From: Aquirufa aurantiipilula
GTDB taxonomy: Bacteria > Bacteroidota > Bacteroidia > Cytophagales > Spirosomataceae
DNA length: 64,000 nucleotides
NCBI RefSeq assembly: GCF_019923745.1
Contig: NZ_JAANOG010000007.1
Coordinates: 62,001 to 126,000, forward strand
Reading direction: 5' to 3'
A program made the position numbers and the translations under genes. The notes beneath the pieces were generated by a model. The model saw only the letters and a program-made list of their open reading frames with translations. It was not told the origin of the DNA and ran no database searches. Below are positions 1-64,000 of the stretch, in pieces. Positions within the stretch are counted from its first letter, which is position 1, and the number at the start of each line of letters is the position of its first letter.

Positions 1-796
1 CGATATTAAAATAATCATAATATGTTGCCTGAGATTGATCCAATAAATAGCTTAATGCTTTAACATGCGCCTCTGCTAAGTCACAAACGTGAATATAATC
101 ACGAATGGCTGTGCCATCTGGAGTTGGATAATCATCTCCAAATACTTGTAAAGGACCACGTAAGCCTGCTACAGATTGCATTAAAAAAGGAACTAAATTA
201 GCTGGAGGTCCAAGTGGTAATTCTCCGATTAATGCACTCTCATGCGCCCCTATGGGATTAAAATAGCGCAATGATATAGCTTTTAAGAAGGCATTTTTTG
301 ATTGTACCGTATCTCGAATGATTTCTTCACAAATTTGCTTGGAGTTACCATAGGGAGAAACCGCTGGCTGAACAGGGGCAGATTCCGTTACAGGCAAGCT
401 TTCTGGTTGACCGTAAACAGTACAAGAAGATGAAAAAACAAGGTTTTTAACGCCATATTCATTCATTTTCTCTAATAAAAGGACTGTTGCCGCTACATTA
501 TTTCGGTAGTATTTTAATGGATTATCGACCGATTCTCCTACTGCTTTAGCGGCAGCAAAATGTATCACTCCATCAATAGCATACTGCTGAAATAAATGAT
601 CGTAGACCGAAGCATCATTGACATCGCCTTCAACAAAAATTACTTCTTCCTGAGTAATGGTTTTTAACCGGTCGATGACCTGAATAGAAGAATTGGCAAA
701 ATTATCTACGATAATAGGAGTGAAGCCGTTTTCCTTTAAGACTACATAGGTATGAGAGCCTATGAAACCTGCTCCTCCAGTTATTAAAATATTCAT
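1..796 (-). CDS. galE: UDP-glucose 4-epimerase, C-terminus cut by window edge
   Basis: Interconverts UDP-glucose and UDP-galactose (Leloir pathway, surface sugar supply), NAD-dependent, cytoplasmic. Reading the minus strand from ATG at 796 gives an N-terminal Rossmann motif TGGAGFIGSH at about residues 6-15, then SSSCTVYG and the short-chain dehydrogenase YxxxK site as YGNSK near residue 149. The reading frame is open to base 1, so about 265 of the usual 330-340 residues are present and the last part lies outside the window. The start is clear because the glycine-rich loop begins a few residues after it. Confident family call; GalE versus a related sugar epimerase rests on the overall motif pattern. 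Confidence 0.93.
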   Translation of the reverse strand, partial: MNILITGGAGFIGSHTYVVLKENGFTPIIVDNFANSSIQVIDRLKTITQEEVIFVEGDVNDASVYDHLFQQYAIDGVIHFAAAKAVGESVDNPLKYYRNNVAATVLLLEKMNEYGVKNLVFSSSCTVYGQPESLPVTESAPVQPAVSPYGNSKQICEEIIRDTVQSKNAFLKAISLRYFNPIGAHESALIGELPLGPPANLVPFLMQSVAGLRGPLQVFGDDYPTPDGTAIRDYIHVCDLAEAHVKALSYLLDQSQATYYDYFNI

Positions 797-949
797 AAAT
801 TGAATTGATGCTTCAATGAGCTAGCAAATTTAGGTTTATATTCTCTTGAAAAAAAATTTATGGGCTCAACAATTATTGTAAGGGCTTACCATGTAATTCG
901 TTTGTAATTCGACACTTAGTCCCTATTTTTGATATAAATTAAGACCCTT

Positions 950-1783
950 ATGAAGGAACCAGCTATCAAAGCCATGATACAATTGCTCGACGACAGTGAT
1001 TCTGAAGTCGTACAATTGGTGGAGCAACAGATTCGAACCTTAGGGCCATCCATCATTCCAGTATTGGAGTCTGAGTGGGAGCAATTAAGTTTAAACCCGT
1101 TTTTACAGGAGAAAATAGAAAATTTAATACATGATTTTCAATTGGAATCCATGCGGAATCGCTTAGCCATTTGGAAAGAAGCAGGGGGGATGGATCTCAT
1201 GGAGGGCATGTGGATTGTAGCTACGTATCGTTTTCCTGATTATTCCTTTTCTCAGTTGAAGACAGAGCTAGACCAATTGTATTATGAAGTTTGGCCTCAA
1301 ATCCGAGAAAACTTGCATCCTATGGATCAAATCAAGGTTTTAAATGGGGTGATTTTTGACCAATTGAAATTTGGTGCCAATACCAAAAACTTTCATGCCG
1401 CTAATAATTCTTACATTAATGTGGTATTGGAGAGCAGAAAGGGTAATCCCATTAGCTTGTGTGTCATTTACATGTGGATTGCACAGCGATTAGGTTTCCC
1501 CGTGTATGGAGTCAATTTGCCCAATTTGTTCGTGTTAACCTACAAGCAAAAGGGAGTACAGTTTTATATCAATGTGTTTAATAAAGGTTTGATATTCAAT
1601 CGAGTAGATATAGATAATTATTTGGCACAGCTGAATTTAGCACCCAATGAAATTTACTATAATCCTTGTTCAAACCTAGAAATCATTCGAAGGGTACTGA
1701 GAAATTTGATTATGGCTTATGATAAAGCAGGCGATGAGGAGCATAAAAATGAATTAAGCCAAATTATCGATTCCTTGGATTAA
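950..1783 (+). CDS. SirB1-like transglutaminase-fold protein
   Basis: Cytoplasmic protein of 277 residues. Residues 1-80 are helical, HEAT-like; residues about 85-240 look like the Transglut_core2/SirB1 domain, recognised by RKGNPISLCVIYMWIAQRLG followed by the segment GVNLPNLFVLTY. In relatives the second segment is usually LPxHF with a conserved His; here that position is Leu, so a classic Cys-His-Asp activity is doubtful although Cys is present in the first motif. The family's molecular role is not established. It converges with the next gene, the two stop codons overlapping by a few bases. Family call is firm, function is unknown. Confidence 0.8.
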   Translation: MKEPAIKAMIQLLDDSDSEVVQLVEQQIRTLGPSIIPVLESEWEQLSLNPFLQEKIENLIHDFQLESMRNRLAIWKEAGGMDLMEGMWIVATYRFPDYSFSQLKTELDQLYYEVWPQIRENLHPMDQIKVLNGVIFDQLKFGANTKNFHAANNSYINVVLESRKGNPISLCVIYMWIAQRLGFPVYGVNLPNLFVLTYKQKGVQFYINVFNKGLIFNRVDIDNYLAQLNLAPNEIYYNPCSNLEIIRRVLRNLIMAYDKAGDEEHKNELSQIIDSLD

Positions 1784-2409
1784 ATACGTTTAGCAAGGCT
1801 AATCCAAAATTCTGGAAATTCTTCATGCCATAGTTCAAAATCATTTGATTCTTGGTCAAACTGAACACAAGCTTTTTGAATAGGAAATAGACAGTCTAAT
1901 TGAATGCTCTTTCTGAAATCAAGACCCGCTTGATGTTGGGCTTTATAAATAGCTTCTTTACTTGTCCATGCTGCCAATAGTTTTATTTCGTCCATTTTAG
2001 ACCATTCCATTTCGGAAGCAGAAAGGAATCTAGGGGCTACTTTCTGTATATTTCTGGCTTTTTTTTCTAGATCTAGACCAATGTTTTGTTGGTAACAGAT
2101 GGCTGCTGCCACGTAGGGGAAGGAATGGCTGATACTAATTTGCCAGTCGGAATTCTGAAAATAGGGTCGATTATTACTCGTCTTGTCTAAAATTAATTCT
2201 TGGCCAACCTGACTTTGGACTAATTGCCATAGACAAAAACGGGCTGCTAAGGATTCCAACTTTTTGATGTCCAAAGCATGATTGGGAGGAAGCGTACTTT
2301 TCCAAGAATTTGGAATGTCTTCAAAAAACGCTTCATTCTCTCTTATTTCCCAAATCATCCAAGAAGTACCAGGAAGGTTTAAATCACGAAGTGGGAAAAT
2401 TTGAGGCAT
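1780..2409 (-). CDS. 4'-phosphopantetheinyl transferase (Sfp/AcpT type)
   Basis: Transfers the phosphopantetheine arm from coenzyme A to a conserved serine of acyl or peptidyl carrier proteins, turning apo- into holo-protein in the cytoplasm. The 209-residue protein shows SISHS (92-96), the metal-binding GLDLE (111-115, Asp113 and Glu115) and WTSKEAIYK (148-156), the three standard motifs of the Sfp family, in the right order and spacing. Length fits the single-domain to Sfp-like range. It stands alone and converges with the SirB1-like gene. Whether it serves fatty acid synthesis or a secondary pathway cannot be told from context; no carrier protein or synthase gene is near. Confidence 0.9.
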   Translation of the reverse strand: MPQIFPLRDLNLPGTSWMIWEIRENEAFFEDIPNSWKSTLPPNHALDIKKLESLAARFCLWQLVQSQVGQELILDKTSNNRPYFQNSDWQISISHSFPYVAAAICYQQNIGLDLEKKARNIQKVAPRFLSASEMEWSKMDEIKLLAAWTSKEAIYKAQHQAGLDFRKSIQLDCLFPIQKACVQFDQESNDFELWHEEFPEFWISLAKRI

Positions 2410-2463
2410 ATATAAGCGTATTTGCTTGTAAAATTACCATTTTTGTGTTCAAATATAAACATC

Positions 2464-3363
2464 ATGCAAATAGAACGGATAGATACCTTTTCTGGGCATC
2501 GAGGACCGATTTATTCTTTAGCATCTGGAGAGCAAGCACATGAATTTTATTCAGCTGGTTCTGATGGGTGGGTAGTACAATGGAATTTACAAAAGCCAGA
2601 TTTGGGTAAAGTGGTTGCTCAAATCAGTGGATCTGTTTATGCCATGAAGTATGATGAAATGGGGGTATTGTGGGTTGGTCAAAATTTTGAGGGGATTCAC
2701 GGTATACAATTGTCCAATCAAGAACGTATTTTTTCTATTGGCTTAGGGGCAAATTCCATTTTTGATATCCTATTTAATCAAAATCAAGTTTGGGTAGCCC
2801 ATCAAGATGGATTGATTACTGTTGTAGATGCCGATTCGAAGCAAATTATTAAACATATCAAGTCAAGTGATAAAAGTGTTCGAACGCTACGTTTGTTGCC
2901 CCAAAATCGAATTGCTGCGGCTTATAGCGATGGTTACATACGGATTTTTAATTCAAAATTTGAATTGGAAAATGCGTGGAAAGCCCATGATGGCAGTGTT
3001 TTTGGCCTACAATATTGGGAAAAAGATGGAGTACTGATATCTGTTGGTAAAGATGCTCGAATTAAGAAGTGGGACATAACTAAAATAGTAGTCCCGTTTG
3101 AAGCAGCATCGGAAGTGATTGCCCACATGTATGCGATACATGATTTGGCTTTTCATCCTCAACTGCCATTATTTGCCAGTGCTAGTATGGATAAGACTAT
3201 TAAGATTTGGGATGCGGAGAATTTAACCTTGCTGAAGGTAATTGATGCATCACGATATGGTGGACATAAAAATTCAGTTAATAAATTAATTTGGACTCCA
3301 TTTGAGGATCAGTTGGTTTCTGCCTCCGATGATAAAAATATCTCGGTATGGAAGATTCATTAA
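2464..3363 (+). CDS. WD40 repeat protein
   Basis: A protein of 299 residues predicted to form a seven-blade WD40 beta propeller, a scaffold for protein binding. Blades are marked by GHRGPIYSLASG at the start, SAGSDGWVVQWNL, the pair LISVGKDARIKKWDI and FASASMDKTIKIWDA, and the closing blade VSASDDKNISVWKI. ATG at 2464 was preferred over an in-frame TTG at 2422, because the 14 extra residues are hydrophobic and unlike the first blade (MQIERIDTFSGH). It is divergent from the phosphopantetheinyl transferase and 23 bases ahead of the DivIVA-like gene. No signal peptide. Partner unknown. Confidence 0.88.
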   Translation: MQIERIDTFSGHRGPIYSLASGEQAHEFYSAGSDGWVVQWNLQKPDLGKVVAQISGSVYAMKYDEMGVLWVGQNFEGIHGIQLSNQERIFSIGLGANSIFDILFNQNQVWVAHQDGLITVVDADSKQIIKHIKSSDKSVRTLRLLPQNRIAAAYSDGYIRIFNSKFELENAWKAHDGSVFGLQYWEKDGVLISVGKDARIKKWDITKIVVPFEAASEVIAHMYAIHDLAFHPQLPLFASASMDKTIKIWDAENLTLLKVIDASRYGGHKNSVNKLIWTPFEDQLVSASDDKNISVWKIH

Positions 3364-3386
3364 TTTTTTTTCTATTTTAGCAGATT

Positions 3387-4304
3387 ATGGAGCATATATA
3401 CGAACTACCCGAAGCATCTTTTTCTAAATCCTTTCGTGGATATGATGTTTCAGATGTACATGATTATTTATTCCGAATAGAGGAGTATCATCAATCCATT
3501 CAGCAATCTCGAGATCGAATGGAGTCAAAGATAGATGCATTAGAGAAAGAGCTTAGTCGACTACGCGAAGCAGAATCATCTATGTTGAAGGCTGTTCAAA
3601 TGGCCGAAGAAGCACAGTTGAATTGGAAATTGAAAGCAGAGAAAGATGCTGAATTAGCTTTACAAAAAGCGCAAAAACAATCAAGCCAATTGATTGAACA
3701 GGCAGAAAAGGAAGCGGCTAAAATTAAATTGCTGGCAGAAGGTGAATCCAAACAGATATTGTTGGAATCTAATCAAACCATCAAGGAACAAGAACGTGTA
3801 TTGCGTGGACTTCAAGAAGCTCAGAAAGAAGTAGCAGAGCAATTGATGGGTATTTCAGAAAAGACCTTACAGCAAATTAAAACATGGTCGGTTTCCAATG
3901 AAACTTTATCTTCTCGGATTGATTCCCAGGAGAATGTGCCTGCAACTGTAAAAAAATCTTCAGTTACTCCATCTAAAATTGCGCCCAAGCAGGTTAAAAA
4001 GACAAAAAAGCCGATTTTGAAAGCTAAAGCCAAAGGGAAAGTTGGTAGGCCAAAGTCTAAAAAATCTCCTGTGGCAGACAATAAAGTTCCTGCAAAAAGA
4101 GGTAGGAAACCTAAAGCAGCTGCCGCTATTCCTGTGGTAAAACCTGTGAAGACTCAAGGAGTAAAAAAGTCTATTTCAACCAAGAAGAAAGGGATAGACC
4201 CTACACAGTTAACGCCAGATGATAGTTTACCTACTTTGAATAAAGTGTTGGAAGCTTATGCGAAATCTTCTGCGCCACAAGGGAAAATTGGAGAAATTAA
4301 TTAA
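3387..4304 (+). CDS. DivIVA-like coiled-coil protein with basic AT-hook tail
   Basis: 305 residues in three parts. Residues 1-35 (SFSKSFRGYDVSDVHDYL) resemble the DivIVA/GpsB membrane-targeting start. Residues about 35-170 are a charged coiled coil rich in E, K, Q and A. Residues about 185-280 are very basic, with KVGRPKSKK near 219 and KRGRKPKAAA near 237, which are AT-hook-like (GRP/GRK-P cores) and resemble histone H1 tails. DivIVA proteins mark curved membrane or cell poles; the tail suggests nucleic acid contact, so a membrane-to-nucleoid link is possible (inference). It is followed after 1 base by folB, probably one transcript. Tail could also be a low-complexity linker. Confidence 0.72.
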   Translation: MEHIYELPEASFSKSFRGYDVSDVHDYLFRIEEYHQSIQQSRDRMESKIDALEKELSRLREAESSMLKAVQMAEEAQLNWKLKAEKDAELALQKAQKQSSQLIEQAEKEAAKIKLLAEGESKQILLESNQTIKEQERVLRGLQEAQKEVAEQLMGISEKTLQQIKTWSVSNETLSSRIDSQENVPATVKKSSVTPSKIAPKQVKKTKKPILKAKAKGKVGRPKSKKSPVADNKVPAKRGRKPKAAAAIPVVKPVKTQGVKKSISTKKKGIDPTQLTPDDSLPTLNKVLEAYAKSSAPQGKIGEIN

Positions 4305-4305
4305 T

Positions 4306-4668
4306 ATGGATTTTTACCAAATTGCCTGGCAAGGATTGCGTTTTTATGCTTATCATGGCTATTTTCCTGAGGAGAGAATACTAGGTAATTGGTATGAGTT
4401 GGATGTGAATATAAGTCTCAAATTAGACGATGAAATACAGGATGATTTAGGTCAAACCTTAGATTATGGACAGGTTTATCAGCTTTGTCAAGAAATCATG
4501 ATAGAACCTGTTGACTTATTAGAAACTATTGTTGAAAAAATAGGGAAGGCCCTCGTGCATCGTTGGCCACATATTAAGGGATTGGAAATTAGTTTAAGAA
4601 AACAAAACCCTCCGCTTGGACAAAGTAGGGGTAATTCTTGTATAATTTGGCATAAAATTTTTGAATAA
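4306..4668 (+). CDS. folB: dihydroneopterin aldolase
   Basis: Cleaves 7,8-dihydroneopterin to 6-hydroxymethyl-dihydropterin and glycolaldehyde in folate synthesis; forms octamers in the cytoplasm. The 120-residue protein has the family pattern: GLRFYAYHGYFPEER with Glu22, the TLDYGQVY substrate segment (51-58), LLETIVEKI, and the catalytic Lys99 in LRKQNPPLG. An in-frame ATG at 4258 inside the upstream gene would add 16 residues not seen in the family, so the ATG at 4306, just after the upstream stop, is taken. folC of the same pathway lies at 19.85 kb. Confidence 0.94.
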   Translation: MDFYQIAWQGLRFYAYHGYFPEERILGNWYELDVNISLKLDDEIQDDLGQTLDYGQVYQLCQEIMIEPVDLLETIVEKIGKALVHRWPHIKGLEISLRKQNPPLGQSRGNSCIIWHKIFE

Positions 4669-4710
4669 GAGATTGGTTTACAATTCATTAGAAACAAAAC
4701 GTAAAATAGA

Positions 4711-5733
4711 ATGCGTCATCAAGTAACAATCAAAGATATTGCTAAGCAGTTGAATGTTTCTGTGGCTACTGTTTCTCGTGCGCTTCGTGATTTACCCGAT
4801 ATCCACCCAGATACCAAGAAACTAGTCTTGGACTTAGCTAAAGAATGGGATTATCAACCCAATTTATTAGCCACTAGCTTAGTGAAAAGTAAAACCAAGA
4901 CTCTTGGTTTGATTGTACCCGATTTGGGTTATTATTTCTTTTCTACGGTCATTAAACATATTGAAGAAGCGGCAATTAAGGCTGGATACAGTTTACTGAT
5001 TACACAAACCCAAGAATCTTACGAACGTGAGTTGACCAATATTCAAAACCTTTCAAGAGGTCAAGTGGATGGTATCATTATATCTCTTTCTAGGGAAACC
5101 AGCAATTTTGAGCATTTAACCCGATTACAAAGAAGAGGGATTCCTTTGGTATTTTTTGATCGAAATTGTGAGGATATTCAGGCTTCCAAAGTAATGGTGG
5201 ATAATGAACAATCTGCCTATGAAGCAGTCAAACATTTGATTGAAAACGGGTGTAAACGCATCGCTTTTTTAGCTGGTCCTAAAAATGTCTCTGTGAGTAA
5301 TCAACGCCGTTTGGGCTATATTCATGCGTTGGAAGAAGCAGGTTTATCGGTTGATCCAAGTTTAATATTACATTCCGATTATTATCAAGATACAGCCAGG
5401 TCTCAAACGCATTTATTGATGCAATCCGAGAATCGTCCAGATGGGATTTTAGTGGTTTCTGACCGACTAGCCATTGGCGTGTTAACGGCATTAAAGGAAC
5501 TGAAAATCAGTGTTCCAAAAGATGTTAAGATAGTTAGTTTTAATAATGAGCCTATTTGTCAAGTGATTTCTCCAACGATTACCTCAGTATCCCAGCCTTT
5601 GGATGAAATAGGTAGAATTTCAGTCGAATTACTTTTGGCTCAAATTGAACATAAAACGGGTGAATCCATCCCTAAAATTGAGGTATTGAAGACGAATTTA
5701 GTTGTGAGAGAATCCTCAACAAGACTGAATTAA
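4711..5733 (+). CDS. LacI-family transcriptional regulator
   Basis: DNA-binding repressor or activator of 340 residues, the usual LacI length. Residues 1-50 hold the helix-turn-helix and hinge (VTIKDIAKQLNVSVATVSRA), then a periplasmic-binding-like sensor domain (GLIVPDLGYYFFSTVIKHIE, VDGIIISLSRE, VFFDRNC, FLAGPKN, PDGILVVSDRLAIGVLTALK). Ligand is probably a sugar or purine, but the sequence does not say which, and no sugar operon is beside it. It converges with the purple acid phosphatase gene, stops overlapping by a few bases. Start fixed by the HTH at residue 5. Confidence 0.93.
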   Translation: MRHQVTIKDIAKQLNVSVATVSRALRDLPDIHPDTKKLVLDLAKEWDYQPNLLATSLVKSKTKTLGLIVPDLGYYFFSTVIKHIEEAAIKAGYSLLITQTQESYERELTNIQNLSRGQVDGIIISLSRETSNFEHLTRLQRRGIPLVFFDRNCEDIQASKVMVDNEQSAYEAVKHLIENGCKRIAFLAGPKNVSVSNQRRLGYIHALEEAGLSVDPSLILHSDYYQDTARSQTHLLMQSENRPDGILVVSDRLAIGVLTALKELKISVPKDVKIVSFNNEPICQVISPTITSVSQPLDEIGRISVELLLAQIEHKTGESIPKIEVLKTNLVVRESSTRLN

Positions 5734-7505
5734 TGGGATAATTTTAGTGTAAATCTTTTCCCTTTGTAGTGATATTCCAAAATATATTGGCCAGTCGGAA
5801 TACCTTCCATAATTTGTTGATCTACTATTCCTTCTTTTTGAATGGATTTCCAAGTTCTTCCCAACAAGTCGAAAATCTCTAAAGAGTCATAAGGTTGATT
5901 CCGCAATTCTTCCCATTTTGTTGTGCCAAGGGGAGGGTTAACGGTTATTTCGTACTGATCTTGTAGACATTTCTGCGTGTCTGTAACTGTGTAGGTGCTT
6001 GATTTTAAGGGTCTTAGATTTATTTTTTGCGATTTTTCACCAGTAGACCAATTGTATGAGTTAGTAGGAGCAGGCCAAGAAGCTTTTAGTTCAATAGCAT
6101 CGTAGGCATTGATGGTTTGCTTGATGGTTTTATTGACTTCCTTAAATATGGTAAACTGATCTAAAACGGCACCATCTTCATCGATGAACTTGGCATCTAG
6201 TCGGTTATTTTCAATGTCAATGGCCATGGAACCTCCTCGTTTATCTAGAGAGAATTCCATCACAGGATGCGGCCAATCAAAGCGATGGGTGGCAGTTTGA
6301 CCTCCACAGCCATTGACAACATAGGTTGTTCCTTTTTTACTAGGTTCAGAAGAATTGAAAACATAGGCACAGGATTTATCTGTTCCATCGTATCTACCAG
6401 AAGAATTGATAGGCCAGTTTTTTTCCGGAGAGAACTCGGTAGACAGGCCATATTGGCCTTTTAGTGGTTTCGATCTTTCATAAACATGGCTATGGCCCGA
6501 CATTACCAAATCAACCCCGTATTCGTCAAATACCCGAGTCAAATAATCACGTAATTTGATAATTTCAGCATTGACGTCTGAATCATAGGTGCCTTTGGTA
6601 TAGACTGGAAAATGGAAATAAACCACTTTCCAATCTTGTTTGGTAGCTTTAAGGTCTTCTTTTAACCAGTTTAACTGGATATTATTGACTTGGTCGAAAA
6701 TCCTGAAATTATCTTTCCCCCAGGCATAAGAATCTAAACATACAAAGTGGACATTCCCGTAATCATAAGAATAATAGGCTTCAGAAGAGGAGGGTACACC
6801 ACCTAATTCACCTTGGCTAGGTAAGGTGAAATTTTGAAAATAAGCCATTTTAGGCTCATCTTGTTGATATGGAAAAGGTTGGTTATCGTAGTCATGATTT
6901 CCAGTAGAAGGAAACAAAGCCGTTTGACGCAATAAACGACCAGCGTGATAGGGAGTAAAAAACTCATCTTGCCAACAAGCGTCACTTCCACCGCAGTATA
7001 TATTGTCTCCTAAACTCAGAAAAATATTGGTATAATTATTCTTTTGGTAGTTTAAATAAGCATTATATACCTTTTTTTGGGTATCTCCGGCAGCCATGTC
7101 ACCAACAGAAAAAATGGATATTTTTTCTTTGGATCCTATACTTGGCGCTGTTTTAAAAAAGTAAGAGGAATCACTCAAAATTTCTTTTTCGCTTAAATGA
7201 ACACGGTAAAAGTATTTGGTACTTGGTTGGAGGTTATTGAGGGAAAGACTATGATCAGATTGAGCACTAGAACTTTTTATACTAGGATTATAACTTTTAC
7301 CATCGGTGCTTAAGCTGATTTCTGAAATAATGGCTTGATCTGTTCGGTAACGAATTAAAACAGAATTGGATTGGGCTAATTGAATGTAAGGATAGCGAGT
7401 GATTTTTTGAGCAAACGCAATGGGAGAGAAACCTAAAAATAATAGTAAACAGACATACCCAATAAATGGGAAATGGGCGTTATAAGATGATTTTCTTAGG
7501 TTCAT
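5730..7505 (-). CDS. secreted purple acid phosphatase-like metallophosphoesterase with T9SS-type tail
   Basis: 591 residues. After a signal peptide (hydrophobic segment around residues 10-32, ending near AFAQ) comes a fibronectin-III-like N domain, then a calcineurin-like phosphoesterase domain with GDMAAGDTQ, SLGDNIYCGG, TGNHDYDN, YFHFPVYTKG and SGHSHVYER, the five metal-binding blocks. The tyrosine-type charge-transfer ligand region fits purple acid phosphatases. The last about 70 residues (DLLGRTW, IPTGQYILEYHYKGKRFTLK) look like a type IX secretion sorting domain, so the enzyme is probably exported and surface-bound, releasing phosphate from organic phosphate (inference). The gene faces a 555-base intergenic region with a Fur-box-like site. 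Confidence 0.88.
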   Translation of the reverse strand: MNLRKSSYNAHFPFIGYVCLLLFLGFSPIAFAQKITRYPYIQLAQSNSVLIRYRTDQAIISEISLSTDGKSYNPSIKSSSAQSDHSLSLNNLQPSTKYFYRVHLSEKEILSDSSYFFKTAPSIGSKEKISIFSVGDMAAGDTQKKVYNAYLNYQKNNYTNIFLSLGDNIYCGGSDACWQDEFFTPYHAGRLLRQTALFPSTGNHDYDNQPFPYQQDEPKMAYFQNFTLPSQGELGGVPSSSEAYYSYDYGNVHFVCLDSYAWGKDNFRIFDQVNNIQLNWLKEDLKATKQDWKVVYFHFPVYTKGTYDSDVNAEIIKLRDYLTRVFDEYGVDLVMSGHSHVYERSKPLKGQYGLSTEFSPEKNWPINSSGRYDGTDKSCAYVFNSSEPSKKGTTYVVNGCGGQTATHRFDWPHPVMEFSLDKRGGSMAIDIENNRLDAKFIDEDGAVLDQFTIFKEVNKTIKQTINAYDAIELKASWPAPTNSYNWSTGEKSQKINLRPLKSSTYTVTDTQKCLQDQYEITVNPPLGTTKWEELRNQPYDSLEIFDLLGRTWKSIQKEGIVDQQIMEGIPTGQYILEYHYKGKRFTLKLSH

Positions 7506-8060
7506 AAGTATAGACAGTTCATAAAGGTAATCAAAAGCCTATGTTTTTGTATTCGCTTGTTGGTCAATGAGATGGAAATTTTAATACTTAGATCCCCAAT
7601 GTCAATTTTTATCCTCTAAATTTAAAACATATTATTTAGACTGAGTATAAATAATCACAAAACTACACAAGAAAAAATGATATATCACTATTTGCTTGAG
7701 TTCGGAAGAAAGTAGAGCTGAGGGATTTATTAAGAGGGAAATAAATGGTCAAAAAGAGGTTTTTGGATAATCATTCTCATTATCAATAGTTTATGAAAAT
7801 GATTTGAATTTTATATTGGGATTTGGAAGATATTTTTTCTAACAAATGGGAAAATTTTCAAAAAATTTGGGTGTGTAAAGGGATGAAAATTAGGCTAAAA
7901 AAGCCATATTTTTTACCTAGGAAAAATTGACAATTTATTGTGATTTATCTTGGAAAAATTGGCATAATTAATGATATTTGTAGCTATTGGAAATCTCTGT
8001 AATTCAATCATTTTTTTGTGTTGATTCCTTGAGGTTGTTCAACGCATCAAACCATAATTT
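7506..8060. other. 555-base divergent intergenic region between phosphatase and gyrA
   Basis: AT-rich spacer separating two divergent genes. It holds one conspicuous palindromic site at 7766-7784 that resembles a Fur box. No convincing open reading frame, RNA gene or terminator was seen. The promoter of gyrA must lie in the right part, but no site with a clean TAnnTTTG element could be assigned. Confidence 0.5.
7766..7784. promoter_or_regulatory. Fur-box-like palindrome
   Basis: GATAATCATTCTCATTATC matches 16 of 19 positions of the classical Fur consensus GATAATGATAATCATTATC and keeps its dyad symmetry at the ends. It lies about 260 bases upstream of the phosphatase start and 277 bases upstream of gyrA, far for either promoter. 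Assignment is by sequence similarity only. Confidence 0.4.
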
Positions 8061-10646
8061 ATGTCAGTATCAACTAATATTATCCCTATCAACATCGAAG
8101 ATGAAATGAAAGGGGCGTACATTGATTATTCAATGTCAGTAATTGTGTCTCGTGCATTGCCCGATGTACGTGATGGATTGAAGCCGGTTCACCGGAGGGT
8201 GTTATTTGGAATGGAGGAGTTGGGAGTTAGTTACAATAAATCGTATAAGAAATCGGCTCGTATTGTCGGGGAGGTATTAGGTAAGTATCACCCACACGGT
8301 GACTCATCAGTATATGATACCATGGTACGTATGGCCCAGGATTGGTCGTTGCGTTATCCATTAGTGGATGGTCAAGGTAACTTTGGATCGGTGGATGGAG
8401 ACTCTCCAGCAGCGATGCGTTATACGGAAGCTAGATTAAAGCGTATTGCCGACGAAATGTTGTCGGATTTAAATAAAGAAACGGTTGATTTTCAGCCCAA
8501 CTTTGATGATTCATTAGAGGAGCCAACGGTATTGCCGGCTAAGATCCCTAATTTATTGTTGAATGGTACATCGGGTATCGCGGTAGGTATGGCTACCAAT
8601 ATGGCACCTCATAATTTATCTGAGGTTGTAGATGGAATAGCTGCTTATATTGATAACCGTGATATAACAATCATGGAGTTGATGCAATACATCAAAGCCC
8701 CAGATTTCCCAACAGGTGGAACCATCTATGGTGTTCAAGGAATCAAAAATGCTTTTGAAACGGGTCGTGGACGTATTGTGGTGCGTGGAAATGCCACTTT
8801 TGATACTTCGAAAACAGGTAAGGAGCAAATCATCGTTTCAGAGATTCCTTACATGGTCAATAAAGCTTCCTTGATCAAGCAATGTGCTGATTTAGTGAAT
8901 GATAAAAAGATTGAAGGTATATCTGAAATTCGTGATGAGTCAGACCGTCAGGGTATGCGCATCGTATTTGATTTAAAGCGTGATGCTGTAGCCAATGTCG
9001 TTTTAAACAATTTATACAAGCATACAGCTTTACAATCATCATTTAGTGTAAACAATGTGGCCTTGGTTAAAGGTCGCCCAATGATGCTCAATCTGAAGGA
9101 TTTGATTCATCATTTTGTTGAGCACAGAAATGAAATTATTGTACGTCGTACCAAATACGATTTACGTGAGGCTCGTAAAAGAGCACATATCTTAGAAGGT
9201 TTCATCATTGCATTAGATAATTTAGATGCGGTGATTAAATTGATTCGTGAGTCCAAAGATCCGAACTCAGCGCAAGAAGGCTTGATGTCGAAGTTCAACT
9301 TATCTGATTTGCAATCAAAAGCCATATTGGAGATGCGTTTACAGCGTCTTACTGGTATGGAGCGTGAAAAAATCATGAATGAGTATGCTGAGATCATGAA
9401 GTTGATTGAAGATTTGGAAGATATTTTAGCGAAACCAGAGCGTCAATTACAAATTATCAAGGATGAATTGACCGAAATGAAAACTCGTTATGGCGATGAG
9501 CGTAGAACGCAAATCAATATGACCGATGATGAGTTTTCGGTAGAAGATATGATTGCAGATGAGGAAATGTTGATTACTGTTTCTGCACAAGGTTATATTA
9601 AACGTACACCAATCACCGAATATCGTGCTCAAACAAGGGGAGGAGTTGGTTCCCGTGCGGTAGCTACTAAGGACGATGATTATACAGAACATTTATTTAC
9701 GGCAACCATGCACAATTGGTTGTTGTTCTTTACCGAGCGAGGTAAATGTTTCTGGTTACGTGTGTATGCCGTTCCTGAAGGATCTAAAGTGTCCAAAGGC
9801 CGTCCGATTCAAAACTTGATGAATATCGAGAATGGAGATAGTATTCGTGCTGTAATCAACGTGAAATCGATTACTGACCCTGATTACATTGATAATAATT
9901 TCATTGTAATGTGTACAGAAGATGGAACGATCAAGAAAACTAGTCTAGAAGCCTATTCTCGTCCTCGTCAAAATGGTATTATTGCCATCACGATACGTGA
10001 AGGAGACCGTTTATTGGATGTAGCTTTGACCAATGGAAATAATCAAATTGTGATAGCCACAAACACGGGTCGTTCAGTTCGATTTGAAGAAACTCGTGTT
10101 CGTCCAATGGGTCGTTCTGCAGCTGGTGTGAAGGGTATTTGGATCGATGAAGATATTGCTACAGAGAAAGTTGTTGGTATGGTCTGCGTATCTGATCCAG
10201 AAGTACAACAATTGTTAGTGGTATCAGAAAAAGGATTTGGTAAGCGTTCTGAGGTAGAGGATTACCGATTGACCAACCGTGGTGGAAAAGGTGTTAAGGC
10301 GCTGAATATCACGGAGAAGACAGGTAATTTGGTTGCAATCAAAGAAGTAAATGACAATAATGACTTAATGATCATTACCAAGGCAGGTATTTTAATCCGT
10401 ACCAGTGTGGCTGAGCTACGCGTTATGGGTAGAAATACGCAGGGAGTTAAGTTGATTCGTTTAAAGAACGAGTCGGATGAGATTTCTTCTGTAACCAAAA
10501 TCGATAAGGAGCCGGAAATTGAAGAAGCTGAAGTAGTAGATGGAATTGCAACAGTTGTGGAAGATCAATTGATTCCAGGTACGCCAGAAGCAGGTAATGA
10601 AGGAGAAGATTTAGGTGCTGAAGATGAAACTTTAACTGAAGAATAA
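8061..10646 (+). CDS. gyrA: DNA gyrase subunit A
   Basis: Breakage-reunion subunit of gyrase, which introduces negative supercoils with GyrB. 861 residues, usual length. The N-terminal winged-helix/tower part starts [21 protein letters not shown] and contains the active Tyr at about 121 in [10 protein letters not shown]. The quinolone-resistance region reads [12 protein letters not shown], with Ser and Asp at the positions equal to E. coli 83 and 87, the susceptible type. The C-terminal half has the six-blade pinwheel repeats with a GyrA box-like [10 protein letters not shown] near residue 527 and an acidic tail ([13 protein letters not shown]). gyrB is not in the window. A terminator follows 10 bases after the stop. 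Confidence 0.98.
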
Positions 10647-10656
10647 TAATTTTATC

Positions 10657-10685
10657 GTCCCGAGGTCAAATTCGGGCTTTTTTTT
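10657..10685 (+). terminator. rho-independent terminator after gyrA
   Basis: Stem CCCGAG / TTCGGG (10659-10664 with 10671-10676, one G-T pair), six-base loop, then C and a run of eight or more T. It ends the gyrA transcript and separates it from the TPR gene starting at 10701. Confidence 0.75.
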
Positions 10686-10700
10686 AATTTAATCAATCAC

Positions 10701-12143
10701 ATGAAAAAACTAGTTTTAACCCTGTTTACTGTGGCTATGGCCATGGGCTCGACCTTCGCTCAAGCGGATAAGGCTTTGGTAGAGGCTCAGAAAAAATCGA
10801 TCTTGGAGTCTGTTAAGAAATCAGATGAAGAGGTAAAAAAAGCGCCTACGAAGGCCAAATCATGGTTAAATAGAGCTTTAGCTTATGTTGACGTAGCTTC
10901 ATTTCCAGATTCTACATTTGCATTGACGGATGCAGACGCTGCATTTAAGGCCATTGAGTACATCAATGAAGCGGTTAAGTTAGATACCAAAGATGGTAAA
11001 AAAGGATCTGTTGCAAAAGAAGCAGAGAAATTGATTGAAGACAAGAAGATTTACAGTGCTTTGATGAACATGGGTGTCATTAAATACCAAGGGAAAGATT
11101 TCAAGAGTTCCTTGAAATACATGTCTAAAGCATCAGAATTGACTCCAAAAGATACTACCTCGGCGATGTACACAGGTGTTGTTGCACAATTATCTCAAAA
11201 TGATGATGTGGCACAAACGGCTTATGAACGTTATATGGGAATAGGAGGGAAGGATGTAGCCATCATTTATGGTTTATCTCAAATCTATAAAAACAAAAAG
11301 CAAGAAGATAAAGCATTAGCTTTAATCGATCAAGGAATTGCGCTTTATCCATCAAGCAAGGATTTGAAAAATGAGAAATTCAATATGTTGATTTCTTTCA
11401 ATCGTATCGATCAAGCGATTGAGCAATTGAAGAAAACAATAGCGGCTGATCCAAAAGATGCCATGTCATTATTAAACATTGGTTTATTGTATGAAAATAA
11501 AATCAATGGTTTAAATGAAGAAGCTCGTAAAATTTCTGATAAAACTGTTAAAGTAGATGAAGCTAAACGTAAGATTGCTGCACAAAAGGAGCAAGTTACA
11601 GCTTTCGTTGAAGAGATTACTCGTAATAAAGCTAAATTAAAAACAGCTCAACCTAAGCAAAAAGCGGCTATTACAGCGCAAATTGCTCAATTAGATGGAA
11701 CTGTAAAGGAGCAAAATGGTAAATTAGATGAGTTGAAAGGGGAGTTGGCTAAGGCTGAGTCAGAAGTAGGGGATGTTGCGCAAAACGCAGCTAAATTAGC
11801 TGATTTGACTTCTAAAGCTGATGCATTAAAATCAGAAGTGCCAGGTTTTTATACAAAAGCTTTAGCAATTGATGCGAATTACTATGATGCATTATACCAA
11901 ATGGGTGCTTTCCGCTACAATGAAGCAGCTGAAATCAAGAAGAAGGTAAATGCCATGGATATGGAGACTTACAAGAAGGAAGGGAAAGCGGTAGAAGCTC
12001 AAATTTCTGCAAAATACAATGAGGCTTTGCCATTCTTTGAGAAAGCGTATTCAACTAAGAAAGATGAAGATTTGAAGGAAATTTTAAAGCAAGTTTACCG
12101 CGAGCTTAAGATGGAAAGCAAATTGGCAGAATTGGATAAATAG
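10701..12143 (+). CDS. exported TPR and coiled-coil protein
   Basis: 480 residues with a clear signal peptide (MKKLVLTLFTVAMAMGSTFA, cut before Q) so it is periplasmic or outer-membrane associated. Tetratricopeptide-like helices cover residues about 30-260 (for example ALIDQGIALYPSSKDLKNEK and ALLNIGLLYENK patterns), a long K/E/Q/A-rich coiled coil spans about 270-375, and two more TPR units follow (YDALYQMGAFRYNEAAE, ALPFFEKAYSTKKDEDL). TPR proteins bind other proteins; no partner can be named. It stands alone between two strong terminators, suggesting its own promoter. The family is common in Bacteroidota but uncharacterised. Confidence 0.85.
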   Translation: MKKLVLTLFTVAMAMGSTFAQADKALVEAQKKSILESVKKSDEEVKKAPTKAKSWLNRALAYVDVASFPDSTFALTDADAAFKAIEYINEAVKLDTKDGKKGSVAKEAEKLIEDKKIYSALMNMGVIKYQGKDFKSSLKYMSKASELTPKDTTSAMYTGVVAQLSQNDDVAQTAYERYMGIGGKDVAIIYGLSQIYKNKKQEDKALALIDQGIALYPSSKDLKNEKFNMLISFNRIDQAIEQLKKTIAADPKDAMSLLNIGLLYENKINGLNEEARKISDKTVKVDEAKRKIAAQKEQVTAFVEEITRNKAKLKTAQPKQKAAITAQIAQLDGTVKEQNGKLDELKGELAKAESEVGDVAQNAAKLADLTSKADALKSEVPGFYTKALAIDANYYDALYQMGAFRYNEAAEIKKKVNAMDMETYKKEGKAVEAQISAKYNEALPFFEKAYSTKKDEDLKEILKQVYRELKMESKLAELDK

Positions 12144-12168
12144 TCTGATTTAGCGATATTATAACATG

Positions 12169-12200
12169 ACGGGCCCAGGATTTAAATCCTGGGCCCGTTT
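12169..12200. terminator. 30-base perfect palindrome, bidirectional terminator-like
   Basis: A perfect self-complementary stretch (12169-12198) with GC-rich arms ACGGGCCCAGGA and an AT centre, followed by TTTGTTTT. It ends the TPR gene's transcript 25 bases after the stop. The left side lacks a long A run, so action on the opposite strand is weaker. Confidence 0.75.
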
Positions 12201-12214
12201 GTTTTAAGACCTAG

Positions 12215-12257
12215 TAAGATTAATCTTATAAATGAGCCTTGGATTTTAATCCAAGGC
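12215..12257. repeat. two further palindromes behind the terminator
   Basis: TAAGATTAATCTTA (12215-12228) is a perfect 14-base palindrome, and 12236-12257 is an inverted repeat with arms GCCTTGGATT / AATCCAAGGC around TT. They lie between the TPR gene and the convergent histidine kinase gene. The second could terminate kinase transcription coming from the right; neither has a strong T run. Confidence 0.5.
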
Positions 12258-12433
12258 ATATCAACAATTAGGAGGGATTAATTATCTGTGTTGAATACAT
12301 ATTGACTTAATTTAATAATCTATTTAACATAATATAAATTATATAACAAATTGATATGGCTGTACGAAACTTTAAAATCAATCCGGCTATTGATTGATTC
12401 ATAACTTATAAATTATAATCTATAATTTCTTTC

Positions 12434-13807
12434 TCAGGGTTTTGTTTGCGGTAATGACATTGTAAACTCTGTCCATTCATTCGGATTGGATTGAACTTGA
12501 ATACTTCCATTATGTAAGTGAATGATGCGTTCTACTAATGAAAGCCCAATACCATAGCCTTTGGAAGAAGCGGTATTTTCTCCACGGAAAAATGGTTGGA
12601 AAATATATGGAAGATCCGATTTAGGAATACCTTTTCCTTCGTTTTTTACACGTATGTTGATGGTGTTATGGTAAACGCGTAATCCAACAAAAGCACAGTG
12701 CTTAGGACTGAATTTGCAGGCATTTTCCATTAAGTTTTTAATCGCCGTAAGAATCAGTTTCTCGTCACCACGAATCATCAATTCCTCTTCATCATCAGGC
12801 ATGAATGATGTATCGATGCTTACTTTATAATGGATATTTAGTTTTTGAGTTAAACTTCTTGCTTCCCAGATGATTTCATCAATGCGGATTAATTGAAAAC
12901 CAGCCTGGTAATCCGATACGCTAATTTTATTTAATTCCAATAAGGATTCAGTGATGGCAGCCAATTCTTGTGTATCCTCTAGTACAGAGGCAATTGTTTC
13001 TTTATAATCCTCTGCAGCTCTTTCTTTTAATAGACTTACCTCCAATTGAGAGGAAATCTTGGTCAAAGGATTCTTTAATTCATGGGAAACATTGGCAATA
13101 AAGGTTTTTTGTAGTTTAAAGGCATTCTCAATGCGTTCTAATAGTCGGTTGATAGTGGATACCATCTTCCCTATTTCGTCCTCAGAATCAGAGGATTCCA
13201 GCCTCTCTTCCAATCTTTTGGGAGAAAGATGATCTACCTGTTTGATAACTTCAGAAATGGGATTGACTGCCCTTCCTGCAAAAAACCAACCTGAGATCAC
13301 TACAATGAACACAAACAGTAAGAATAAGGCAATTAATATGTTTTTGAGGTCTTTGGCATTTTCAGCCGAATATTGGTCTACTGCCCCTGCAAAAACTACG
13401 ATTCTACCTTCTGGAGTGGCAAAAACTGTACCCAGGATTTCAATGTCGTCATGGGCAAAGCGGACTTCTTTTTTTCGTCGAACCTCTTTCACTCGATTGA
13501 CATCGATGTGAAAAGAAATGGTATCATTTGAGCGGTAAATACGCTCATTACAAGTATCATATGCCATGATATTTTCTCGAAAGAGAATATCCCGGTTCGC
13601 ACGGTCAATGATGCGTAACAACTTAGAATCCACTTGGTTAACATTCACCAAGAGTTCTGCCGCAGTGTTAGCCTTTTGCCTTAAACGGGAATAGAAATTT
13701 TCTTTGTAATTCTGTTGGGAGAAAATATAGATAATCAGATAGGATACGAATAATATCGCTGATACCAAATAGGTAAATTGATATGTCAATCGGGAACGTA
13801 TCTGCAT
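12434..13807 (-). CDS. sensor histidine kinase
   Basis: Membrane kinase of a two-component system, 457 residues. Transmembrane segments lie near residues 10-30 and 160-180 with a sensor region of about 130 residues between them, which would sit in the periplasm. HAMP follows (AGRAVNPISEVIKQVDHL), then HisKA with the phospho-accepting His at about 242 in FIANVSHELKNPLT, the N box IKNLMENACKFS, and the ATP-lid region VKNEGKGIPKSDLPYIFQPFFRG with GYGIGLSLVERI. The response regulator gene is 6 bases upstream in the same direction. Signal unknown; layout resembles CusS/heavy-metal type sensors, but no metal genes are near. Confidence 0.93.
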   Translation of the reverse strand: MQIRSRLTYQFTYLVSAILFVSYLIIYIFSQQNYKENFYSRLRQKANTAAELLVNVNQVDSKLLRIIDRANRDILFRENIMAYDTCNERIYRSNDTISFHIDVNRVKEVRRKKEVRFAHDDIEILGTVFATPEGRIVVFAGAVDQYSAENAKDLKNILIALFLLFVFIVVISGWFFAGRAVNPISEVIKQVDHLSPKRLEERLESSDSEDEIGKMVSTINRLLERIENAFKLQKTFIANVSHELKNPLTKISSQLEVSLLKERAAEDYKETIASVLEDTQELAAITESLLELNKISVSDYQAGFQLIRIDEIIWEARSLTQKLNIHYKVSIDTSFMPDDEEELMIRGDEKLILTAIKNLMENACKFSPKHCAFVGLRVYHNTINIRVKNEGKGIPKSDLPYIFQPFFRGENTASSKGYGIGLSLVERIIHLHNGSIQVQSNPNEWTEFTMSLPQTKP

Positions 13808-13813
13808 CTTATC

Positions 13814-14494
13814 TTATTCTTGTCGGAGGATATACCCCATACCAAATTGCGTATGAATCAATTTACTCGGAAAATTTTTATCCACTTTCTTACGAAGATA
13901 ATTAACATAAACCTCAATGAGATTCGATGAATTTTCATCTTCAACTTCCCAAATATTTTCAGCTATTTCAGCTTTAGAAATTACCTTTTCTTGATTTTTT
14001 AGAAAGTATTCCAATAATTGAAATTCTTTCGCTGTTAGATTGATCTTTTGACCTGAACGAGTCACCAATTTACTGGTCAAATCCAATTCAAGGTCAGCAA
14101 ACTTTAACACTTGAGAATCCACGAGAGTTTGATTTGATCGCTTAATAAGCGCTTTCACTCGTGCCATAAATTCCTTGAAATCAAAAGGTTTAGCCAGGTA
14201 ATCATCGGCTCCAGCCTCAAAACCAATTAGTTTATCATCAGTGGTGCTCAATGCCGTCAACATTAGTATGGGTGTTTGAATACCCAAACTTCTCAGTTCT
14301 TTACATAGCTCAATACCATTGATTCCAGGAATGATGATGTCTGAAACAATAAGCTGGTAAGTATTTCGGATAGCTAATTGTTTGCCCATGAGACCATCGT
14401 AGGCCACTTCTACCTCATAGTTATTCTCTTCCAATCCTCTTTTCAGCGATTGTACCGTTTTAGGTTCATCTTCTATGAGTAAGATTCGTATCAT
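13814..14494 (-). CDS. OmpR/PhoB-family response regulator
   Basis: 226 residues. Receiver domain 1-115 with acidic pocket near residues 8-10 (IEDEP), phosphorylation site Asp52 in VSDIIIPGINGIEL, and Lys at about 102 in YLAKPFDFKEF. The winged-helix DNA-binding domain covers about 130-226 (LTAKEFQLLEYFLKN, NLIEVYVNYLRKKVD). Its start codon overlaps the stop of the MazG-like gene (14491-14494) and the kinase gene follows after 6 bases, so three genes are probably one transcript. Targets cannot be read from the sequence. Confidence 0.94.
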   Translation of the reverse strand: MIRILLIEDEPKTVQSLKRGLEENNYEVEVAYDGLMGKQLAIRNTYQLIVSDIIIPGINGIELCKELRSLGIQTPILMLTALSTTDDKLIGFEAGADDYLAKPFDFKEFMARVKALIKRSNQTLVDSQVLKFADLELDLTSKLVTRSGQKINLTAKEFQLLEYFLKNQEKVISKAEIAENIWEVEDENSSNLIEVYVNYLRKKVDKNFPSKLIHTQFGMGYILRQE

Positions 14495-14958
14495 CCAAGG
14501 ATATCTTTTAAATTAGCCGGCGAATAGGCAATAGATTTTAATACTTTATTGTCGGATTTTCGGTATACTTTCCACAATCCATGCTCTTCTTTGATTTCAG
14601 CTTCCGTACCATCTTTTAGGAAATAATATTCGACTGTTTTTTCAGCTTCTTCAAGGCTTTTACAAGCTTTTGACATATTGGATCGCTGTACTTCATTGAA
14701 TAAATCAACAAATTTTTCGCCTAAACCAAATTCCAAAACGGCCCCAGAAAGTACATATTGTAAGTCACACAAGGCATCAGCAATTTCTACTAAATCTTGG
14801 TCTTTAATGGCTTGTTGTAATTCCTCCAATTCTTCTGCCAATAAACTCACGCGTAATTTACAGCGGTCCTCTGAGGGAATACAGGGCTGAGCTAAAATTG
14901 GAGCGCCAAATGTTTCATGAAATAAGGCAACTTGATTTAAGGAATCTATTTTTTTCAT
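14491..14958 (-). CDS. MazG-like nucleotide pyrophosphohydrolase
   Basis: All-alpha NTP pyrophosphohydrolase fold, 155 residues. The metal-binding signature is visible as AEELEELQ (42-46) followed by EIADALCDLQYV with Glu58, Asp61 and Asp65, the EExxE...ExxD pattern of MazG/HisE/dUTPase-2 proteins. The C-terminal 50 residues (TEAEIKEEHGLWKVYRKSD) are a small added beta part. Likely splits a nucleoside triphosphate or phosphoribosyl-ATP-like substrate; annotation as phosphoribosyl-ATP pyrophosphatase would not be supported because no his genes are near. First gene of the three-gene unit with the two-component system. Confidence 0.82.
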   Translation of the reverse strand: MKKIDSLNQVALFHETFGAPILAQPCIPSEDRCKLRVSLLAEELEELQQAIKDQDLVEIADALCDLQYVLSGAVLEFGLGEKFVDLFNEVQRSNMSKACKSLEEAEKTVEYYFLKDGTEAEIKEEHGLWKVYRKSDNKVLKSIAYSPANLKDILG

Positions 14959-15024
14959 ATGGTATATCTAATAGATTAAAATTAGTCAATTAATTGGTTA
15001 AAGTAAATCCCCGGAATAGATGCT

Positions 15025-15256
15025 TTTTCCACAAATTGATTTTGAAAATGTTCATTTCCATTGTTGAAATAGTGCTGACAAAATGAAGATTTGTTTCCTT
15101 TTGTACACATTTCCACTACTTATCCACAAAAACATGTGGACAAGTAAAGTTAGAAAGGTAAAAATCATCCTGATTTCATAGAATCATGGAGGATTTATGG
15201 GAAATGCAAGGGGCCTAAAATACAATTGTGCACGAATGTGGATAAGTCGTGGATAA
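15025..15256. other. DnaA-box cluster, candidate DnaA-binding locus or oriC
   Basis: Boxes by position: 15025-15033 TTTTCCACA (one mismatch to TTATCCACA), 15120-15128 TTATCCACA (exact), 15135-15143 TGTGGACAA (reverse, one mismatch), 15237-15245 TGTGGATAA (reverse, exact), 15248-15256 CGTGGATAA (reverse, one mismatch). The last two are adjacent, 11 bases apart in phase. Clustering in about 230 bases of non-coding DNA is unlikely by chance. Neighbouring highly expressed genes (gyrA on the left reading right; rpoD, pnp, rpsO on the right reading left) would all run against forks leaving this point, and dnaA or dnaN is absent, so an oriC call stays tentative; a DnaA-titration or regulatory site is the alternative. 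Confidence 0.5.
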
Positions 15257-15297
15257 GTCAACAGATATGTTACTAATTGTTAATTAGCTCAATATAT

Positions 15298-15327
15298 AGA
15301 ACAACAGGAATGTTAGAACAACAGGAA
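15298..15327. repeat. two 13-base direct repeats beside the DnaA boxes
   Basis: AGAACAACAGGAA occurs at 15298-15310 and again at 15315-15327, period 17 bases, on the XRE-gene side of the DnaA-box cluster and just after an AT-rich stretch. They resemble iterons or a double protein-binding site. Confidence 0.6.
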
Positions 15328-15348
15328 ATTATTTTCTTGTTAGTGGCA

Positions 15349-15861
15349 TCATTCGCTTGGTTTACTTTCACTGAATGAACCATCTGTATAAAAGATGATT
15401 ACTCGTTCAATCTTTTTGGTCACATGGGTACCTGAGGTGGGAAGACTTGGAACCATACTATTGTTATTCATCAAATTCGCATTTGACTGATTGATTTTAG
15501 TACTTTCTCTATTCCGCCTGAGATTTGACTGTACGATGGTCGGCTCAGCTAAAGAATTTTTATCCGATTCTGAAGGGCTTGCCTCTGGAGCATCAAAAAG
15601 TGATGGGCTACTACTACTGACTTCAATTTTAGCAGTAGATGAAGAATTGAAGGAGAGTAGTCGATCATCAAATAATAATTCCTCCGCAGTTAACTCTGGA
15701 AAGGCTTTAAGTATTTTTTGAACAACATCTAAGCTAGGCTTATTTCTGCCCGACAAGATATGAGATACGCTACTACGAGGTATTCCTATCTTGTCAGCAA
15801 ACTGAGAAGAACTGATTTGTTTTCTCTGAATTAACAATTCTATCTTTTGACTTAAATTCAT
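15349..15861 (-). CDS. XRE-family regulator with long low-complexity linker
   Basis: 170 residues. Residues 5-65 form a lambda-repressor/XRE helix-turn-helix (LIQRKQISSSQFADKIGIPR, SSVSHILSGRNKPSLDVVQK). The remainder is Ser/Asn-rich and looks unordered, ending in a short conserved strand VTKKIERVIIFYTDGSFSE. The latter motif is seen in many Bacteroidota XRE proteins of unknown role. The gene lies beside the DnaA-box cluster, with its stop 21 bases from the direct repeats; whether it acts on that region is not known. Confidence 0.8.
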   Translation of the reverse strand: MNLSQKIELLIQRKQISSSQFADKIGIPRSSVSHILSGRNKPSLDVVQKILKAFPELTAEELLFDDRLLSFNSSSTAKIEVSSSSPSLFDAPEASPSESDKNSLAEPTIVQSNLRRNRESTKINQSNANLMNNNSMVPSLPTSGTHVTKKIERVIIFYTDGSFSESKPSE

Positions 15862-15938
15862 CTTTGTAAATATTCATTCGGGGTTACAAAGTTAAATTTA
15901 TAAAAGATAAAAGCAAAATAAATTTGCGTTACAAATGT

Positions 15939-16781
15939 TTACGATTTGATTATACAATTGTCACCAAGTATAATCAATTTACTTTTGTATAGTCCACCTA
16001 CAGCTTTTTTGAAATCCTTTTTTGACATACCTAATTGTTCATATATTTCTTCAGCAGGGCTTTTGTCATGTAGGTTTAAAGTACCACCATTTTGCTCAAT
16101 AGCTTCCATGATCTTTTCCCTTTGTGAATCCATACGTTGTATGCCAATGGGTTCTATTCGCAAGTCTAACTTACCATCTTCACGGATGTTATCAATGTAA
16201 ACATCTATCGCTTCGCCAAGTTTAACATTTGTAAATATTTCATTTTTGAATAATTGGCCTAATTTACAATTGTTTACTAGACACTTGATTCCTAAATGGG
16301 TGTATTCAAAAGGTAAAGCTTGAACTTTTTGTCCAATTGTAAATTCCTCTACATCATCCAATAAGGATAAGAATTTATCTATTCTGGCGGATGCAACAAT
16401 TCGATCAGTTTGAGGATCCAAATAGACATAGACTAAATATGACTTCCCGACCGACATCTTTTCCCATTGTTGACCAAAAGGAACTAATAGATCTTTCATT
16501 AGACCCCATTCAAGGAAAACACCTATAGGAGTGACTTGCTTAACTTCTAAAAAGGCAAACTGATTAATCGTAGCCAGAGGATTTAGCGTTGTCGCAATAA
16601 TCCGATCTTCTGAATCTCGGTATATAAATACATCAATAAAGCCATCGATTTCATAGCTTTCTGGTACATACTGAAGAGGTAGAAGGATTTCATCTTCATA
16701 ACCATCTAAATACAATCCAAAGGGAACCTCTTTGACAATTCTTAGTCGATTGTATTCCCCAATTTTTAATTCATTTTCCAT
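15939..16781 (-). CDS. S1-like RNA-binding protein, CvfB family
   Basis: 280 residues built of S1-type OB folds followed by a winged helix. First OB segment EYNRLRIVKEVPFGLYLDGY EDEILLP pattern (about 8-36), second FLEVKQVTPIGVFLEWGLMK (near 75-95), third in the middle (GQKVQALPFEYTHLGIKCLV), and a C-terminal winged helix (SPAEEIYEQLGMSKKDFKKA, VGGLYKSKLIIL). Matches the CvfB/YitL family, first found as a virulence regulator in Staphylococcus; biochemical role is RNA binding. The start codon directly follows the T run of a terminator-like hairpin, leaving almost no leader after it. Confidence 0.87.
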   Translation of the reverse strand: MENELKIGEYNRLRIVKEVPFGLYLDGYEDEILLPLQYVPESYEIDGFIDVFIYRDSEDRIIATTLNPLATINQFAFLEVKQVTPIGVFLEWGLMKDLLVPFGQQWEKMSVGKSYLVYVYLDPQTDRIVASARIDKFLSLLDDVEEFTIGQKVQALPFEYTHLGIKCLVNNCKLGQLFKNEIFTNVKLGEAIDVYIDNIREDGKLDLRIEPIGIQRMDSQREKIMEAIEQNGGTLNLHDKSPAEEIYEQLGMSKKDFKKAVGGLYKSKLIILGDNCIIKS

Positions 16782-16806
16782 AAAAAAACCCGGTGTTTAG
16801 CCGGGT
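16781..16806 (-). terminator. terminator between dapD and cvfB, abutting the cvfB start
   Basis: On the minus strand, ACCCGG - CTAAACA - CCGGGT (16788-16793 paired with 16801-16806) followed by seven T and the ATG of cvfB. It would end dapD transcription; cvfB must be expressed by read-through, by a promoter upstream of the hairpin, or as a near-leaderless message. Confidence 0.7.
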
Positions 16807-16830
16807 GTAAAGGTATTCAATTTTCTAACG

Positions 16831-17649
16831 TTAAACGACTACATTGTTTTCACGCAAGGCTTGATTCAAAGATGTTTTTAAATCTGTACTTTCTTTCCTT
16901 TTACCAATGATTAAAGCACAAGGAACGCCATAAGTACCTGCGGCAAATGTCTTTTGAATGCTGCCTGGGATAACTACTGAATTTTCAGGTACATAGCCAA
17001 TGTATTCTATAGGCTCTGGACCGCTTACATCAATGATCTTAGAACTACCAGTTATAGTAACACCGGCACCTAATACTGCTTTTTTACCAATATGAGCTCC
17101 TTCCACGACAATACAGCGGGAACCAATAAACGCTCCATCTTCAATGATGACAGGCGCTGCTTGCGGCGGTTCTAATACTCCTCCAATTCCTACACCACCA
17201 CTTAGATGTACGTGTTTACCAATTTGAGCACAGCTTCCTACTGTAGCCCAGGTATCTACCATGGTTCCTTCGTCTACATAGGCACCTATGTTGACATAGG
17301 ATGGCATTAGGATAGTTCCTTTCGCTAAATAGGCACCATAACGCGCTACAGCAGGAGGAACTACACGAACTCCTAATTCTTTGTAATTTGATTTTAACCG
17401 CATTTTATCGTGGTATTCGAATATACCCACTTCACTTACTGACATTTGACGAATAGGGAAATACATGACAATAGCTTTTTTCACCCATTCATTTACTTGC
17501 CAGCTTCCATCTGCAAGAGGTTCTGCTGTACGAAGGATTCCTTTGTCGACTTTTTCTACAACTTCTTCAATGGCTTGAATCACTTCCGGGTTTTGACGCA
17601 ACGAAGTATCGTCCCAAGCAGATTGAATGATATTTTCTAATGAATTCAT
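16831..17649 (-). CDS. dapD: 2,3,4,5-tetrahydropyridine-2,6-dicarboxylate N-succinyltransferase
   Basis: Succinylates tetrahydrodipicolinate using succinyl-CoA in the lysine/diaminopimelate pathway, feeding cell-wall synthesis. 272 residues from the ATG at 17649, chosen because MNSLENIIQSAWDD matches the usual N-terminus; an ATG at 17664 would add only five residues. The helical N-domain (to about 110) is followed by a left-handed beta-helix with hexapeptide repeats (GAYLAKGTILMPSYVNIGAY, GTMVDTWATVGSCAQIGKHV, GVGIGGVLEPPQAAPVIIED) and the C-terminal cap with NSVVIPGSIQK. All hallmark segments present. Confidence 0.95.
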   Translation of the reverse strand: MNSLENIIQSAWDDTSLRQNPEVIQAIEEVVEKVDKGILRTAEPLADGSWQVNEWVKKAIVMYFPIRQMSVSEVGIFEYHDKMRLKSNYKELGVRVVPPAVARYGAYLAKGTILMPSYVNIGAYVDEGTMVDTWATVGSCAQIGKHVHLSGGVGIGGVLEPPQAAPVIIEDGAFIGSRCIVVEGAHIGKKAVLGAGVTITGSSKIIDVSGPEPIEYIGYVPENSVVIPGSIQKTFAAGTYGVPCALIIGKRKESTDLKTSLNQALRENNVVV

Positions 17650-17881
17650 ATAATATGTATGCAAATTTTGTTACTACAAAGAACGGAGAAATTGCCTGTA
17701 TAATCAATATGACAAAGTAATTATCTACAGGAATAATGGAAAGCGCTAACAAATATCCGAAAAAACTCAGTAAAATTTAACTTCAACTTTAATAAGTTAA
17801 GTTATTGATTATCAAGTAGTTGATAATTTGCTCGAAATTATATTTGGTGAAAATTATGCTCGAATTTAGCTAAAAGAACAA

Positions 17882-17896
17882 GTGACATTCTGTCAC
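17882..17896. promoter_or_regulatory. operator-like palindrome GTGACATTCTGTCAC
   Basis: Six-base arms GTGACA / TGTCAC around TTC, perfect symmetry, in the divergent dapD-gap region, 267 bases ahead of gap and 233 bases ahead of dapD. Size and symmetry fit a dimeric regulator's operator; which one is unknown. Confidence 0.4.
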
Positions 17897-18007
17897 GCCC
17901 CTACCCTTCTTTGAACGCTGGGCAATTGGCTTATGTAAATATGCAAAAAAAGCTTGAATAAAAAACGTATCCAGCAATTTTTTTCACCAAATTCATATAA
18001 TTAGCAA

Positions 18008-18041
18008 TTTGGATAAATAGTTTTAAGCTTGTTTACTTTTG
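18008..18041 (+). promoter_or_regulatory. candidate gap promoter, Bacteroidota type
   Basis: TTTG at 18008-18011 and TACTTTTG at 18034-18041 match the -33 TTTG and -7 TAnnTTTG elements, spaced 22 bases (slightly long). Predicted start of transcription near 18048 would give a leader of about 100 bases for gap. Confidence 0.4.
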
Positions 18042-18125
18042 TATAAAGTGCCTCCTATGCGATTAAACATATATTTATCGTTCAATTTTTGAGAATTGAG
18101 GAAAAATGGCTATTTTTGATTTTAA

Positions 18126-19142
<1,017 letters not shown>

Positions 19143-19160
19143 TATTTCTTTATAATAAAT

Positions 19161-19188
19161 AAAAAAGGGAGGCTAGCCTCCCTTTTTT
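19161..19188. terminator. bidirectional terminator between gap and trmB
   Basis: AAAAAA - GGGAGGCTAGCCTCCC - TTTTTT: a perfect 16-base palindrome at 19167-19182 flanked by A and T runs, so it works for both convergent genes. The T run overlaps the trmB stop codon (19187-19189). Confidence 0.9.
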
Positions 19189-19846
19189 ATTTGTTATTAA
19201 TCGCTCGTAAATATTTGATGGAAAATCCTTTTTGGAAAAACATCTCCTCAAATCGGGTTTTGATTCCATAATGATCTTGATTCCATTCCGATTGATATAA
19301 ATCCCAAGTCTGGATTAGCAATTGCCAAGGCTCTTTAACGAGTTGCTCCAAAGAATATTCAAATAAGGAATCAGAATCCGTTTTTAAATGAACAATACCT
19401 TGGCTTTTCAATACAGTTTGGTATTTACTTAGAAAATATGGGAATGTCAGCCTTTTCTTCTCATCACGATCTTTCGGACGTGGATCAGGAAACGTGATCC
19501 AAATTTCATCTACTTCATTTTCTGCAAAAAACTCAGGTAAATGCTGAATGTGAATTCGTAAAAAAACGACATTCTTTAATTCTTCTGCTTCGGCTTGTCT
19601 AGCACCTGCCGCTAGTCGATCTCCTTTAATGTCAATTCCAATAAAATTTTTATCCGGAAATAATTTAGCTAGACCTAAGCTGTATTCACCCCGACCGCAA
19701 CCTAGTTCCAATACGATTGGATGCTTATTCTGAAAATAGCTTTCTCTCCATTGACCTCGACTTGATTCGAAAAAATCCTTACCTGATTGAATGACCCAAG
19801 GGGAACGTATGGCTAAATCGTATTTGTATTCTTTTCTTCTACTCAA
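19187..19846 (-). CDS. trmB: tRNA (guanine-N7-)-methyltransferase
   Basis: Methylates G46 in the tRNA variable loop with S-adenosylmethionine. 219 residues with the SAM-binding motif VLELGCGRGEYSLGLA (about 45-60), FIGIDIKGDRLAAGARQAE, and the TrmB signature DEIWITFPDPRPKDRDEKKR, where the Asp-Pro-x-Pro block forms the tRNA/SAM pocket, followed by LTFPYFLSKYQTVL. The stop codon overlaps the gap/trmB terminator. It is the last gene of a six-gene run read leftward from 27819; only 3 bases separate it from folC. Confidence 0.96.
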   Translation of the reverse strand: MSRRKEYKYDLAIRSPWVIQSGKDFFESSRGQWRESYFQNKHPIVLELGCGRGEYSLGLAKLFPDKNFIGIDIKGDRLAAGARQAEAEELKNVVFLRIHIQHLPEFFAENEVDEIWITFPDPRPKDRDEKKRLTFPYFLSKYQTVLKSQGIVHLKTDSDSLFEYSLEQLVKEPWQLLIQTWDLYQSEWNQDHYGIKTRFEEMFFQKGFSIKYLRAINNK

Positions 19847-19849
19847 AAC

Positions 19850-21139
19850 TTACACATTTATTTCAGCAACCAAATAGGTACTGCCTGTAATTAAAATAAA
19901 ATCGTTTTCCTTAGCTTTTTGTTTAGCTTTTTTAATTGCCTTATTCACATCTAATTCACAAATACCCTCCAATTCATGCTCCTGAGCCATTTTTTGCAAG
20001 GTTTCTCCCGAAAGTGCTCTTGGGTTTTGAGCCTGGCAAAAGATATATTTGGCATCTTTTGGGAATAATTTTAATACCAGATGAATATCTTTATCAGCTA
20101 CCATGCCTAAGATAATCCATAACTGACCATGGTTTTGTTGCTTAACCTGGGCTAATAATTGAGTTATACCACTTTCATTATGTCCTGTATCCGCTACAAT
20201 CCAAGGATTTTTTTGAAGTATCTCCCATCTTCCTCGTAATTGGGTATTCGTTTTCGAATTTTCAATTCCTTTTAAAATCTTATCCCATTGTAAAGGGATG
20301 ATATCCAGTTCTTGGATTTGTTCACACCAAGCTAAAATCCCTGCTATATTCTTAATTTGATATTCTCCTGCATAAGGAGATGATATTTCGAAATAGTTAT
20401 TCAGGCTATTTTTTCCTTGTAGGTAAAGTTGCTCTTGTACATTAGCATGTGAAGTCCATTGTATTTTATCCTCAGCAAAAACAATAGGTGCATGCATTTC
20501 CTCAGCCTTTTTGAGAAAAATACCTTCCGAAAAACTTTGTCGTTCTGAAATACAAATTGGGACTCCTTGTTTGATAATACCCGCTTTTTCACCTGCAATT
20601 TGTTCAAGTGTATCACCCAAAATATCCTGATGATCCCAGCTGATGTTGGTAATCAAACAAGCTTGTGGATGTATGATGTTTGTTGAATCCAATCGACCAC
20701 CTAAACCAGTTTCAATAACTGCCCAATCTACTCCTTGTTCTTTGAAATAAGAAAAGGCCATTAAAACCGTCCATTCAAAAAAGGAGGGTTTGATATCTTG
20801 AATGAGCTGTAAATTTTTCTCAACAAATTGAACCACCCATTCTTCGGCTACATTTTCTCCATTGAGTTTAATTCTTTCCGTGAAAGATTTAAGATGCGGA
20901 GAGGTATAAAGTCCTACACGAAAACCGTGTTCTTGTAAAATGGATGCCATAAAATGGGAAGAACTTCCCTTTCCATTGGTACCTGCGATATGTAATGCTT
21001 TGAAGGAATTTTGAGGATTCCCCAATCGGTCACATAATTGTTGGATATTACCCAGACCAGGTTTAAATGCTTTTTTACCTTCCCGGTGAAAAACGGGTAA
21101 TTGGCTGTATAAAAAAGCAATGACTTCTTTATAATCCAT
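19850..21139 (-). CDS. folC: bifunctional folylpolyglutamate/dihydrofolate synthase
   Basis: ATP-dependent Mur-ligase-like enzyme that adds glutamate to dihydropteroate and folates. 429 residues, normal length. The P-loop IAGTNGKGSSSHFMASILQ is near residues 51-69; VIETGLGGRLDSTN and the folate-loop LITNISWDHQDILGDTLEQI follow; the C-domain contains VADTGHNESGI, the usual D-x-A/G-H-N site. Only 15 bases from the TonB-like gene upstream. Works in the same pathway as folB at 4.3 kb. Confidence 0.95.
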   Translation of the reverse strand: MDYKEVIAFLYSQLPVFHREGKKAFKPGLGNIQQLCDRLGNPQNSFKALHIAGTNGKGSSSHFMASILQEHGFRVGLYTSPHLKSFTERIKLNGENVAEEWVVQFVEKNLQLIQDIKPSFFEWTVLMAFSYFKEQGVDWAVIETGLGGRLDSTNIIHPQACLITNISWDHQDILGDTLEQIAGEKAGIIKQGVPICISERQSFSEGIFLKKAEEMHAPIVFAEDKIQWTSHANVQEQLYLQGKNSLNNYFEISSPYAGEYQIKNIAGILAWCEQIQELDIIPLQWDKILKGIENSKTNTQLRGRWEILQKNPWIVADTGHNESGITQLLAQVKQQNHGQLWIILGMVADKDIHLVLKLFPKDAKYIFCQAQNPRALSGETLQKMAQEHELEGICELDVNKAIKKAKQKAKENDFILITGSTYLVAEINV

Positions 21140-21154
21140 TCGATGTTGTAAAAA

Positions 21155-22048
21155 TTATTTCGAATTGATTTTGAAAACAATGGTCCCTGTAGAAACTTCC
21201 GGACGTTCACCACCTGAGGTAGGCTTAAAACTTAATTTTTCTACTGCTCTTTTATATTTCTGAGCAACAGAAGCCGAAAGTGTGTTTTCAATGATCCTTA
21301 GGGAAATAATATTCCCACTTTCATCAATTTTTAGAGAAAAACGAATGATACCTGATTCATCAGAATCATCATTTACCTGTGGTCTAGAGGCCAATGCCCA
21401 ACCTGTCATATTCAAAGCTACGCCATTTCCTCCACCTATACCGCCACCGCTACCACCGCCTTTTCCTTTTTGTCCTGAATAAATAGCTGAATTATTGATA
21501 TCTCCGTCTAATTGCCCCTTATCACCTATTTTACCTTTATCGTTTCCATTTGAATTACCTCCTGGTGCATCGCTGCTTCCTCGTGTACCATTACTGCTTG
21601 ACTTCTTTTTAAATAAAGCAGATTCGTCAATTTTAGGTTGTTCTTCCACTACAGGCTTTGGAGGCTGAGCAGTCACTTTTTCGGCAGGCTTATCCGCAAT
21701 TTTTACCGAACTTTTCACCGTAGAGCTTAATAGTGGACTCTCTTTCGTTGGAGTAGTTTTTACAATTTCCTTTTTAGGTTCTACTTTTTTATCGGCAGGT
21801 TTTGACTCAATTTCATCTGGTAAATCATTAGCTTGATTATGGGTTTGAACATTTCCACCCCCTTCATCAGTATTACCATAGTTGACTTCAAATCCACCTG
21901 CTGGAATTTCCATTTTTACTTCATCGCCTGACCAAATATTCAAAGTCCAGAAAATCAACAAAAGCCCACCATTGATTAAAATAGTGAGCACTAATGCCTT
22001 TAACTGATTTTTTTTCTCTAGTTCTTTTTGTGCGAGAACGCTATTCAT
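21155..22048 (-). CDS. TonB-like energy transducer
   Basis: 297 residues. One membrane segment at about 17-39 (KALVLTILINGGLLLIFWTL) with a short cytoplasmic start, then a long Pro/Lys/Ser/Gly-rich spacer with a poly-glycine section (near 190-210), then a TonB C-terminal domain (FSLKIDESGNIISLRIIENT, KLSFKP pattern). TonB passes proton-motive energy from ExbB/ExbD to outer-membrane receptors; exbB/exbD are not in the window. The glycine-rich spacer is typical for Bacteroidota TonB-family proteins. Sits 4 bases after the HU-SPOR gene, in the same run as an outer-membrane barrel gene. Confidence 0.83.
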   Translation of the reverse strand: MNSVLAQKELEKKNQLKALVLTILINGGLLLIFWTLNIWSGDEVKMEIPAGGFEVNYGNTDEGGGNVQTHNQANDLPDEIESKPADKKVEPKKEIVKTTPTKESPLLSSTVKSSVKIADKPAEKVTAQPPKPVVEEQPKIDESALFKKKSSSNGTRGSSDAPGGNSNGNDKGKIGDKGQLDGDINNSAIYSGQKGKGGGSGGGIGGGNGVALNMTGWALASRPQVNDDSDESGIIRFSLKIDESGNIISLRIIENTLSASVAQKYKRAVEKLSFKPTSGGERPEVSTGTIVFKINSK

Positions 22049-22052
22049 ATCC

Positions 22053-23090
22053 TTATGGTTTATACACCCAAATGTCTAATTTCTTTTGGCTTTTTATTTC
22101 AGCTGCCTTTTTATAACCTGCTTCCATGTTGGTTTCTGTGCCAATACTTACACGAAAATGGATTTCTTCTTGAGCTTTGGGTAAAATAACAGCTTGATCA
22201 AATCCTTTGGCCTTTAATTCATTCACGGCTAATTCTGCTTTAGCTTGTGTTTGAAAACTGGCTGCCACCAAGAATACAGATTGATTATCAAGGCTTGCAG
22301 GAGTTTTTACGCCTTCTTTGTTAGGTTCAATGGTATTGGGTAAAATGCTTGAGTCGGCTTCAATGGCTTTTTCTTCAGGAATTGCCACCTTGCTTTCTTG
22401 ATTAACTTGAGCACTTTTCTCTTTTTTGATTTTTATTGTAAATGGACTCAATGAGCTATTTACATAGCGAGAGTTCGGTTCCGTTAAAAAATAGGCGCTT
22501 AGCCCACCTAATATAAAGGCTACAAGGGCATAAACATAGACTTTAGTACTTATTCTTTTGGGTACAATTTCCTCTTCTTCTTGGCTTTCTTCGCTGATTT
22601 CTTCATGCAAGGTCAAAGATTTTTCAATAGGATTTTCTATTAAAATAGGCTTAGAAATTTTTGAAGTAACAGGTAAACCTACAGGTAATAGACCAAATTG
22701 ACTTAAATCAAAGTTTTGCTCTGGATTTGGAAGGAATGAAATTTTGGATTCCGTGGTTAAACTGAATGTACCCAATTTTGCTAAAACCAAGGTTTGCTCA
22801 TTTTTCAATGCCTCTTTCAAGGATTTACTGAATTGATTGATTTGGTCAAAAGCTACTTTATGGCTTATACCCTCCTTTTTAGCCCAAGCAGTAGCTAATG
22901 TGCCATCATCTGACCGAAGTCTTTCATTGAAAGCAATCCATCTTTTTCTTGGGTAAATTATTTCCTCCTTAGCATTGAACTCAAAATCCTTTACATTAAC
23001 TACAAATCCTCCAAAATTAGGAATGATGATGCAGTCATGCTCATAGAGTAATGTTTCAATTAATTGAACTATGGAGTTGTTGATGGTCAT
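22053..23090 (-). CDS. HU-like (CCDC81-type) domain - transmembrane - SPOR domain protein
   Basis: 345 residues. Residues 1-130 match the prokaryotic CCDC81/HU-like domains (LLYEHDCIIIPNFGGFVVN, then a second unit with LAKLGTFSLTTESK). A membrane helix spans about 184-201 (VYVYALVAFILGGLSAYFL). After a charged linker, residues about 268-345 form a SPOR domain (VFLVAASFQTQAKAELAVNE, FRVSIGT, KKLDIWVYKP) that binds denuded glycan strands at the division site. So the HU-like part is cytoplasmic and SPOR periplasmic. The family is known in Bacteroidota; the HU-like partner is not established. One base separates it from the barrel gene. Confidence 0.86.
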   Translation of the reverse strand: MTINNSIVQLIETLLYEHDCIIIPNFGGFVVNVKDFEFNAKEEIIYPRKRWIAFNERLRSDDGTLATAWAKKEGISHKVAFDQINQFSKSLKEALKNEQTLVLAKLGTFSLTTESKISFLPNPEQNFDLSQFGLLPVGLPVTSKISKPILIENPIEKSLTLHEEISEESQEEEEIVPKRISTKVYVYALVAFILGGLSAYFLTEPNSRYVNSSLSPFTIKIKKEKSAQVNQESKVAIPEEKAIEADSSILPNTIEPNKEGVKTPASLDNQSVFLVAASFQTQAKAELAVNELKAKGFDQAVILPKAQEEIHFRVSIGTETNMEAGYKKAAEIKSQKKLDIWVYKP

Positions 23091-23091
23091 A

Positions 23092-24789
23092 TTAGAATGA
23101 ATAAGCTACGCTTACTGTATAGTTTAAGCCTTGTGAAGGGTAAAATAAATACCTTTCGTAATTTTTTCCAAGTAAATTATTTGCGCTAACTGCCGCATTA
23201 AACTTTTTAGTAATTAAATAATTCACTTTTAAATTTAGATCTATGATATCCTTCATGGCTACAGCCGTATTAGTTCTAGGATTTAATCCGTAAAGGCCAT
23301 TCATGTAAAATACATCTGGGGAGATGATGATTTTATCTTTGAAAGTGATGGAATTAGTAAAAGAAATGTTCATTGCTGGACGGTGATATGCCTTTTCCAA
23401 ACTTCCCAAATTCTCATATTGGTTGATGTCGTATTTCAAAACGGATAAGAATCTTTCGTTCAATTGGTAGTTAAATTGACCTGAAAAATTCATGACTTGC
23501 GCCTTTTTTAAATCACCAGCATAAATAACTGTGTATTTGGAGCTATCTGCTGTACTAGGTACAAAAAAGGATAAATTACTAAATTCTGAGTACATGAATT
23601 TAAATTCAAAATCAAAACTACGTTCATTGGATCCTTTAAAGCCACCAAATACATTGGCAGTTTGGGCTGTATTTCTTAAATCTATCTGATTTTTTAACCA
23701 CGGATTCTGAGCCGCCATTTGACTTAATGTATTGAAATAGGTATCACCCCCTAAACCCGCAAAAAAGTGTATAAAATTAGCTGCTTTGTAATCTAGTTTC
23801 ACTACTGGAAACAAACTAGTGGTATTGATTCCTTTCAATTTATCCTTTTCATTTACCACATTGATACCTGCATGTACGGATACGCGATCGTTTTTATAAA
23901 AGAAACTTGGTTTAACTCGATATAGCTCTCTGCGATTATTTTCCAAGCTAGCGTATTCGCTCATGGTCATATCCCCAGAAAAATGTGCTGATAAATTATC
24001 GTTGATCGTTAAAACGGTTTGAATCTTGCTATCCCAAATCCATTCTCTTTCATTTTGAGAAGTGGACATCATCGTTAATCCGGAAGTGGCAATGTAATCA
24101 AATTTGGCATCTTTTTTAGCGCTAGAAATACTACCAACATAGTTGAAGCGATCATAATAAACACCAAAGGTACCGTTGGCCATGTTGTTAAATTGCTCTT
24201 CAGGTCTTCCATACCAATTGGCCTCTACCCTTTTATACCCGATGGATCCATTGAGCAAATAAGTTGGAGTAAATGTTTTGCTATAAACTTTAATTTCATT
24301 TTCATTTCTCCCTGAGAAGCTTGTGGCTACAGGTCCTCTCCGATTTGCATCGTGATTGATGTATAATCCATGAAAAGAATTTTCATTGGGAGTAAATCCA
24401 AAATGGGCATTCATTAAGGTATGGCCATAATTACCAGCACCCACTTTGAAAACGTTTTTAAACTTAGGCCCATAAGATGACGTTAATTCATCTCCTTCTC
24501 GCGGATCAACGATGGAATTATTGATTTTGGGCAAAGAAGTTCCCTCCCATTTTCTATCCACCAAATCATATTTCATTTTACGATCTTTCCGCAAATCTTG
24601 AGCTTCTTCCAATGGATCAAATCCACGAGATACTTGAGGCTGAAGTTCGATCTTACGTGTTTTTTCTACTTCAATGGCTTCATCCTGAATGGATCCTTCC
24701 CTTTTTTGGGCAAAACCCTCAAATGCGCCTAAGCAGAGTCCGAATGTAGCAGTGAATAGTACTTTTTTAGCTGTTCGATTGAATCTCAT
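23092..24789 (-). CDS. outer-membrane beta-barrel protein, TonB-receptor-like
   Basis: 565 residues, signal peptide in the first about 27 residues (ending FEGFAQ). From about residue 110 on it shows alternating strands with aromatic girdles (FGVYYDRFNYVGSI, HFSGDMTMSEYASLENN), and the C-terminus YTVSVAYSF ends in the Phe needed for barrel assembly. It lacks the plug domain and TonB box of full receptors, and is shorter, so it is a plain barrel, maybe a transporter or structural porin. Spaced 6 bases from the large TPR protein upstream, so a joint envelope function is likely (inference). Confidence 0.75.
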   Translation of the reverse strand: MRFNRTAKKVLFTATFGLCLGAFEGFAQKREGSIQDEAIEVEKTRKIELQPQVSRGFDPLEEAQDLRKDRKMKYDLVDRKWEGTSLPKINNSIVDPREGDELTSSYGPKFKNVFKVGAGNYGHTLMNAHFGFTPNENSFHGLYINHDANRRGPVATSFSGRNENEIKVYSKTFTPTYLLNGSIGYKRVEANWYGRPEEQFNNMANGTFGVYYDRFNYVGSISSAKKDAKFDYIATSGLTMMSTSQNEREWIWDSKIQTVLTINDNLSAHFSGDMTMSEYASLENNRRELYRVKPSFFYKNDRVSVHAGINVVNEKDKLKGINTTSLFPVVKLDYKAANFIHFFAGLGGDTYFNTLSQMAAQNPWLKNQIDLRNTAQTANVFGGFKGSNERSFDFEFKFMYSEFSNLSFFVPSTADSSKYTVIYAGDLKKAQVMNFSGQFNYQLNERFLSVLKYDINQYENLGSLEKAYHRPAMNISFTNSITFKDKIIISPDVFYMNGLYGLNPRTNTAVAMKDIIDLNLKVNYLITKKFNAAVSANNLLGKNYERYLFYPSQGLNYTVSVAYSF

Positions 24790-24795
24790 CTTATA

Positions 24796-27700
24796 TTATT
24801 TTAAGGGTAAGCTTTCTAATTTAGTTTTGGCTGCCTGGATTACCTCGGCATCGCTGGAATTATCCACAATGGATTTTAAGGTAGCCCTGGCTTGTGGAAT
24901 GTTCTTTAAGGCAATAAAATTATCCGCCAATAAGATATATGCTTTTCCTAAAATGGCATCAGAGGCTTCAGAAAATACATTTCTGAATTTATCCAGTATC
25001 ATGTCGCTGGACTCTTTGAATTTTGATTCTTTGTACAAAAGACTTGCTAATTTCAATTGAGCTAAGGCACCAATGTCATTTTTATCCAATTTCGTAGTGA
25101 TTCCTAACCAATTTCTTTGATTGATGATATCACCTCCAGCTTCAAAGATATTCGCCATTTTTTCAGCCAATTTTGCTTTTTCTTCTTCACTGATTTCCTT
25201 TTGTTGGATCAATTCATCCGTAATATAAGCAGCTGAATCTAGCATATTGGCTGCTAGGAAAGTGTTTAATAAGCCATTATTCGCTAATAATTGGTCTTTT
25301 GCGCCCGAGTATTTGGATTTATATAAATGAAACAAATTAGCAGATGCGGAAAAGTTTTTATTTTCTAATTCAATTTCTGCACTACGCTGAATGGCTTTGT
25401 TAATCTGAGGATGAACATTTTGTTCTACCATCTTTTTGTAATAAACCAATGCATCCGATTTGTTATTGGTCCGATAGGCTGCATCAGCAATAAGGAAAGT
25501 AGCTTCCACTAAATTTTCATTGTTTGGATATTTTTCAATGAAGGCTTTCAGAGGAGCGATGGCCTTGTCGTATTTTTCACCTAAATAAATACCTTTTGCA
25601 GCACGGTATTCTAAATCCACATTTTCTGCTTCATCAGGACTACTTTTCTGGAAGTTGCCTAATAATTGTCCGAAATCTTCAGGTCTGCCTACTTCATTCA
25701 ATTCTTCTTGAAGTCCTACTAAAGCATCTTTTGCCGTTTTGTCGGTTGGAAATTCTTGAATGATTCGTTTGTAATCTGCAATGGATAATTCATGCTGATT
25801 GGTATTGGCATAAGATTGTGCTCGTTTCAATAAAGCCTGCGTGAAGTAAGGGCTTTTAGAATTCGTTTCAATTAAATCCGTGAATCCAGCAATGGCTTCC
25901 TTGTACTTGTTGGTATTGAAGGAAATGACATTTTCTTGGAATGCCGCATCATCTACATATTTAGAATTCGGGAAAGATGTTCTTAACTGTTTGAAACTTG
26001 CTTTTGCTTCAGTATCTCGATTCAAATAAGTCAATGTTACCCCTTTTTGATATAAGGCATAATCCTTCTCTGTTTTGGCCAAATCAATGGCTTGATTGTA
26101 ATAGGTTAAAGCTTCATCGTATTTTTTGGATACTAAATAGGTATCAGCCAAACGAATTAAAATGGTTGGGTTGTTTTTAGCGTCAGGACTTAATTTCAAA
26201 CGGTCAACATAGGCTTTAAATAATACATTCGCCTTATTGAAATCTTTGGTATTGAAATAGGCGTAGGCTAAACCGATACGTACTTTTTGTAAAAAATCGT
26301 TTGGTTTGGCTACTGGAGGCGTTCCAATTAACAATGGAGTATAAACTTGAATGGCTTGCTCGTATTTCTTTTGCTGAGATAAGGCCTCTCCTTTTCCATA
26401 TAATGCTTGAAACTTCAAATCAGCACTTTCTGGGTTTTCCGATGAAGTTTGAAATAAATCTAAGGCTTGATCAAACTTATTTTCATTATATGCTTTTACC
26501 CCCAAATTGTAAGTCAAAGTTTGGTATGCGGCATTTAATTTTGCATTTCGATTTGCTAAACCTTTTAAATAATCCAAGGCCGCTTGAATGTTATTGGAAT
26601 GTATAAAGGCATCAGCCACCAATTCGGTGGATTCTTCTGTAAACTTACTTTTTGGATATTTTTTATTGAATTCTTGAATAGCATATATGGTTTCACTCGC
26701 CTTCCCAAGATCTAATAACACCTTAGCATGATTAAAAAAGGCTTCTTCTTGAATTTGGGCATTAAAGGCCAAGTCCTTAGCTTGTCCAAATGCCTGCAAA
26801 GTAGCTTCCAAGTTTCCAGATTTCAATTGAGCCAAACCTAAAGTAAAGGCAGCATATTGAGCTAAGGTATCTTTTTTACTAGCTAGTGCTTTTAATTCAT
26901 CAGAAGCTTCATTGAATTTATTGTTTTTATACAGCGAATAACCAAATCGGTATTGAATTTCAGAAGTGATTTTGGTTGGATTTAATTTTTTGTACAAACT
27001 ATAACTGACAGCAGCTTTTTCAAAATAACCTAGTTTAAATTGTACTTCAGCCACCAAGAGCGATAATTCATCTAAATTATAGCCCGCTTTTTTCTGTTTT
27101 AATATGGGTTCTGCATAGTTTAACAATTCATTGAATTTACCTTCATGAAAATAACACATGGCAATCCAATTGGGAATATCCTTTCTAAAACGACTAGAAC
27201 CTTCGGCTTTTTTGAAGTCGGTATTGGCCTCCCCATACCTTTTCTCTCCAAAATTGATAACACCAGCGTAATAGGCCGCTGCAAAAGCGAATTCTTCTTC
27301 TGGTTCTACTTTAATTTCATTAAACAAAGGCAAAGCCTCTCTTAGATCCTTTAATTGATAATAAGAAACAGCTAATTTAAACTTGGCTTCTAAATTGGTA
27401 TCTGATGATTTACTTAAATATTTAATGGCTTTTTTATAGTCGCCATTATCATAAAAGAAACTTCCTATGCCACGCATTAATTTAACCGCTTGAGGATGTT
27501 CTGGGTAATTAGCTACAAAACGATCGGCCACAATTTCAGCTTCAGGCTGACTCATGTAGAGCGTACACATGGTCATGTAATATTCTGCCAAAACTCGTTG
27601 ACCCGCTTGCTCATTATTTAAGGGTTCCAAACTTGCTAAGTAGGCTGAAAACTCTTCTTTCGCCGCTACATAATTTTTTGAATCAAAATATTCTTTGGCT

Positions 27701-27819
27701 TGTCGAAAGTGGAGCGTTTGATCTCCAAAACTCAGGGTTTGTTGTGCCACCCCTGACCAAGAAAGCATGAAAAATAAAATAGCTGGAATCCAGCAAAGCG
27801 TACGATTTTGTTTTCTCAT
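24796..27819 (-). CDS. large exported TPR protein
   Basis: 1007 residues: signal peptide (about 1-25, ending SGVAQ), then about 20-25 tetratricopeptide-like helix pairs along the whole chain, e.g. KAIKYLSKSSDTNLEAKFKL, EALTYYNQAIDLAKTEKDYA, ALVYYKKMVEQNVHPQIN. Resembles the periplasmic TPR proteins of Bacteroidota that sit beside outer-membrane barrels, and BamD/YbgF-type helices in some units. First gene of the run that includes the barrel, HU-SPOR, TonB-like, folC and trmB. Exact role unknown; a scaffold in envelope assembly is the inference. Confidence 0.82.
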   Translation of the reverse strand: MRKQNRTLCWIPAILFFMLSWSGVAQQTLSFGDQTLHFRQAKEYFDSKNYVAAKEEFSAYLASLEPLNNEQAGQRVLAEYYMTMCTLYMSQPEAEIVADRFVANYPEHPQAVKLMRGIGSFFYDNGDYKKAIKYLSKSSDTNLEAKFKLAVSYYQLKDLREALPLFNEIKVEPEEEFAFAAAYYAGVINFGEKRYGEANTDFKKAEGSSRFRKDIPNWIAMCYFHEGKFNELLNYAEPILKQKKAGYNLDELSLLVAEVQFKLGYFEKAAVSYSLYKKLNPTKITSEIQYRFGYSLYKNNKFNEASDELKALASKKDTLAQYAAFTLGLAQLKSGNLEATLQAFGQAKDLAFNAQIQEEAFFNHAKVLLDLGKASETIYAIQEFNKKYPKSKFTEESTELVADAFIHSNNIQAALDYLKGLANRNAKLNAAYQTLTYNLGVKAYNENKFDQALDLFQTSSENPESADLKFQALYGKGEALSQQKKYEQAIQVYTPLLIGTPPVAKPNDFLQKVRIGLAYAYFNTKDFNKANVLFKAYVDRLKLSPDAKNNPTILIRLADTYLVSKKYDEALTYYNQAIDLAKTEKDYALYQKGVTLTYLNRDTEAKASFKQLRTSFPNSKYVDDAAFQENVISFNTNKYKEAIAGFTDLIETNSKSPYFTQALLKRAQSYANTNQHELSIADYKRIIQEFPTDKTAKDALVGLQEELNEVGRPEDFGQLLGNFQKSSPDEAENVDLEYRAAKGIYLGEKYDKAIAPLKAFIEKYPNNENLVEATFLIADAAYRTNNKSDALVYYKKMVEQNVHPQINKAIQRSAEIELENKNFSASANLFHLYKSKYSGAKDQLLANNGLLNTFLAANMLDSAAYITDELIQQKEISEEEKAKLAEKMANIFEAGGDIINQRNWLGITTKLDKNDIGALAQLKLASLLYKESKFKESSDMILDKFRNVFSEASDAILGKAYILLADNFIALKNIPQARATLKSIVDNSSDAEVIQAAKTKLESLPLK

Positions 27820-28000
27820 TTGTAGAAGATTACAGCATTCTCAATTACTACAATAATACGATTTTTCTTCCAATTAATTGTAGCAAGGCTTCAATTTATT
27901 TAGGCTAAATTGGCTATACAATGGCCAATTTTAGTTTGATTAAGGCGATTTTCTTATCTTTACATCCTACACCTAATCAACCTTAGATAATTACATTTTC

Positions 28001-29800
28001 ATGACAAAATTTACCTTAAATTCCTTTGTGTTAGTCACACTATTATTGGGAATCAACCTATTAGGCTTTAGTGCCTCCCCTGTTCTTCGGCATGAAATCA
28101 GTATGCCAGCACCGCACACTCATTACTTTCAAGTAAAAACAACTGTAGAACTGAGCCAAGCTCATTGGAATAAGCCCTATGTAGATTTTAAAATGGCAGC
28201 TTGGACTCCTGGCTCCTATTTGATCCGTGAATTTGCTCGAAATGTTGAATCCTTGATGACCATGAAAAATGGTTCCATGGTTCCTGTGGAAAAAATCAAT
28301 AAAAACACCTGGCGCGTATATCTTAGTAAAGGTCAAAAGCAAGTAAGCATAACTTATGACGTATATGCTTTTGAGTTATCTGTTCGTACTTCTTTCTTGG
28401 ACGATACACATGGTTATATTAATCCTGCTTCTGTTTTATTATATGTTAATGAGTTAGCACAACAAGCCCAATCAGTTCAAATAAACCCACATAAAACTTT
28501 TCAACGGATTTCAACCGCATTAAAACAAACTGCTCCACAAACCTTTGAAGCGAAAAACTTAGATGAACTGATTGATTCTCCCATCGAGATTGGTAACCAT
28601 CAAGTATTTCAATTTAAAGTAAGAAATATTCCTCATCAAATTGCTTTTTATGGCCCTGCTAAAGTAGATACCACAAAATTCATATCAGATGTTAAGAAAA
28701 TGTGTGAGGAAGCGGCTCGTGTCATTGGCCAACATCCATGTGATCATTACCTGTTTATCATCCATAATTTACAAAAAGGTTCAGGAGGTTTGGAGCATTT
28801 ATATTCCACGACTTGTCAAGTTGCACGGACTGCTTATGAAACCGAAAATGGCTACCATGGCATAATCGGTTTATTATCTCATGAGTATTTCCACTTATGG
28901 AATGTCAAGCGTATTCGTCCAAAAGCACTTGGGCCATTTGATTACGAGAATGAAAATTATACGCATAATCTTTGGTTATCTGAAGGGATGACCTCTTATT
29001 ATGGTGCAATGATTTTACAACGTTCTGGTCAAACTACGACAGATGCTTATTTAAAAGGAGTTGCTGATGAAATCACGGCAGTAGAAAATACACCTGGAAG
29101 TAAAGTAGAATCAGCGGCTTCGGCTTCCTGGGATGCTTGGATTAAATATTATCGTCCTAATGAAAATAGCCGTAATTCGACTGTTTCATATTATTCCAAA
29201 GGATCTGTTTTAGGGACAGTATTGAATCTTTGGATAATCAAGCAAAGTCAAGGTAAATCGAATCTGGATGATGTATTTAAGTATTTATACCAAAATTATT
29301 ATATCAAACAACAACGAGGATTTACCGATGCGGAATTAGAAAATGCTTTTTCAACTGTAGCTGGAGCATCAGCCAAAGGAATTTTCCAGCAATTGGTATA
29401 TGGAACAGTAATTCCTGATTATGCCGCTTTACTACGCGAAGTGGGTTATGAGTGGACGGATGCCAACCAAGGGAAAACAACTCCTTTTTTAGGATTTACG
29501 GTTACATCAGGCAAAATAACGAGTGTTTTAAAAGGAAGCTCCAGTTATGAATACGGATTAAATGTTGGTGATGAGCTATTGAAAGTAAATGCAGATCCTT
29601 TTGAGAGTATTGAAAAGACCTTGAAAGACAAAAATGTTGGCGATACGATTTTATTTACGGTTCGTCGCGATGGTTTAGAAAGAACCTTGGCTATACCAGT
29701 TGGCAAATCCACTTTGGCCGCCTATAAAATTAATTCCATGAGTAATTTGACAGAAAGTCAGAAAACTTTAAGAATGAAGTGGTTGGGTAAAATCAACTAA
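28001..29800 (+). CDS. M61-family (glycyl aminopeptidase-like) metallopeptidase with PDZ domain
   Basis: 599 residues, exported (hydrophobic N-terminus to about residue 24). Beta-sandwich N-domain, then the zinc site HEYFH at 294-298 in GLLSHEYFHLWNVKRIRP and the downstream Glu in LWLSEGMTSYYG (about 328), giving a gluzincin HExxH...E set. Residues about 490-570 are a PDZ domain (GFTVTSGKITSVLKGSSSYE, GLNVGDELLKVN). The order is that of M61 peptidases. It cleaves N-terminal Gly or Ala peptides in characterised members; here probably periplasmic. Single gene, divergent from the large TPR gene. Confidence 0.92.
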   Translation: MTKFTLNSFVLVTLLLGINLLGFSASPVLRHEISMPAPHTHYFQVKTTVELSQAHWNKPYVDFKMAAWTPGSYLIREFARNVESLMTMKNGSMVPVEKINKNTWRVYLSKGQKQVSITYDVYAFELSVRTSFLDDTHGYINPASVLLYVNELAQQAQSVQINPHKTFQRISTALKQTAPQTFEAKNLDELIDSPIEIGNHQVFQFKVRNIPHQIAFYGPAKVDTTKFISDVKKMCEEAARVIGQHPCDHYLFIIHNLQKGSGGLEHLYSTTCQVARTAYETENGYHGIIGLLSHEYFHLWNVKRIRPKALGPFDYENENYTHNLWLSEGMTSYYGAMILQRSGQTTTDAYLKGVADEITAVENTPGSKVESAASASWDAWIKYYRPNENSRNSTVSYYSKGSVLGTVLNLWIIKQSQGKSNLDDVFKYLYQNYYIKQQRGFTDAELENAFSTVAGASAKGIFQQLVYGTVIPDYAALLREVGYEWTDANQGKTTPFLGFTVTSGKITSVLKGSSSYEYGLNVGDELLKVNADPFESIEKTLKDKNVGDTILFTVRRDGLERTLAIPVGKSTLAAYKINSMSNLTESQKTLRMKWLGKIN

Positions 29801-30033
29801 TTAATATGTTTGCCCATTTCGGCATACATGGAATGAAAATTATTCAAGACATAAGTTTGAAAGGAGGAGCTGGATGCCAGCTCCTCTATTTCTTTTTGAG
29901 AGGAAAAGTCCAAAACCGAAAATTTATAGCTCTGTTCTAAATTGGGGGCTTCAAACTTTACAATGTATTTGGAATTCCATTCAAACAAGGAAATTCGCAT
30001 GGAATCGTGGGGAATTTCTTTGATGAAATGCAT
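29797..30033 (-). CDS. small conserved-type hypothetical protein
   Basis: 78 residues, not recognised. Sequence MHFIKEIPHDSMRISLFEWN is followed by alternating strands (KYIVKFEAPNLEQSYKF) and a helix (SQKEIEELASSSSFQTYVLN). No signal peptide or membrane segment. Taken as a real gene because its stop overlaps that of the M61 gene, it is only 3 bases from the cyclophilin gene in the same direction, and no other gene occupies the space. A possible co-transcribed partner of the isomerase. Function unknown. Confidence 0.65.
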   Translation of the reverse strand: MHFIKEIPHDSMRISLFEWNSKYIVKFEAPNLEQSYKFSVLDFSSQKEIEELASSSSFQTYVLNNFHSMYAEMGKHIN

Positions 30034-30036
30034 ATA

Positions 30037-30477
30037 CTAAGCCTCTTCTACAATTTTGATACTTTGGATTTTATCGCCTTCTCTGATTAAATCAATAACT
30101 TCCAAACCTTCCACTACTTTACCAAAACAAGTATGTTTACGGTCTAAATGAGCCGTGTTGTTTCTCGAATGGCAAATGAAGAATTGAGAACCACCAGTGT
30201 TTGGACCACGGTGTGCCATAGATAATACTCCACGATCATGGAATTGGTTGTTTCCGGTTAACTCACATGGAATGGTATAACCTGGCCCACCAGCACCTGT
30301 ACCTGTTGGATCTCCTCCTTGAATCACAAAATCAGCAATAACTCGGTGAAATGTTACTCCATCATAAAATCCTTTATTGGACAAATCAATGAAGTTTTTC
30401 ACGTGAATGGGAGCATCTTCATCATAAAATTTAATTTTCATTAACCCTTTATCGGTCAACATTTCTGCGTATGCCAT
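30037..30477 (-). CDS. cyclophilin-type peptidyl-prolyl cis-trans isomerase
   Basis: Catalyses proline cis-trans isomerisation during folding. 146 residues without signal peptide, so cytoplasmic. The active-site set is present: FHRVIADFVIQGGDPTGTGAGG with Arg and Gln, MAHRGPNTGGSQFFI with the Met/Gln/Phe, and HLDRKHTCFGKVVEGLEVI. It is the compact PpiB type. A small unknown gene follows. Confident. Confidence 0.95.
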   Translation of the reverse strand: MAYAEMLTDKGLMKIKFYDEDAPIHVKNFIDLSNKGFYDGVTFHRVIADFVIQGGDPTGTGAGGPGYTIPCELTGNNQFHDRGVLSMAHRGPNTGGSQFFICHSRNNTAHLDRKHTCFGKVVEGLEVIDLIREGDKIQSIKIVEEA

Positions 30478-30567
30478 AATTTCATTTAATTTTGAGGCAC
30501 AAAGATGCGAATGAAATTTGAATTATTTAAATTGAATTCTTTTAATTGCCTAAACTAAAGTCACCTC

Positions 30568-31323
30568 ATGTATTCTACAAAACGCTTAGTTTCTTTCTTT
30601 TGCCTGATAATTTTTATGGGGCTTTTTTCCTGCGATTCTGAAAAAGAGAAAAAGGAGGCGACGCAGTTCTTTTTGAGAGGAAATCAAAAATTCAAAGAAA
30701 AGGAATATTTTGAAGCAATAAAGTGGTACAGTGAGGCTATTTTAAAGAAAAAGGATTTTTCAGATGCCTTTTATAATCGGGGTTTAATCTATGAGCAGTT
30801 AGAAAAAAATGAGGAAGCTTTGTCGGATTTTTCTGAAGCCGTTACATTGGATGCGAAATTTGGACCTGCCCTATTTAAAAAGGTGGAATTACTTCAAAGT
30901 ATGAAACGCTTGGATGAGGCAGAAATAGAAGCACAAAAATTGGTTAAGCTTTTTCCGGATTCATCAGCTTGTCATCGTTTGCAGGGCGATATATTTTTTG
31001 AAAAAGAATCCAATAATCAAGCTTTAGCATCTTATGAAAAGGCCATTCAATTGGATACTAATTCGGTAGAAGCATTAATCAATAAGGGTGTCGTGCTACA
31101 GACCATGGGGGAACTCGATTTAGCAGAAAAGGCATTTCAACATGCCCTGACTAAGGGTAAATATAAGCATTTGATTTACAACAACTTAGGTTATTTGGAG
31201 ATTGAAAGAAGGCAATGGAAATTAGCTGAGAAATGGGTTCGTCGAGCTTTGGAAATTGAACCGAATAATGCCTTGTTCTTAAAGAATTTAGAGAAAATTA
31301 ATAAGGAATTAGCCCTTAAATAA
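30568..31323 (+). CDS. TPR lipoprotein
   Basis: 251 residues. The N-terminus has a lipoprotein signal with lipobox LFSC (Cys at about 22), followed by a DSEKEK stretch; Cys-Asp at +2 would in E. coli favour inner-membrane retention, but Bacteroidota rules differ. Five to six tetratricopeptide repeats fill residues 30-245 (AIKWYSEAILKKKDFSDAFY, ALASYEKAIQLDTNSVEALI, LAEKWVRRALEIEPNNALFL). Lipoprotein TPRs support envelope machinery such as gliding or PilF-type assembly; no partner visible. Converges with menD, ends overlapping by 15 bases. Confidence 0.85.
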   Translation: MYSTKRLVSFFCLIIFMGLFSCDSEKEKKEATQFFLRGNQKFKEKEYFEAIKWYSEAILKKKDFSDAFYNRGLIYEQLEKNEEALSDFSEAVTLDAKFGPALFKKVELLQSMKRLDEAEIEAQKLVKLFPDSSACHRLQGDIFFEKESNNQALASYEKAIQLDTNSVEALINKGVVLQTMGELDLAEKAFQHALTKGKYKHLIYNNLGYLEIERRQWKLAEKWVRRALEIEPNNALFLKNLEKINKELALK

Positions 31324-32997
31324 AGCCATATATTCGGCAAGTGCAGCTGCATTCAAGTTAGAATTAGTTTCTATTTCCATTAATTGTGCTTTATCAGATT
31401 CTTGGAAAAAGTGGTCTAAAGATTGGAGCAGTTCATGGTTATTTTTTACCAGAATGTAATTGATTCCTGCATCTTTGGCGGTGTTTTCAGCATGAAAAAC
31501 TTGCTGTGTTTCCATGAATCCTTCCAATTCCGGCAAGTCTTTGGCACCTTCTAAGTTTCTGAATATACCTCCCCCGTGATTATTCATGACAATAATCCGA
31601 ACATTATTGGGTACATAGGAATTCCATAATGCATTTTTATCGTAATGGAATGCCACATCGCCAATGATGGAAATAACTAGATTGCTATTGTCTTGAGCGG
31701 CTCCAATGGCGGTACTTAAACAACCGTCAATGCCTGAAGTTCCTCGATTTGAAAATACTTCAATACCTTTTGAGACAAAGTTTATCCAATTTAAGTATCT
31801 GACAGATAGTGAGTTAGCTACATGTATTTCTGCATTGGATGAGGGTAGTTTTTGAGCTATTTTTTGGAAAATACCCAATTCATTCCAATCGTTTATACTG
31901 GTTGATCTTTTGGTAGCCACAATTTCATCTGCCATTTTCCAAGTTTGAAAATAAGCTTCTTGTTTTTCAGAAAAGTTAAGCAGGGATAATTCATTCAAGA
32001 AGTCAACTTCATCTATTTCCAACACATGCTGTAGCCCTTTGAAAGGATCAGAAATTAGCGCTTGTGGATGAGGATTCACTTGCCACTCCTGTTTCTTGTC
32101 GTTTGAACGTAAAAATTGCTTGATTCTTTTTGTTACAAAGCTTTTACCCAAATGTATGTGAAGATCAGGTTGGAGAGCTTCCCAAGATTGCGTATTGGCT
32201 AGTATCAAATCATGACTATCAAAGGCAAGACCAGATAAATTAGCTATGGAGTCAGCCAAAACAGGTATTCCTTTTTTCATTAATGTAGCTATAGCTGCTT
32301 GTATAGCTGTATTTAAGGGAAACTGACCGACTGTGATAACTATTTTAGATGAAACGCTAATTTGTCGTTGAATGAATGTTTTTGTGGCTACATCTAAGGA
32401 TTTTGGAGTAATCCATTTCTGAATTTTTCTACTTGCTTTTGAATCGGGTAAAACGGCTCCTTTTTCTGGGTAAAATGGTTCTTTTATTGGAATATTGATC
32501 TGCACAGGACCCTGAGGAGCAGAAAAAGCTGACCAGAACGCGTCATTGGCTATTCTATTTCGGTGCCAAATTTCATCTGAAGATTCATGAGCTTGCGTAG
32601 AATAGGAAAAGTATTGTTTGGCATGAGCTCCAAAAATTCGCTCTTGATAAATGGTTTGCCCATCCCATTGCCCAATCCATTCTTGAGGACGGTCTGCGGT
32701 CAATACAATTAGGGAAACTTCTTGAAAATAGGCTTCTGCTACGGCAGGAGCCATATTTAAAGCAGCAGATCCAGAAGTGCAGCAGAGGATAACCGGTTTC
32801 TTGGAATGAAGCGCTAAACCTAAGGCAAAAAATCCAGCGGAACGTTCGTCGCTGATCGAAAAGGATTGAATAGCTGTATTACGACTAATGGCCAGCATGA
32901 TAGGCGCATTTCTAGATCCAGGGCATATAACTGCCTGTTCTACACCATGTTGGCTTAGTATATCAATCAGTTCTACAAGTCCAGAGGGAAAGGCCAT
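31309..32997 (-). CDS. menD: SEPHCHC synthase, menaquinone biosynthesis
   Basis: Thiamine-diphosphate enzyme joining isochorismate and 2-oxoglutarate to make 2-succinyl-5-enolpyruvyl-6-hydroxy-cyclohexene carboxylate. About 562 residues from the ATG at 32997. An in-frame ATG at 33039 lies inside rpoD and upstream of its terminator, so it is not used. Recognised by AVICPGSRNAPIMLAI, the glutamate-bearing segment ISDERSAGFFALGLAL, LTADRPQEWIGQWDGQTIYQ, and the C-terminal cofactor segment IIGDVAFHYDKNALWN with NNHGGGIFRNLE. Other men genes are not in the window. It starts only a few bases after the rpoD terminator. Confidence 0.95.
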   Translation of the reverse strand: MAFPSGLVELIDILSQHGVEQAVICPGSRNAPIMLAISRNTAIQSFSISDERSAGFFALGLALHSKKPVILCCTSGSAALNMAPAVAEAYFQEVSLIVLTADRPQEWIGQWDGQTIYQERIFGAHAKQYFSYSTQAHESSDEIWHRNRIANDAFWSAFSAPQGPVQINIPIKEPFYPEKGAVLPDSKASRKIQKWITPKSLDVATKTFIQRQISVSSKIVITVGQFPLNTAIQAAIATLMKKGIPVLADSIANLSGLAFDSHDLILANTQSWEALQPDLHIHLGKSFVTKRIKQFLRSNDKKQEWQVNPHPQALISDPFKGLQHVLEIDEVDFLNELSLLNFSEKQEAYFQTWKMADEIVATKRSTSINDWNELGIFQKIAQKLPSSNAEIHVANSLSVRYLNWINFVSKGIEVFSNRGTSGIDGCLSTAIGAAQDNSNLVISIIGDVAFHYDKNALWNSYVPNNVRIIVMNNHGGGIFRNLEGAKDLPELEGFMETQQVFHAENTAKDAGINYILVKNNHELLQSLDHFFQESDKAQLMEIETNSNLNAAALAEYMALFKG

Positions 32998-33001
32998 AGG
33001 T

Positions 33002-33023
33002 AAAAAAAGCCTCGTAAGAGGCT
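33002..33023 (-). terminator. terminator after rpoD, abutting the menD start
   Basis: Minus strand AGCCTC - TTAC - GAGGCT (33008-33013 with 33018-33023) followed by a run of T (33002-33008 are A on the plus strand), ending 5 bases before the menD ATG (32997). Four-base loop and six to nine base pairs with flanking A-T pairs. Confidence 0.8.
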
Positions 33024-33031
33024 TTTTAAAA

Positions 33032-33895
33032 TTATCCAAGATATGTTTTCAGTGCTTTACTTCTCGAAGTGTGACGTAAGCGACGAATTGCTTTTTCTTT
33101 GATTTGTCTTACACGTTCACGCGTTAAATTGAATTTTTCTCCAATTTCTTCTAAAGTCATGGCATGTTCTCCATTCAATCCAAAATACAATGTCACCACA
33201 TCGGCTTCACGTTGAGTTAAGGTTGAAAGAGCACGTTGAACTTCTCTACGAAGTGAATCATTGATCAAACCAGAGTCTGGTTTATCTTCTGAATCATTTT
33301 CAAGTACGTCCAGCAAAGAGTTTTCTTCCCCTTGTACGAATGGTGCATCCATGGATACGTGACGACCTGAAATCTTTAAGGTATCAACAACTTCACCGGT
33401 AGATATTTCCAATACTTCGGCTAGTTCTTCCGGAGAAGGCTCACGCTCGAATTTTTGTTCTAACTCAGAGAAAGTTTTTGATATTTTATTCAATGAACCA
33501 ACGCGGTTCAAAGGTAAACGTACAATTCTTGATTGCTCGGCTAAAGCTTGTAAGATCGATTGGCGAATCCACCATACAGCGTAAGAAATAAATTTAAATC
33601 CACGAGTTTCATCGAAACGTTGTGCTGCTTTGATCAAACCTAAATTACCTTCGTTGATTAAATCACCTAAGCTAAGACCTTGATTTTGATATTGTTTTGC
33701 TACAGAAACGACGAAACGTAAATTGGCTTTCGTGAGACGTTCTAAGGATAATTGGTCCCCATCTCTAATTTTTTGAGCGAGGATTACTTCCTCATCTGGG
33801 GTCAACAAATCCACCTTGCCAATTTCTTGTAGGTATTTGTCGAGTGATTGACTCTCCCTGTTGGTAATCTGTTTGCTAATTTTTAGCTGTCTCAT
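33032..33895 (-). CDS. rpoD: primary sigma factor (RpoD/SigA type)
   Basis: Main sigma factor that directs RNA polymerase to housekeeping promoters. 287 residues, the short form usual in Bacteroidota, which lacks most of region 1. Region 1.2 [20 protein letters not shown], region 2 [20 protein letters not shown] and [20 protein letters not shown] (2.4, -10 recognition), region 3, and region 4 [17 protein letters not shown] with helix-turn-helix. The promoters found in front of the tRNA genes (TTTG / TAnnTTTG) are of the type this sigma reads. Downstream of pnp with 58 bases between, including a hairpin. Confidence 0.96.
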
Positions 33896-33915
33896 AGGGG
33901 CTTACAAAAGAATGA

Positions 33916-33942
33916 ATGGGTTATACAAAACATATAACCCAT
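33916..33942 (-). terminator. hairpin between pnp and rpoD
   Basis: Perfect arms ATGGGTTAT / ATAACCCAT (33916-33924, 33934-33942) with a nine-base loop. On the minus strand it is followed by TCATTCTTTTG, a modest T-rich stretch. It may end or attenuate the pnp transcript ahead of rpoD, or be a protein-binding dyad. Confidence 0.45.
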
Positions 33943-33953
33943 GAAATAACATA

Positions 33954-36101
33954 TTAGTTGTCAGAATTTTCTGAGCTACGTTCTGGTTTTGGTAATAACA
34001 CTTTAGCAGATAAACGGAATTTTCCTGTTTTCTTGTCTACTTCCACCAATTTTACTTTCACTTTGTCTCCTTCTTTGAAAACGCCATCCATGGTTTCGAT
34101 GCGATCCCAAGAAATCTCAGAGATATGAAGTAAACCATCTTTACCAGGTAAAAATTCCACAAAAGCACCAAATGCTTGAATGTTTTTCACTTTACCTTCA
34201 TATACCTCTCCTACTTCAGGAATAGTTACGATACCTTTGATCATTCGAACGGCATGGTCCATAGCAGCGCCATTGGCTGAGAATACGCTAACATAGCCAC
34301 CGTCTTCTTTTTCTTCAATAGTTACTGTAGCACCTGATTGCTTTTGAATATCTTGAACCACTTTACCACCTGGTCCGATTACCGCACCAATTTGGTCTTT
34401 CATGATTTTGATAACAGTGGCACGAGGAGTTTGAGGTTTGAAATCTTCTCTAACTTGAGGAATCGCTTTTTTCATCTCATTTAAGATGTGTAAACGACCT
34501 TCTTTAGCTTGAGATAAAGCTTCAACTAATACTTCGTAAGAAAGTCCTTGAACTTTAATGTCCATTTGACAAGCCGTGATACCATTTTCTGTACCTGTAA
34601 CTTTAAAGTCCATATCTCCTAAGTGATCTTCATCACCTAAGATGTCAGAAAGCACGGCATATTTACCTGTTTTAGGATCTGAGATTAAACCCATAGCGAT
34701 ACCAGAAACGGGAGCTTTGATTTTAACACCAGCATCCATCAAGGCTAAAGTACCCGCACAAACGGTTGCCATAGATGAAGAACCATTGGATTCTAAAATA
34801 TCTGAAACAATACGTAAAGTGTAAGGGAAATCCTCCATTTTAGGAAGAACCTTTTTGATAGCACGCATGGCCAAATTTCCATGTCCTACCTCACGACGGC
34901 CTACACCGCGGTTAGGCTTAACTTCACCGGTAGAAAATCCTGGGAAGTTGTAATGTAACATGAACTTATTGTAACCTTGAGTCATAGGTTGATCGATGAT
35001 TTGCTCATCCATCTTTGTTCCTAAAGTAACCGTTGTTAACGATTGAGTTTCTCCACGAGTAAATACGGAAGAACCGTGGGGAGTTGGTAAATAATCTACT
35101 TCACAAGTAATTTGACGAATTTCGTTCAATTTACGACCATCTAAACGGTAGCGCTCTTGCAATACCAATTGACGTGCCGCTTCTTTCTCGATATCATGCA
35201 AATAGGTTTTTGCCATAGAAAGGTTCACTAAATGATCCTCTGGCAATGTGGCGATATATTCGTCAACAATCGCTTTGAAAGCAGCTTTACGCTCGTCTTT
35301 CTTTGGATTTGCTTGTTTAGCTACCTCTAAGTATTTTTCGTAATAGTTTTTCCACAATTCAGCACGCAACTCTTCGTTGTGTGATTCATGAGAATACGTA
35401 CGTTTTTCAGTTTTGCCACAAGCAACAGTTAATTCATTCAATGCTTGGCATTGTAATTTAATGGCATCGTGTGCAATACGTAAAGCTTCGATCATTTCTA
35501 TTTCAGAAACTTCATCGCCTTCGCCTTCTACCATTAAAATATCGTTTGCGTTTGCTGCAACGATTAATTCTAAACTAGCTCCAGCTAATTCGCTTACGCT
35601 TGGGTTCACTTTATATTCACCGTTGATTTTAGCAACGCGAACTTCAGATATAGGTCCATTGAATGGAATATCGGAAACAGCTAAAGCAGCTGCTGCGGCT
35701 AAACCAACAAATGCATCTGGTAGTACTTCTGAATCAGCAGAAATTAAGTTGATTAAAACTTGTACGTCTGCATGATAGTCATCTGGAAAAGTTGGACGCA
35801 AAGCGCGGTCAACCAAACGAGAGATAAGAATTTCATAATCAGAAAGGCGAGCCTCTCTTTTAAGAAAAGAACCAGGAATACGTCCATTGGACGCAAATTT
35901 TTCTTGATAATCAACAGATAATGGAAGGAAATCTACTCCTTCTTTGGCCTCTTTGTTGGCTACTACTGTAGCTAACAACATCATATTTCCTGATTTGACA
36001 ACCACGGCTCCATCGGCTTGCTTGGCTAATTTGCCAGTTTCGATTTGGATTTCCTTGCCGTCAGGCATTGAAATATGTTTCGTAATAATGTTAAATGACA
36101 T
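33954..36101 (-). CDS. pnp: polynucleotide phosphorylase
   Basis: 3'-to-5' phosphorolytic exoribonuclease in mRNA decay. 715 residues, standard length: two RNase PH domains (1-230 and 310-540, the second with [21 protein letters not shown] and [20 protein letters not shown]), a KH domain ([20 protein letters not shown] near 570-590) and a C-terminal S1 domain ([34 protein letters not shown]). Lies downstream of rpsO, the same order as in many bacteria, 117 bases apart with a terminator-like hairpin between. Confidence 0.97.
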
Positions 36102-36183
36102 ACGTTTTTGAATAAATTACTACGCCCTATGCGTAGAATAAAGATGTTTGTTTGATGATTCAAACTGTACCGCAATGAATAAA

Positions 36184-36210
36184 GCAGGGCTTCATGACAT
36201 GAAACCCTGC
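36184..36210 (-). terminator. terminator between rpsO and pnp
   Basis: Long inverted repeat with arms GCAGGG...TTCATG and CATGAA...CCCTGC, followed on the minus strand by TTTATT, beginning 9 bases after the rpsO stop. It would end rpsO transcription and may double as a processing site for the rpsO-pnp message. Confidence 0.65.
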
Positions 36211-36218
36211 AATTAATC

Positions 36219-36494
36219 TTATTTACGAATACCTAATTCAGCGATGATAGCACGATAACGTGTGATATCTGTACGAGTTAAGTAATCAAGTAAACGACGA
36301 CGCTTACCAACTAATTTCAAAAGACCTAAGCGTGTGCTGTGATCTTTCTTGTTTTTCTTAAGGTGCTCCGTCAAATGATTGATTCTGAATGTAAATAACG
36401 CAATTTGCGATTCAGCAGAACCAGTATCGATTTTTGACTTTGCTTTCCCTTTAGATTCAAAAATTTCTTGTTTTTTCTCGGGTGACAAATACAT
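36219..36494 (-). CDS. rpsO: 30S ribosomal protein S15
   Basis: Binds 16S rRNA helices 20-22 early in small-subunit assembly. 91 residues, near the usual 88-90. Characteristic blocks [40 protein letters not shown] and [20 protein letters not shown]. Start codon ATG at 36494. Neighbour of pnp as in many genomes. Confidence 0.97.
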
Positions 36495-36571
36495 CTTTTA
36501 CCAGTTTTTAAATTGTGAAAAATTAATTTGCAAAAGTAGGAATTTTAATAAGAAATTCCAAATCATATAGC

Positions 36572-38032
36572 TTATGCCTTGGATGAAATCCTGTTCTTCC
36601 GTTTCTCCCAATAGGTTTTTATACGGTCCCATAGAATTCTGTAAAAATCTGATTCAAAAAGTCGGGAGTCTTTTAAGGCTATACGGAGGAAATAGGCTCC
36701 TATCAAAGCGAGAATACCATTGGAGACCCAAGCACCAATTTCGACAAGCACCTTCCCTTCTTTGGCCATTTTATCACCTTGTTGGGTTAGAATATACATC
36801 AAAATAAAGAAGGATACTGCAACGACAACGGGAATACCAAAGCCTCCTTTTTTAATAATGGCTCCTAAGGGTGCTCCGATGAGGAACATAACCAATACGG
36901 CCAATGAATTGGTGAATTTATGGTGCCATTCCAAATCAGTCTTTTTAAGTTCGGTAACACGCTCACCTAAATTAACTTCATTCGTTTGTCCGAAGGCAAT
37001 TAAATTTTGGACTTCTTGTTTAGCCAGTTCTTCCATGGGGCGGAAATCTTTACCGCTTTTCAATTTTTCGGCAATTTTGGGCCCTATCCATTTCGTTTGA
37101 TGATTCATACTTCGCAAGGAAGCACCAACAGGTTTACGAAAATAGACGTAATAAACACTGGAAGCTAAGCTAAAGCCTTTTCTCATATTGCGAATATTCC
37201 TGGACAAGGAATCGGCATCGTCGGCCAATTGATTGTTGTTTCGCATGATTTGGTGATGAGCAAATTGATTTTCCTCTGTTTTTTGTAAATCAAATCCAGA
37301 CAAAGACATCACAATTTTACTTCGTTTGAAACTATGAATTGCCAACTCGGATAAATCATTTCCTGGTCCACGGTCGGCATCTTCAATATAATCTTTGCCA
37401 TTAAAGAGTTCAAAAATTAAGTATTTTCTATCTAAAATGGTATACATCTGGGCCGAATCAGCCACGGTGACATGTCGGTTTCCGTCATTACCGGTATGGT
37501 CATAGATAATCAGCGACTTCAGTGTTTTGTTGTCTGAGAACTTTTTTGCCACTTTAATGGAATAGCCCGGAAGGTCATTGTAAAATATACCCTCCTTGAT
37601 ATTTAATGTGGTTTTGGTGGTTTTGATATCATACAATAGACTCCATCCTTTCAAATTGGCCCAGGGTAAAGCCACATTGACAAACCAAAACATGAAAATA
37701 CTGATGAGTATGGTAGTGACAAATATGGGTCTAAAGATGCGGAATATGGATATTCCAGCACTTTTTAGGGCAGTTAATTCAAAATTTTCTCCCAGTTTGC
37801 CAAATGTCATCAAGGATGATAACAAAATGGATAAGGGCATGGCGAGAGGAACAGTAATTAGGGAAAAATAAAAGAATAGTTCAACGTAAACCGTAGCTCC
37901 TAGGTCTTTTCCAAATAGATCGGCAAAGTAAAAAAGGACCAATCGTAAGAGGAAAATAAAAATGACAATAAGGAAAGTAAGAACAAATGGCCCCCAAAAG
38001 GCATTGAGGACTAGTTTATCTATTTTACGCAT
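36572..38032 (-). CDS. LptF/LptG-family permease
   Basis: Inner-membrane permease of the lipopolysaccharide transport ABC complex, which extracts LPS and feeds the LptA/C bridge. 486 residues: membrane helices near 12-34, 52-75 and 100-120, a periplasmic beta-jellyroll domain (about 140-350), then three helices at about 380-460 (FTNSLAVLVMFLIGAPLGAI, GGFGIPVVVAVSFFILMYIL). The start RKIDKLVLNAFWGPF matches the family. Bacteroidota usually have two such genes; this could be either LptF or LptG. The START-like gene is 1 base upstream. Confidence 0.9.
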   Translation of the reverse strand: MRKIDKLVLNAFWGPFVLTFLIVIFIFLLRLVLFYFADLFGKDLGATVYVELFFYFSLITVPLAMPLSILLSSLMTFGKLGENFELTALKSAGISIFRIFRPIFVTTILISIFMFWFVNVALPWANLKGWSLLYDIKTTKTTLNIKEGIFYNDLPGYSIKVAKKFSDNKTLKSLIIYDHTGNDGNRHVTVADSAQMYTILDRKYLIFELFNGKDYIEDADRGPGNDLSELAIHSFKRSKIVMSLSGFDLQKTEENQFAHHQIMRNNNQLADDADSLSRNIRNMRKGFSLASSVYYVYFRKPVGASLRSMNHQTKWIGPKIAEKLKSGKDFRPMEELAKQEVQNLIAFGQTNEVNLGERVTELKKTDLEWHHKFTNSLAVLVMFLIGAPLGAIIKKGGFGIPVVVAVSFFILMYILTQQGDKMAKEGKVLVEIGAWVSNGILALIGAYFLRIALKDSRLFESDFYRILWDRIKTYWEKRKNRISSKA

Positions 38033-38033
38033 G

Positions 38034-38426
38034 TTAGCTCCCGACGATTTCTTTTAATTTATCGCAAAGATAATCCCAAAGTTCGGCAGCATCATCGTCT
38101 GATTTAAAAGTTGATGCACTATCTATTACTTTTAGGTAGGTGGTATTTGAAAGTTCACTAACCTCCAATTTGAGTTCGATAAAACCTTTGGAAGTCTCGT
38201 CTTTAGGATTTAAAAATTCAAAACGAACAAATTTATTCAATTTACTTTGCACTAAAACAGCAGGGTGATTTTCATCATCCCAGTAAAAGTGAAAGGTGCT
38301 GGCGTTGGGTACTGTGACTTTATCTGCAAACCACTGTTGAAGTCCTGAAGCAGTACTTAAATACGGGTAAAGTACTTTTGGTGAGGCTTTTACCTCGTAT
38401 TCAAACTCGAAATTGTTTGCTGGCAT
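38034..38426 (-). CDS. START-like domain protein
   Basis: 130 residues, one AHSA1/START-like helix-grip fold. Sequence starts ANNFEFEYEVKASPKVLYPY, continues LSTASGLQQWFADKVTV, and ends with a long helix DAAELWDYLCDKLKEIV. This subfamily is widespread in Bacteroidota and is found beside LptF/G-type permeases; ligand and role are unknown. Directly ahead of the permease gene (1 base), so co-transcribed. No signal peptide. Confidence 0.8.
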   Translation of the reverse strand: MPANNFEFEYEVKASPKVLYPYLSTASGLQQWFADKVTVPNASTFHFYWDDENHPAVLVQSKLNKFVRFEFLNPKDETSKGFIELKLEVSELSNTTYLKVIDSASTFKSDDDAAELWDYLCDKLKEIVGS

Positions 38427-38546
38427 ATTATTTATCTATTAATGGATTAGGCTTTACACACATGATTCTAACCCGCTATTAGCAAAGGTATTATTTCTAA
38501 GCTAATTCCCAAATCTGCCATAAAATTAATCAATATTAAGAAATTA

Positions 38547-38578
38547 TTTGTGACTGTAAACGCTTTCTGCTACCTTTG
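38547..38578 (+). promoter_or_regulatory. promoter of tRNA-Met, Bacteroidota type
   Basis: TTTG at 38547-38550, 20-base spacer, TACCTTTG at 38571-38578: an exact match to TTTG-N19-21-TAnnTTTG. The transcription start would fall about 7 bases later, a few bases before the tRNA at 38590. Confidence 0.75.
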
Positions 38579-38589
38579 CAACGCAATTT

Positions 38590-38663
38590 GGCGGGGTAGC
38601 TCAGATGGTTAGAGCGTTGGATTCATAACCCAAAGGTCGGCAGTTCGATTCTGCTCCCCGCTA
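38590..38663 (+). tRNA. tRNA-Met (CAT)
   Basis: Folds as a cloverleaf: acceptor GGCGGGG with CCCCGCT (first pair G-T), D stem GCTC/GAGC, anticodon stem TTGG/CCAA with loop ATTCATAA giving anticodon CAT, T stem GGCAG/CTGCT with TTCGATT loop, discriminator A. No CCA in the gene. Elongator type is more likely than initiator because the acceptor starts with a G-T rather than the C-A mismatch of initiators. Confidence 0.92.
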
Positions 38664-38670
38664 CTTTTAG

Positions 38671-38703
38671 AAAGACAAGTCGAAAGATTTGTCTTTTTTT
38701 TTT
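38671..38703 (+). terminator. terminator after tRNA-Met
   Basis: AAAGACAAGTC - GAAA - GATTTGTCTTT (11 pairs with one G-T, GNRA tetraloop) followed by about ten T. Confidence 0.9.
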
Positions 38704-38704
38704 G

Positions 38705-38789
38705 CAGCTGGTTTCGAGAGCCTCAGTCACCTTTTAGCAACTAATCTTCATCAATTTTAAAAGGTGACTGAGGTTCTCGAAGTCACCTG
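38705..38789. repeat. 31-base imperfect inverted repeat, REP/MITE-like
   Basis: Left arm 38705-38735 and right arm 38759-38789 are reverse complements with about 27 of 31 positions paired; core CCTCAGTCACCTTTT is perfect. The loop is 23 bases. It lies in otherwise gene-free DNA after tRNA-Met and is far longer than a terminator needs. It looks like a dispersed palindromic repeat; copies elsewhere cannot be tested here. Confidence 0.6.
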
Positions 38790-38879
38790 GTAATATTTTA
38801 AAGAAAGCCTACACTATTCAATTGAAAAATAAATTGGATATTTGTGATCAAATTTGACCCCACCGATTCGATAGCCTAT

Positions 38880-39347
38880 ATGAATAAACCACCATTCGAT
38901 GCGATTTTCATGGAATTAGCTCAAAATTTAGCTTTGAGATCGCATTGTACCCGAGCGCAGGTAGGATGTGTACTTACCAAAGAAACACGAATTATTTCCA
39001 TCGGTTACAATGGTCCACCAGCAGGTACTCATAATTGCGATGATGAATTTGGAGAAGATGGTTGCCCAAGAGATTCCAAGGGTTCTTGTTCTTTGGCATT
39101 ACATGCCGAACAAAATGCGATTTTGTATGCTTCTAAAAATGGCGCTGATGTAGAAGGCTCCACGATTTATGTGACCCTCTCCCCTTGTATATCCTGCGCT
39201 AGAATCATTTATAGCATGAAAATTAAGCGAGTAATATACCTAAACTCTTATGCAGCTTATAAAGGCCTTCCTTCCGATGAAGGTGTTGACTTCTTACGCA
39301 AATTTGGCGTGGATGTTAAGGCTTATGCTGATTTGGAGTTGGTTTAG
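38880..39347 (+). CDS. deoxycytidylate (dCMP) deaminase family protein
   Basis: Zinc enzyme deaminating dCMP to dUMP for thymidylate supply. 155 residues from the ATG at 38880; a GTG 12 codons upstream is less likely because MNKPPFDAIFMELAQ is the usual start. Zinc site: HAEQNA (about 85-90) and SPCISCARII (about 108-117), with the family block SIGYNGPPAGTHNCDD and GCPRDSKGSC. In the ComEB/dCMP deaminase group. No folate or thymidylate synthase genes adjoin. Confidence 0.92.
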   Translation: MNKPPFDAIFMELAQNLALRSHCTRAQVGCVLTKETRIISIGYNGPPAGTHNCDDEFGEDGCPRDSKGSCSLALHAEQNAILYASKNGADVEGSTIYVTLSPCISCARIIYSMKIKRVIYLNSYAAYKGLPSDEGVDFLRKFGVDVKAYADLELV

Positions 39348-39351
39348 GAAT

Positions 39352-39427
39352 GAAGAATGTAAAATGTAGAAAGTAGAATGAATTTTTGGAACTATATACA
39401 TCCTTAATTCTTCATTCTACATTCTTC
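39352..39427. repeat. inverted repeat between dCMP deaminase and FKBP genes
   Basis: Arms 39352-39368 (GAAGAATGTAAAATGTA) and 39411-39427 (complement GAAGAATGTAGAATGAA) match at 15 of 17 positions around a 42-base middle. It fills the whole space between two convergent genes and could end both transcripts, or be a degenerate dispersed repeat. Confidence 0.5.
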
Positions 39428-39435
39428 GTTGACAA

Positions 39436-39951
39436 TTAATGATGATGCACCCCACCCTCGCCATGCACGTGGCCATGAGCAATCTCTTCCGCAGTTGCTT
39501 CACGTACTTTAATAACTTTTCCGCTAAACATTAAGTCTTTTTCAGCCAAAGGATGGTTAAAATCCATGGTGACAGTTTCTGGACCCACTTGAACCACCAT
39601 ACCTTGCATACGGTTTCCTTGATCGTCTGTCATAGGAATAAAATTCCCCACTTTTAACATATCACTCGTGTCTTGTCCTTCAATTTGAAAGATGGATTTA
39701 GGTAAATCTATGATAGCATTTGGATCCACCACGCCATAAGCATCTTCTGCTTGAATGGTAAAATCGAAAGTATCGTTTACGGAAAGTCCATTTAAATTAG
39801 CTTCGAAAGCTTCCGGTAAGCCACTTAATCCATGGATAAAAACCATGGGTTCATTTTCGTCGACAATTTCAACTACCTCTGGCTCTCCTTCTTCATTGGG
39901 GAAAGACAATTGGTAAGAAATGAATACAACGGAGTTCGGTTTAATCTGCAT
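39436..39951 (-). CDS. FKBP-type peptidyl-prolyl isomerase, SlyD-like
   Basis: 171 residues, no signal peptide. FKBP fold interrupted by an insert-in-flap domain as in SlyD: MVFIHGLSGLPEAFEANLNG, then DTFDFTIQAEDAYG, VGNFIPMTDDQGNRMQGMVV, TMDFNHPLAEKDLMFSGKVI. The C-terminal tail HGHVHGEGGVHHH is a histidine-rich metal-binding stretch like that of SlyD, which binds nickel. Cytoplasmic folding helper. Converges with the dCMP deaminase gene. Confidence 0.92.
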   Translation of the reverse strand: MQIKPNSVVFISYQLSFPNEEGEPEVVEIVDENEPMVFIHGLSGLPEAFEANLNGLSVNDTFDFTIQAEDAYGVVDPNAIIDLPKSIFQIEGQDTSDMLKVGNFIPMTDDQGNRMQGMVVQVGPETVTMDFNHPLAEKDLMFSGKVIKVREATAEEIAHGHVHGEGGVHHH

Positions 39952-40016
39952 ATTGTTCTATTTTGCAGCAAACCTACGGGATTAATTTGTAAAGCTTGAT
40001 GCCAAAGATTAATATT

Positions 40017-40045
40017 TTTGGATCAAGAGCTTTTGATTAGCTTTG
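40017..40045 (+). promoter_or_regulatory. candidate holA promoter
   Basis: TTTG (40017-40020) and TAGCTTTG (40038-40045), spacer 17 bases, slightly short for the Bacteroidota promoter type. Start of transcription near 40052, about 20 bases ahead of the ATG at 40073. The position also argues against the in-frame TTG at 40043 as start. Confidence 0.45.
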
Positions 40046-40072
40046 TATCTCGATTTAAATTCCAATATTTCC

Positions 40073-41122
40073 ATGCAAAAAAGTGCTCAAGACGTATTAA
40101 AAGACATCAAACAACTAAAATTGGCACCTATTTACCTAATCCATGGGGATGAGCCATTTTTTATTGACCAATTGGTGGATGCTTTTGAAAATAAGGTATT
40201 GAGTCCGGATCAGCAAAGTTTCAATCAGTTTGTCATGTACGGAAAAGATCAATCTTTGGGAGAAGTGATTTCTTATTCCCGCAGGTTTCCCATGATGTCA
40301 GACAAACAAGTGATTATTGTGAAGGAAGCTGTTTTTTTAGAAGCCATGGCTAAAGGCAAAACAGATGCTAAAGATAAGGGGAATACGGATTGGAAAGCAT
40401 GGGTAGATTATTGTGAAAGACCTACGGAATCGACCATTCTCGTTTTTACGCTAAAAACGCTGTTAACGGATAAATCCAAAATTCTAGCACCTTTGGATAA
40501 GAAAGGTGTTGTGGTAGCTTCTAAAAAAATCAGTGAAGATCGTTTAGGAGTTTGGTTAAAGGATTATTTAGGTTCTCATGCTTTGCATATTCAAGCGAAT
40601 GCTCAGGAACTAATGGTTTCCTTTGTAGGGACGGATTTAAAGAGAATGGCCCACGAGGCTGATAAATTGATCGTGAACGTCCCACAAGGCAAGGAAATAG
40701 GCTTAGATGAGGTAGAGAAATTCATTGGTATAAGTCGGGAGTACAATTATTTTGAATTTCAAAAAGCCATCATTCAACGAAATGGAGAAAAAGGACAGAA
40801 AATAGCCTTTTATTTTGCGGAGAATACCAAGCAAAACCCTGCGGCACCCATGTTGATCATGTTGTTTAATTTCTTTGCTAAGGTGTTACAAGTGCATGAT
40901 TTAGGTTCTATCTCGGATGGAGAGATGGCCAGTGCTATTGGAGTAAATCCTTACTATGTCAAGGATTATACCTTGGCTAAGCGAAATTACCCAATCGGAA
41001 AGGTTGTTCGTATCATTGAAGCTATTAAAAATGCCGATTTACGGGTAAAAGGTGTAATGGGCAATAGTGATAAAGAACGAGAAATTATTCTCGATTTGAG
41101 TTTCGAGATTTTTAATCTTTAG
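40073..41122 (+). CDS. holA: DNA polymerase III subunit delta
   Basis: Clamp-loader subunit that opens the sliding clamp. 349 residues from ATG at 40073. Blocks: DIKQLKLAPIYLIHGDEPFF (start of the AAA-like domain), FNQFVMYGKDQSLGEVISYS, RRFPMMSDKQVIIVKEA, then the domain II/III helices EKFIGISREYNYFEFQKAII, NFFAKVLQVHDLGS, LRVKGVMGNSDKEREIILDL. Domain order and length fit HolA of Bacteroidota. Converges with the next gene, stops overlapping. Confidence 0.9.
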   Translation: MQKSAQDVLKDIKQLKLAPIYLIHGDEPFFIDQLVDAFENKVLSPDQQSFNQFVMYGKDQSLGEVISYSRRFPMMSDKQVIIVKEAVFLEAMAKGKTDAKDKGNTDWKAWVDYCERPTESTILVFTLKTLLTDKSKILAPLDKKGVVVASKKISEDRLGVWLKDYLGSHALHIQANAQELMVSFVGTDLKRMAHEADKLIVNVPQGKEIGLDEVEKFIGISREYNYFEFQKAIIQRNGEKGQKIAFYFAENTKQNPAAPMLIMLFNFFAKVLQVHDLGSISDGEMASAIGVNPYYVKDYTLAKRNYPIGKVVRIIEAIKNADLRVKGVMGNSDKEREIILDLSFEIFNL

Positions 41123-41856
41123 TTGATGGGTAAGTAATCGTCTGCTTTCACATATCCCAATTGCCCTTCGAAATAGCAGTTTACCCAGATATCTTTTTTC
41201 TGCCAGTGGATAATTCGATTTCCTTTTTTTAGCATTTGTTTTACGGGTGCAGCAGATGAGGCATAATCTCTCAAATAGGCCTTTTCTTTGGTGATAATGC
41301 CATATTGTAGTAAAGCTGGGAAATTGGCGAACCAAGTTAAAAATAAGAGATAGAATCCCAGATAATACAAACTGTAGGCTTTGATTTTTAATTTTTTGAC
41401 TTTTTTGAAGCTTAAAATACCCACCACATAAAAGGCCAAAGCAAACAAAAAGCCCATTAGGTATGGGAAATATGTAAAATAAATCCAAAGAAACTGGTCC
41501 ATGATATTGATTTGAAAACCAGAAAGTCCTTGCCTATCTCCTATTTCTTGGAGACGTTTGGCAATGGCCGGTCGATCTTGCTCAGCTTGTAAGCTAGATA
41601 AATAATATAATTCTTGTAACCAATCGTTTTTGGCTTTAGCTATGTAGCCTAATTTTAATCGGATTGTTTCATTTTCGCTGCGTTGGGATTCAACGAATGG
41701 CAAATAAATTTTTTCTGCCTCTAGTAAACGATTGCTTTTAAACAAAGAATCTGCTAGGGTCAATTGATTTCTATCTATTTGGCTATAAGCAGGTTGCCAA
41801 AAGCAGAAATAAAAAAGTGCAAAAAATATAATTTTATTTAGATGGTAGACTTGCAT
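41119..41856 (-). CDS. membrane protein with TPR-like N-part and SH3-like C-part
   Basis: 245 residues from the ATG at 41856, chosen because it gives a signal peptide start (MQVYHLNKIIFFALFYFCFW, cut near AYSQ); a longer reading adds 20 non-hydrophobic residues. Residues about 25-110 are TPR-like helices (ADSLFKSNRLLEAEKIYLPF). Two membrane helices lie near 125-150 and 160-180. The last 50 residues (VKQMLKKGNRIIHWQKKDIW, LGYVKADDYLPI) resemble a bacterial SH3 domain. Similar to the C-terminal part of BatE proteins of aerotolerance operons; no other bat genes are near. Function not established. Confidence 0.7.
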   Translation of the reverse strand: MQVYHLNKIIFFALFYFCFWQPAYSQIDRNQLTLADSLFKSNRLLEAEKIYLPFVESQRSENETIRLKLGYIAKAKNDWLQELYYLSSLQAEQDRPAIAKRLQEIGDRQGLSGFQINIMDQFLWIYFTYFPYLMGFLFALAFYVVGILSFKKVKKLKIKAYSLYYLGFYLLFLTWFANFPALLQYGIITKEKAYLRDYASSAAPVKQMLKKGNRIIHWQKKDIWVNCYFEGQLGYVKADDYLPIN

Positions 41857-41881
41857 AATTCGAAAAACCGTACTAGTTTTG
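41851..41881 (+). promoter_or_regulatory. candidate tRNA-Lys promoter
   Basis: TTG (41851-41853), 20-base spacer, TAGTTTTG (41874-41881), matching the Bacteroidota -33/-7 pattern. A leader of about 100 bases before the tRNA would need processing. It overlaps the start of the membrane protein gene on the other strand. Confidence 0.45.
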
Positions 41882-41990
41882 CACCGCAATAAGGGGAAAA
41901 TGTTCTGCTTTTGCAAACTGAAGTTGGCCAGTGGCTAAACTTCCTTTCGACTCCAGAGTGGGTCAATTGATATACAAGCGTAAGCTTGAT

Positions 41991-42063
41991 GATTCCGTAG
42001 CTCAGTTGGTAGAGCAATACACTTTTAATGTATGGGTCCTGGGTTCGAATCCCAGCGGGATCA
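41991..42063 (+). tRNA. tRNA-Lys (TTT)
   Basis: Cloverleaf: acceptor GATTCCG/CGGGATC (one T-G pair), D stem GCTC/GAGC, anticodon stem ATACA/TGTAT with loop CTTTTAA (anticodon TTT), T stem CTGGG/CCCAG with loop TTCGAAT, discriminator A. Its 3' half is a frequent integration site and here marks the change from backbone to accessory DNA. Confidence 0.95.
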
Positions 42064-42080
42064 CTTTTAGTTAAATTAAA

Positions 42081-42113
42081 AACCTGTAAATCAAGTATTT
42101 GCAGGTTTTTTTC
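42081..42113 (+). terminator. terminator after tRNA-Lys
   Basis: AACCTGTAAAT - CAAGT - ATTTGCAGGTT (11 pairs with one T-G) followed by a run of T with one C. Confidence 0.85.
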
Positions 42114-42120
42114 TTTTTAT

Positions 42121-42141
42121 GGTACAGGTATGGGTACAGGT
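42121..42141. repeat. direct repeat GGTACAGGT x2 behind tRNA-Lys
   Basis: GGTACAGGT at 42121-42129 and 42133-42141, separated by ATG. Twelve-base period just outside the tRNA terminator, a place where integrase arm sites or attachment-site remnants would be expected. No integrase gene is next to it. Confidence 0.45.
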
Positions 42142-42196
42142 TTTGTGTCTTAAATATTCCTTTTAATTTAGTTATTGCCTTTTAAATTCTAATAAT

Positions 42197-42511
42197 TCAT
42201 ATCTTATCACTGACCAAAAGCTTAACTATTGGAGCGTCAATGTACCCAATTTGAACATATCTATTTGTGAGTTCAGCTATTTCATTTTCAATAAGAAATT
42301 CAAGAATACCTTCATTTTCAGAATAATTCTTAATTACCAATTCATCATTTTTAAGATTTAAACCAGGTACACAAATAGATACAGTAAGCAATGGGTCATC
42401 GTTGGACCTATTGATAATTTGTAATGAATTTTGATTGTTTTGATATTTACCTTTTAATAAGTAAACATTACACAAGGCTCTTTTAGATAGAGGAAATTTA
42501 TATACTTTCAT
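42197..42511 (-). CDS. hypothetical protein
   Basis: 104 residues from ATG at 42511 (MKVYKFPLSKRALCNVYLLK); an upstream ATG at 42556 would add 15 residues. Not recognised. Mainly beta-strand pattern, no membrane segment or signal peptide. It stands alone between tRNA-Lys and the restriction operon, on the opposite strand. Could be part of the island's regulation. Weak support beyond an open frame and an AT-rich upstream region. Confidence 0.55.
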   Translation of the reverse strand: MKVYKFPLSKRALCNVYLLKGKYQNNQNSLQIINRSNDDPLLTVSICVPGLNLKNDELVIKNYSENEGILEFLIENEIAELTNRYVQIGYIDAPIVKLLVSDKI

Positions 42512-42738
42512 TATATTTAGTTTTAGTTTTTTAATAAAAGGATTCGATAATTTCAAATCCTTTATGAAAATAACATTTTTAAAATTTATTTAGCATTTAG
42601 ATTAAATCGAAATATCTACTGTAAAGTTTAAAGTGAAAAACTCAAATTTCAAGCAAATTCTAAGAAGTTGATACTATTTAAATAGATCCATTTTCTGAAT
42701 CAATTTAATGAGTAATGAGAAATTTGAAATAGTTCTAT

Positions 42739-45700
42739 ATGGCCTTTAACGAAAATTCAAGGGTAAAAATCCCTGCTATTCTGCATCTGAACAGATTGGG
42801 TTATAAATACATTTCGCTAACTAAAGCTAAATGGGATTTAGAGACCAATATATTTACCGATATTTTTCATGATAGCATTAATCGCATAAATCCTGAACTT
42901 GATAAAGCTGATATAAAAAGACTACTTGAAGACGTTTCACTAGTTTTAGACAATGAGGATTTGGGAGAAGCATTTTACAATATGCTTACATCAACTTCAG
43001 GAACGAAATTAATTGACTTTAAAGATCTCAATATCAACTCATATCATGTTGTAACAGAGCTAACCTATAAAAACGGAGACGATGAATTCAGACCTGATAT
43101 AACCATATTGATCAACGGAATGCCTCTGGCATTTATTGAGGTTAAAAAACCGAATAATCAAGAGGGTGTTTTGCAGGAAAGAGACCGCATCAATGTACGG
43201 TTTAAAAATAAGAAGTTTCGAAAGTTCATCAATATTTCCCAGCTACTTGTATTCTCAAACAATATGGAGTACGATATTGAATCTATTGAACCAATACAAG
43301 GCGCTTTTTATGCTTCAACCTCATATAATTCAGCCAACTTTAATTGTTTCAGAGAGGAGGATAAATTTGATTTAGCGACTTTATTAAAAGTGGAAGATGA
43401 TGATTTAGAGAATTTGGTTTTGAAAGACAATAACCTTTCTGTTATCAAACATTCGCCTGAGTTTATTACTAACAAAGATCCAAATTCCCCTACCAATCGT
43501 ATTCTGACCTCACTTTTTAGCCGAGACCGTTTTGCGACTATTTTGAAATACGCTATTGCGTATGTGAACGAAGAAAAAGGCTTGGAAAAACACATAATGC
43601 GTTATCCTCAGTTGTTTGCCACTAAAGCCATTGAACGGAAACTAAATGAAGGAATTAAAAAAGGAATTATTTGGCATACACAAGGAAGCGGAAAAACCGC
43701 GCTCTCGTATTACAATGTAAAATACCTGACGGACTATTTTCAGCAAAAGGGAGTTGTTCCAAAATTCTATTTTATTGTTGACCGTATTGATTTGATGAAT
43801 CAAGCCAAAAGGGAATTTACAAGTCGTGGTTTGATTGTACATACGGTAAACTCAAAAGACGAATTACTTCGAAATTTCAAAGCAAGACAAGCCATTCATA
43901 ATCTTTCAGGTAAGCGAGAAATAACCGTTGTAAATATTCAAAAATTCAAAGACGATACGGACGTGTTGAAAGTGAATGATTATGACATCAACACCCAGCG
44001 AGTTTACTTTTTAGATGAAGTACATCGCAGTTACAACCCAACCGGTAGTTTCTTAGCCAACCTTTTAAATTCAGATAGAAATGCAATTATCATTGGTTTA
44101 ACAGGAACTCCATTAATTGGCAATGACAGGACGTCACGCCAAATATTTGGTGATTACATTCACAAATATTACTACAACGCCTCAATAGCTGATGGATATA
44201 CCTTAAAACTCATCCGTGAAGACATTGAAACTACCTACAAATTTCAGTTGAAAGAAGCACTGAAAGAAGTGGAAATTTTAAAAGGTGATGCAGACAAAAG
44301 GGTGATTTATGCTCATGCAAGGTTTGTAGAGCCTATGTTGGATTATATTGTTCAGGATTTTCTAAAAAGCCGTGTTCGCTTTGGAGACGAATCTATTGGT
44401 GCGATGGTGGTTTGTGATAGTGCCGAACAAGCACGAAAATTGTTTGAAATTTTTATCAGTAAGTACAATCCAACACAAAAAACGGTTGAAGAAGTTCCAC
44501 CCTACTTAATGACTGCTGAACCTGTTTTAGATTATGGAACGAATTTAGCTGACCAAAATAAAAACTTAGTTGCTTCATTAATTCTTCACGACATTGGCTC
44601 AAAAGACGACCGTAAAAATGAAGTAGAGGGTTTCAAGGATGGCAAAATTGATATCCTGTTTGTATACAATATGTTGCTCACAGGATTTGATGCCAAACGT
44701 CTCAAAAAATTATACATCGGCAGAATTATTAAGAACCACAACTTATTACAAACGCTTACAAGAGTAAACCGTCCATATAAAAAATTCAGATATGGTTATG
44801 TGGTTGACTTTGCTGATATAACCAAAGAGTTTGATGCTACCAATAAGGCTTATTTTGACGAATTGCAAGCCGAGTTGGGGGATGAAATTCAGAACTATTC
44901 CAACCTTTTTAAATCAAAAGAAGAGATTGAAGAAGAAATAAAGAGCATCAAAGAAAAGTTGTTTCATTACGACTTACGAAATGCAGAAGTATTCTCTCAG
45001 CAAATCAGTCAAATTGAAGATCGAACTCAAGTATTAGCGATTAAGAAGGCATTAGAAATTGCCAAGAACATTTACAACCTTATTCGTTTAGAAGGTCATT
45101 TCGATTTGTTGGAAAAAGTTGATTTTAAAAAACTGAACCAACTATACAATGAAGCTTCACGCCATTTGGATTTGCTCAACCTCAAAGCCAACATTGAAAA
45201 CAATGTAGATACTACAAATTTGCTTAATGTGGCATTAGAAAATGTGCTCTTCATGTTCCACAAGGTTTCAGAAGAAGAAATGGTCATAGCTGACCAGTTG
45301 AAAGATATGCTCCGCAAAACCCGTGAAGCATTAGGAGGCAATTTTGACCAAGTTGACCCACAGTTTGTAAATTTATATGAAGAGTTAAAACGATTATTTG
45401 ACAAGAAAAATCTTGATGAAATATCACAAGACGAAATGAAATACAATATTGCTTCGCTACAAAAGATTTACGATAAAGTAACGGAGCTAAACCGAAAAAA
45501 TAATTTACTTAAAGCAAAATATGAGAACGATACTAAGTATGCAAGAATGCACAAGCGGATTCTAGAAAATGGCAATATTTCAAAACGTGAAAGCGAAATT
45601 TGCGAAACACTAATGGACATTAAAAAACAAGTTGATGAAAAGGTTATGATCAATACTCAAATGTTGAACAATGAAAGCTATTTTGACAAACTTCTCATAC

Positions 45701-45822
45701 AAATGGTGATTGGCAGTTTTGGAAAAACCAAAATTGACCTAGATCCCGAATCAGCCAAGCACATCAACACTTGTTTAGTGAAAGAATATATGAACGAATA
45801 TCAAGGAAATAGAGCATGGTAA
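42739..45822 (+). CDS. hsdR: type I restriction enzyme, R subunit
   Basis: Motor and nuclease subunit that translocates and cuts unmethylated DNA. 1027 residues. N-terminal PD-(D/E)xK nuclease: RPDITILINGMPLAFIEVKK with Asp near 119 and EVKK at about 134-137. SF2 helicase: Walker A HTQGSGKT at about 313-320, DEVH at about 426-429 in FLDEVHRSYNPTG, motif III GLTGTPL, and motifs V/VI LLTGFDAKRLKKLYIGR and LTRVNRPYK. A C-terminal helical region contacts HsdM. Intact. Overlaps hsdM by 7 bases. First gene of an operon that runs to 50275. Confidence 0.96.
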   Translation: MAFNENSRVKIPAILHLNRLGYKYISLTKAKWDLETNIFTDIFHDSINRINPELDKADIKRLLEDVSLVLDNEDLGEAFYNMLTSTSGTKLIDFKDLNINSYHVVTELTYKNGDDEFRPDITILINGMPLAFIEVKKPNNQEGVLQERDRINVRFKNKKFRKFINISQLLVFSNNMEYDIESIEPIQGAFYASTSYNSANFNCFREEDKFDLATLLKVEDDDLENLVLKDNNLSVIKHSPEFITNKDPNSPTNRILTSLFSRDRFATILKYAIAYVNEEKGLEKHIMRYPQLFATKAIERKLNEGIKKGIIWHTQGSGKTALSYYNVKYLTDYFQQKGVVPKFYFIVDRIDLMNQAKREFTSRGLIVHTVNSKDELLRNFKARQAIHNLSGKREITVVNIQKFKDDTDVLKVNDYDINTQRVYFLDEVHRSYNPTGSFLANLLNSDRNAIIIGLTGTPLIGNDRTSRQIFGDYIHKYYYNASIADGYTLKLIREDIETTYKFQLKEALKEVEILKGDADKRVIYAHARFVEPMLDYIVQDFLKSRVRFGDESIGAMVVCDSAEQARKLFEIFISKYNPTQKTVEEVPPYLMTAEPVLDYGTNLADQNKNLVASLILHDIGSKDDRKNEVEGFKDGKIDILFVYNMLLTGFDAKRLKKLYIGRIIKNHNLLQTLTRVNRPYKKFRYGYVVDFADITKEFDATNKAYFDELQAELGDEIQNYSNLFKSKEEIEEEIKSIKEKLFHYDLRNAEVFSQQISQIEDRTQVLAIKKALEIAKNIYNLIRLEGHFDLLEKVDFKKLNQLYNEASRHLDLLNLKANIENNVDTTNLLNVALENVLFMFHKVSEEEMVIADQLKDMLRKTREALGGNFDQVDPQFVNLYEELKRLFDKKNLDEISQDEMKYNIASLQKIYDKVTELNRKNNLLKAKYENDTKYARMHKRILENGNISKRESEICETLMDIKKQVDEKVMINTQMLNNESYFDKLLIQMVIGSFGKTKIDLDPESAKHINTCLVKEYMNEYQGNRAW

Positions 45823-47444
45823 CCCAAGATTTTACAGTACAGACAAAAGAACTAATTGATAACCTGAAGGGTGTTTGTACCTCATATGGATTAGGAAACG
45901 ATGGTAATGAATTTAAAATTATAACCCAGGTGTTTCTATATAAGTTTATGAACGACAAATTTGGGTATGAGGTAAAACAATTAGAACCTAAACTAGCTTT
46001 GGCCGAAAGCTGGGAAAAGGAAATTGCCCAATATAGCGACAACCAATATGAAATGTTGTTACTACGCATGAGCCCTGACAGCGCCAAACTAAAACGGGAA
46101 CATTTTATCTCTAACCTTTATAACCGACAAGACACTGTAGAATTTGCTAAGTTTTTTGATGATACCCTACGTGATATCGCCATATTCAATAACGATATTT
46201 TCTCGGTAAAAACAGGCTCAGGTGCGAAAATTGTATTGTTTGATGAAATCAGTAATTACATTACAGACAGCAATCAGCGTGATAATTTTTGCAAAGCTAT
46301 TATCAACCAATTAGTGAATTTTAGTTTCGAGAAAATCTTCAATCAAAAGTTTGATTTCTTCTCTACAATTTTTGAATACCTCATTAAAGATTATAACAAA
46401 GATGGTGGAGGTAAATACGCGGAGTATTACACTCCTCATGCGGTTTCAAAAATCATGGCTTCTATCTTGGTAGATAAGCCAGTGAGTAATGTAACTTGTT
46501 ACGACCCATCGGCAGGTTCGGGAACCTTATTAATGAATTTGGCTCATGCCATTGGCGAGGATCGCTGTACAATTTATTCACAGGATATTTCTCAGAAGTC
46601 ATCAAGTATGTTGCGTTTGAATTTGATATTGAACAATTTGGTTCACTCCATTCAAAATATTATTCAGGGCAATACCATTAAAACCCCATACCACAAGGTT
46701 GGTGATAAGCTGATGAAATTTGATTATATAGTATCAAATCCTCCCTTTAAGTTAGACTTTAGTGATTACGTAGCCGATTTAGATACCAAGCAAAACAACG
46801 AACGCTTTTTTGCCGGTTTTCCGAATATCCCGAAAAAGGACAAAGACAAAATGGCCATTTATCCTTTGTTCATTCAGCATATCATGTTTTCATTATCTGA
46901 TAATGGAAAAGCTGCAATTGTAGTACCTACTGGTTTTATTACGGCACAAAGCGGCATTGAAAAGAAAATACGAGAACGTCTGGTTGAGGAAAAAATGTTA
47001 CGTGGTGTGGTTAGTATGCCGAGTAATATTTTTGCCACCACAGGCACCAATGTAAGTATTTTGTTTTTGGACAAAGCCAATATAAAAGGTGATATTGTAT
47101 TGATGGATGCTTCTAAATTAGGTTCTACAGTAAAGGAAGGAAAGAGTCAAAAAACAGTGCTATCTGATATTGAAGAGCTGACAATTATAGAAACCTTCAA
47201 TAAGCATGTAGCTAAGGAAGATTTTGCCATTGTGGTGAATTACGAACAGATAAAAGAAAAAAACTACAGTTTTAGTGCAGGGCAATATTTTGAGGTGAAA
47301 ATTGAATATACAGACATTACACCTGCCGAGTTTGAAGCCAAAATGAATAGCTTTAAAGCCAACTTAAACAACCTTTTTGCCGAATCTAGAACATTGGAAA
47401 TAGAAATTCATGAACAATTAAATAGATTGAAGTATGAGTTTTAA
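45816..47444 (+). CDS. hsdM: type I DNA methyltransferase, M subunit
   Basis: N6-adenine methyltransferase that protects host DNA and is also needed for cleavage. 542 residues. N-terminal helical domain (ELIDNLKGVCTSYGLGNDGN), then AEYYTPHAVSKIMASIL, SAM motif I CYDPSAGSGTLLMNLAHAIG at about 228-247, and catalytic motif IV NPPF at about 308 in FDYIVSNPPFKLDF. The order and length are typical. hsdR ends 7 bases inside it and hsdS starts 11 bases before its end, so translation is probably coupled. Confidence 0.96.
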   Translation: MVTQDFTVQTKELIDNLKGVCTSYGLGNDGNEFKIITQVFLYKFMNDKFGYEVKQLEPKLALAESWEKEIAQYSDNQYEMLLLRMSPDSAKLKREHFISNLYNRQDTVEFAKFFDDTLRDIAIFNNDIFSVKTGSGAKIVLFDEISNYITDSNQRDNFCKAIINQLVNFSFEKIFNQKFDFFSTIFEYLIKDYNKDGGGKYAEYYTPHAVSKIMASILVDKPVSNVTCYDPSAGSGTLLMNLAHAIGEDRCTIYSQDISQKSSSMLRLNLILNNLVHSIQNIIQGNTIKTPYHKVGDKLMKFDYIVSNPPFKLDFSDYVADLDTKQNNERFFAGFPNIPKKDKDKMAIYPLFIQHIMFSLSDNGKAAIVVPTGFITAQSGIEKKIRERLVEEKMLRGVVSMPSNIFATTGTNVSILFLDKANIKGDIVLMDASKLGSTVKEGKSQKTVLSDIEELTIIETFNKHVAKEDFAIVVNYEQIKEKNYSFSAGQYFEVKIEYTDITPAEFEAKMNSFKANLNNLFAESRTLEIEIHEQLNRLKYEF

Positions 47445-48768
47445 TTTAAAAAGTACTTTGAAATCAGATGATATTCCATTTATACTTCCAGATAATTGGT
47501 CTTGGTATAAATGGGGTGACCTAATTACAGAATATCAGCAAGGATTGATAAGATCTAACCGAGAACTTTCTGAATCAGGAACCCCCTATTTAAAAATGAA
47601 TAATCTCGATAATAATGGAGGTTATCATTTGAATAGAATTGAATATACAGTTGTTTCAAAAGAGGAATTAGAAAAGTACAGATTACACAAAGACGACTTT
47701 TTATTGAATGTTAGAAATAGTAAGGAATTAGTTGGAAAGACTTGTGTGATTGGCAATCTTAACTTTAACATGGTGTTTAACCACATGTTGGTTAGAATAA
47801 AACATCATGAAGGAATTTCTAGCACCTACATTAATGCATTACTTAAAATTCCAGTAATGAGAAAATTCATTGATAGGTGTAAAAGCGGCACAACAACTGT
47901 AATTGCTTTATATCAAAGAGATTTGTATGATATACCAATACCTCTTCCAGATAAAAAAACACAGGACTCAATAGTTGCTTTTGTAAAGAATAACTATTCC
48001 AAAATCGAACTCAACAACCGCATCAATGGTGAATTAGAATCCATGGCCAAAACCATCTACGATTATTGGTTTGTTCAGTTTGATTTCCCTGATAAAAATG
48101 GAAAGCCATACAAAACGAGTGGCGGTAATATGTTTTGGAATGAGGAGTTGAAAAGAGAGATTCCTGAGGGATGGGAAGATGGAAAACTTGGAGATATAGC
48201 AGAACTTGTTCGTGGTGTAACTTATGATTCAAGTGAGATTAAGAGTCAAAACGAAACTGGAGTAATTCCAATATTAAGGGCAACTAATGTTTCTGGCAAT
48301 GTCATTGATTTAAATGATATGGTATATGTTCCTAAAGAGAATGTTTCCTCTAGCCAGGTTCTAAATAAGTACGATATATTAATTACGATGTCCAGTGGTA
48401 GCAAGGAACATATTGGCAAGAATGGATTTTTCTATTTTGAAGAGGAAGTATCATTCGGAGCCTTTTGTGCAAAAATTGTTGCAAAAGGGGAATTCAGATT
48501 TTATTTATACTCATACACACAATCAGATTTCATGTTTACGACCATTAAAAACGAATGTTTAGGGACTAACATAAATAATCTCAATGGTGGACTTGTAAAG
48601 GGTTTTAAAATTTTAGTTCCACCAGATGGAATGATTGAATCTTTTAATGAAATAGTTTCTCCTTTATATGAAAAAATTGGTAATAACTTAATCGAAAACC
48701 AAAAACTCATCGAACTGCGTGATTGGCTTTTGCCAATGCTGATGAATGGGCAGGTGAAGGTGAATTAA
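47434..48768 (+). CDS. hsdS: type I specificity subunit
   Basis: Recognises the bipartite DNA target for HsdR and HsdM. 444 residues with two target-recognition domains: about 1-170 (starts FILPDNWSWYKWGDLITEYQ) and about 230-400 (EIPEGWEDGKLGDIAELVRG), each followed by a helical spacer (IPLPDKKTQDSIVAFVKNNY; LIELRDWLLPMLMNGQVKVN). Both halves are complete, so the system should be active. No duplicate or inverted second hsdS is visible, so no phase-variation shufflon is evident. Confidence 0.94.
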   Translation: MSFNLKSTLKSDDIPFILPDNWSWYKWGDLITEYQQGLIRSNRELSESGTPYLKMNNLDNNGGYHLNRIEYTVVSKEELEKYRLHKDDFLLNVRNSKELVGKTCVIGNLNFNMVFNHMLVRIKHHEGISSTYINALLKIPVMRKFIDRCKSGTTTVIALYQRDLYDIPIPLPDKKTQDSIVAFVKNNYSKIELNNRINGELESMAKTIYDYWFVQFDFPDKNGKPYKTSGGNMFWNEELKREIPEGWEDGKLGDIAELVRGVTYDSSEIKSQNETGVIPILRATNVSGNVIDLNDMVYVPKENVSSSQVLNKYDILITMSSGSKEHIGKNGFFYFEEEVSFGAFCAKIVAKGEFRFYLYSYTQSDFMFTTIKNECLGTNINNLNGGLVKGFKILVPPDGMIESFNEIVSPLYEKIGNNLIENQKLIELRDWLLPMLMNGQVKVN

Positions 48769-48779
48769 AATTTAAAAAG

Positions 48780-49601
48780 ATGCTATTAGTACAATTATCA
48801 AATAGATGTAAGCTGTTCGAATCAATTTCAACTGATACTTGGAACAAAATAATCAGGAACCATCGAACTGGCAATCAAGCAAGGGAAATTGGTCTTACAT
48901 CTGATATTGTTTCTGAAATCGAAGACAATCGCTTATCCTTTCCTAACATTGGTGTTTGGGCATTAGAGGCAAGAAATGAAAGAACTCATGGAAACGACAT
49001 GGACATTTTTGTCGAAACCGCAACTGGTCAGTTTCTTTGGTGGGCTTTACAAGCTAAGGTTTTAAATCTTGACGGCACATATCATGACATTGCTACTTTA
49101 AGAAGTGGTCGTGAGTATCAATGGACTAAATTGAATCGTCTTTCAGCTGCTTCAGGGTGTGTTGTTCGCTATCTGCTTTACAATGGCTTAGCTGATTACC
49201 TTTTCAATGGTAAAGACATTTGTTCAAGGAAATTTGATGAAGACCAATTTGGTTGTTCATTAGTAAAAACAAATGATATAGAAAGGTTAGCATTGGCAGG
49301 CCCCGTTAGTTTTCATAGCTTTCATCCAAAGCTTGCACAACCGTGGCGGATAATTACTTGTTGTTTATTTAATCCTAATAAAGAAGAGGCAACTTATTAT
49401 TCATCAGCACAAATTCGTGAAGCTGTAGGACTTTATCCGTATAGCATTGGAAACAAAGCAACTCTTGATCTACCAAGTGTAGATACAAAACTTAATGACT
49501 TTTCAGTAAATGCGATAAATGATTTTTCAGTCTCTGCCGAAAGAAAACCAGCATATAGAATTGTAATCAGGTCAACTACCTCACTTAATCAAACGAATTA
49601 A
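48780..49601 (+). CDS. putative nuclease-like protein joined to the hsd operon
   Basis: 273 residues from ATG at 48780, 11 bases after the hsdS stop; an ATG at 48723 inside hsdS would add residues not needed. Not firmly recognised; the arrangement THGNDMDIFVE followed by WWALQAKVLNLDGTYHDI resembles the DUF6615 group and has the spacing of a PD-(D/E)xK nuclease (Asp, then QAK instead of ExK). This is a motif-level reading. No membrane segment. The AbiGi-like gene follows after 2 bases, so both are likely translated together. A toxin or effector part is the inference. Confidence 0.6.
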   Translation: MLLVQLSNRCKLFESISTDTWNKIIRNHRTGNQAREIGLTSDIVSEIEDNRLSFPNIGVWALEARNERTHGNDMDIFVETATGQFLWWALQAKVLNLDGTYHDIATLRSGREYQWTKLNRLSAASGCVVRYLLYNGLADYLFNGKDICSRKFDEDQFGCSLVKTNDIERLALAGPVSFHSFHPKLAQPWRIITCCLFNPNKEEATYYSSAQIREAVGLYPYSIGNKATLDLPSVDTKLNDFSVNAINDFSVSAERKPAYRIVIRSTTSLNQTN

Positions 49602-49603
49602 AA

Positions 49604-50275
49604 ATGGCAAGGATCAGTTCAACCACTTTATTCAACTTTACAGAGAGTTTAGATTATCTAATCAATAATTTAAGAGAGGGTTTTTATTGTAGTAATACCT
49701 TTGAAAAATTGCCATTAAGAAACAATGGTTATCGTGTTGCGATGGCTTGCTTTTGTGATATTCCGTTGAGTTTAATCAAAGAACATTTTGATTGGTATGG
49801 TAGATATGGTATTGGAATAAAAAGAACATATGCAAGAGAACTCGGTGTAAAACCAGTTTGGTATGTAACCAGTGAAAGCCAACTGGTAAAATCCCTTATT
49901 AAAAACAAAGAACTTAATGAATACGAAAGGAAACATTTACTTCCTTATTTAAAGCAATTCATAGGTAATCAAGAATACAAAGACGGAAAAGAGAAGCGAA
50001 AGAAATTCTATGATGAAAGAGAATGGCGCTACATCCCGAACAATTCGCTAGTTGAGCCACTCTTTAGCACGAATAGAAAATCAATTCCGCAAAATAAAGA
50101 TGAAAAGCATAGAATGAAGTTAAACTTAAGTGCTATTGAATACATAATCATCAACAAGGAAAATGAATTTGATAAAATAACCCCTATTTTAAAAACGCTT
50201 AGCAATGAAAATGTAAGGTTTGAAGTTTTGCTTTCAAAAATAATAACATCGAAACAAATTGAAAGAGATTTTTAG
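49604..50275 (+). CDS. AbiGi-like abortive infection protein
   Basis: 223 residues. The N-terminal half (SSTTLFNFTESLDYLINNLR, then RVAMACFCDIPLSLIKEHFD WYGRYGIGIKR pattern, VKPVWYVTSESQL) matches the AbiGi family, described as the antitoxin partner of the AbiGii nucleotidyltransferase toxin. AbiGii itself is not here; the partner position is taken by the nuclease-like gene. The C-terminal part (KFYDEREWRYIP) is the usual family end. Last gene of the hsd-linked operon, with no convincing gene on its strand for 259 bases. Confidence 0.75.
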   Translation: MARISSTTLFNFTESLDYLINNLREGFYCSNTFEKLPLRNNGYRVAMACFCDIPLSLIKEHFDWYGRYGIGIKRTYARELGVKPVWYVTSESQLVKSLIKNKELNEYERKHLLPYLKQFIGNQEYKDGKEKRKKFYDEREWRYIPNNSLVEPLFSTNRKSIPQNKDEKHRMKLNLSAIEYIIINKENEFDKITPILKTLSNENVRFEVLLSKIITSKQIERDF

Positions 50276-50534
50276 CTATCCAATATCATAAGCATATTTA
50301 ATAACAATATGTAGCAAATCGAAAATCTATAAGTTGGTAAATGATTTATTCTCATTCCAACTTGAAAAATGGAATTAGTAAAATTCACTTCCTTTACTTG
50401 AAATAAAAATCACTATACTTAAACTTAATAACTCAACAGTTTAACAATCCCTTGACTATACATCATTTCAGCGCTTACTTTAGGACAAAATGATCGAATA
50501 TTCAGAATAAATTGCTTTAATTTTAAAAATCCCC

Positions 50535-51044
50535 ATGACAAAACACCTATTAAAATTCTTAGATATATACTTAATTATTCTGAGTGTAATTTTGGCATCC
50601 TTCATATACTTTATTTTTAAAGAGAAAATGGAAATTTCTATCACAATTATTGCTTTAGCAATTTCAGTTTCGATAGGTTTACGACAATACAAAATTGAAA
50701 ATGATAAAATATTTAAAGAGCTTTTCGTAATGTACAATGATAAATATGATGAGAAGTTTAATAATCATTTAAATCATATTGTCTATCAATCCCAGAATAA
50801 TCCAGAATATCGTTTATCAGAAATGGAACAATCAATTGTAATTGATTATTTAAATATTTGTGCTGAAGAATATCTTTGGTACACAAAAGGCAGAATTGAT
50901 CCTACTGTTTGGAAATCATGGGAAAGTGGAATGAAATTCTACTTGGAAAAAAAAACAATCAAAGAATTCATAGTATCAGAAAGCTCTCAAAAAGAATCTT
51001 ATTATGGACTTTTTGAATACTTAAACATAGGCAAAACTGCCTAA
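50535..51044 (+). CDS. small membrane protein, unknown
   Basis: 169 residues, two membrane helices at about 9-29 and 33-52 (FLDIYLIILSVILASFIYFI; ISITIIALAISVSIGLRQYK), then a charged helical domain of about 115 residues in the cytoplasm. Not recognised. The layout, two helices plus a soluble helical part, recurs in defence-island genes of unknown role. Separated from the hsd operon by 259 bases and ended by a hairpin that overlaps its stop, so it is probably its own unit. Confidence 0.65.
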   Translation: MTKHLLKFLDIYLIILSVILASFIYFIFKEKMEISITIIALAISVSIGLRQYKIENDKIFKELFVMYNDKYDEKFNNHLNHIVYQSQNNPEYRLSEMEQSIVIDYLNICAEEYLWYTKGRIDPTVWKSWESGMKFYLEKKTIKEFIVSESSQKESYYGLFEYLNIGKTA

Positions 51045-51051
51045 AAGGCAG
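51037..51051 (+). terminator. hairpin overlapping the stop of the membrane protein gene
   Basis: CTGCCT - AAA - AGGCAG, followed by an AT-rich but not pure T stretch. It includes the TAA stop at 51042-51044. Confidence 0.45.
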
Positions 51052-51453
51052 ATTTAAAAGATTTTAAGTAATTCGGATTGACTGAAGCAATAAGTTTTAT
51101 CTAATCAGAATAACATTATTCTTTGGACAAAAAGGACAAAATTAACGTTTATAAAGAATCATCGCCAGACAAGCTTTAGAAATAGAGTTTAAATCAGAGC
51201 TTCTAAAAAAAAGACCTGTGATTACTAAGGAAAGAAAGTTGATCGTTTGGCGATACAGTCAGCAGGCTCCCACTCTGATGCTTGTTTCCTGGTCGATCTT
51301 GCTTCCAGTGTATATTATTATATTTAATGGTGTGAAACTAGGTTTTAAAGCGAGTTCTTACGCTTCTAAGCAATTAAGACTTAGTCGAAAATCAAGTCGT
51401 TATCTAGCAAATAAAAGTAATTCACTCCCAAGATTTATACACCTTGACGTGAA
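51045..51453. other. 409-base gap between membrane protein and subtilase genes
   Basis: Convergent spacer after the hairpin at 51037-51051. The plus-strand open frame at 51218-51523 has no family features and runs across the end of the subtilase gene, so no gene is called. Inverted repeat arms TAATTCAC / GTGAATTA (51418-51425, 51449-51456) span the subtilase stop and might end its transcript. Confidence 0.4.
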
Positions 51454-53754
51454 TTATGCTGATGCTGATGCTGATGCTCTAGCAGTTATTTCTAATTTTA
51501 CAGGAACAAGTGCATTATATTGATTGATAATTTTACTGTACAAATCAACGCTTGATTTTGGCGATATAACTGTTAATATTAATGCATACTTTACTTTTTT
51601 GGAATTTTTTCTTCTACCTCTTTGAAGTGCATGTATATGAAACATTGGTTTTTTAATATTTTCAGCCCTTTTATTCTTTCTTTTTGACTCTAAACTATCC
51701 CATTTAAAATCAGATCGTAGGTCATTTTCAGTTTGAAAAGGAGTTTTCCCAGACTCACTTACAGGGAATGTAGATAGCTTTGCCCATCCTTCTGCTTCCA
51801 ATTGCTGCACTTTTGCTGGGTCTACGCTAATATCTACTTGTTTGATTTTATTTCCCTTTTTAAATGCAAATTTTGATGAGTTAGGGTAAAACGAGGTAAC
51901 AATGGAAGAAGTTGAATAATCATCAGGGCTTTGTGGATCAACATTCGTAAGAACTGCAGCTGTCCATCTAAAAATTATATTTCCGGTAAGAATATCTTCA
52001 GACCATGGAATTGGTAATTCAATATATTTACCAGACTCTATTTCTCCATTATATATTAAAGTATATGATTTTTCAGGACAAGTCGCAAATTGTTGAATAT
52101 CGTCTAGTAAAATTCCATGTCCAATTTCATTTGTGTAACCAACACATTTTTCCGAAACACCATGAATTATTAATGCTCGTGCTATTAAAGCATTGATTAC
52201 ATTATCACTATATCCCATTAATTGGCTGGTTGTCGCACTCGCAATCGGGCTAGAAAAACTAGTTCCCTGAGTCAAAACACGAGAGCCACCTATATTATTC
52301 ATTAATTGAATTGGATTTTGATCGCATCCTCCGAATGCGGATAAGTCTGGTTTAAGTTTATTCCCTTCTCTTCCTGGACCAATACAACTATATGGGGCCC
52401 TAAATATAGTATCATCAAATTTGGAATATGCTCCAATTGCCAATCCATTTATCATATCGGAAGGTGCTTGAATTCTATTATATCCAATTATTTCGCCATC
52501 ATTACCGACAGCTGTACAAAATAAAATATTATGTTTTTGAATTAAAATATCGCAGGCAAATGTAAATCGAGATATATGATCATCTAATATTTGACCTTCA
52601 GGTCCTAAGCTTAAATTATAAACTTTTATATGGTCATTTGAAGGTACAATTTTTTCAATAGCATCTATAACATCATATAGGTCTGCATCTTTTGAATCAA
52701 CTGATAGTACTCGAAATACTTTTACAGAAACGGATGGTTCTGGTAGTTGATCAGAATTCTTATATTTATTGAGTGCGCCGTATAATACTGCACTGGCTAC
52801 TTGAGTTCCATGATCACATAAATAATCAACTTCATTACCACTTACACACTCTTCATAATCTACATAAGGATCTAAAGCTGGATTTCCTGCTGTATAGCCA
52901 CCATCAATTACTCCAACAGTAACTAATGGTTTAATTGTAAATACTGGAGGTGTTGGGGCTCCATTCTGTAAATAACCTCTATTAATTTTTGATAAATCTC
53001 TGATATTTAGAGGGTGAATAGTTCTCAATGGGTTAAATCCAGCAAGTATATTTAACACATCTCGATTCCCCATTAAACTTATAAAAGTTATGCCTTCATC
53101 ATACTGCTTATATCGAACTTGATCTAAGTCTACTCCAACTGATTTTATAAGATTAAGAAATTGATCCATTGCAGCCTTCTTGTCAATATCAAACGGATGT
53201 AGAACAGCTTCTAAACGGCCAGATTTCCAATCATCTTGAAAACCTCCTATTTGTTCCTTTTCTGAAAGCAAATCAATGCTCATTAATTTTCTGACATCTT
53301 CTGTGAAGCTTTTAGTTTGAGTATCTTCTGGTTTATTTAATTGTGTTTTAAATTTATTTATACTTACCTCTGTCCCTCTTACAAAAAATAATTTCCCCTG
53401 AGTTAAGTCATTCTTTTCATTTTTCTCAGTGTAATGTTCTGATCGCCAAATCCTAGAGCCTATTTCTTGTAAACCAAATCGCTCTGTAGTTCCGTCAAAT
53501 ATTGAATCTGGATAATAGCTTTTAGCCGAAAAATCTGGATGCATTCTCATACATAAAACTATCTCATTGGGTAATCTTGAGTTTATAGGTAATTGACGTA
53601 AAATTTCAGTCGCAGAATCTAAGTCATTAATAATTTTATCTTTAGCTTCATTAAAGGATATAGGCAAAGGTTTTCCGAAATTAGATGACCTTTTTGTAAT
53701 TGAATGGCTATATAACTCTCCTTTATAAAGAATGGGTCTTCTTTTATTATTCAT
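51454..53754 (-). CDS. subtilisin-like (S8) serine protease, IetS-type
   Basis: 766 residues, no signal peptide, so cytoplasmic. After a 270-residue N-domain the S8 catalytic domain has Asp284 (VGVIDGG), His315 (CDHGTQVASAV), the oxyanion Asn418 (TAVGNDG) and nucleophile Ser499 (GTSFSSPIASA), all intact. The C-domain ends in the repeat ASASASA, encoded by a hexanucleotide repeat. With the AAA ATPase overlapping upstream by 8 bases it matches the IetAS pair (Ti plasmid toxin-antitoxin-like system; later listed among anti-phage systems, ATPase plus protease). Which protein triggers which in defence is not known from the sequence. Confidence 0.88.
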   Translation of the reverse strand: MNNKRRPILYKGELYSHSITKRSSNFGKPLPISFNEAKDKIINDLDSATEILRQLPINSRLPNEIVLCMRMHPDFSAKSYYPDSIFDGTTERFGLQEIGSRIWRSEHYTEKNEKNDLTQGKLFFVRGTEVSINKFKTQLNKPEDTQTKSFTEDVRKLMSIDLLSEKEQIGGFQDDWKSGRLEAVLHPFDIDKKAAMDQFLNLIKSVGVDLDQVRYKQYDEGITFISLMGNRDVLNILAGFNPLRTIHPLNIRDLSKINRGYLQNGAPTPPVFTIKPLVTVGVIDGGYTAGNPALDPYVDYEECVSGNEVDYLCDHGTQVASAVLYGALNKYKNSDQLPEPSVSVKVFRVLSVDSKDADLYDVIDAIEKIVPSNDHIKVYNLSLGPEGQILDDHISRFTFACDILIQKHNILFCTAVGNDGEIIGYNRIQAPSDMINGLAIGAYSKFDDTIFRAPYSCIGPGREGNKLKPDLSAFGGCDQNPIQLMNNIGGSRVLTQGTSFSSPIASATTSQLMGYSDNVINALIARALIIHGVSEKCVGYTNEIGHGILLDDIQQFATCPEKSYTLIYNGEIESGKYIELPIPWSEDILTGNIIFRWTAAVLTNVDPQSPDDYSTSSIVTSFYPNSSKFAFKKGNKIKQVDISVDPAKVQQLEAEGWAKLSTFPVSESGKTPFQTENDLRSDFKWDSLESKRKNKRAENIKKPMFHIHALQRGRRKNSKKVKYALILTVISPKSSVDLYSKIINQYNALVPVKLEITARASASASA

Positions 53755-54889
53755 GATCTTTTGATTTTGCTAAGTGATGTTGTACTCCTGCTGGACTTAG
53801 ACCTGTTATTTCTGATAATTTTCTGACAGTCATATCCTTTCCAAGCATTTTTTTTGCAAGTACACAGAATTTACCTCTAATTCTTTTATCTGAACAGAAA
53901 TTTTCTAATTCGTTAAGTGTTGCTATAGCAAAATCTTCATTTTTTATAACTATACGCTTTTTTAGGTTATTTGAAAACTTGCAGATATCTGCCGCGCTCT
54001 TTTCAGATAGCAGTTCAGAAATTAATGGTATAAACACAATTTTGAGGTCTTTTAATAAATACTTATCTAAGTTTTGATTAAGTAATTCGTTTCTTTCTTC
54101 AATTGCAGGAATAGGTATTTCAATAATATGATCAAATCGTCTCCAAATAGCCCTGTCTAACAGTTCAGGGTGGTTACTTGTTGCGATTACCATGGATGAA
54201 ATTGGCCAGTCCTCTAACTCCATTAAAAGCACATTAACAACTCTTTTTATTTCTCCTAAATCACTATTGTCATCTCGTTTTTTAGCAATTGCATCAAATT
54301 CATCCAATAAAAGGACGGAGCCAGTTGATTTCGCAAAATTCAAAACTTTTTTAATGTTGGTACCAGTTTTCCCCATTAAATTAGAAATACTTGCAGATAG
54401 GTCCATAATAACTAAATTTTTATTAAGTCTATTTGCAATATAATGAGCTAACATCGTTTTACCTGTTCCTGGTTGTCCAATAAGTAATAAACTAGTGGAA
54501 GGCATAATTCCTTCTTCTAATAATATTTTCAATTTGTTCCTCTCTTCTAATATATCTTCTATTTGATTTTTTAAATTATGATTAAATACGGGCGGATTTC
54601 TGTCAAATAAATTTGGTGGAACAACTTGCGCCATTTCAAGATGAGTTTCACCGTCTGTTGGAATAGGAGAAGGTCCAGAATCTAATGATCTAATAGCGTT
54701 AAGCCCCCCTGTTGAACTTGTATTTAAAATAGAAATTATCTCTTTTGCAATTTCAGGGTCTATTTGTTTAATTGATCTGGACAAACTCAAGGCGATGGCT
54801 TCAACTTTCCTTGTGTCTTTTTGCAAGCCTGCCATAACCAAGTCGGTCAAATATCTGAAATGAGTAATTTTGTTCGGGTTTTTATTCAT
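53747..54889 (-). CDS. AAA ATPase, IetA-type partner of the subtilase
   Basis: 380 residues. Walker A GQPGTGKT at 138-145, Walker B LLLDEFDAIAKKR at about 193-205, sensor and arginine region TSNHPELLDRAIWRRFD near 240-257. The N-terminal 110 residues are helical; the C-terminus (VRKLSEITGLSPAGVQHHLA) is a helix-turn-helix-like end, which may bind DNA. The start codon of the subtilase gene lies within its last bases, coupling translation. Classical-AAA type as in FtsH/katanin relatives. In IetAS the ATPase is thought to control the protease. Confidence 0.88.
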   Translation of the reverse strand: MNKNPNKITHFRYLTDLVMAGLQKDTRKVEAIALSLSRSIKQIDPEIAKEIISILNTSSTGGLNAIRSLDSGPSPIPTDGETHLEMAQVVPPNLFDRNPPVFNHNLKNQIEDILEERNKLKILLEEGIMPSTSLLLIGQPGTGKTMLAHYIANRLNKNLVIMDLSASISNLMGKTGTNIKKVLNFAKSTGSVLLLDEFDAIAKKRDDNSDLGEIKRVVNVLLMELEDWPISSMVIATSNHPELLDRAIWRRFDHIIEIPIPAIEERNELLNQNLDKYLLKDLKIVFIPLISELLSEKSAADICKFSNNLKKRIVIKNEDFAIATLNELENFCSDKRIRGKFCVLAKKMLGKDMTVRKLSEITGLSPAGVQHHLAKSKDHE

Positions 54890-55293
54890 GTTTGGTTATT
54901 ACTGTACACCAAAATTATATCTATAATTTAAAAAATCAAGTATTTGTTTGGTTTAATTTTAAATTTATACAAAACTGAACAAAATAAGAGAGCTTGAATA
55001 TTGTTCCAAAATAAGATTTATTTCAAAACATTTTATCGTGATTACATAGAAGTGGTTAGTTAAATAAACAATAATTTACCTTAAAAGAAGGGGTAATTCC
55101 TCTATTTTTTTAAGGTAAATTATTATCAATAAACCATTTCTTTACTTCTATTTGTAATAGAAGTAGTTTTTGTTACTTGAAAATTTGATGAACAATGATT
55201 TTGTTGGGATGAATAATTTCATTTTAATATTTATCTATATATATAAATATTAGAAAGATTGCCCAAAAACAATTTTAAGCTGAAAAAGTGTTT
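54890..55293. other. 404-base AT-rich gap with a large hairpin
   Basis: Upstream region of the ietA-ietS pair and end of the small gene at 55294-55545. Holds the long inverted repeat at 55070-55124 and an AT-rich right part. No gene seen. Confidence 0.5.
55070..55124. repeat. long stem-loop upstream of the ATPase gene
   Basis: Arms AATAATTTACCTTAAAA (55070-55086) and the reverse complement (55108-55124) are perfect over 17 bases; the 21-base middle contains GGGG and CCTC that can pair partly. Flanks extend the similarity imperfectly. It could terminate the 83-residue gene transcript or be a regulatory or mobile-repeat structure. Confidence 0.6.
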
Positions 55294-55545
55294 TTAATTA
55301 GGCTTGCTTCCAATGATAAAATGAAATTCATTTTCAAACTTTGATATGAATAGATTCAACGTTGTATTATCATATATGTCTTTAAATCCATGACCAATAA
55401 TGCGACTTGATTTAACATTTACCCGGATATGGTTCCCTTCATCAATATCCTTTCTCAACTGGACCCAGATCTCACTTAGTTTACTGTAGGAGCACTCTGC
55501 AGCAGACTCAAGAGCTTCATGCTCAATCTTTATGATATTTTTCAT
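55294..55545 (-). CDS. small hypothetical protein
   Basis: 83 residues, not recognised. Charged, helix then strands (SECSYSKLSEIWVQLRKDI pattern, HIRVNVKSSRIIGHGF, FISKFENEFHFIIG). No signal or membrane segment. About 400 bases upstream of ietA in the same direction, so a possible regulator or antitoxin-like companion, but the large hairpin between argues for a separate transcript. Coding support is only an open frame with codon-like composition in an AT-rich setting. Confidence 0.55.
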   Translation of the reverse strand: MKNIIKIEHEALESAAECSYSKLSEIWVQLRKDIDEGNHIRVNVKSSRIIGHGFKDIYDNTTLNLFISKFENEFHFIIGSKPN

Positions 55546-55681
55546 TCCGTAGTAATATTTGAAGCTAATTTAGTTCATTATATTATTTTTTCTCTGGTGA
55601 ATGTATGGATCGTGCTTTTTCTTTTGGAGGTGGTTCATCTTATTTATGCCTAAACTTGACGACTTCTTATATTTCAAAATT

Positions 55682-57322
55682 TTAATAGACAGAAATAATT
55701 TTGGAATCCATTGAAGTTGTAACTTTTGATACATAGCTTACTGAGGTTCCAGAGTAATAAATGGATCGTATAAAATCTTCCAATTTAACTCTAGATGAAG
55801 TTGAAGCATTCTCAACTAAACAGTTTGGACCATAAATATTTAAAATTGCTTCTTGATATTGTATATATTTATTAGGAGAGTCAGTTGAAAATGATTTCAA
55901 TTTTTTAAATATTGAATCCCAATCATTAGGATTATTTCTACTCTTATAATCTTCGTCTGTTATATTTTCGTCTAAATCAAACATTCTTTGGAAATATGGC
56001 TTTGAACCTTTAATATCAGATTTTATAGAACTTATTAAATTTGAATTTGATATTTCAAAAGTCATTGTGGAGAAATACAAATATGGAATTTTATATATTC
56101 CTTTCTCGGCTAGATCTATTACATCAGCTTCAACTGTATAGCCATCAAAAGAAGTACTTAATCTAAAGTTATTTCTGTCATATAAAATCATATTTTGTAG
56201 TCCACTCATAGCATCCCAATAGTCAATAAGTCGGCTTCGAATATCTAAAACGCTTTGATTTACTCCTAAATATTTAACCTCGCTTTGAAATAGTGATTCT
56301 ACTTTTGACCACTCTCTCTTATTAATCATTTCAAAATAAGATATTAAAATGCTTTTAAGTTGATCCTGTTTAATTATATCAAAGTTTCCCGGTTGATTGT
56401 TCACATTGGATAATGTATCGATATTTGAATTTGTAGAGTCTATCAAAGGTGGATTAATTTTCTCATCAATTGAATTCTTTTTGTTGTTATAGAAATATAA
56501 ACCTCCAATAGAGATAACGATTAAAATAACTACAAATAAAATATAGGAATATTCATCCTTCTTTTGTTTAACATCTATAATCCTTCCAGATTCAATTTTA
56601 ATAATTAGAATTTTTTCTAAGTTTATAATAAACTCTCCATCTATATTTCCAAATTGCCCCTCAAATTTAGCCTCATCTCCAATTTTGATTCCACCCATCA
56701 TAATTGAATAGCTGTTTGATGTAATTATTATGTTTCCTCGATTTGAATGGAATATTTTAGAAAAATTTATGCTTGTAATTTCGCCCCTAAATATATTTAT
56801 CTGTTTTTCACCAGTAGTGATAGTTAATGATTCATCAATAGGTTCTAGATCTTCATTAAAAATCTTACCTCCTACATTTATAGAGTCTGAATAGAATATT
56901 TTATTATCAGTATATATTTTTGATAGAGATTCCTTCTTAATTATATAATCTTTTAAATATTGTTGAAATGTATCCTCATTGAGGATGTCTTCATTAAAAA
57001 AGAAAATAGGAGTTCCTAATGAATTTTCTTTTTGTACTACCAATACTCCATCTAAAAGGAATCCTTGTTTGAATATTTCTCCAATTTTTCTATCTGGATC
57101 TTTAATAGCAATTGCATTATCCCCTTCTAATTCCCATGTTAAATCATAAAAATTACCATTTATTGATTTCCTTAAAATACCATTACGTTTAAATCTGTAA
57201 ATAATAATTTCATTATTTTCATTAACTACTCTCCAGGATTTATCAACTAAGGTTTCAATCTTATCAAGCGAATCACCATATTTTTTGAGTCTTGGTAATA
57301 TGTTTTTTAGAAATAATAACAT
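55682..57322 (-). CDS. membrane protein with NTF2-like outer domain, unknown
   Basis: 546 residues, not recognised. Residues 1-257 are strand-rich and likely cytoplasmic; a membrane helix lies at about 259-278 (YSYILFVVILIVISIGGLYF). The part beyond has a segment resembling the NTF2/SnoaL fold near 320-440 (ILISYFEMINKREWSKVESL, then YTVEADVIDLAEKGIYKIPY). Strongly AT-rich with heavy use of ATA and AAT codons, unlike the backbone. Neighbours are a TPR protein and a lipoprotein read in the same direction but 597 bases away. Confidence 0.65.
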   Translation of the reverse strand: MLLFLKNILPRLKKYGDSLDKIETLVDKSWRVVNENNEIIIYRFKRNGILRKSINGNFYDLTWELEGDNAIAIKDPDRKIGEIFKQGFLLDGVLVVQKENSLGTPIFFFNEDILNEDTFQQYLKDYIIKKESLSKIYTDNKIFYSDSINVGGKIFNEDLEPIDESLTITTGEKQINIFRGEITSINFSKIFHSNRGNIIITSNSYSIMMGGIKIGDEAKFEGQFGNIDGEFIINLEKILIIKIESGRIIDVKQKKDEYSYILFVVILIVISIGGLYFYNNKKNSIDEKINPPLIDSTNSNIDTLSNVNNQPGNFDIIKQDQLKSILISYFEMINKREWSKVESLFQSEVKYLGVNQSVLDIRSRLIDYWDAMSGLQNMILYDRNNFRLSTSFDGYTVEADVIDLAEKGIYKIPYLYFSTMTFEISNSNLISSIKSDIKGSKPYFQRMFDLDENITDEDYKSRNNPNDWDSIFKKLKSFSTDSPNKYIQYQEAILNIYGPNCLVENASTSSRVKLEDFIRSIYYSGTSVSYVSKVTTSMDSKIISVY

Positions 57323-57919
57323 GAATTAGGAATTTTGATGATTTACTATGTCTAATTTGTGATTTTTAATTCTAAATATAAAAATTAGGAATTACAATTT
57401 TTAAGGATTTATTAAATCTATGTCGATCTTTTTAATATGAATTTTGGCAGAAATATTCTAAAATCACTTTAAATGAAGTACAGTTGTTTAGAAGTACCTA
57501 TTCATAAAAGAATACTTGTTTATGACTTATTTCAAGATAATATCATTTAAAAGCATAATATGTCTCTTTCATCTTCATTTTATTAAACTTACCAATTAAG
57601 TTAAATTTGGGATTACTAGGTATTTGAAGATTAAAATAAAATCACCTCTCCAAAAGAATAGAATTCAAAAGAGAGGTGATTTATTAAAATTATACCTGGA
57701 TCAATATAAATGACAATTGTAATAATATTTCACTTGTTAAATTCCTAAAAATCCAATGATCCTTTCACTACCCTTTCAAGATATTCATATCAGGAATTTA
57801 TGATTATTATTGATCAAAAGGACAATATTTTCCATTTTATTAAAACAAATTAAAAATCGAAATAGATATTTATTTGTCAGTTGTTTCTGTATCGGGCAAA
57901 TAGAGTAAATTCTCTAATT
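57323..57919. other. 597-base AT-rich gap
   Basis: No gene or RNA recognised. Contains the inverted repeat at 57639-57682 and is otherwise very AT-rich without a coding frame of note on either strand. Confidence 0.5.
57639..57682 (-). terminator. inverted repeat, possible terminator
   Basis: Arms AAATCACCTCTC (57639-57650) and GAGAGGTGATTT (57671-57682), perfect over 12 bases, loop of 20 bases. About 240 bases downstream of the TPR gene's stop on the minus strand. T-rich flank on that strand (TTTATTTTAATC) is weak. Confidence 0.45.
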
Positions 57920-58876
57920 TTAATTTGATAATGCCGCTTTAATATCAGGATCATTAGGTTTAATTTGTAAAGCATTTAAAAAATACTCTTTCGCTTTTGC
58001 TGTATCTTTTACTTTAGAATTGTAATATCCTCCTAAATATTTAAATGCTTCGAATGTGTGATTCAAATCTAATTTATATGTACTGTTTTTTTCGTTTTTT
58101 TGTTGCTCTATAGAAGCCAAAAACTTCTCATAATAAGGAGCGCCTAACCATTTTGTTCCTGTATAATCAATGAAGTTATTAGCACGAGCACGGTTAATAT
58201 AGAATGGAGGCCATTTGTCATTAATCTCAATTGCCTTAGCAAACATAGAATCAGCTTTCATGGCCATCGCTGGGCGAACTATGGTATCTGAACGATCCAT
58301 ATAAGCAGAAGTTAAGTAATAGTCCATCGCTACTTTGAAAAAGTCACCAGATCCTACTGTTTGATTTTTCTTCCTTTTCCAATCAATACTACCCAATCCT
58401 GCCTTAGCAGCATCCGCATATCTCTTTTGCTTGTAACGTACATCATGAATAAGAGAATACACGTTATTATTAGTATCTAATGGAGCAGCTTTCTCAAAAT
58501 ACATTAAAGCAAGTGAATCACTCCCAATACCTAAATATCCTTTCCCTAGGTATAAATCATCCATATAAATTTTATTTGTTACTTTTTCGTTTATCCATTC
58601 AATTCCTTCTTTAAATTTATTTAATTCGATTTTTGAGTATCCGATAATCTGATTTATTTTATTTGAAGATTTATTGTTTTCTATCATAGGCTCAACATCT
58701 TTTAAAATTTTTTCATAGTTTTTGGTAAGATAGAGTTCCATACTAAACTCTTCTAAATTATCAATCCTATTATTTTGAGCTTGAATCTTAAATGATAAAA
58801 ACCAAATAAAGAAAAAAGTATAAAATCCAGCTGATTTAAAAATGCATTTTTTGTTTGACAATTTCATATTTTCCAT
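57920..58876 (-). CDS. exported TPR protein
   Basis: 318 residues. Signal peptide with hydrophobic core FKSAGFYTFFFIWFLSFKIQA, cut near QAQ at about 34; a second ATG at 58867 would shorten the N-terminus by three residues. TPR-like helices fill the rest (ALMYFEKAAPLDTNNNVYSL, KEYFLNALQIKPNDPDIKAA). Its start lies 41 bases inside the 3' end of the lipoprotein gene upstream, so translation is probably coupled. Partner in an envelope complex with that lipoprotein is inferred. Confidence 0.75.
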   Translation of the reverse strand: MENMKLSNKKCIFKSAGFYTFFFIWFLSFKIQAQNNRIDNLEEFSMELYLTKNYEKILKDVEPMIENNKSSNKINQIIGYSKIELNKFKEGIEWINEKVTNKIYMDDLYLGKGYLGIGSDSLALMYFEKAAPLDTNNNVYSLIHDVRYKQKRYADAAKAGLGSIDWKRKKNQTVGSGDFFKVAMDYYLTSAYMDRSDTIVRPAMAMKADSMFAKAIEINDKWPPFYINRARANNFIDYTGTKWLGAPYYEKFLASIEQQKNEKNSTYKLDLNHTFEAFKYLGGYYNSKVKDTAKAKEYFLNALQIKPNDPDIKAALSN

Positions 58877-59336
58877 AGTCTATTCCATTGGTTTCCCAAT
58901 TGATAATTTTATTATTTAGTATTGTGAATTTTATATACGTTTTATGTTCTTTTACTACTTGGCGAGTATTTGAACTTGAATTACCATAAGCACTTGTACC
59001 ATAAGATGCATTTGAATTTCCTACAATAGTTGGATTTCTATATACATTATATCCTGCGGTTGCAGCAGATGATCCGGTATACGCACCATATCCGTTTACT
59101 CGTGCAGCACTATTTGTTTGTTGGTCAGTGATTATTTTTGTGCCATAATCATAAAACCATTCTTCATATTCCCCTTCAGTCTTTTTAGAGGTGGGAAGTC
59201 CGAACTTTGATAATATAATTTCTTTGGTATTAAAACTTTCCATTACTTGTTTATGAGTAATAGTTGCTTTCCAAACTTTTTGATAACAGGATGTAAGCAC
59301 GAAGCTGACGAGTATTAAGAAATAAATTTTTTGCAT
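58836..59336 (-). CDS. lipoprotein with glycine/serine-rich middle
   Basis: 166 residues. Lipobox LTSC with Cys at about 17 after MQKIYFLILVSFVLTS. Residues 20-60 (ILSKFGLPTSKKTEGEYEEWF) resemble the start of SmpA/BamE-like and related small lipoproteins, in which G-x-P and the following E/Y-W-Y pattern recur. Residues 80-130 are rich in G, A, S, Y and N and likely flexible. It overlaps the TPR gene. Envelope location is inferred from the signal. Name not assigned. Confidence 0.7.
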   Translation of the reverse strand: MQKIYFLILVSFVLTSCYQKVWKATITHKQVMESFNTKEIILSKFGLPTSKKTEGEYEEWFYDYGTKIITDQQTNSAARVNGYGAYTGSSAATAGYNVYRNPTIVGNSNASYGTSAYGNSSSNTRQVVKEHKTYIKFTILNNKIINWETNGIDYGKYEIVKQKMHF

Positions 59337-59564
59337 TTTTTTAATAGTTTAAAATATCTTTGAAATTCAATTATTAAGAAATTTAATAATGAGGAAACTA
59401 ATTCAAGCTCAACATTAAATTCAATGTCAAATTGACAGCTATATGTTTTATGTTTTATCAATTTTGAGATAAATAGCCTTTTTACTATAATTTGTTGTTC
59501 TAATCATTATTTTATGTTAAAATGTTAAGGTAATAATTTTAGATATTCAGGTTTAATATCTTCT

Positions 59565-59819
59565 CTATTCATGTTTTAACCTCTGTGAATTCATTGGAAT
59601 TGATCCAAATAATTCTCCAAGGTCTACATTTAAAGAATAGCATAATCTGTAGATTTGAAACACAGAAGTTGTAATTTGACCGTATTCTATTCTATGTAAT
59701 TGCTTGGGTTCTATTTCAGTATCCAAGGCTAATTTTTCCAATGAGAATCCTCTGCATTTCCTTACTTCTCTAACTCGATTTCCAATGGTTTGAGCGAATT
59801 CATTTTTAGTATATTTCAT
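59565..59819 (-). CDS. small XRE-family helix-turn-helix regulator
   Basis: 84 residues from ATG at 59819 (MKYTKNEFAQTIGNRVREVR). An in-frame ATG at 59852 would place the start inside the first operator palindrome, so it is rejected. HTH at about 12-65: RKCRGFSLEKLALDTEIEPK, QLHRIEYGQITTSVFQIYRL. Typical element-borne regulator at the start of an integrative-element module. Two palindromes right upstream of the start suggest autoregulation. Confidence 0.8.
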   Translation of the reverse strand: MKYTKNEFAQTIGNRVREVRKCRGFSLEKLALDTEIEPKQLHRIEYGQITTSVFQIYRLCYSLNVDLGELFGSIPMNSQRLKHE

Positions 59820-59837
59820 GGTCCAAAATTCCAAACA

Positions 59838-59868
59838 TGTCATAAATGACACAATGTCACGTATGACA
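59838..59868 (-). promoter_or_regulatory. two tandem operator-like palindromes
   Basis: TGTCATAAATGACA (59838-59851, perfect) and TGTCACGTATGACA (59855-59868, 12 of 14 symmetric), spaced 17 bases centre to centre, directly upstream of the XRE gene start. Pattern of a dimeric repressor's double operator. Confidence 0.65.
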
Positions 59869-59888
59869 AGGAGGAGTGATTGTTGATA

Positions 59889-60368
59889 TTATGAATTAGA
59901 AATTGACTTGCATAACCAATCGTCTGTAAAACTGTAATAATCTCCCCTCTCAGGGGCCACGATGATGTGATCCAGTAGATCTAAATTGAACACTTCTAGA
60001 GCTTTAATTAGCTGATTAGTCTGAAGTTTATCATTCTTAGATGGTTCAAGATTACCTGAAGGATGATTATGGCTAATAAGAATACTTGAACAGGCACATT
60101 TTAATGCCGTCGCTAAAATCAACTTGATATCTACTACTGTACCAGTAATTCCACCTATGGAGTGGATATTATATCCAATCACTCTGGAAGCTCGATTTAA
60201 AAATACCACGATAAATATTTCGGTTAGACCTATGGTATCTTGGTCATAGAGCGGATAAAGGAAATTGTAGGCTTCGTCTGATTTTCTGATTGATCCTAAA
60301 TCACGCCTTTTAATATTTGTTGGGATGTATTTTAGCTGAATTTCAGCTACAAATTCTGAATGTTTCAT
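59889..60368 (-). CDS. RadC-family JAB-domain protein
   Basis: 159 residues from ATG at 60368. JAMM metal site: ISHNHPSGNLEPSKND with His100, His102 and Asp113, Glu50 upstream. Despite the RadC name the family has no proven repair role; element-borne copies are common in mobile elements of Bacteroidota. The start codon follows 4 bases after the T run of the hairpin at 60373-60398. Co-directional with the whole right-end module. Confidence 0.88.
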   Translation of the reverse strand: MKHSEFVAEIQLKYIPTNIKRRDLGSIRKSDEAYNFLYPLYDQDTIGLTEIFIVVFLNRASRVIGYNIHSIGGITGTVVDIKLILATALKCACSSILISHNHPSGNLEPSKNDKLQTNQLIKALEVFNLDLLDHIIVAPERGDYYSFTDDWLCKSISNS

Positions 60369-60372
60369 AATG

Positions 60373-60398
60373 AAAAAGCCACCCATTTCTGAGTGGCC
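60373..60398 (-). terminator. hairpin abutting the RadC-like start
   Basis: Minus strand GCCAC - loop - GTGGC then TTTTT (60373-60377 on the plus strand A). Stem is only five clear pairs, so moderate support. It lies directly downstream of the 79-residue gene's stop. Confidence 0.4.
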
Positions 60399-60403
60399 AA
60401 TTT

Positions 60404-60643
60404 TTATTTTCCTACCTTAAAATGGTGGTAGGGATACCATTTGCCAAGTATACAGTATAGTAACTTGTACTCATTTGATTGTACGATTGCATCAATGTAG
60501 ATCATAGTTCCAATTTTCCAATTGTTAACATCATCAATTACGACGGCACTTATTGGGGTAAAAAGTTCTATGAGAGCTCCTTTGGGTGTTATTAACAATA
60601 GTATATTTGGATGAAGGAATTCAACCTGTTGATTTTTCCTCAT
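60404..60643 (-). CDS. small hypothetical protein
   Basis: 79 residues, not recognised. Beta-rich (LLLITPKGALIELFTPISAV, VVIDDVNNWKIGTMIYIDAI). Possibly an OB-like small barrel. Four bases from the DUF3871-type gene and in the same direction, so co-transcribed with it, which is the main support. No signal peptide. Confidence 0.6.
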   Translation of the reverse strand: MRKNQQVEFLHPNILLLITPKGALIELFTPISAVVIDDVNNWKIGTMIYIDAIVQSNEYKLLYCILGKWYPYHHFKVGK

Positions 60644-60647
60644 AAAC

Positions 60648-61610
60648 CTATCCTAAATACCAGTTGGTTGAACCTGTATCTAATGCACTTTTTATCTGAA
60701 AGACAAACTGGGATGCATTAACAGCTCTTGGGATATACTGGTCGATGTAGCTGGACTTATTAGAACCTGTTAGCAGATTGTAAAATCTCCATAGAGTAAT
60801 CTCTCCATTTGAGCCTCGATGAAATGATTCATCTTGGTAGTAATCTCTAGCTACAGTACTTAACTGTGTATCGGTAAACAGTAGTTCAGGAACTCTAATT
60901 CTTTCGTTTAGGGGCAAGTAATTATACAATCTGGCCCTACCTAGTATTTGAGCTAATTCTCGGTCTGAAAGAGAATAGTTTACTAAAGATTCAAGTTCTT
61001 GAATTTGATTCTTAGGTTGAAAGCCATTCAACATTTTCATGGTTTCATCCATTAGTTCACCAATACTACGAACTTTGGCATGAACGACTGCTCCATCTGT
61101 CCATATACATAGATTAGAACAGACCTTTACTTGAAAACCTACAAATATTTTGAAGTTCTCTAGACTACCTTTCTTACCGTTTATCTTATCCTCGTTATAT
61201 GCTTTTACTCCTCCAACGATTAAGCACATTGGTTGACCATTTATGGTACTTGTTATAGAAGGAATTTCAAATAGAAACATGGCTCTTTCATAATAAACCG
61301 TTTTCTCATCATCTCTAAGCTCAGAAGTTGGCTTAAATCTTGCCTCAGGTATTCTTCCTTTTATGGGATGAGATACCCTAATCGCTGGAGAAAGGATGGT
61401 TTCACCTTCTAGGAAGTGATGAAGCACATCTTGGGTTCTATTAATGAAATCTCCTACAGAGATCAAGGGTTCGTAATCTTTGGTATAGGAAGGGATAATA
61501 TGGGTACTCTCGATTTCTTGGAGGCTTACTTCCAAAGTATTTGCCTCTATAAAGGTGCTGGAACTAGAAACTATTTCTATTTCGGTGCTATAATCAATTT
61601 GATTATTCAT
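60648..61610 (-). CDS. DUF3871-type protein, mobile-element linked
   Basis: 320 residues. Matches the pattern of the DUF3871 group: SHPIKGRIPEARFKPTSEL, YYERAMFLFEIPSI, LCIWTDGAVVHAKVRSIGEL, LPLNERIRVPELLFTDTQLS. Function unknown; the family is found in integrative elements and phage-like regions of Bacteroidota. Its start overlaps the ATPase gene upstream by 8 bases. Confidence 0.75.
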   Translation of the reverse strand: MNNQIDYSTEIEIVSSSSTFIEANTLEVSLQEIESTHIIPSYTKDYEPLISVGDFINRTQDVLHHFLEGETILSPAIRVSHPIKGRIPEARFKPTSELRDDEKTVYYERAMFLFEIPSITSTINGQPMCLIVGGVKAYNEDKINGKKGSLENFKIFVGFQVKVCSNLCIWTDGAVVHAKVRSIGELMDETMKMLNGFQPKNQIQELESLVNYSLSDRELAQILGRARLYNYLPLNERIRVPELLFTDTQLSTVARDYYQDESFHRGSNGEITLWRFYNLLTGSNKSSYIDQYIPRAVNASQFVFQIKSALDTGSTNWYLG

Positions 61611-62445
61611 TTCTAATCGGTTTGGTTAAGGTTAATGACTTGATTTCATGCTTACGCTTCTCGTAATAAGGGAGAAGTAGATCTCGGTACTCTGGATATT
61701 GATTATACAGACCTAGTAATTCAAGGGTTGTGTTTACCTGCTGAATTCTATCCCTGACATAATCTATCTTAGGGCTAAGGTCTTCTAGACACCACTGGCT
61801 GATTTGTTGACCTGTAGCCGAAGTAATCTTGAATTCTGGCTTAGAAGAGAATAAACCTGTTCGATCCTTAGTAGCAACAGCATTATGCTTGATATCTAAG
61901 TCGAATACTAAAGTAAACTCGTAATCCATACCATCACGCTGAATAGACTTTAAGCCTACTTTTTCAGGTACAGTCTTTCCATTCTTCTCACTAAGGACAT
62001 AATCTGACTTACTTCTCATAGTAGCTATTATGTGCACTGGCGCTTGTAATAGCTTAGAAATGAAGGCTTGATGTCGAGGTGTAACTTTACTCCAAGCGGT
62101 GAAGCTGTTTCCTGGTAAGGAGGAATGATAATCTAGCAGGTATTCCCATTCATGAGTGATACTATCTAGGATAATGACCTCCATACCTTGATTTACAACA
62201 AAGTCGATGGCATCAATATAGCTTTCAGGGCTAAACGGAGATTCTAGATTCAGCACCTTATAGGCTCCAAGATTAGCGTACAAATGACTGCTATGATTCT
62301 CAGTATCTATGACAACCACCTTCTCCCAGTCCATGCATAATCCGTGGGCGAGTAACAATGAGGAATAGGTTTTGCCACTTCCAGATGCTCCTGTAATGGC
62401 CATCTTAATCTTAGCTTTCTTTCGTTGAGCAGTTTGTAATTCCAT
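61603..62445 (-). CDS. RecA/Sak4-like phage-type ATPase
   Basis: 280 residues. Walker A GASGSGKT at 19-26, second strand VVVIDTENHSSHLYAN, Walker B MEVIILDSI with Asp94. Resembles single-domain RecA-fold ATPases of phages (Sak4/AAA_24 group), which support annealing or replication. Located at the start of an operon with the DUF3871 gene; a terminator-like hairpin lies in its leader. Start at 62445 fits MELQTAQRKKAKIKMAITGA. Confidence 0.85.
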   Translation of the reverse strand: MELQTAQRKKAKIKMAITGASGSGKTYSSLLLAHGLCMDWEKVVVIDTENHSSHLYANLGAYKVLNLESPFSPESYIDAIDFVVNQGMEVIILDSITHEWEYLLDYHSSLPGNSFTAWSKVTPRHQAFISKLLQAPVHIIATMRSKSDYVLSEKNGKTVPEKVGLKSIQRDGMDYEFTLVFDLDIKHNAVATKDRTGLFSSKPEFKITSATGQQISQWCLEDLSPKIDYVRDRIQQVNTTLELLGLYNQYPEYRDLLLPYYEKRKHEIKSLTLTKPIRNE

Positions 62446-62723
62446 ATGTATATACGTTTAAAATGAAAAAGGGCACACCAGAATGGTATGCCCTTTAATA
62501 AAATCGGATTTATAAGTTTGATATAATCCTTTTAAGCCTTAAGAATAAAATAAATGGTGATCTTTAAGTTAAAGCGATTGTTTAAACTATTATTTCTAAT
62601 TGTACCATCAAATTTTCATGTTTAAAATAATCAGTACAATCAAAATATTGCGAAAATGATTTTCTCCCGTAGGTATTGCATGAAAAATTAATTTTTGTGT
62701 AAATACTGGCTTACTTTCCGTTA
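62446..62723. other. 278-base gap with hairpin, otherwise AT-rich
   Basis: Leader of the ATPase operon. Holds the hairpin at 62468-62496 near the ATPase start; no gene seen in the rest. Confidence 0.45.
62468..62496 (-). terminator. hairpin with T run upstream of the ATPase start
   Basis: Arms AAAGGGCA-C-ACCA and TGGT-A-TGCCCTTT around GAA, one mismatch in the stem, followed on the minus strand by TTTTTCATTTT. The ATPase ATG is about 20 bases later. It could end transcription entering from the right or attenuate the operon. Confidence 0.65.
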
Positions 62724-63278
62724 TTACTTACCTTTTAGCTTAAAACCTCCTTTCCAGATTATCGCATGAACCCAATTAATAATTCCCCATATTGGTATTA
62801 GGAAAATTGTGGCAATTAATGTTAAAACCCAAATATTTCCATATTCCAACGGTAGGTTTGAATATCTTGAGTTAATCATCTGTTTTGTTATAATTTCTGA
62901 AGAAGACGGATCTTGAGAATTTAATAAGGGATATATTATTAATGGTATGTAAATCCCTATTATAAGAAGTATGAGAATTACATTTTTAATTAAATTGTAC
63001 CATTGGGGAATTTTAGGAATCATATGTTTACGCATTTCATACACGTAAATGGTAAATGTATTAGGAAATACAAATATTAGATTAAAAGCAATTATAGATA
63101 TTACAAAAGTCCATCCTTTACTTATACTTTCATTGTTCCATGTTTTTGAAATGTACTTTTCATAAAAATCGATTGAAAACCCAATTAATACGATTACGCT
63201 TGATAATGATAAAAAAAATATCAAATAATAATTAATCTTTTGAAAGATATTTAGCCTTAATAATTGCTTTAAAATCAT
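62724..63278 (-). CDS. membrane protein, four helices, unknown
   Basis: 184 residues with four hydrophobic segments: about 12-34 (YYLIFFLSLSSVIVLIGFSI), 50-75 (FVISIIAFNLIFVFPNTFTI), 90-112 (NVILILLIIGIYIPLIIYPL), 145-170 (VLTLIATIFLIPIWGIINWV). No recognised family. The module context suggests an element-borne protein, but its separation from both neighbours by more than 100 bases leaves this open. Confidence 0.6.
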   Translation of the reverse strand: MILKQLLRLNIFQKINYYLIFFLSLSSVIVLIGFSIDFYEKYISKTWNNESISKGWTFVISIIAFNLIFVFPNTFTIYVYEMRKHMIPKIPQWYNLIKNVILILLIIGIYIPLIIYPLLNSQDPSSSEIITKQMINSRYSNLPLEYGNIWVLTLIATIFLIPIWGIINWVHAIIWKGGFKLKGK

Positions 63279-63330
63279 TATTCTAACGTTGGTTTAAAAG
63301 TAAGCTGGAAATTACTCATAGGAATATAAT

Positions 63331-63367
63331 AAACCTAAGGAGTTTGATGTATAACTTCCTTAGGTTT
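63331..63367 (-). terminator. inverted repeat after the small gene at 63381
   Basis: AAACCTAAGGA (63331-63341) with TCCTTAGGTTT (63357-63367), 11 pairs, 15-base loop. Just downstream of the 63381-63728 gene on the minus strand; T tract weak (TTATTATATT). Confidence 0.55.
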
Positions 63368-63380
63368 AAACTTTCTAAGT

Positions 63381-63728
63381 TTAGGGTTCAGCTATTTCTT
63401 TAATCTTACTCTGACCTACGAGTTCCATAGATCCAGCTGGTTTATACGAATAAGAATGAGCTAATGTAATAATTTCTCCTGTACTTGGAATGGCATAATC
63501 ATAAGGTTCTACTTCTACTCTTACTATATCCCCATTAAGTGTACTACCAATCATTTGTTTGGCTACTTCAACGTCGAATGTACTTGAAATTCTACATTTT
63601 CGAGTTGTAGCATAAAATTTCCCACTAATTTGGGATTGAACAAGCTCTAATCCTCCTGATAATTCAAGTGAAACAAAGGTCTTACCTTCTAAAGTTTTTA
63701 CTTCAAAATAATTTGAAACGACTACCAT
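63381..63728 (-). CDS. small conserved-type mobile-element protein
   Basis: 115 residues from ATG at 63728 (MVVVSNYFEVKTLEGKTFVS); the longer frame from 63779 adds hydrophobic residues that look non-native. Beta-rich (FEVKTLEGKTFVSLELSGGL), then SGKFYATTRKCRISSTFDVE with a conserved-looking Cys, and IPSTGEIITLAHSYSY. Resembles a small single-domain protein that accompanies DUF3871 genes in integrative elements of Bacteroidota. Function unknown. Confidence 0.65.
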   Translation of the reverse strand: MVVVSNYFEVKTLEGKTFVSLELSGGLELVQSQISGKFYATTRKCRISSTFDVEVAKQMIGSTLNGDIVRVEVEPYDYAIPSTGEIITLAHSYSYKPAGSMELVGQSKIKEIAEP

Positions 63729-64000
63729 GTTAAAATGATTTAAAGTGAATAAAAGAATTACACTAAGGAATATTTCCACATTTACCTTATTAGAAATATC
63801 ATCTAGATACTCTCTTTCAGAGGGGGGAACCTTAGCCTAGATGTATGGGGGGGAGTCGTTGGTTAGTAACCCTTCATAGATTATTACACACTTGAAAAAT
63901 TTATTTCAAAAAAATTATAGCTATTATATTATTTTAATGCTAGAAGATATTTTTGAAACATTCTATTTAACAAAAGTGTGGCCTGAGTATATCCCAAGCC

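What the first reader, a model, noticed from the sequence alone, without database searches (positions are those of the whole stretch)
14991..15327. Cluster of DnaA boxes with iteron-like repeats, not obviously oriC
Five DnaA-box 9-mers (two exact) in about 230 bases of non-coding DNA, followed by AT-rich sequence and 13-base direct repeats. It looks like an origin, but gyrA on the left and rpoD/pnp/rpsO on the right point towards it, the opposite of the usual co-orientation, and no dnaA or dnaN is near.
Basis: partly seen in the sequence, partly recalled or inferred. Interest (0 to 1): 0.6.

Follow-up and report, generated by a model that had tools for sequence, protein, structure and literature searches.

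The report
Second, non-origin DnaA-binding cluster
This is a real, conserved cluster of binding sites for the replication initiator DnaA, but it is not where this freshwater bacterium (Aquirufa) starts copying its chromosome; it sits in front of a gene for a likely DNA-precursor clean-up enzyme that DnaA probably controls or uses as a parking place.

Summary
In detail: five DnaA boxes lie in 232 bp of non-coding DNA, against a maximum of three in 600 shuffles. The true origin of the same genome is on another contig (G000:C50, about 152.1-152.6 kb). It lies 4.5 kb past mnmG, with two perfect parS sites nearby and a clean GC-skew reversal (-0.07 to +0.08). The window locus has no skew reversal, no parS and no mnmG. 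In the single-contig relative G007 the two loci are 893 kb apart, and they are the only places with three or more exact boxes within 300 bp.

The window cluster is nonetheless conserved in all 30 Aquirufa genomes examined and in Sandaracinomonas. Its invariant core is a tandem "double DnaA box" (2-bp gap) followed by TTGTG[C/A]ACA. It lies upstream of an operon encoding a MazG/DR2231-like nucleotide pyrophosphohydrolase (a likely dUTPase; the family Spirosomaceae lacks canonical dut) and a two-component system. Most likely DnaA binds here as a transcription regulator of that operon, with some DnaA sequestration; a datA/DARS-like DnaA-control locus is the main rival. Neither function is tested. 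The 14-bp "iterons" are species-level and not conserved.

The parts
14959..15348 (.). Intergenic region holding the DnaA-box cluster
   Evidence: No ORF; the gene pair on either side is conserved in 30/30 Aquirufa loci fetched and in Sandaracinomonas
15217..15256 (-). Module A: tandem double DnaA box (TTATCCACG-AC-TTATCCACA, 2-bp gap, boxes at 15248-15256 and 15237-15245) followed by TTCGTGCACAATTGTATTTT
   Evidence: Double box plus T[T/C]GTG[C/A]ACA found in all 31 loci including Sandaracinomonas. GTGCACAATTGTATTT occurs once per genome, at this locus, in G000, G007 and G005
15101..15143 (-). Module B: inverted box pair (15135-15143 and 15120-15128, 15 bp start to start) plus weak third box TGTGTACAA (15101-15109)
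   Evidence: Pair at fixed 15-bp spacing with a third element about 34 bp on, in 25 of 31 loci; absent from the G007 clade
15025..15033 (+). Fifth DnaA box TTTTCCACA, nearest to the operon promoter
   Evidence: exact TTATCCACA in three clade-1 relatives (L048, L049, L050)
15297..15327 (+). Two 14-bp direct repeats TAGAACAACAGGAA (the 'iterons')
   Evidence: two copies in only 3 of 6 clade-1 species and in no other clade: not part of the conserved device
14977..15007 (-). Putative promoter of the downstream operon (TTTA-N19-TAATTTTA, Bacteroidota -33/-7 type)
   Evidence: TAATTTTA at a constant place just upstream of the ATG in all four clades; promoter assignment is inference
14491..14958 (-). 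PRA-PH / MazG-like nucleotide pyrophosphohydrolase, likely dUTPase (called maz here)
   Evidence: PF01503 E=4.6e-16; best solved relative DR2231
13814..14494 (-). OmpR-type response regulator, overlaps maz by 4 bp (operon)
   Evidence: adjacency conserved in Aquirufa and Sandaracinomonas
12434..13807 (-). Sensor histidine kinase, third gene of the operon
15349..15861 (-). XRE-family HTH protein whose 3' end faces the cluster
   Evidence: PF01381; found in 34/38 genus members

Best explanation
The locus is a second, non-origin DnaA-binding site. DnaA occupies the conserved tandem double box (module A) and, in most species, the inverted pair (module B), and forms a complex upstream of the maz-RR-HK promoter. 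The most likely main effect is to couple transcription of that operon, whose first gene is a likely dUTP/dNTP pyrophosphohydrolase, to DnaA level or nucleotide state and to passage of the fork. Holding several DnaA molecules away from oriC is a secondary effect. Shown by sequence: the cluster, its conservation, its separation from oriC, the operon and the absence of dut. Inferred: DnaA occupancy (from box sequence and arrangement), regulation of the operon and its sign, and dUTPase activity.
For: DnaA uses this 9-mer here: 9-10 exact copies sit at the skew reversal of G007. The window cluster is beyond chance. In clade 1, 75/93 module columns are invariant against 34/238 in the rest of the intergenic region. 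All 31 loci hold a tandem double box with a 2-bp gap, the upstream box imperfect in some; in E. coli, pairs 2-3 bp apart are what DnaA occupies genome-wide, at nucleotide-synthesis genes among others (nrdA, nrdD, purH; PMC11317965). Boxes are tied to maz rather than to the XRE gene: in sister genera g46 and g38 promoter-proximal boxes lie upstream of maz, in several cases without XRE nearby. DR2231-like maz is in 146/151 Spirosomaceae, while canonical dut is above cut-off in 0/81 but present in three other families of the order.
Against: The distance from module A to the maz start varies from about 90 to 277 bp, which is loose for a classical regulator. 27 other Spirosomaceae genera have maz with no box cluster, so DnaA control of maz is not general. 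No expression or binding data exist. dUTPase activity is inferred from a remote relative (E about 1e-6).
Confidence: 0.5

Rival explanations
1. A datA/DARS-like or titration locus: DnaA assembles here to be sequestered, inactivated or recharged, so setting initiation timing; the neighbouring genes are incidental.
For: Only two places per genome have three or more exact boxes within 300 bp: oriC and this one (G007, G029). The box modules are conserved while the distance to the promoter drifts. Module B (> 15 bp < ... weak <) resembles the DARS1 core (> 14 < 12 <) as read from E. coli MG1655; DARS boxes I and II oppose each other (PMC8682772).
Against: Module B is missing in the G007 clade. No IHF/Fis site could be tested. 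The cluster is absent from 27 of 30 other genera and lies about 70% of the way to the terminus in G007. It stays next to one particular gene.
Confidence: 0.33
2. Chromosomal oriC, or a second active origin.
For: Five DnaA boxes and AT-rich flank.
Against: Skew reversal, parS, mnmG and the denser box cluster are at C50:152 kb in the same genome. No replichore switch at the locus: fourfold-site skew is positive on both sides. In G007 the locus lies inside a positive-skew arm.
Confidence: 0.03
3. Relic of an integrated plasmid or phage origin (iterons plus DnaA boxes).
For: Direct repeats next to DnaA boxes.
Against: No replication gene beside it; flanking genes are chromosomal and syntenic across the genus and in Sandaracinomonas. 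The repeats are restricted to a few species.
Confidence: 0.02
4. The boxes mainly control the XRE gene or terminate its transcription (DnaA roadblock at its 3' end).
For: Module A lies 10-95 bp past the XRE stop codon in all clades; DnaA is known to block elongating polymerase (PMC11317965).
Against: In sister genus g46 boxes occur upstream of maz where no XRE gene was found.
Confidence: 0.08

Closest known systems
E. coli DnaA regulon 'double DnaA boxes' (nrdA, purH, nrdD promoters; PMC11317965)
   Same: Tandem boxes with a 2-3 bp gap upstream of a nucleotide-metabolism gene
   Different: Several boxes over about 230 bp, far upstream at a variable distance; different enzyme; different phylum
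E. coli DARS1/DARS2
   Same: Non-coding, away from oriC, opposed box pair plus a third box
   Different: Spacing 15/19 instead of 14/12; pair missing in one clade; accessory protein sites unknown
E. coli datA
   Same: About five DnaA boxes outside the origin
   Different: No IHF-site evidence; far from oriC in G007; next to a conserved operon
B. subtilis DnaA-box clusters such as yqeG-sda (from memory, not checked here)
   Same: Multi-box intergenic cluster that could both regulate a neighbour and bind DnaA
   Different: Different neighbour gene and box layout

Membership tests
oriC | GC-skew reversal (minus to plus) at the site | tested here: not met
   C51: fourfold skew positive on both sides; C50:152 kb shows the reversal; G007 also
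oriC | Proximity of parS and mnmG/dnaA-type origin neighbours | tested here: not met
   Nearest perfect parS on C50, beside mnmG; none in the window; dnaA on C11
oriC | Cluster of DnaA boxes beyond chance | tested here: met
   5 in 232 bp
DnaA-regulated promoter region | Tandem double DnaA box (2-3 bp gap) upstream of an operon | tested here: met
   All 31 loci, the upstream box imperfect in some
DnaA-regulated promoter region | DnaA occupancy and DnaA-dependent expression | not testable with these tools
   Needs ChIP-seq and transcript data
DARS | Core of three DnaA boxes with boxes I and II opposed | tested here: inconclusive
   Similar in module B, spacing differs (> 15 < 19 < against > 14 < 12 <), missing in one clade
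DARS | Stimulates ADP release from DnaA | not testable with these tools
   Biochemistry required
datA | IHF site between essential boxes | not tested
   No IHF consensus for this phylum was available
Iteron origin | Conserved iterons with a cognate Rep gene | tested here: not met
   Repeats not conserved; no rep gene adjacent

The most novel reading that the evidence does not exclude
A genus-wide Bacteroidota replication-control locus in which DnaA, bound at a double box plus a DARS-like inverted pair, both sets its own availability and times synthesis of the cell's replacement dUTPase, in a family that has lost canonical dut.
Probability: 0.2. Interest if true: 0.7.

Novelty: new member of a known kind. 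Interest (0 to 1): 0.42.

Why it matters
Non-origin DnaA control sites are known mainly from E. coli and B. subtilis. A sequence-conserved candidate in Bacteroidota would show that the second-cluster strategy arises elsewhere, and would link the initiator to dUTP clean-up. In practice, an origin caller that relies on box clusters alone could mis-place the Aquirufa origin here; the real one is next to mnmG and parS.

Tried and rejected
Reading the locus as oriC: rejected on skew, parS and gene neighbours. The half-parS-like element (TGTTYCACGTGAATAT) upstream of maz in other genera briefly suggested a segregation locus, but perfect parS sites lie beside mnmG on C50. Treating the 14-bp repeats as iterons or unwinding repeats: rejected, not conserved. 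A structured RNA: no Rfam family. Whole-genome skew of G000: not available as a file, replaced by contig skew and by G007. A DnaA-trio element at the true oriC: the sequence next to its boxes did not clearly fit the published 5'-YTR-3' rule, so it is not claimed. Control of maz as a family-wide rule: not supported; most genera lack the boxes.

Full report
Observation. The window holds 28 matches to TTATCCACA with at most one mismatch, little more than the 21.6 expected, but five of them fall in 15025-15256. In 600 dinucleotide shuffles of the window no 235-bp stretch held more than three. The stretch is non-coding, between ORF 14491-14958(-) and ORF 15349-15861(-). The direct repeats are 14 bp, at 15297 and 15314.

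Host. The adjacent XRE protein matches Aquirufa beregesia, A. ecclesiirivi, A. nivalisilvae and A. rosea at 73-88%, and the window lies in G000 (3.08 Mb, 70 contigs) at C51:62001-126000. The genus assignment rests on these matches.

Not the origin. In the single-contig relative G007 (2.505 Mb), sampled skew turns from minus to plus near 1.24 Mb and near 0.24 Mb, and not at the homologue of the window locus, 2,134.7 kb. Exact TTATCCACA searches show 9-10 copies at G007:C1:1241620-1242044, next to the first turning point; the window-type locus has three. No other place in G007 or G029 has three or more exact copies in 300 bp. The second turning point, with a matching plus-to-minus change near 0.84 Mb, looks like an inverted segment of one arm (real or an assembly artefact).

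The same origin in this genome. G000:C50:152064-152369 has eight boxes with at most one mismatch, and a ninth (exact) copy at 152641. It lies 4.5 kb beyond mnmG, and two perfect parS sites (TGTTTCACGTGAAACA) lie at C50:146092 and 147676. Skew of C50 is -0.04 to -0.10 in every 20-kb block to its left and +0.04 to +0.08 in every block to its right. On C51 skew of fourfold-degenerate sites is positive on both sides of the window locus, with no change of arm, and gene orientation alone accounts for the local drop in total skew. No parS occurs in the window. The window locus is therefore probably passed by one fork, moving left to right; that makes gyrA co-directional and sigma/pnp/rpsO head-on. 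Fork direction is inferred from skew and from G007.

Conservation. The XRE gene is found in 34 of 38 genus members. All 30 Aquirufa loci fetched, and Sandaracinomonas limnophila, have the order XRE - box cluster - maz. Two modules stand out. Module A, in all 31, is a tandem pair of boxes with a 2-bp gap (the upstream box imperfect in some species) followed by T[T/C]GTG[C/A]ACA; in most species this continues as ATTGTATTTT, a string found once per genome, at this locus, in G000, G007 and G005. Module B, in 25 of 31, is an inverted pair 15 bp start to start with a weaker third box about 34 bp from the start of the first; the clade of G007 lacks it. In clade 1, 75 of 93 module columns are invariant against 34 of 238 in the rest of the intergenic region. 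The distance from module A to the maz start varies from about 90 to 277 bp.

Phylogenetic depth. maz is in 146 of 151 Spirosomaceae sampled, but upstream boxes occur only in a few genera: 53 genomes from 30 other genera carry 24 boxes within 400 bp against 6.0 for permuted 9-mers, and 21 of the 24 are in three genera, g38, g40 (Sandaracinomonas) and g46. In g46 and g38 a box sits at a conserved place just upstream of a TAAATTTG promoter element, in several cases with no XRE gene in range. So the boxes follow maz.

The operon. maz encodes a PRA-PH/MazG-type protein whose best solved relative is DR2231 of Deinococcus, described as a MazG-like enzyme that can cleave dUTP (PMC5122711). Trimeric dUTPase (TIGR00576) is above cut-off in 0 of 81 Spirosomaceae, although present in three other families of the order. 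The MazG-like protein may thus stand in for dut; dimeric dUTPase was not searched for. A response regulator overlaps maz by 4 bp and a histidine kinase follows; this order is kept in Aquirufa and Sandaracinomonas.

Mechanism. ChIP-seq in E. coli shows that DnaA prefers pairs of boxes 2-3 bp apart, at oriC, DARS, datA and promoters of nucleotide-synthesis genes (PMC11317965). Module A has that arrangement and precedes a nucleotide-metabolism operon, so control of that operon by DnaA is the best-supported reading (about 0.5). Conserved modules with a drifting distance to the promoter, only two dense clusters per genome, and the DARS-like inverted pair (DARS1 core as read from MG1655: > 14 < 12 <) keep a titration or DnaA-recharging role open (about 0.33). 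The two are not exclusive.

Limits. No binding, expression or replication-timing data exist. G000 is in 70 contigs, so distance and direction to its own origin are inferred. Sampling of G007 was about two thirds of the chromosome.

Noticed in passing
G000:C50:146092-152649 (L136): Probable true oriC of this genome: mnmG, two perfect parS, 9 or more DnaA boxes, skew reversal.
   Followed up: yes
G007:C1:65-1441: dnaA lies almost exactly opposite the probable oriC (1.24 Mb away in a 2.5-Mb chromosome), i.e. near the terminus.
   Followed up: partly
G007:C1 about 250-835 kb: Skew of the arm is inverted over about 590 kb, suggesting a large recent inversion or an assembly error.
   Followed up: no
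L168-L178, about 100-150 bp upstream of maz: Conserved half-parS-like element TGTTYCACGTGAATAT upstream of maz in other Spirosomaceae genera, missing in Aquirufa; possibly a site for another regulator.
   Followed up: partly
Family Spirosomaceae: Canonical trimeric dUTPase is missing in 81 of 81 genomes at the curated cut-off, while a DR2231-like MazG protein is nearly universal.
   Followed up: partly
G080:C1:2915729-2916343: Another Spirosomaceae genus has three exact DnaA boxes in 615 bp away from both its parS region (2.50 Mb) and its maz gene (3.52 Mb).
   Followed up: no
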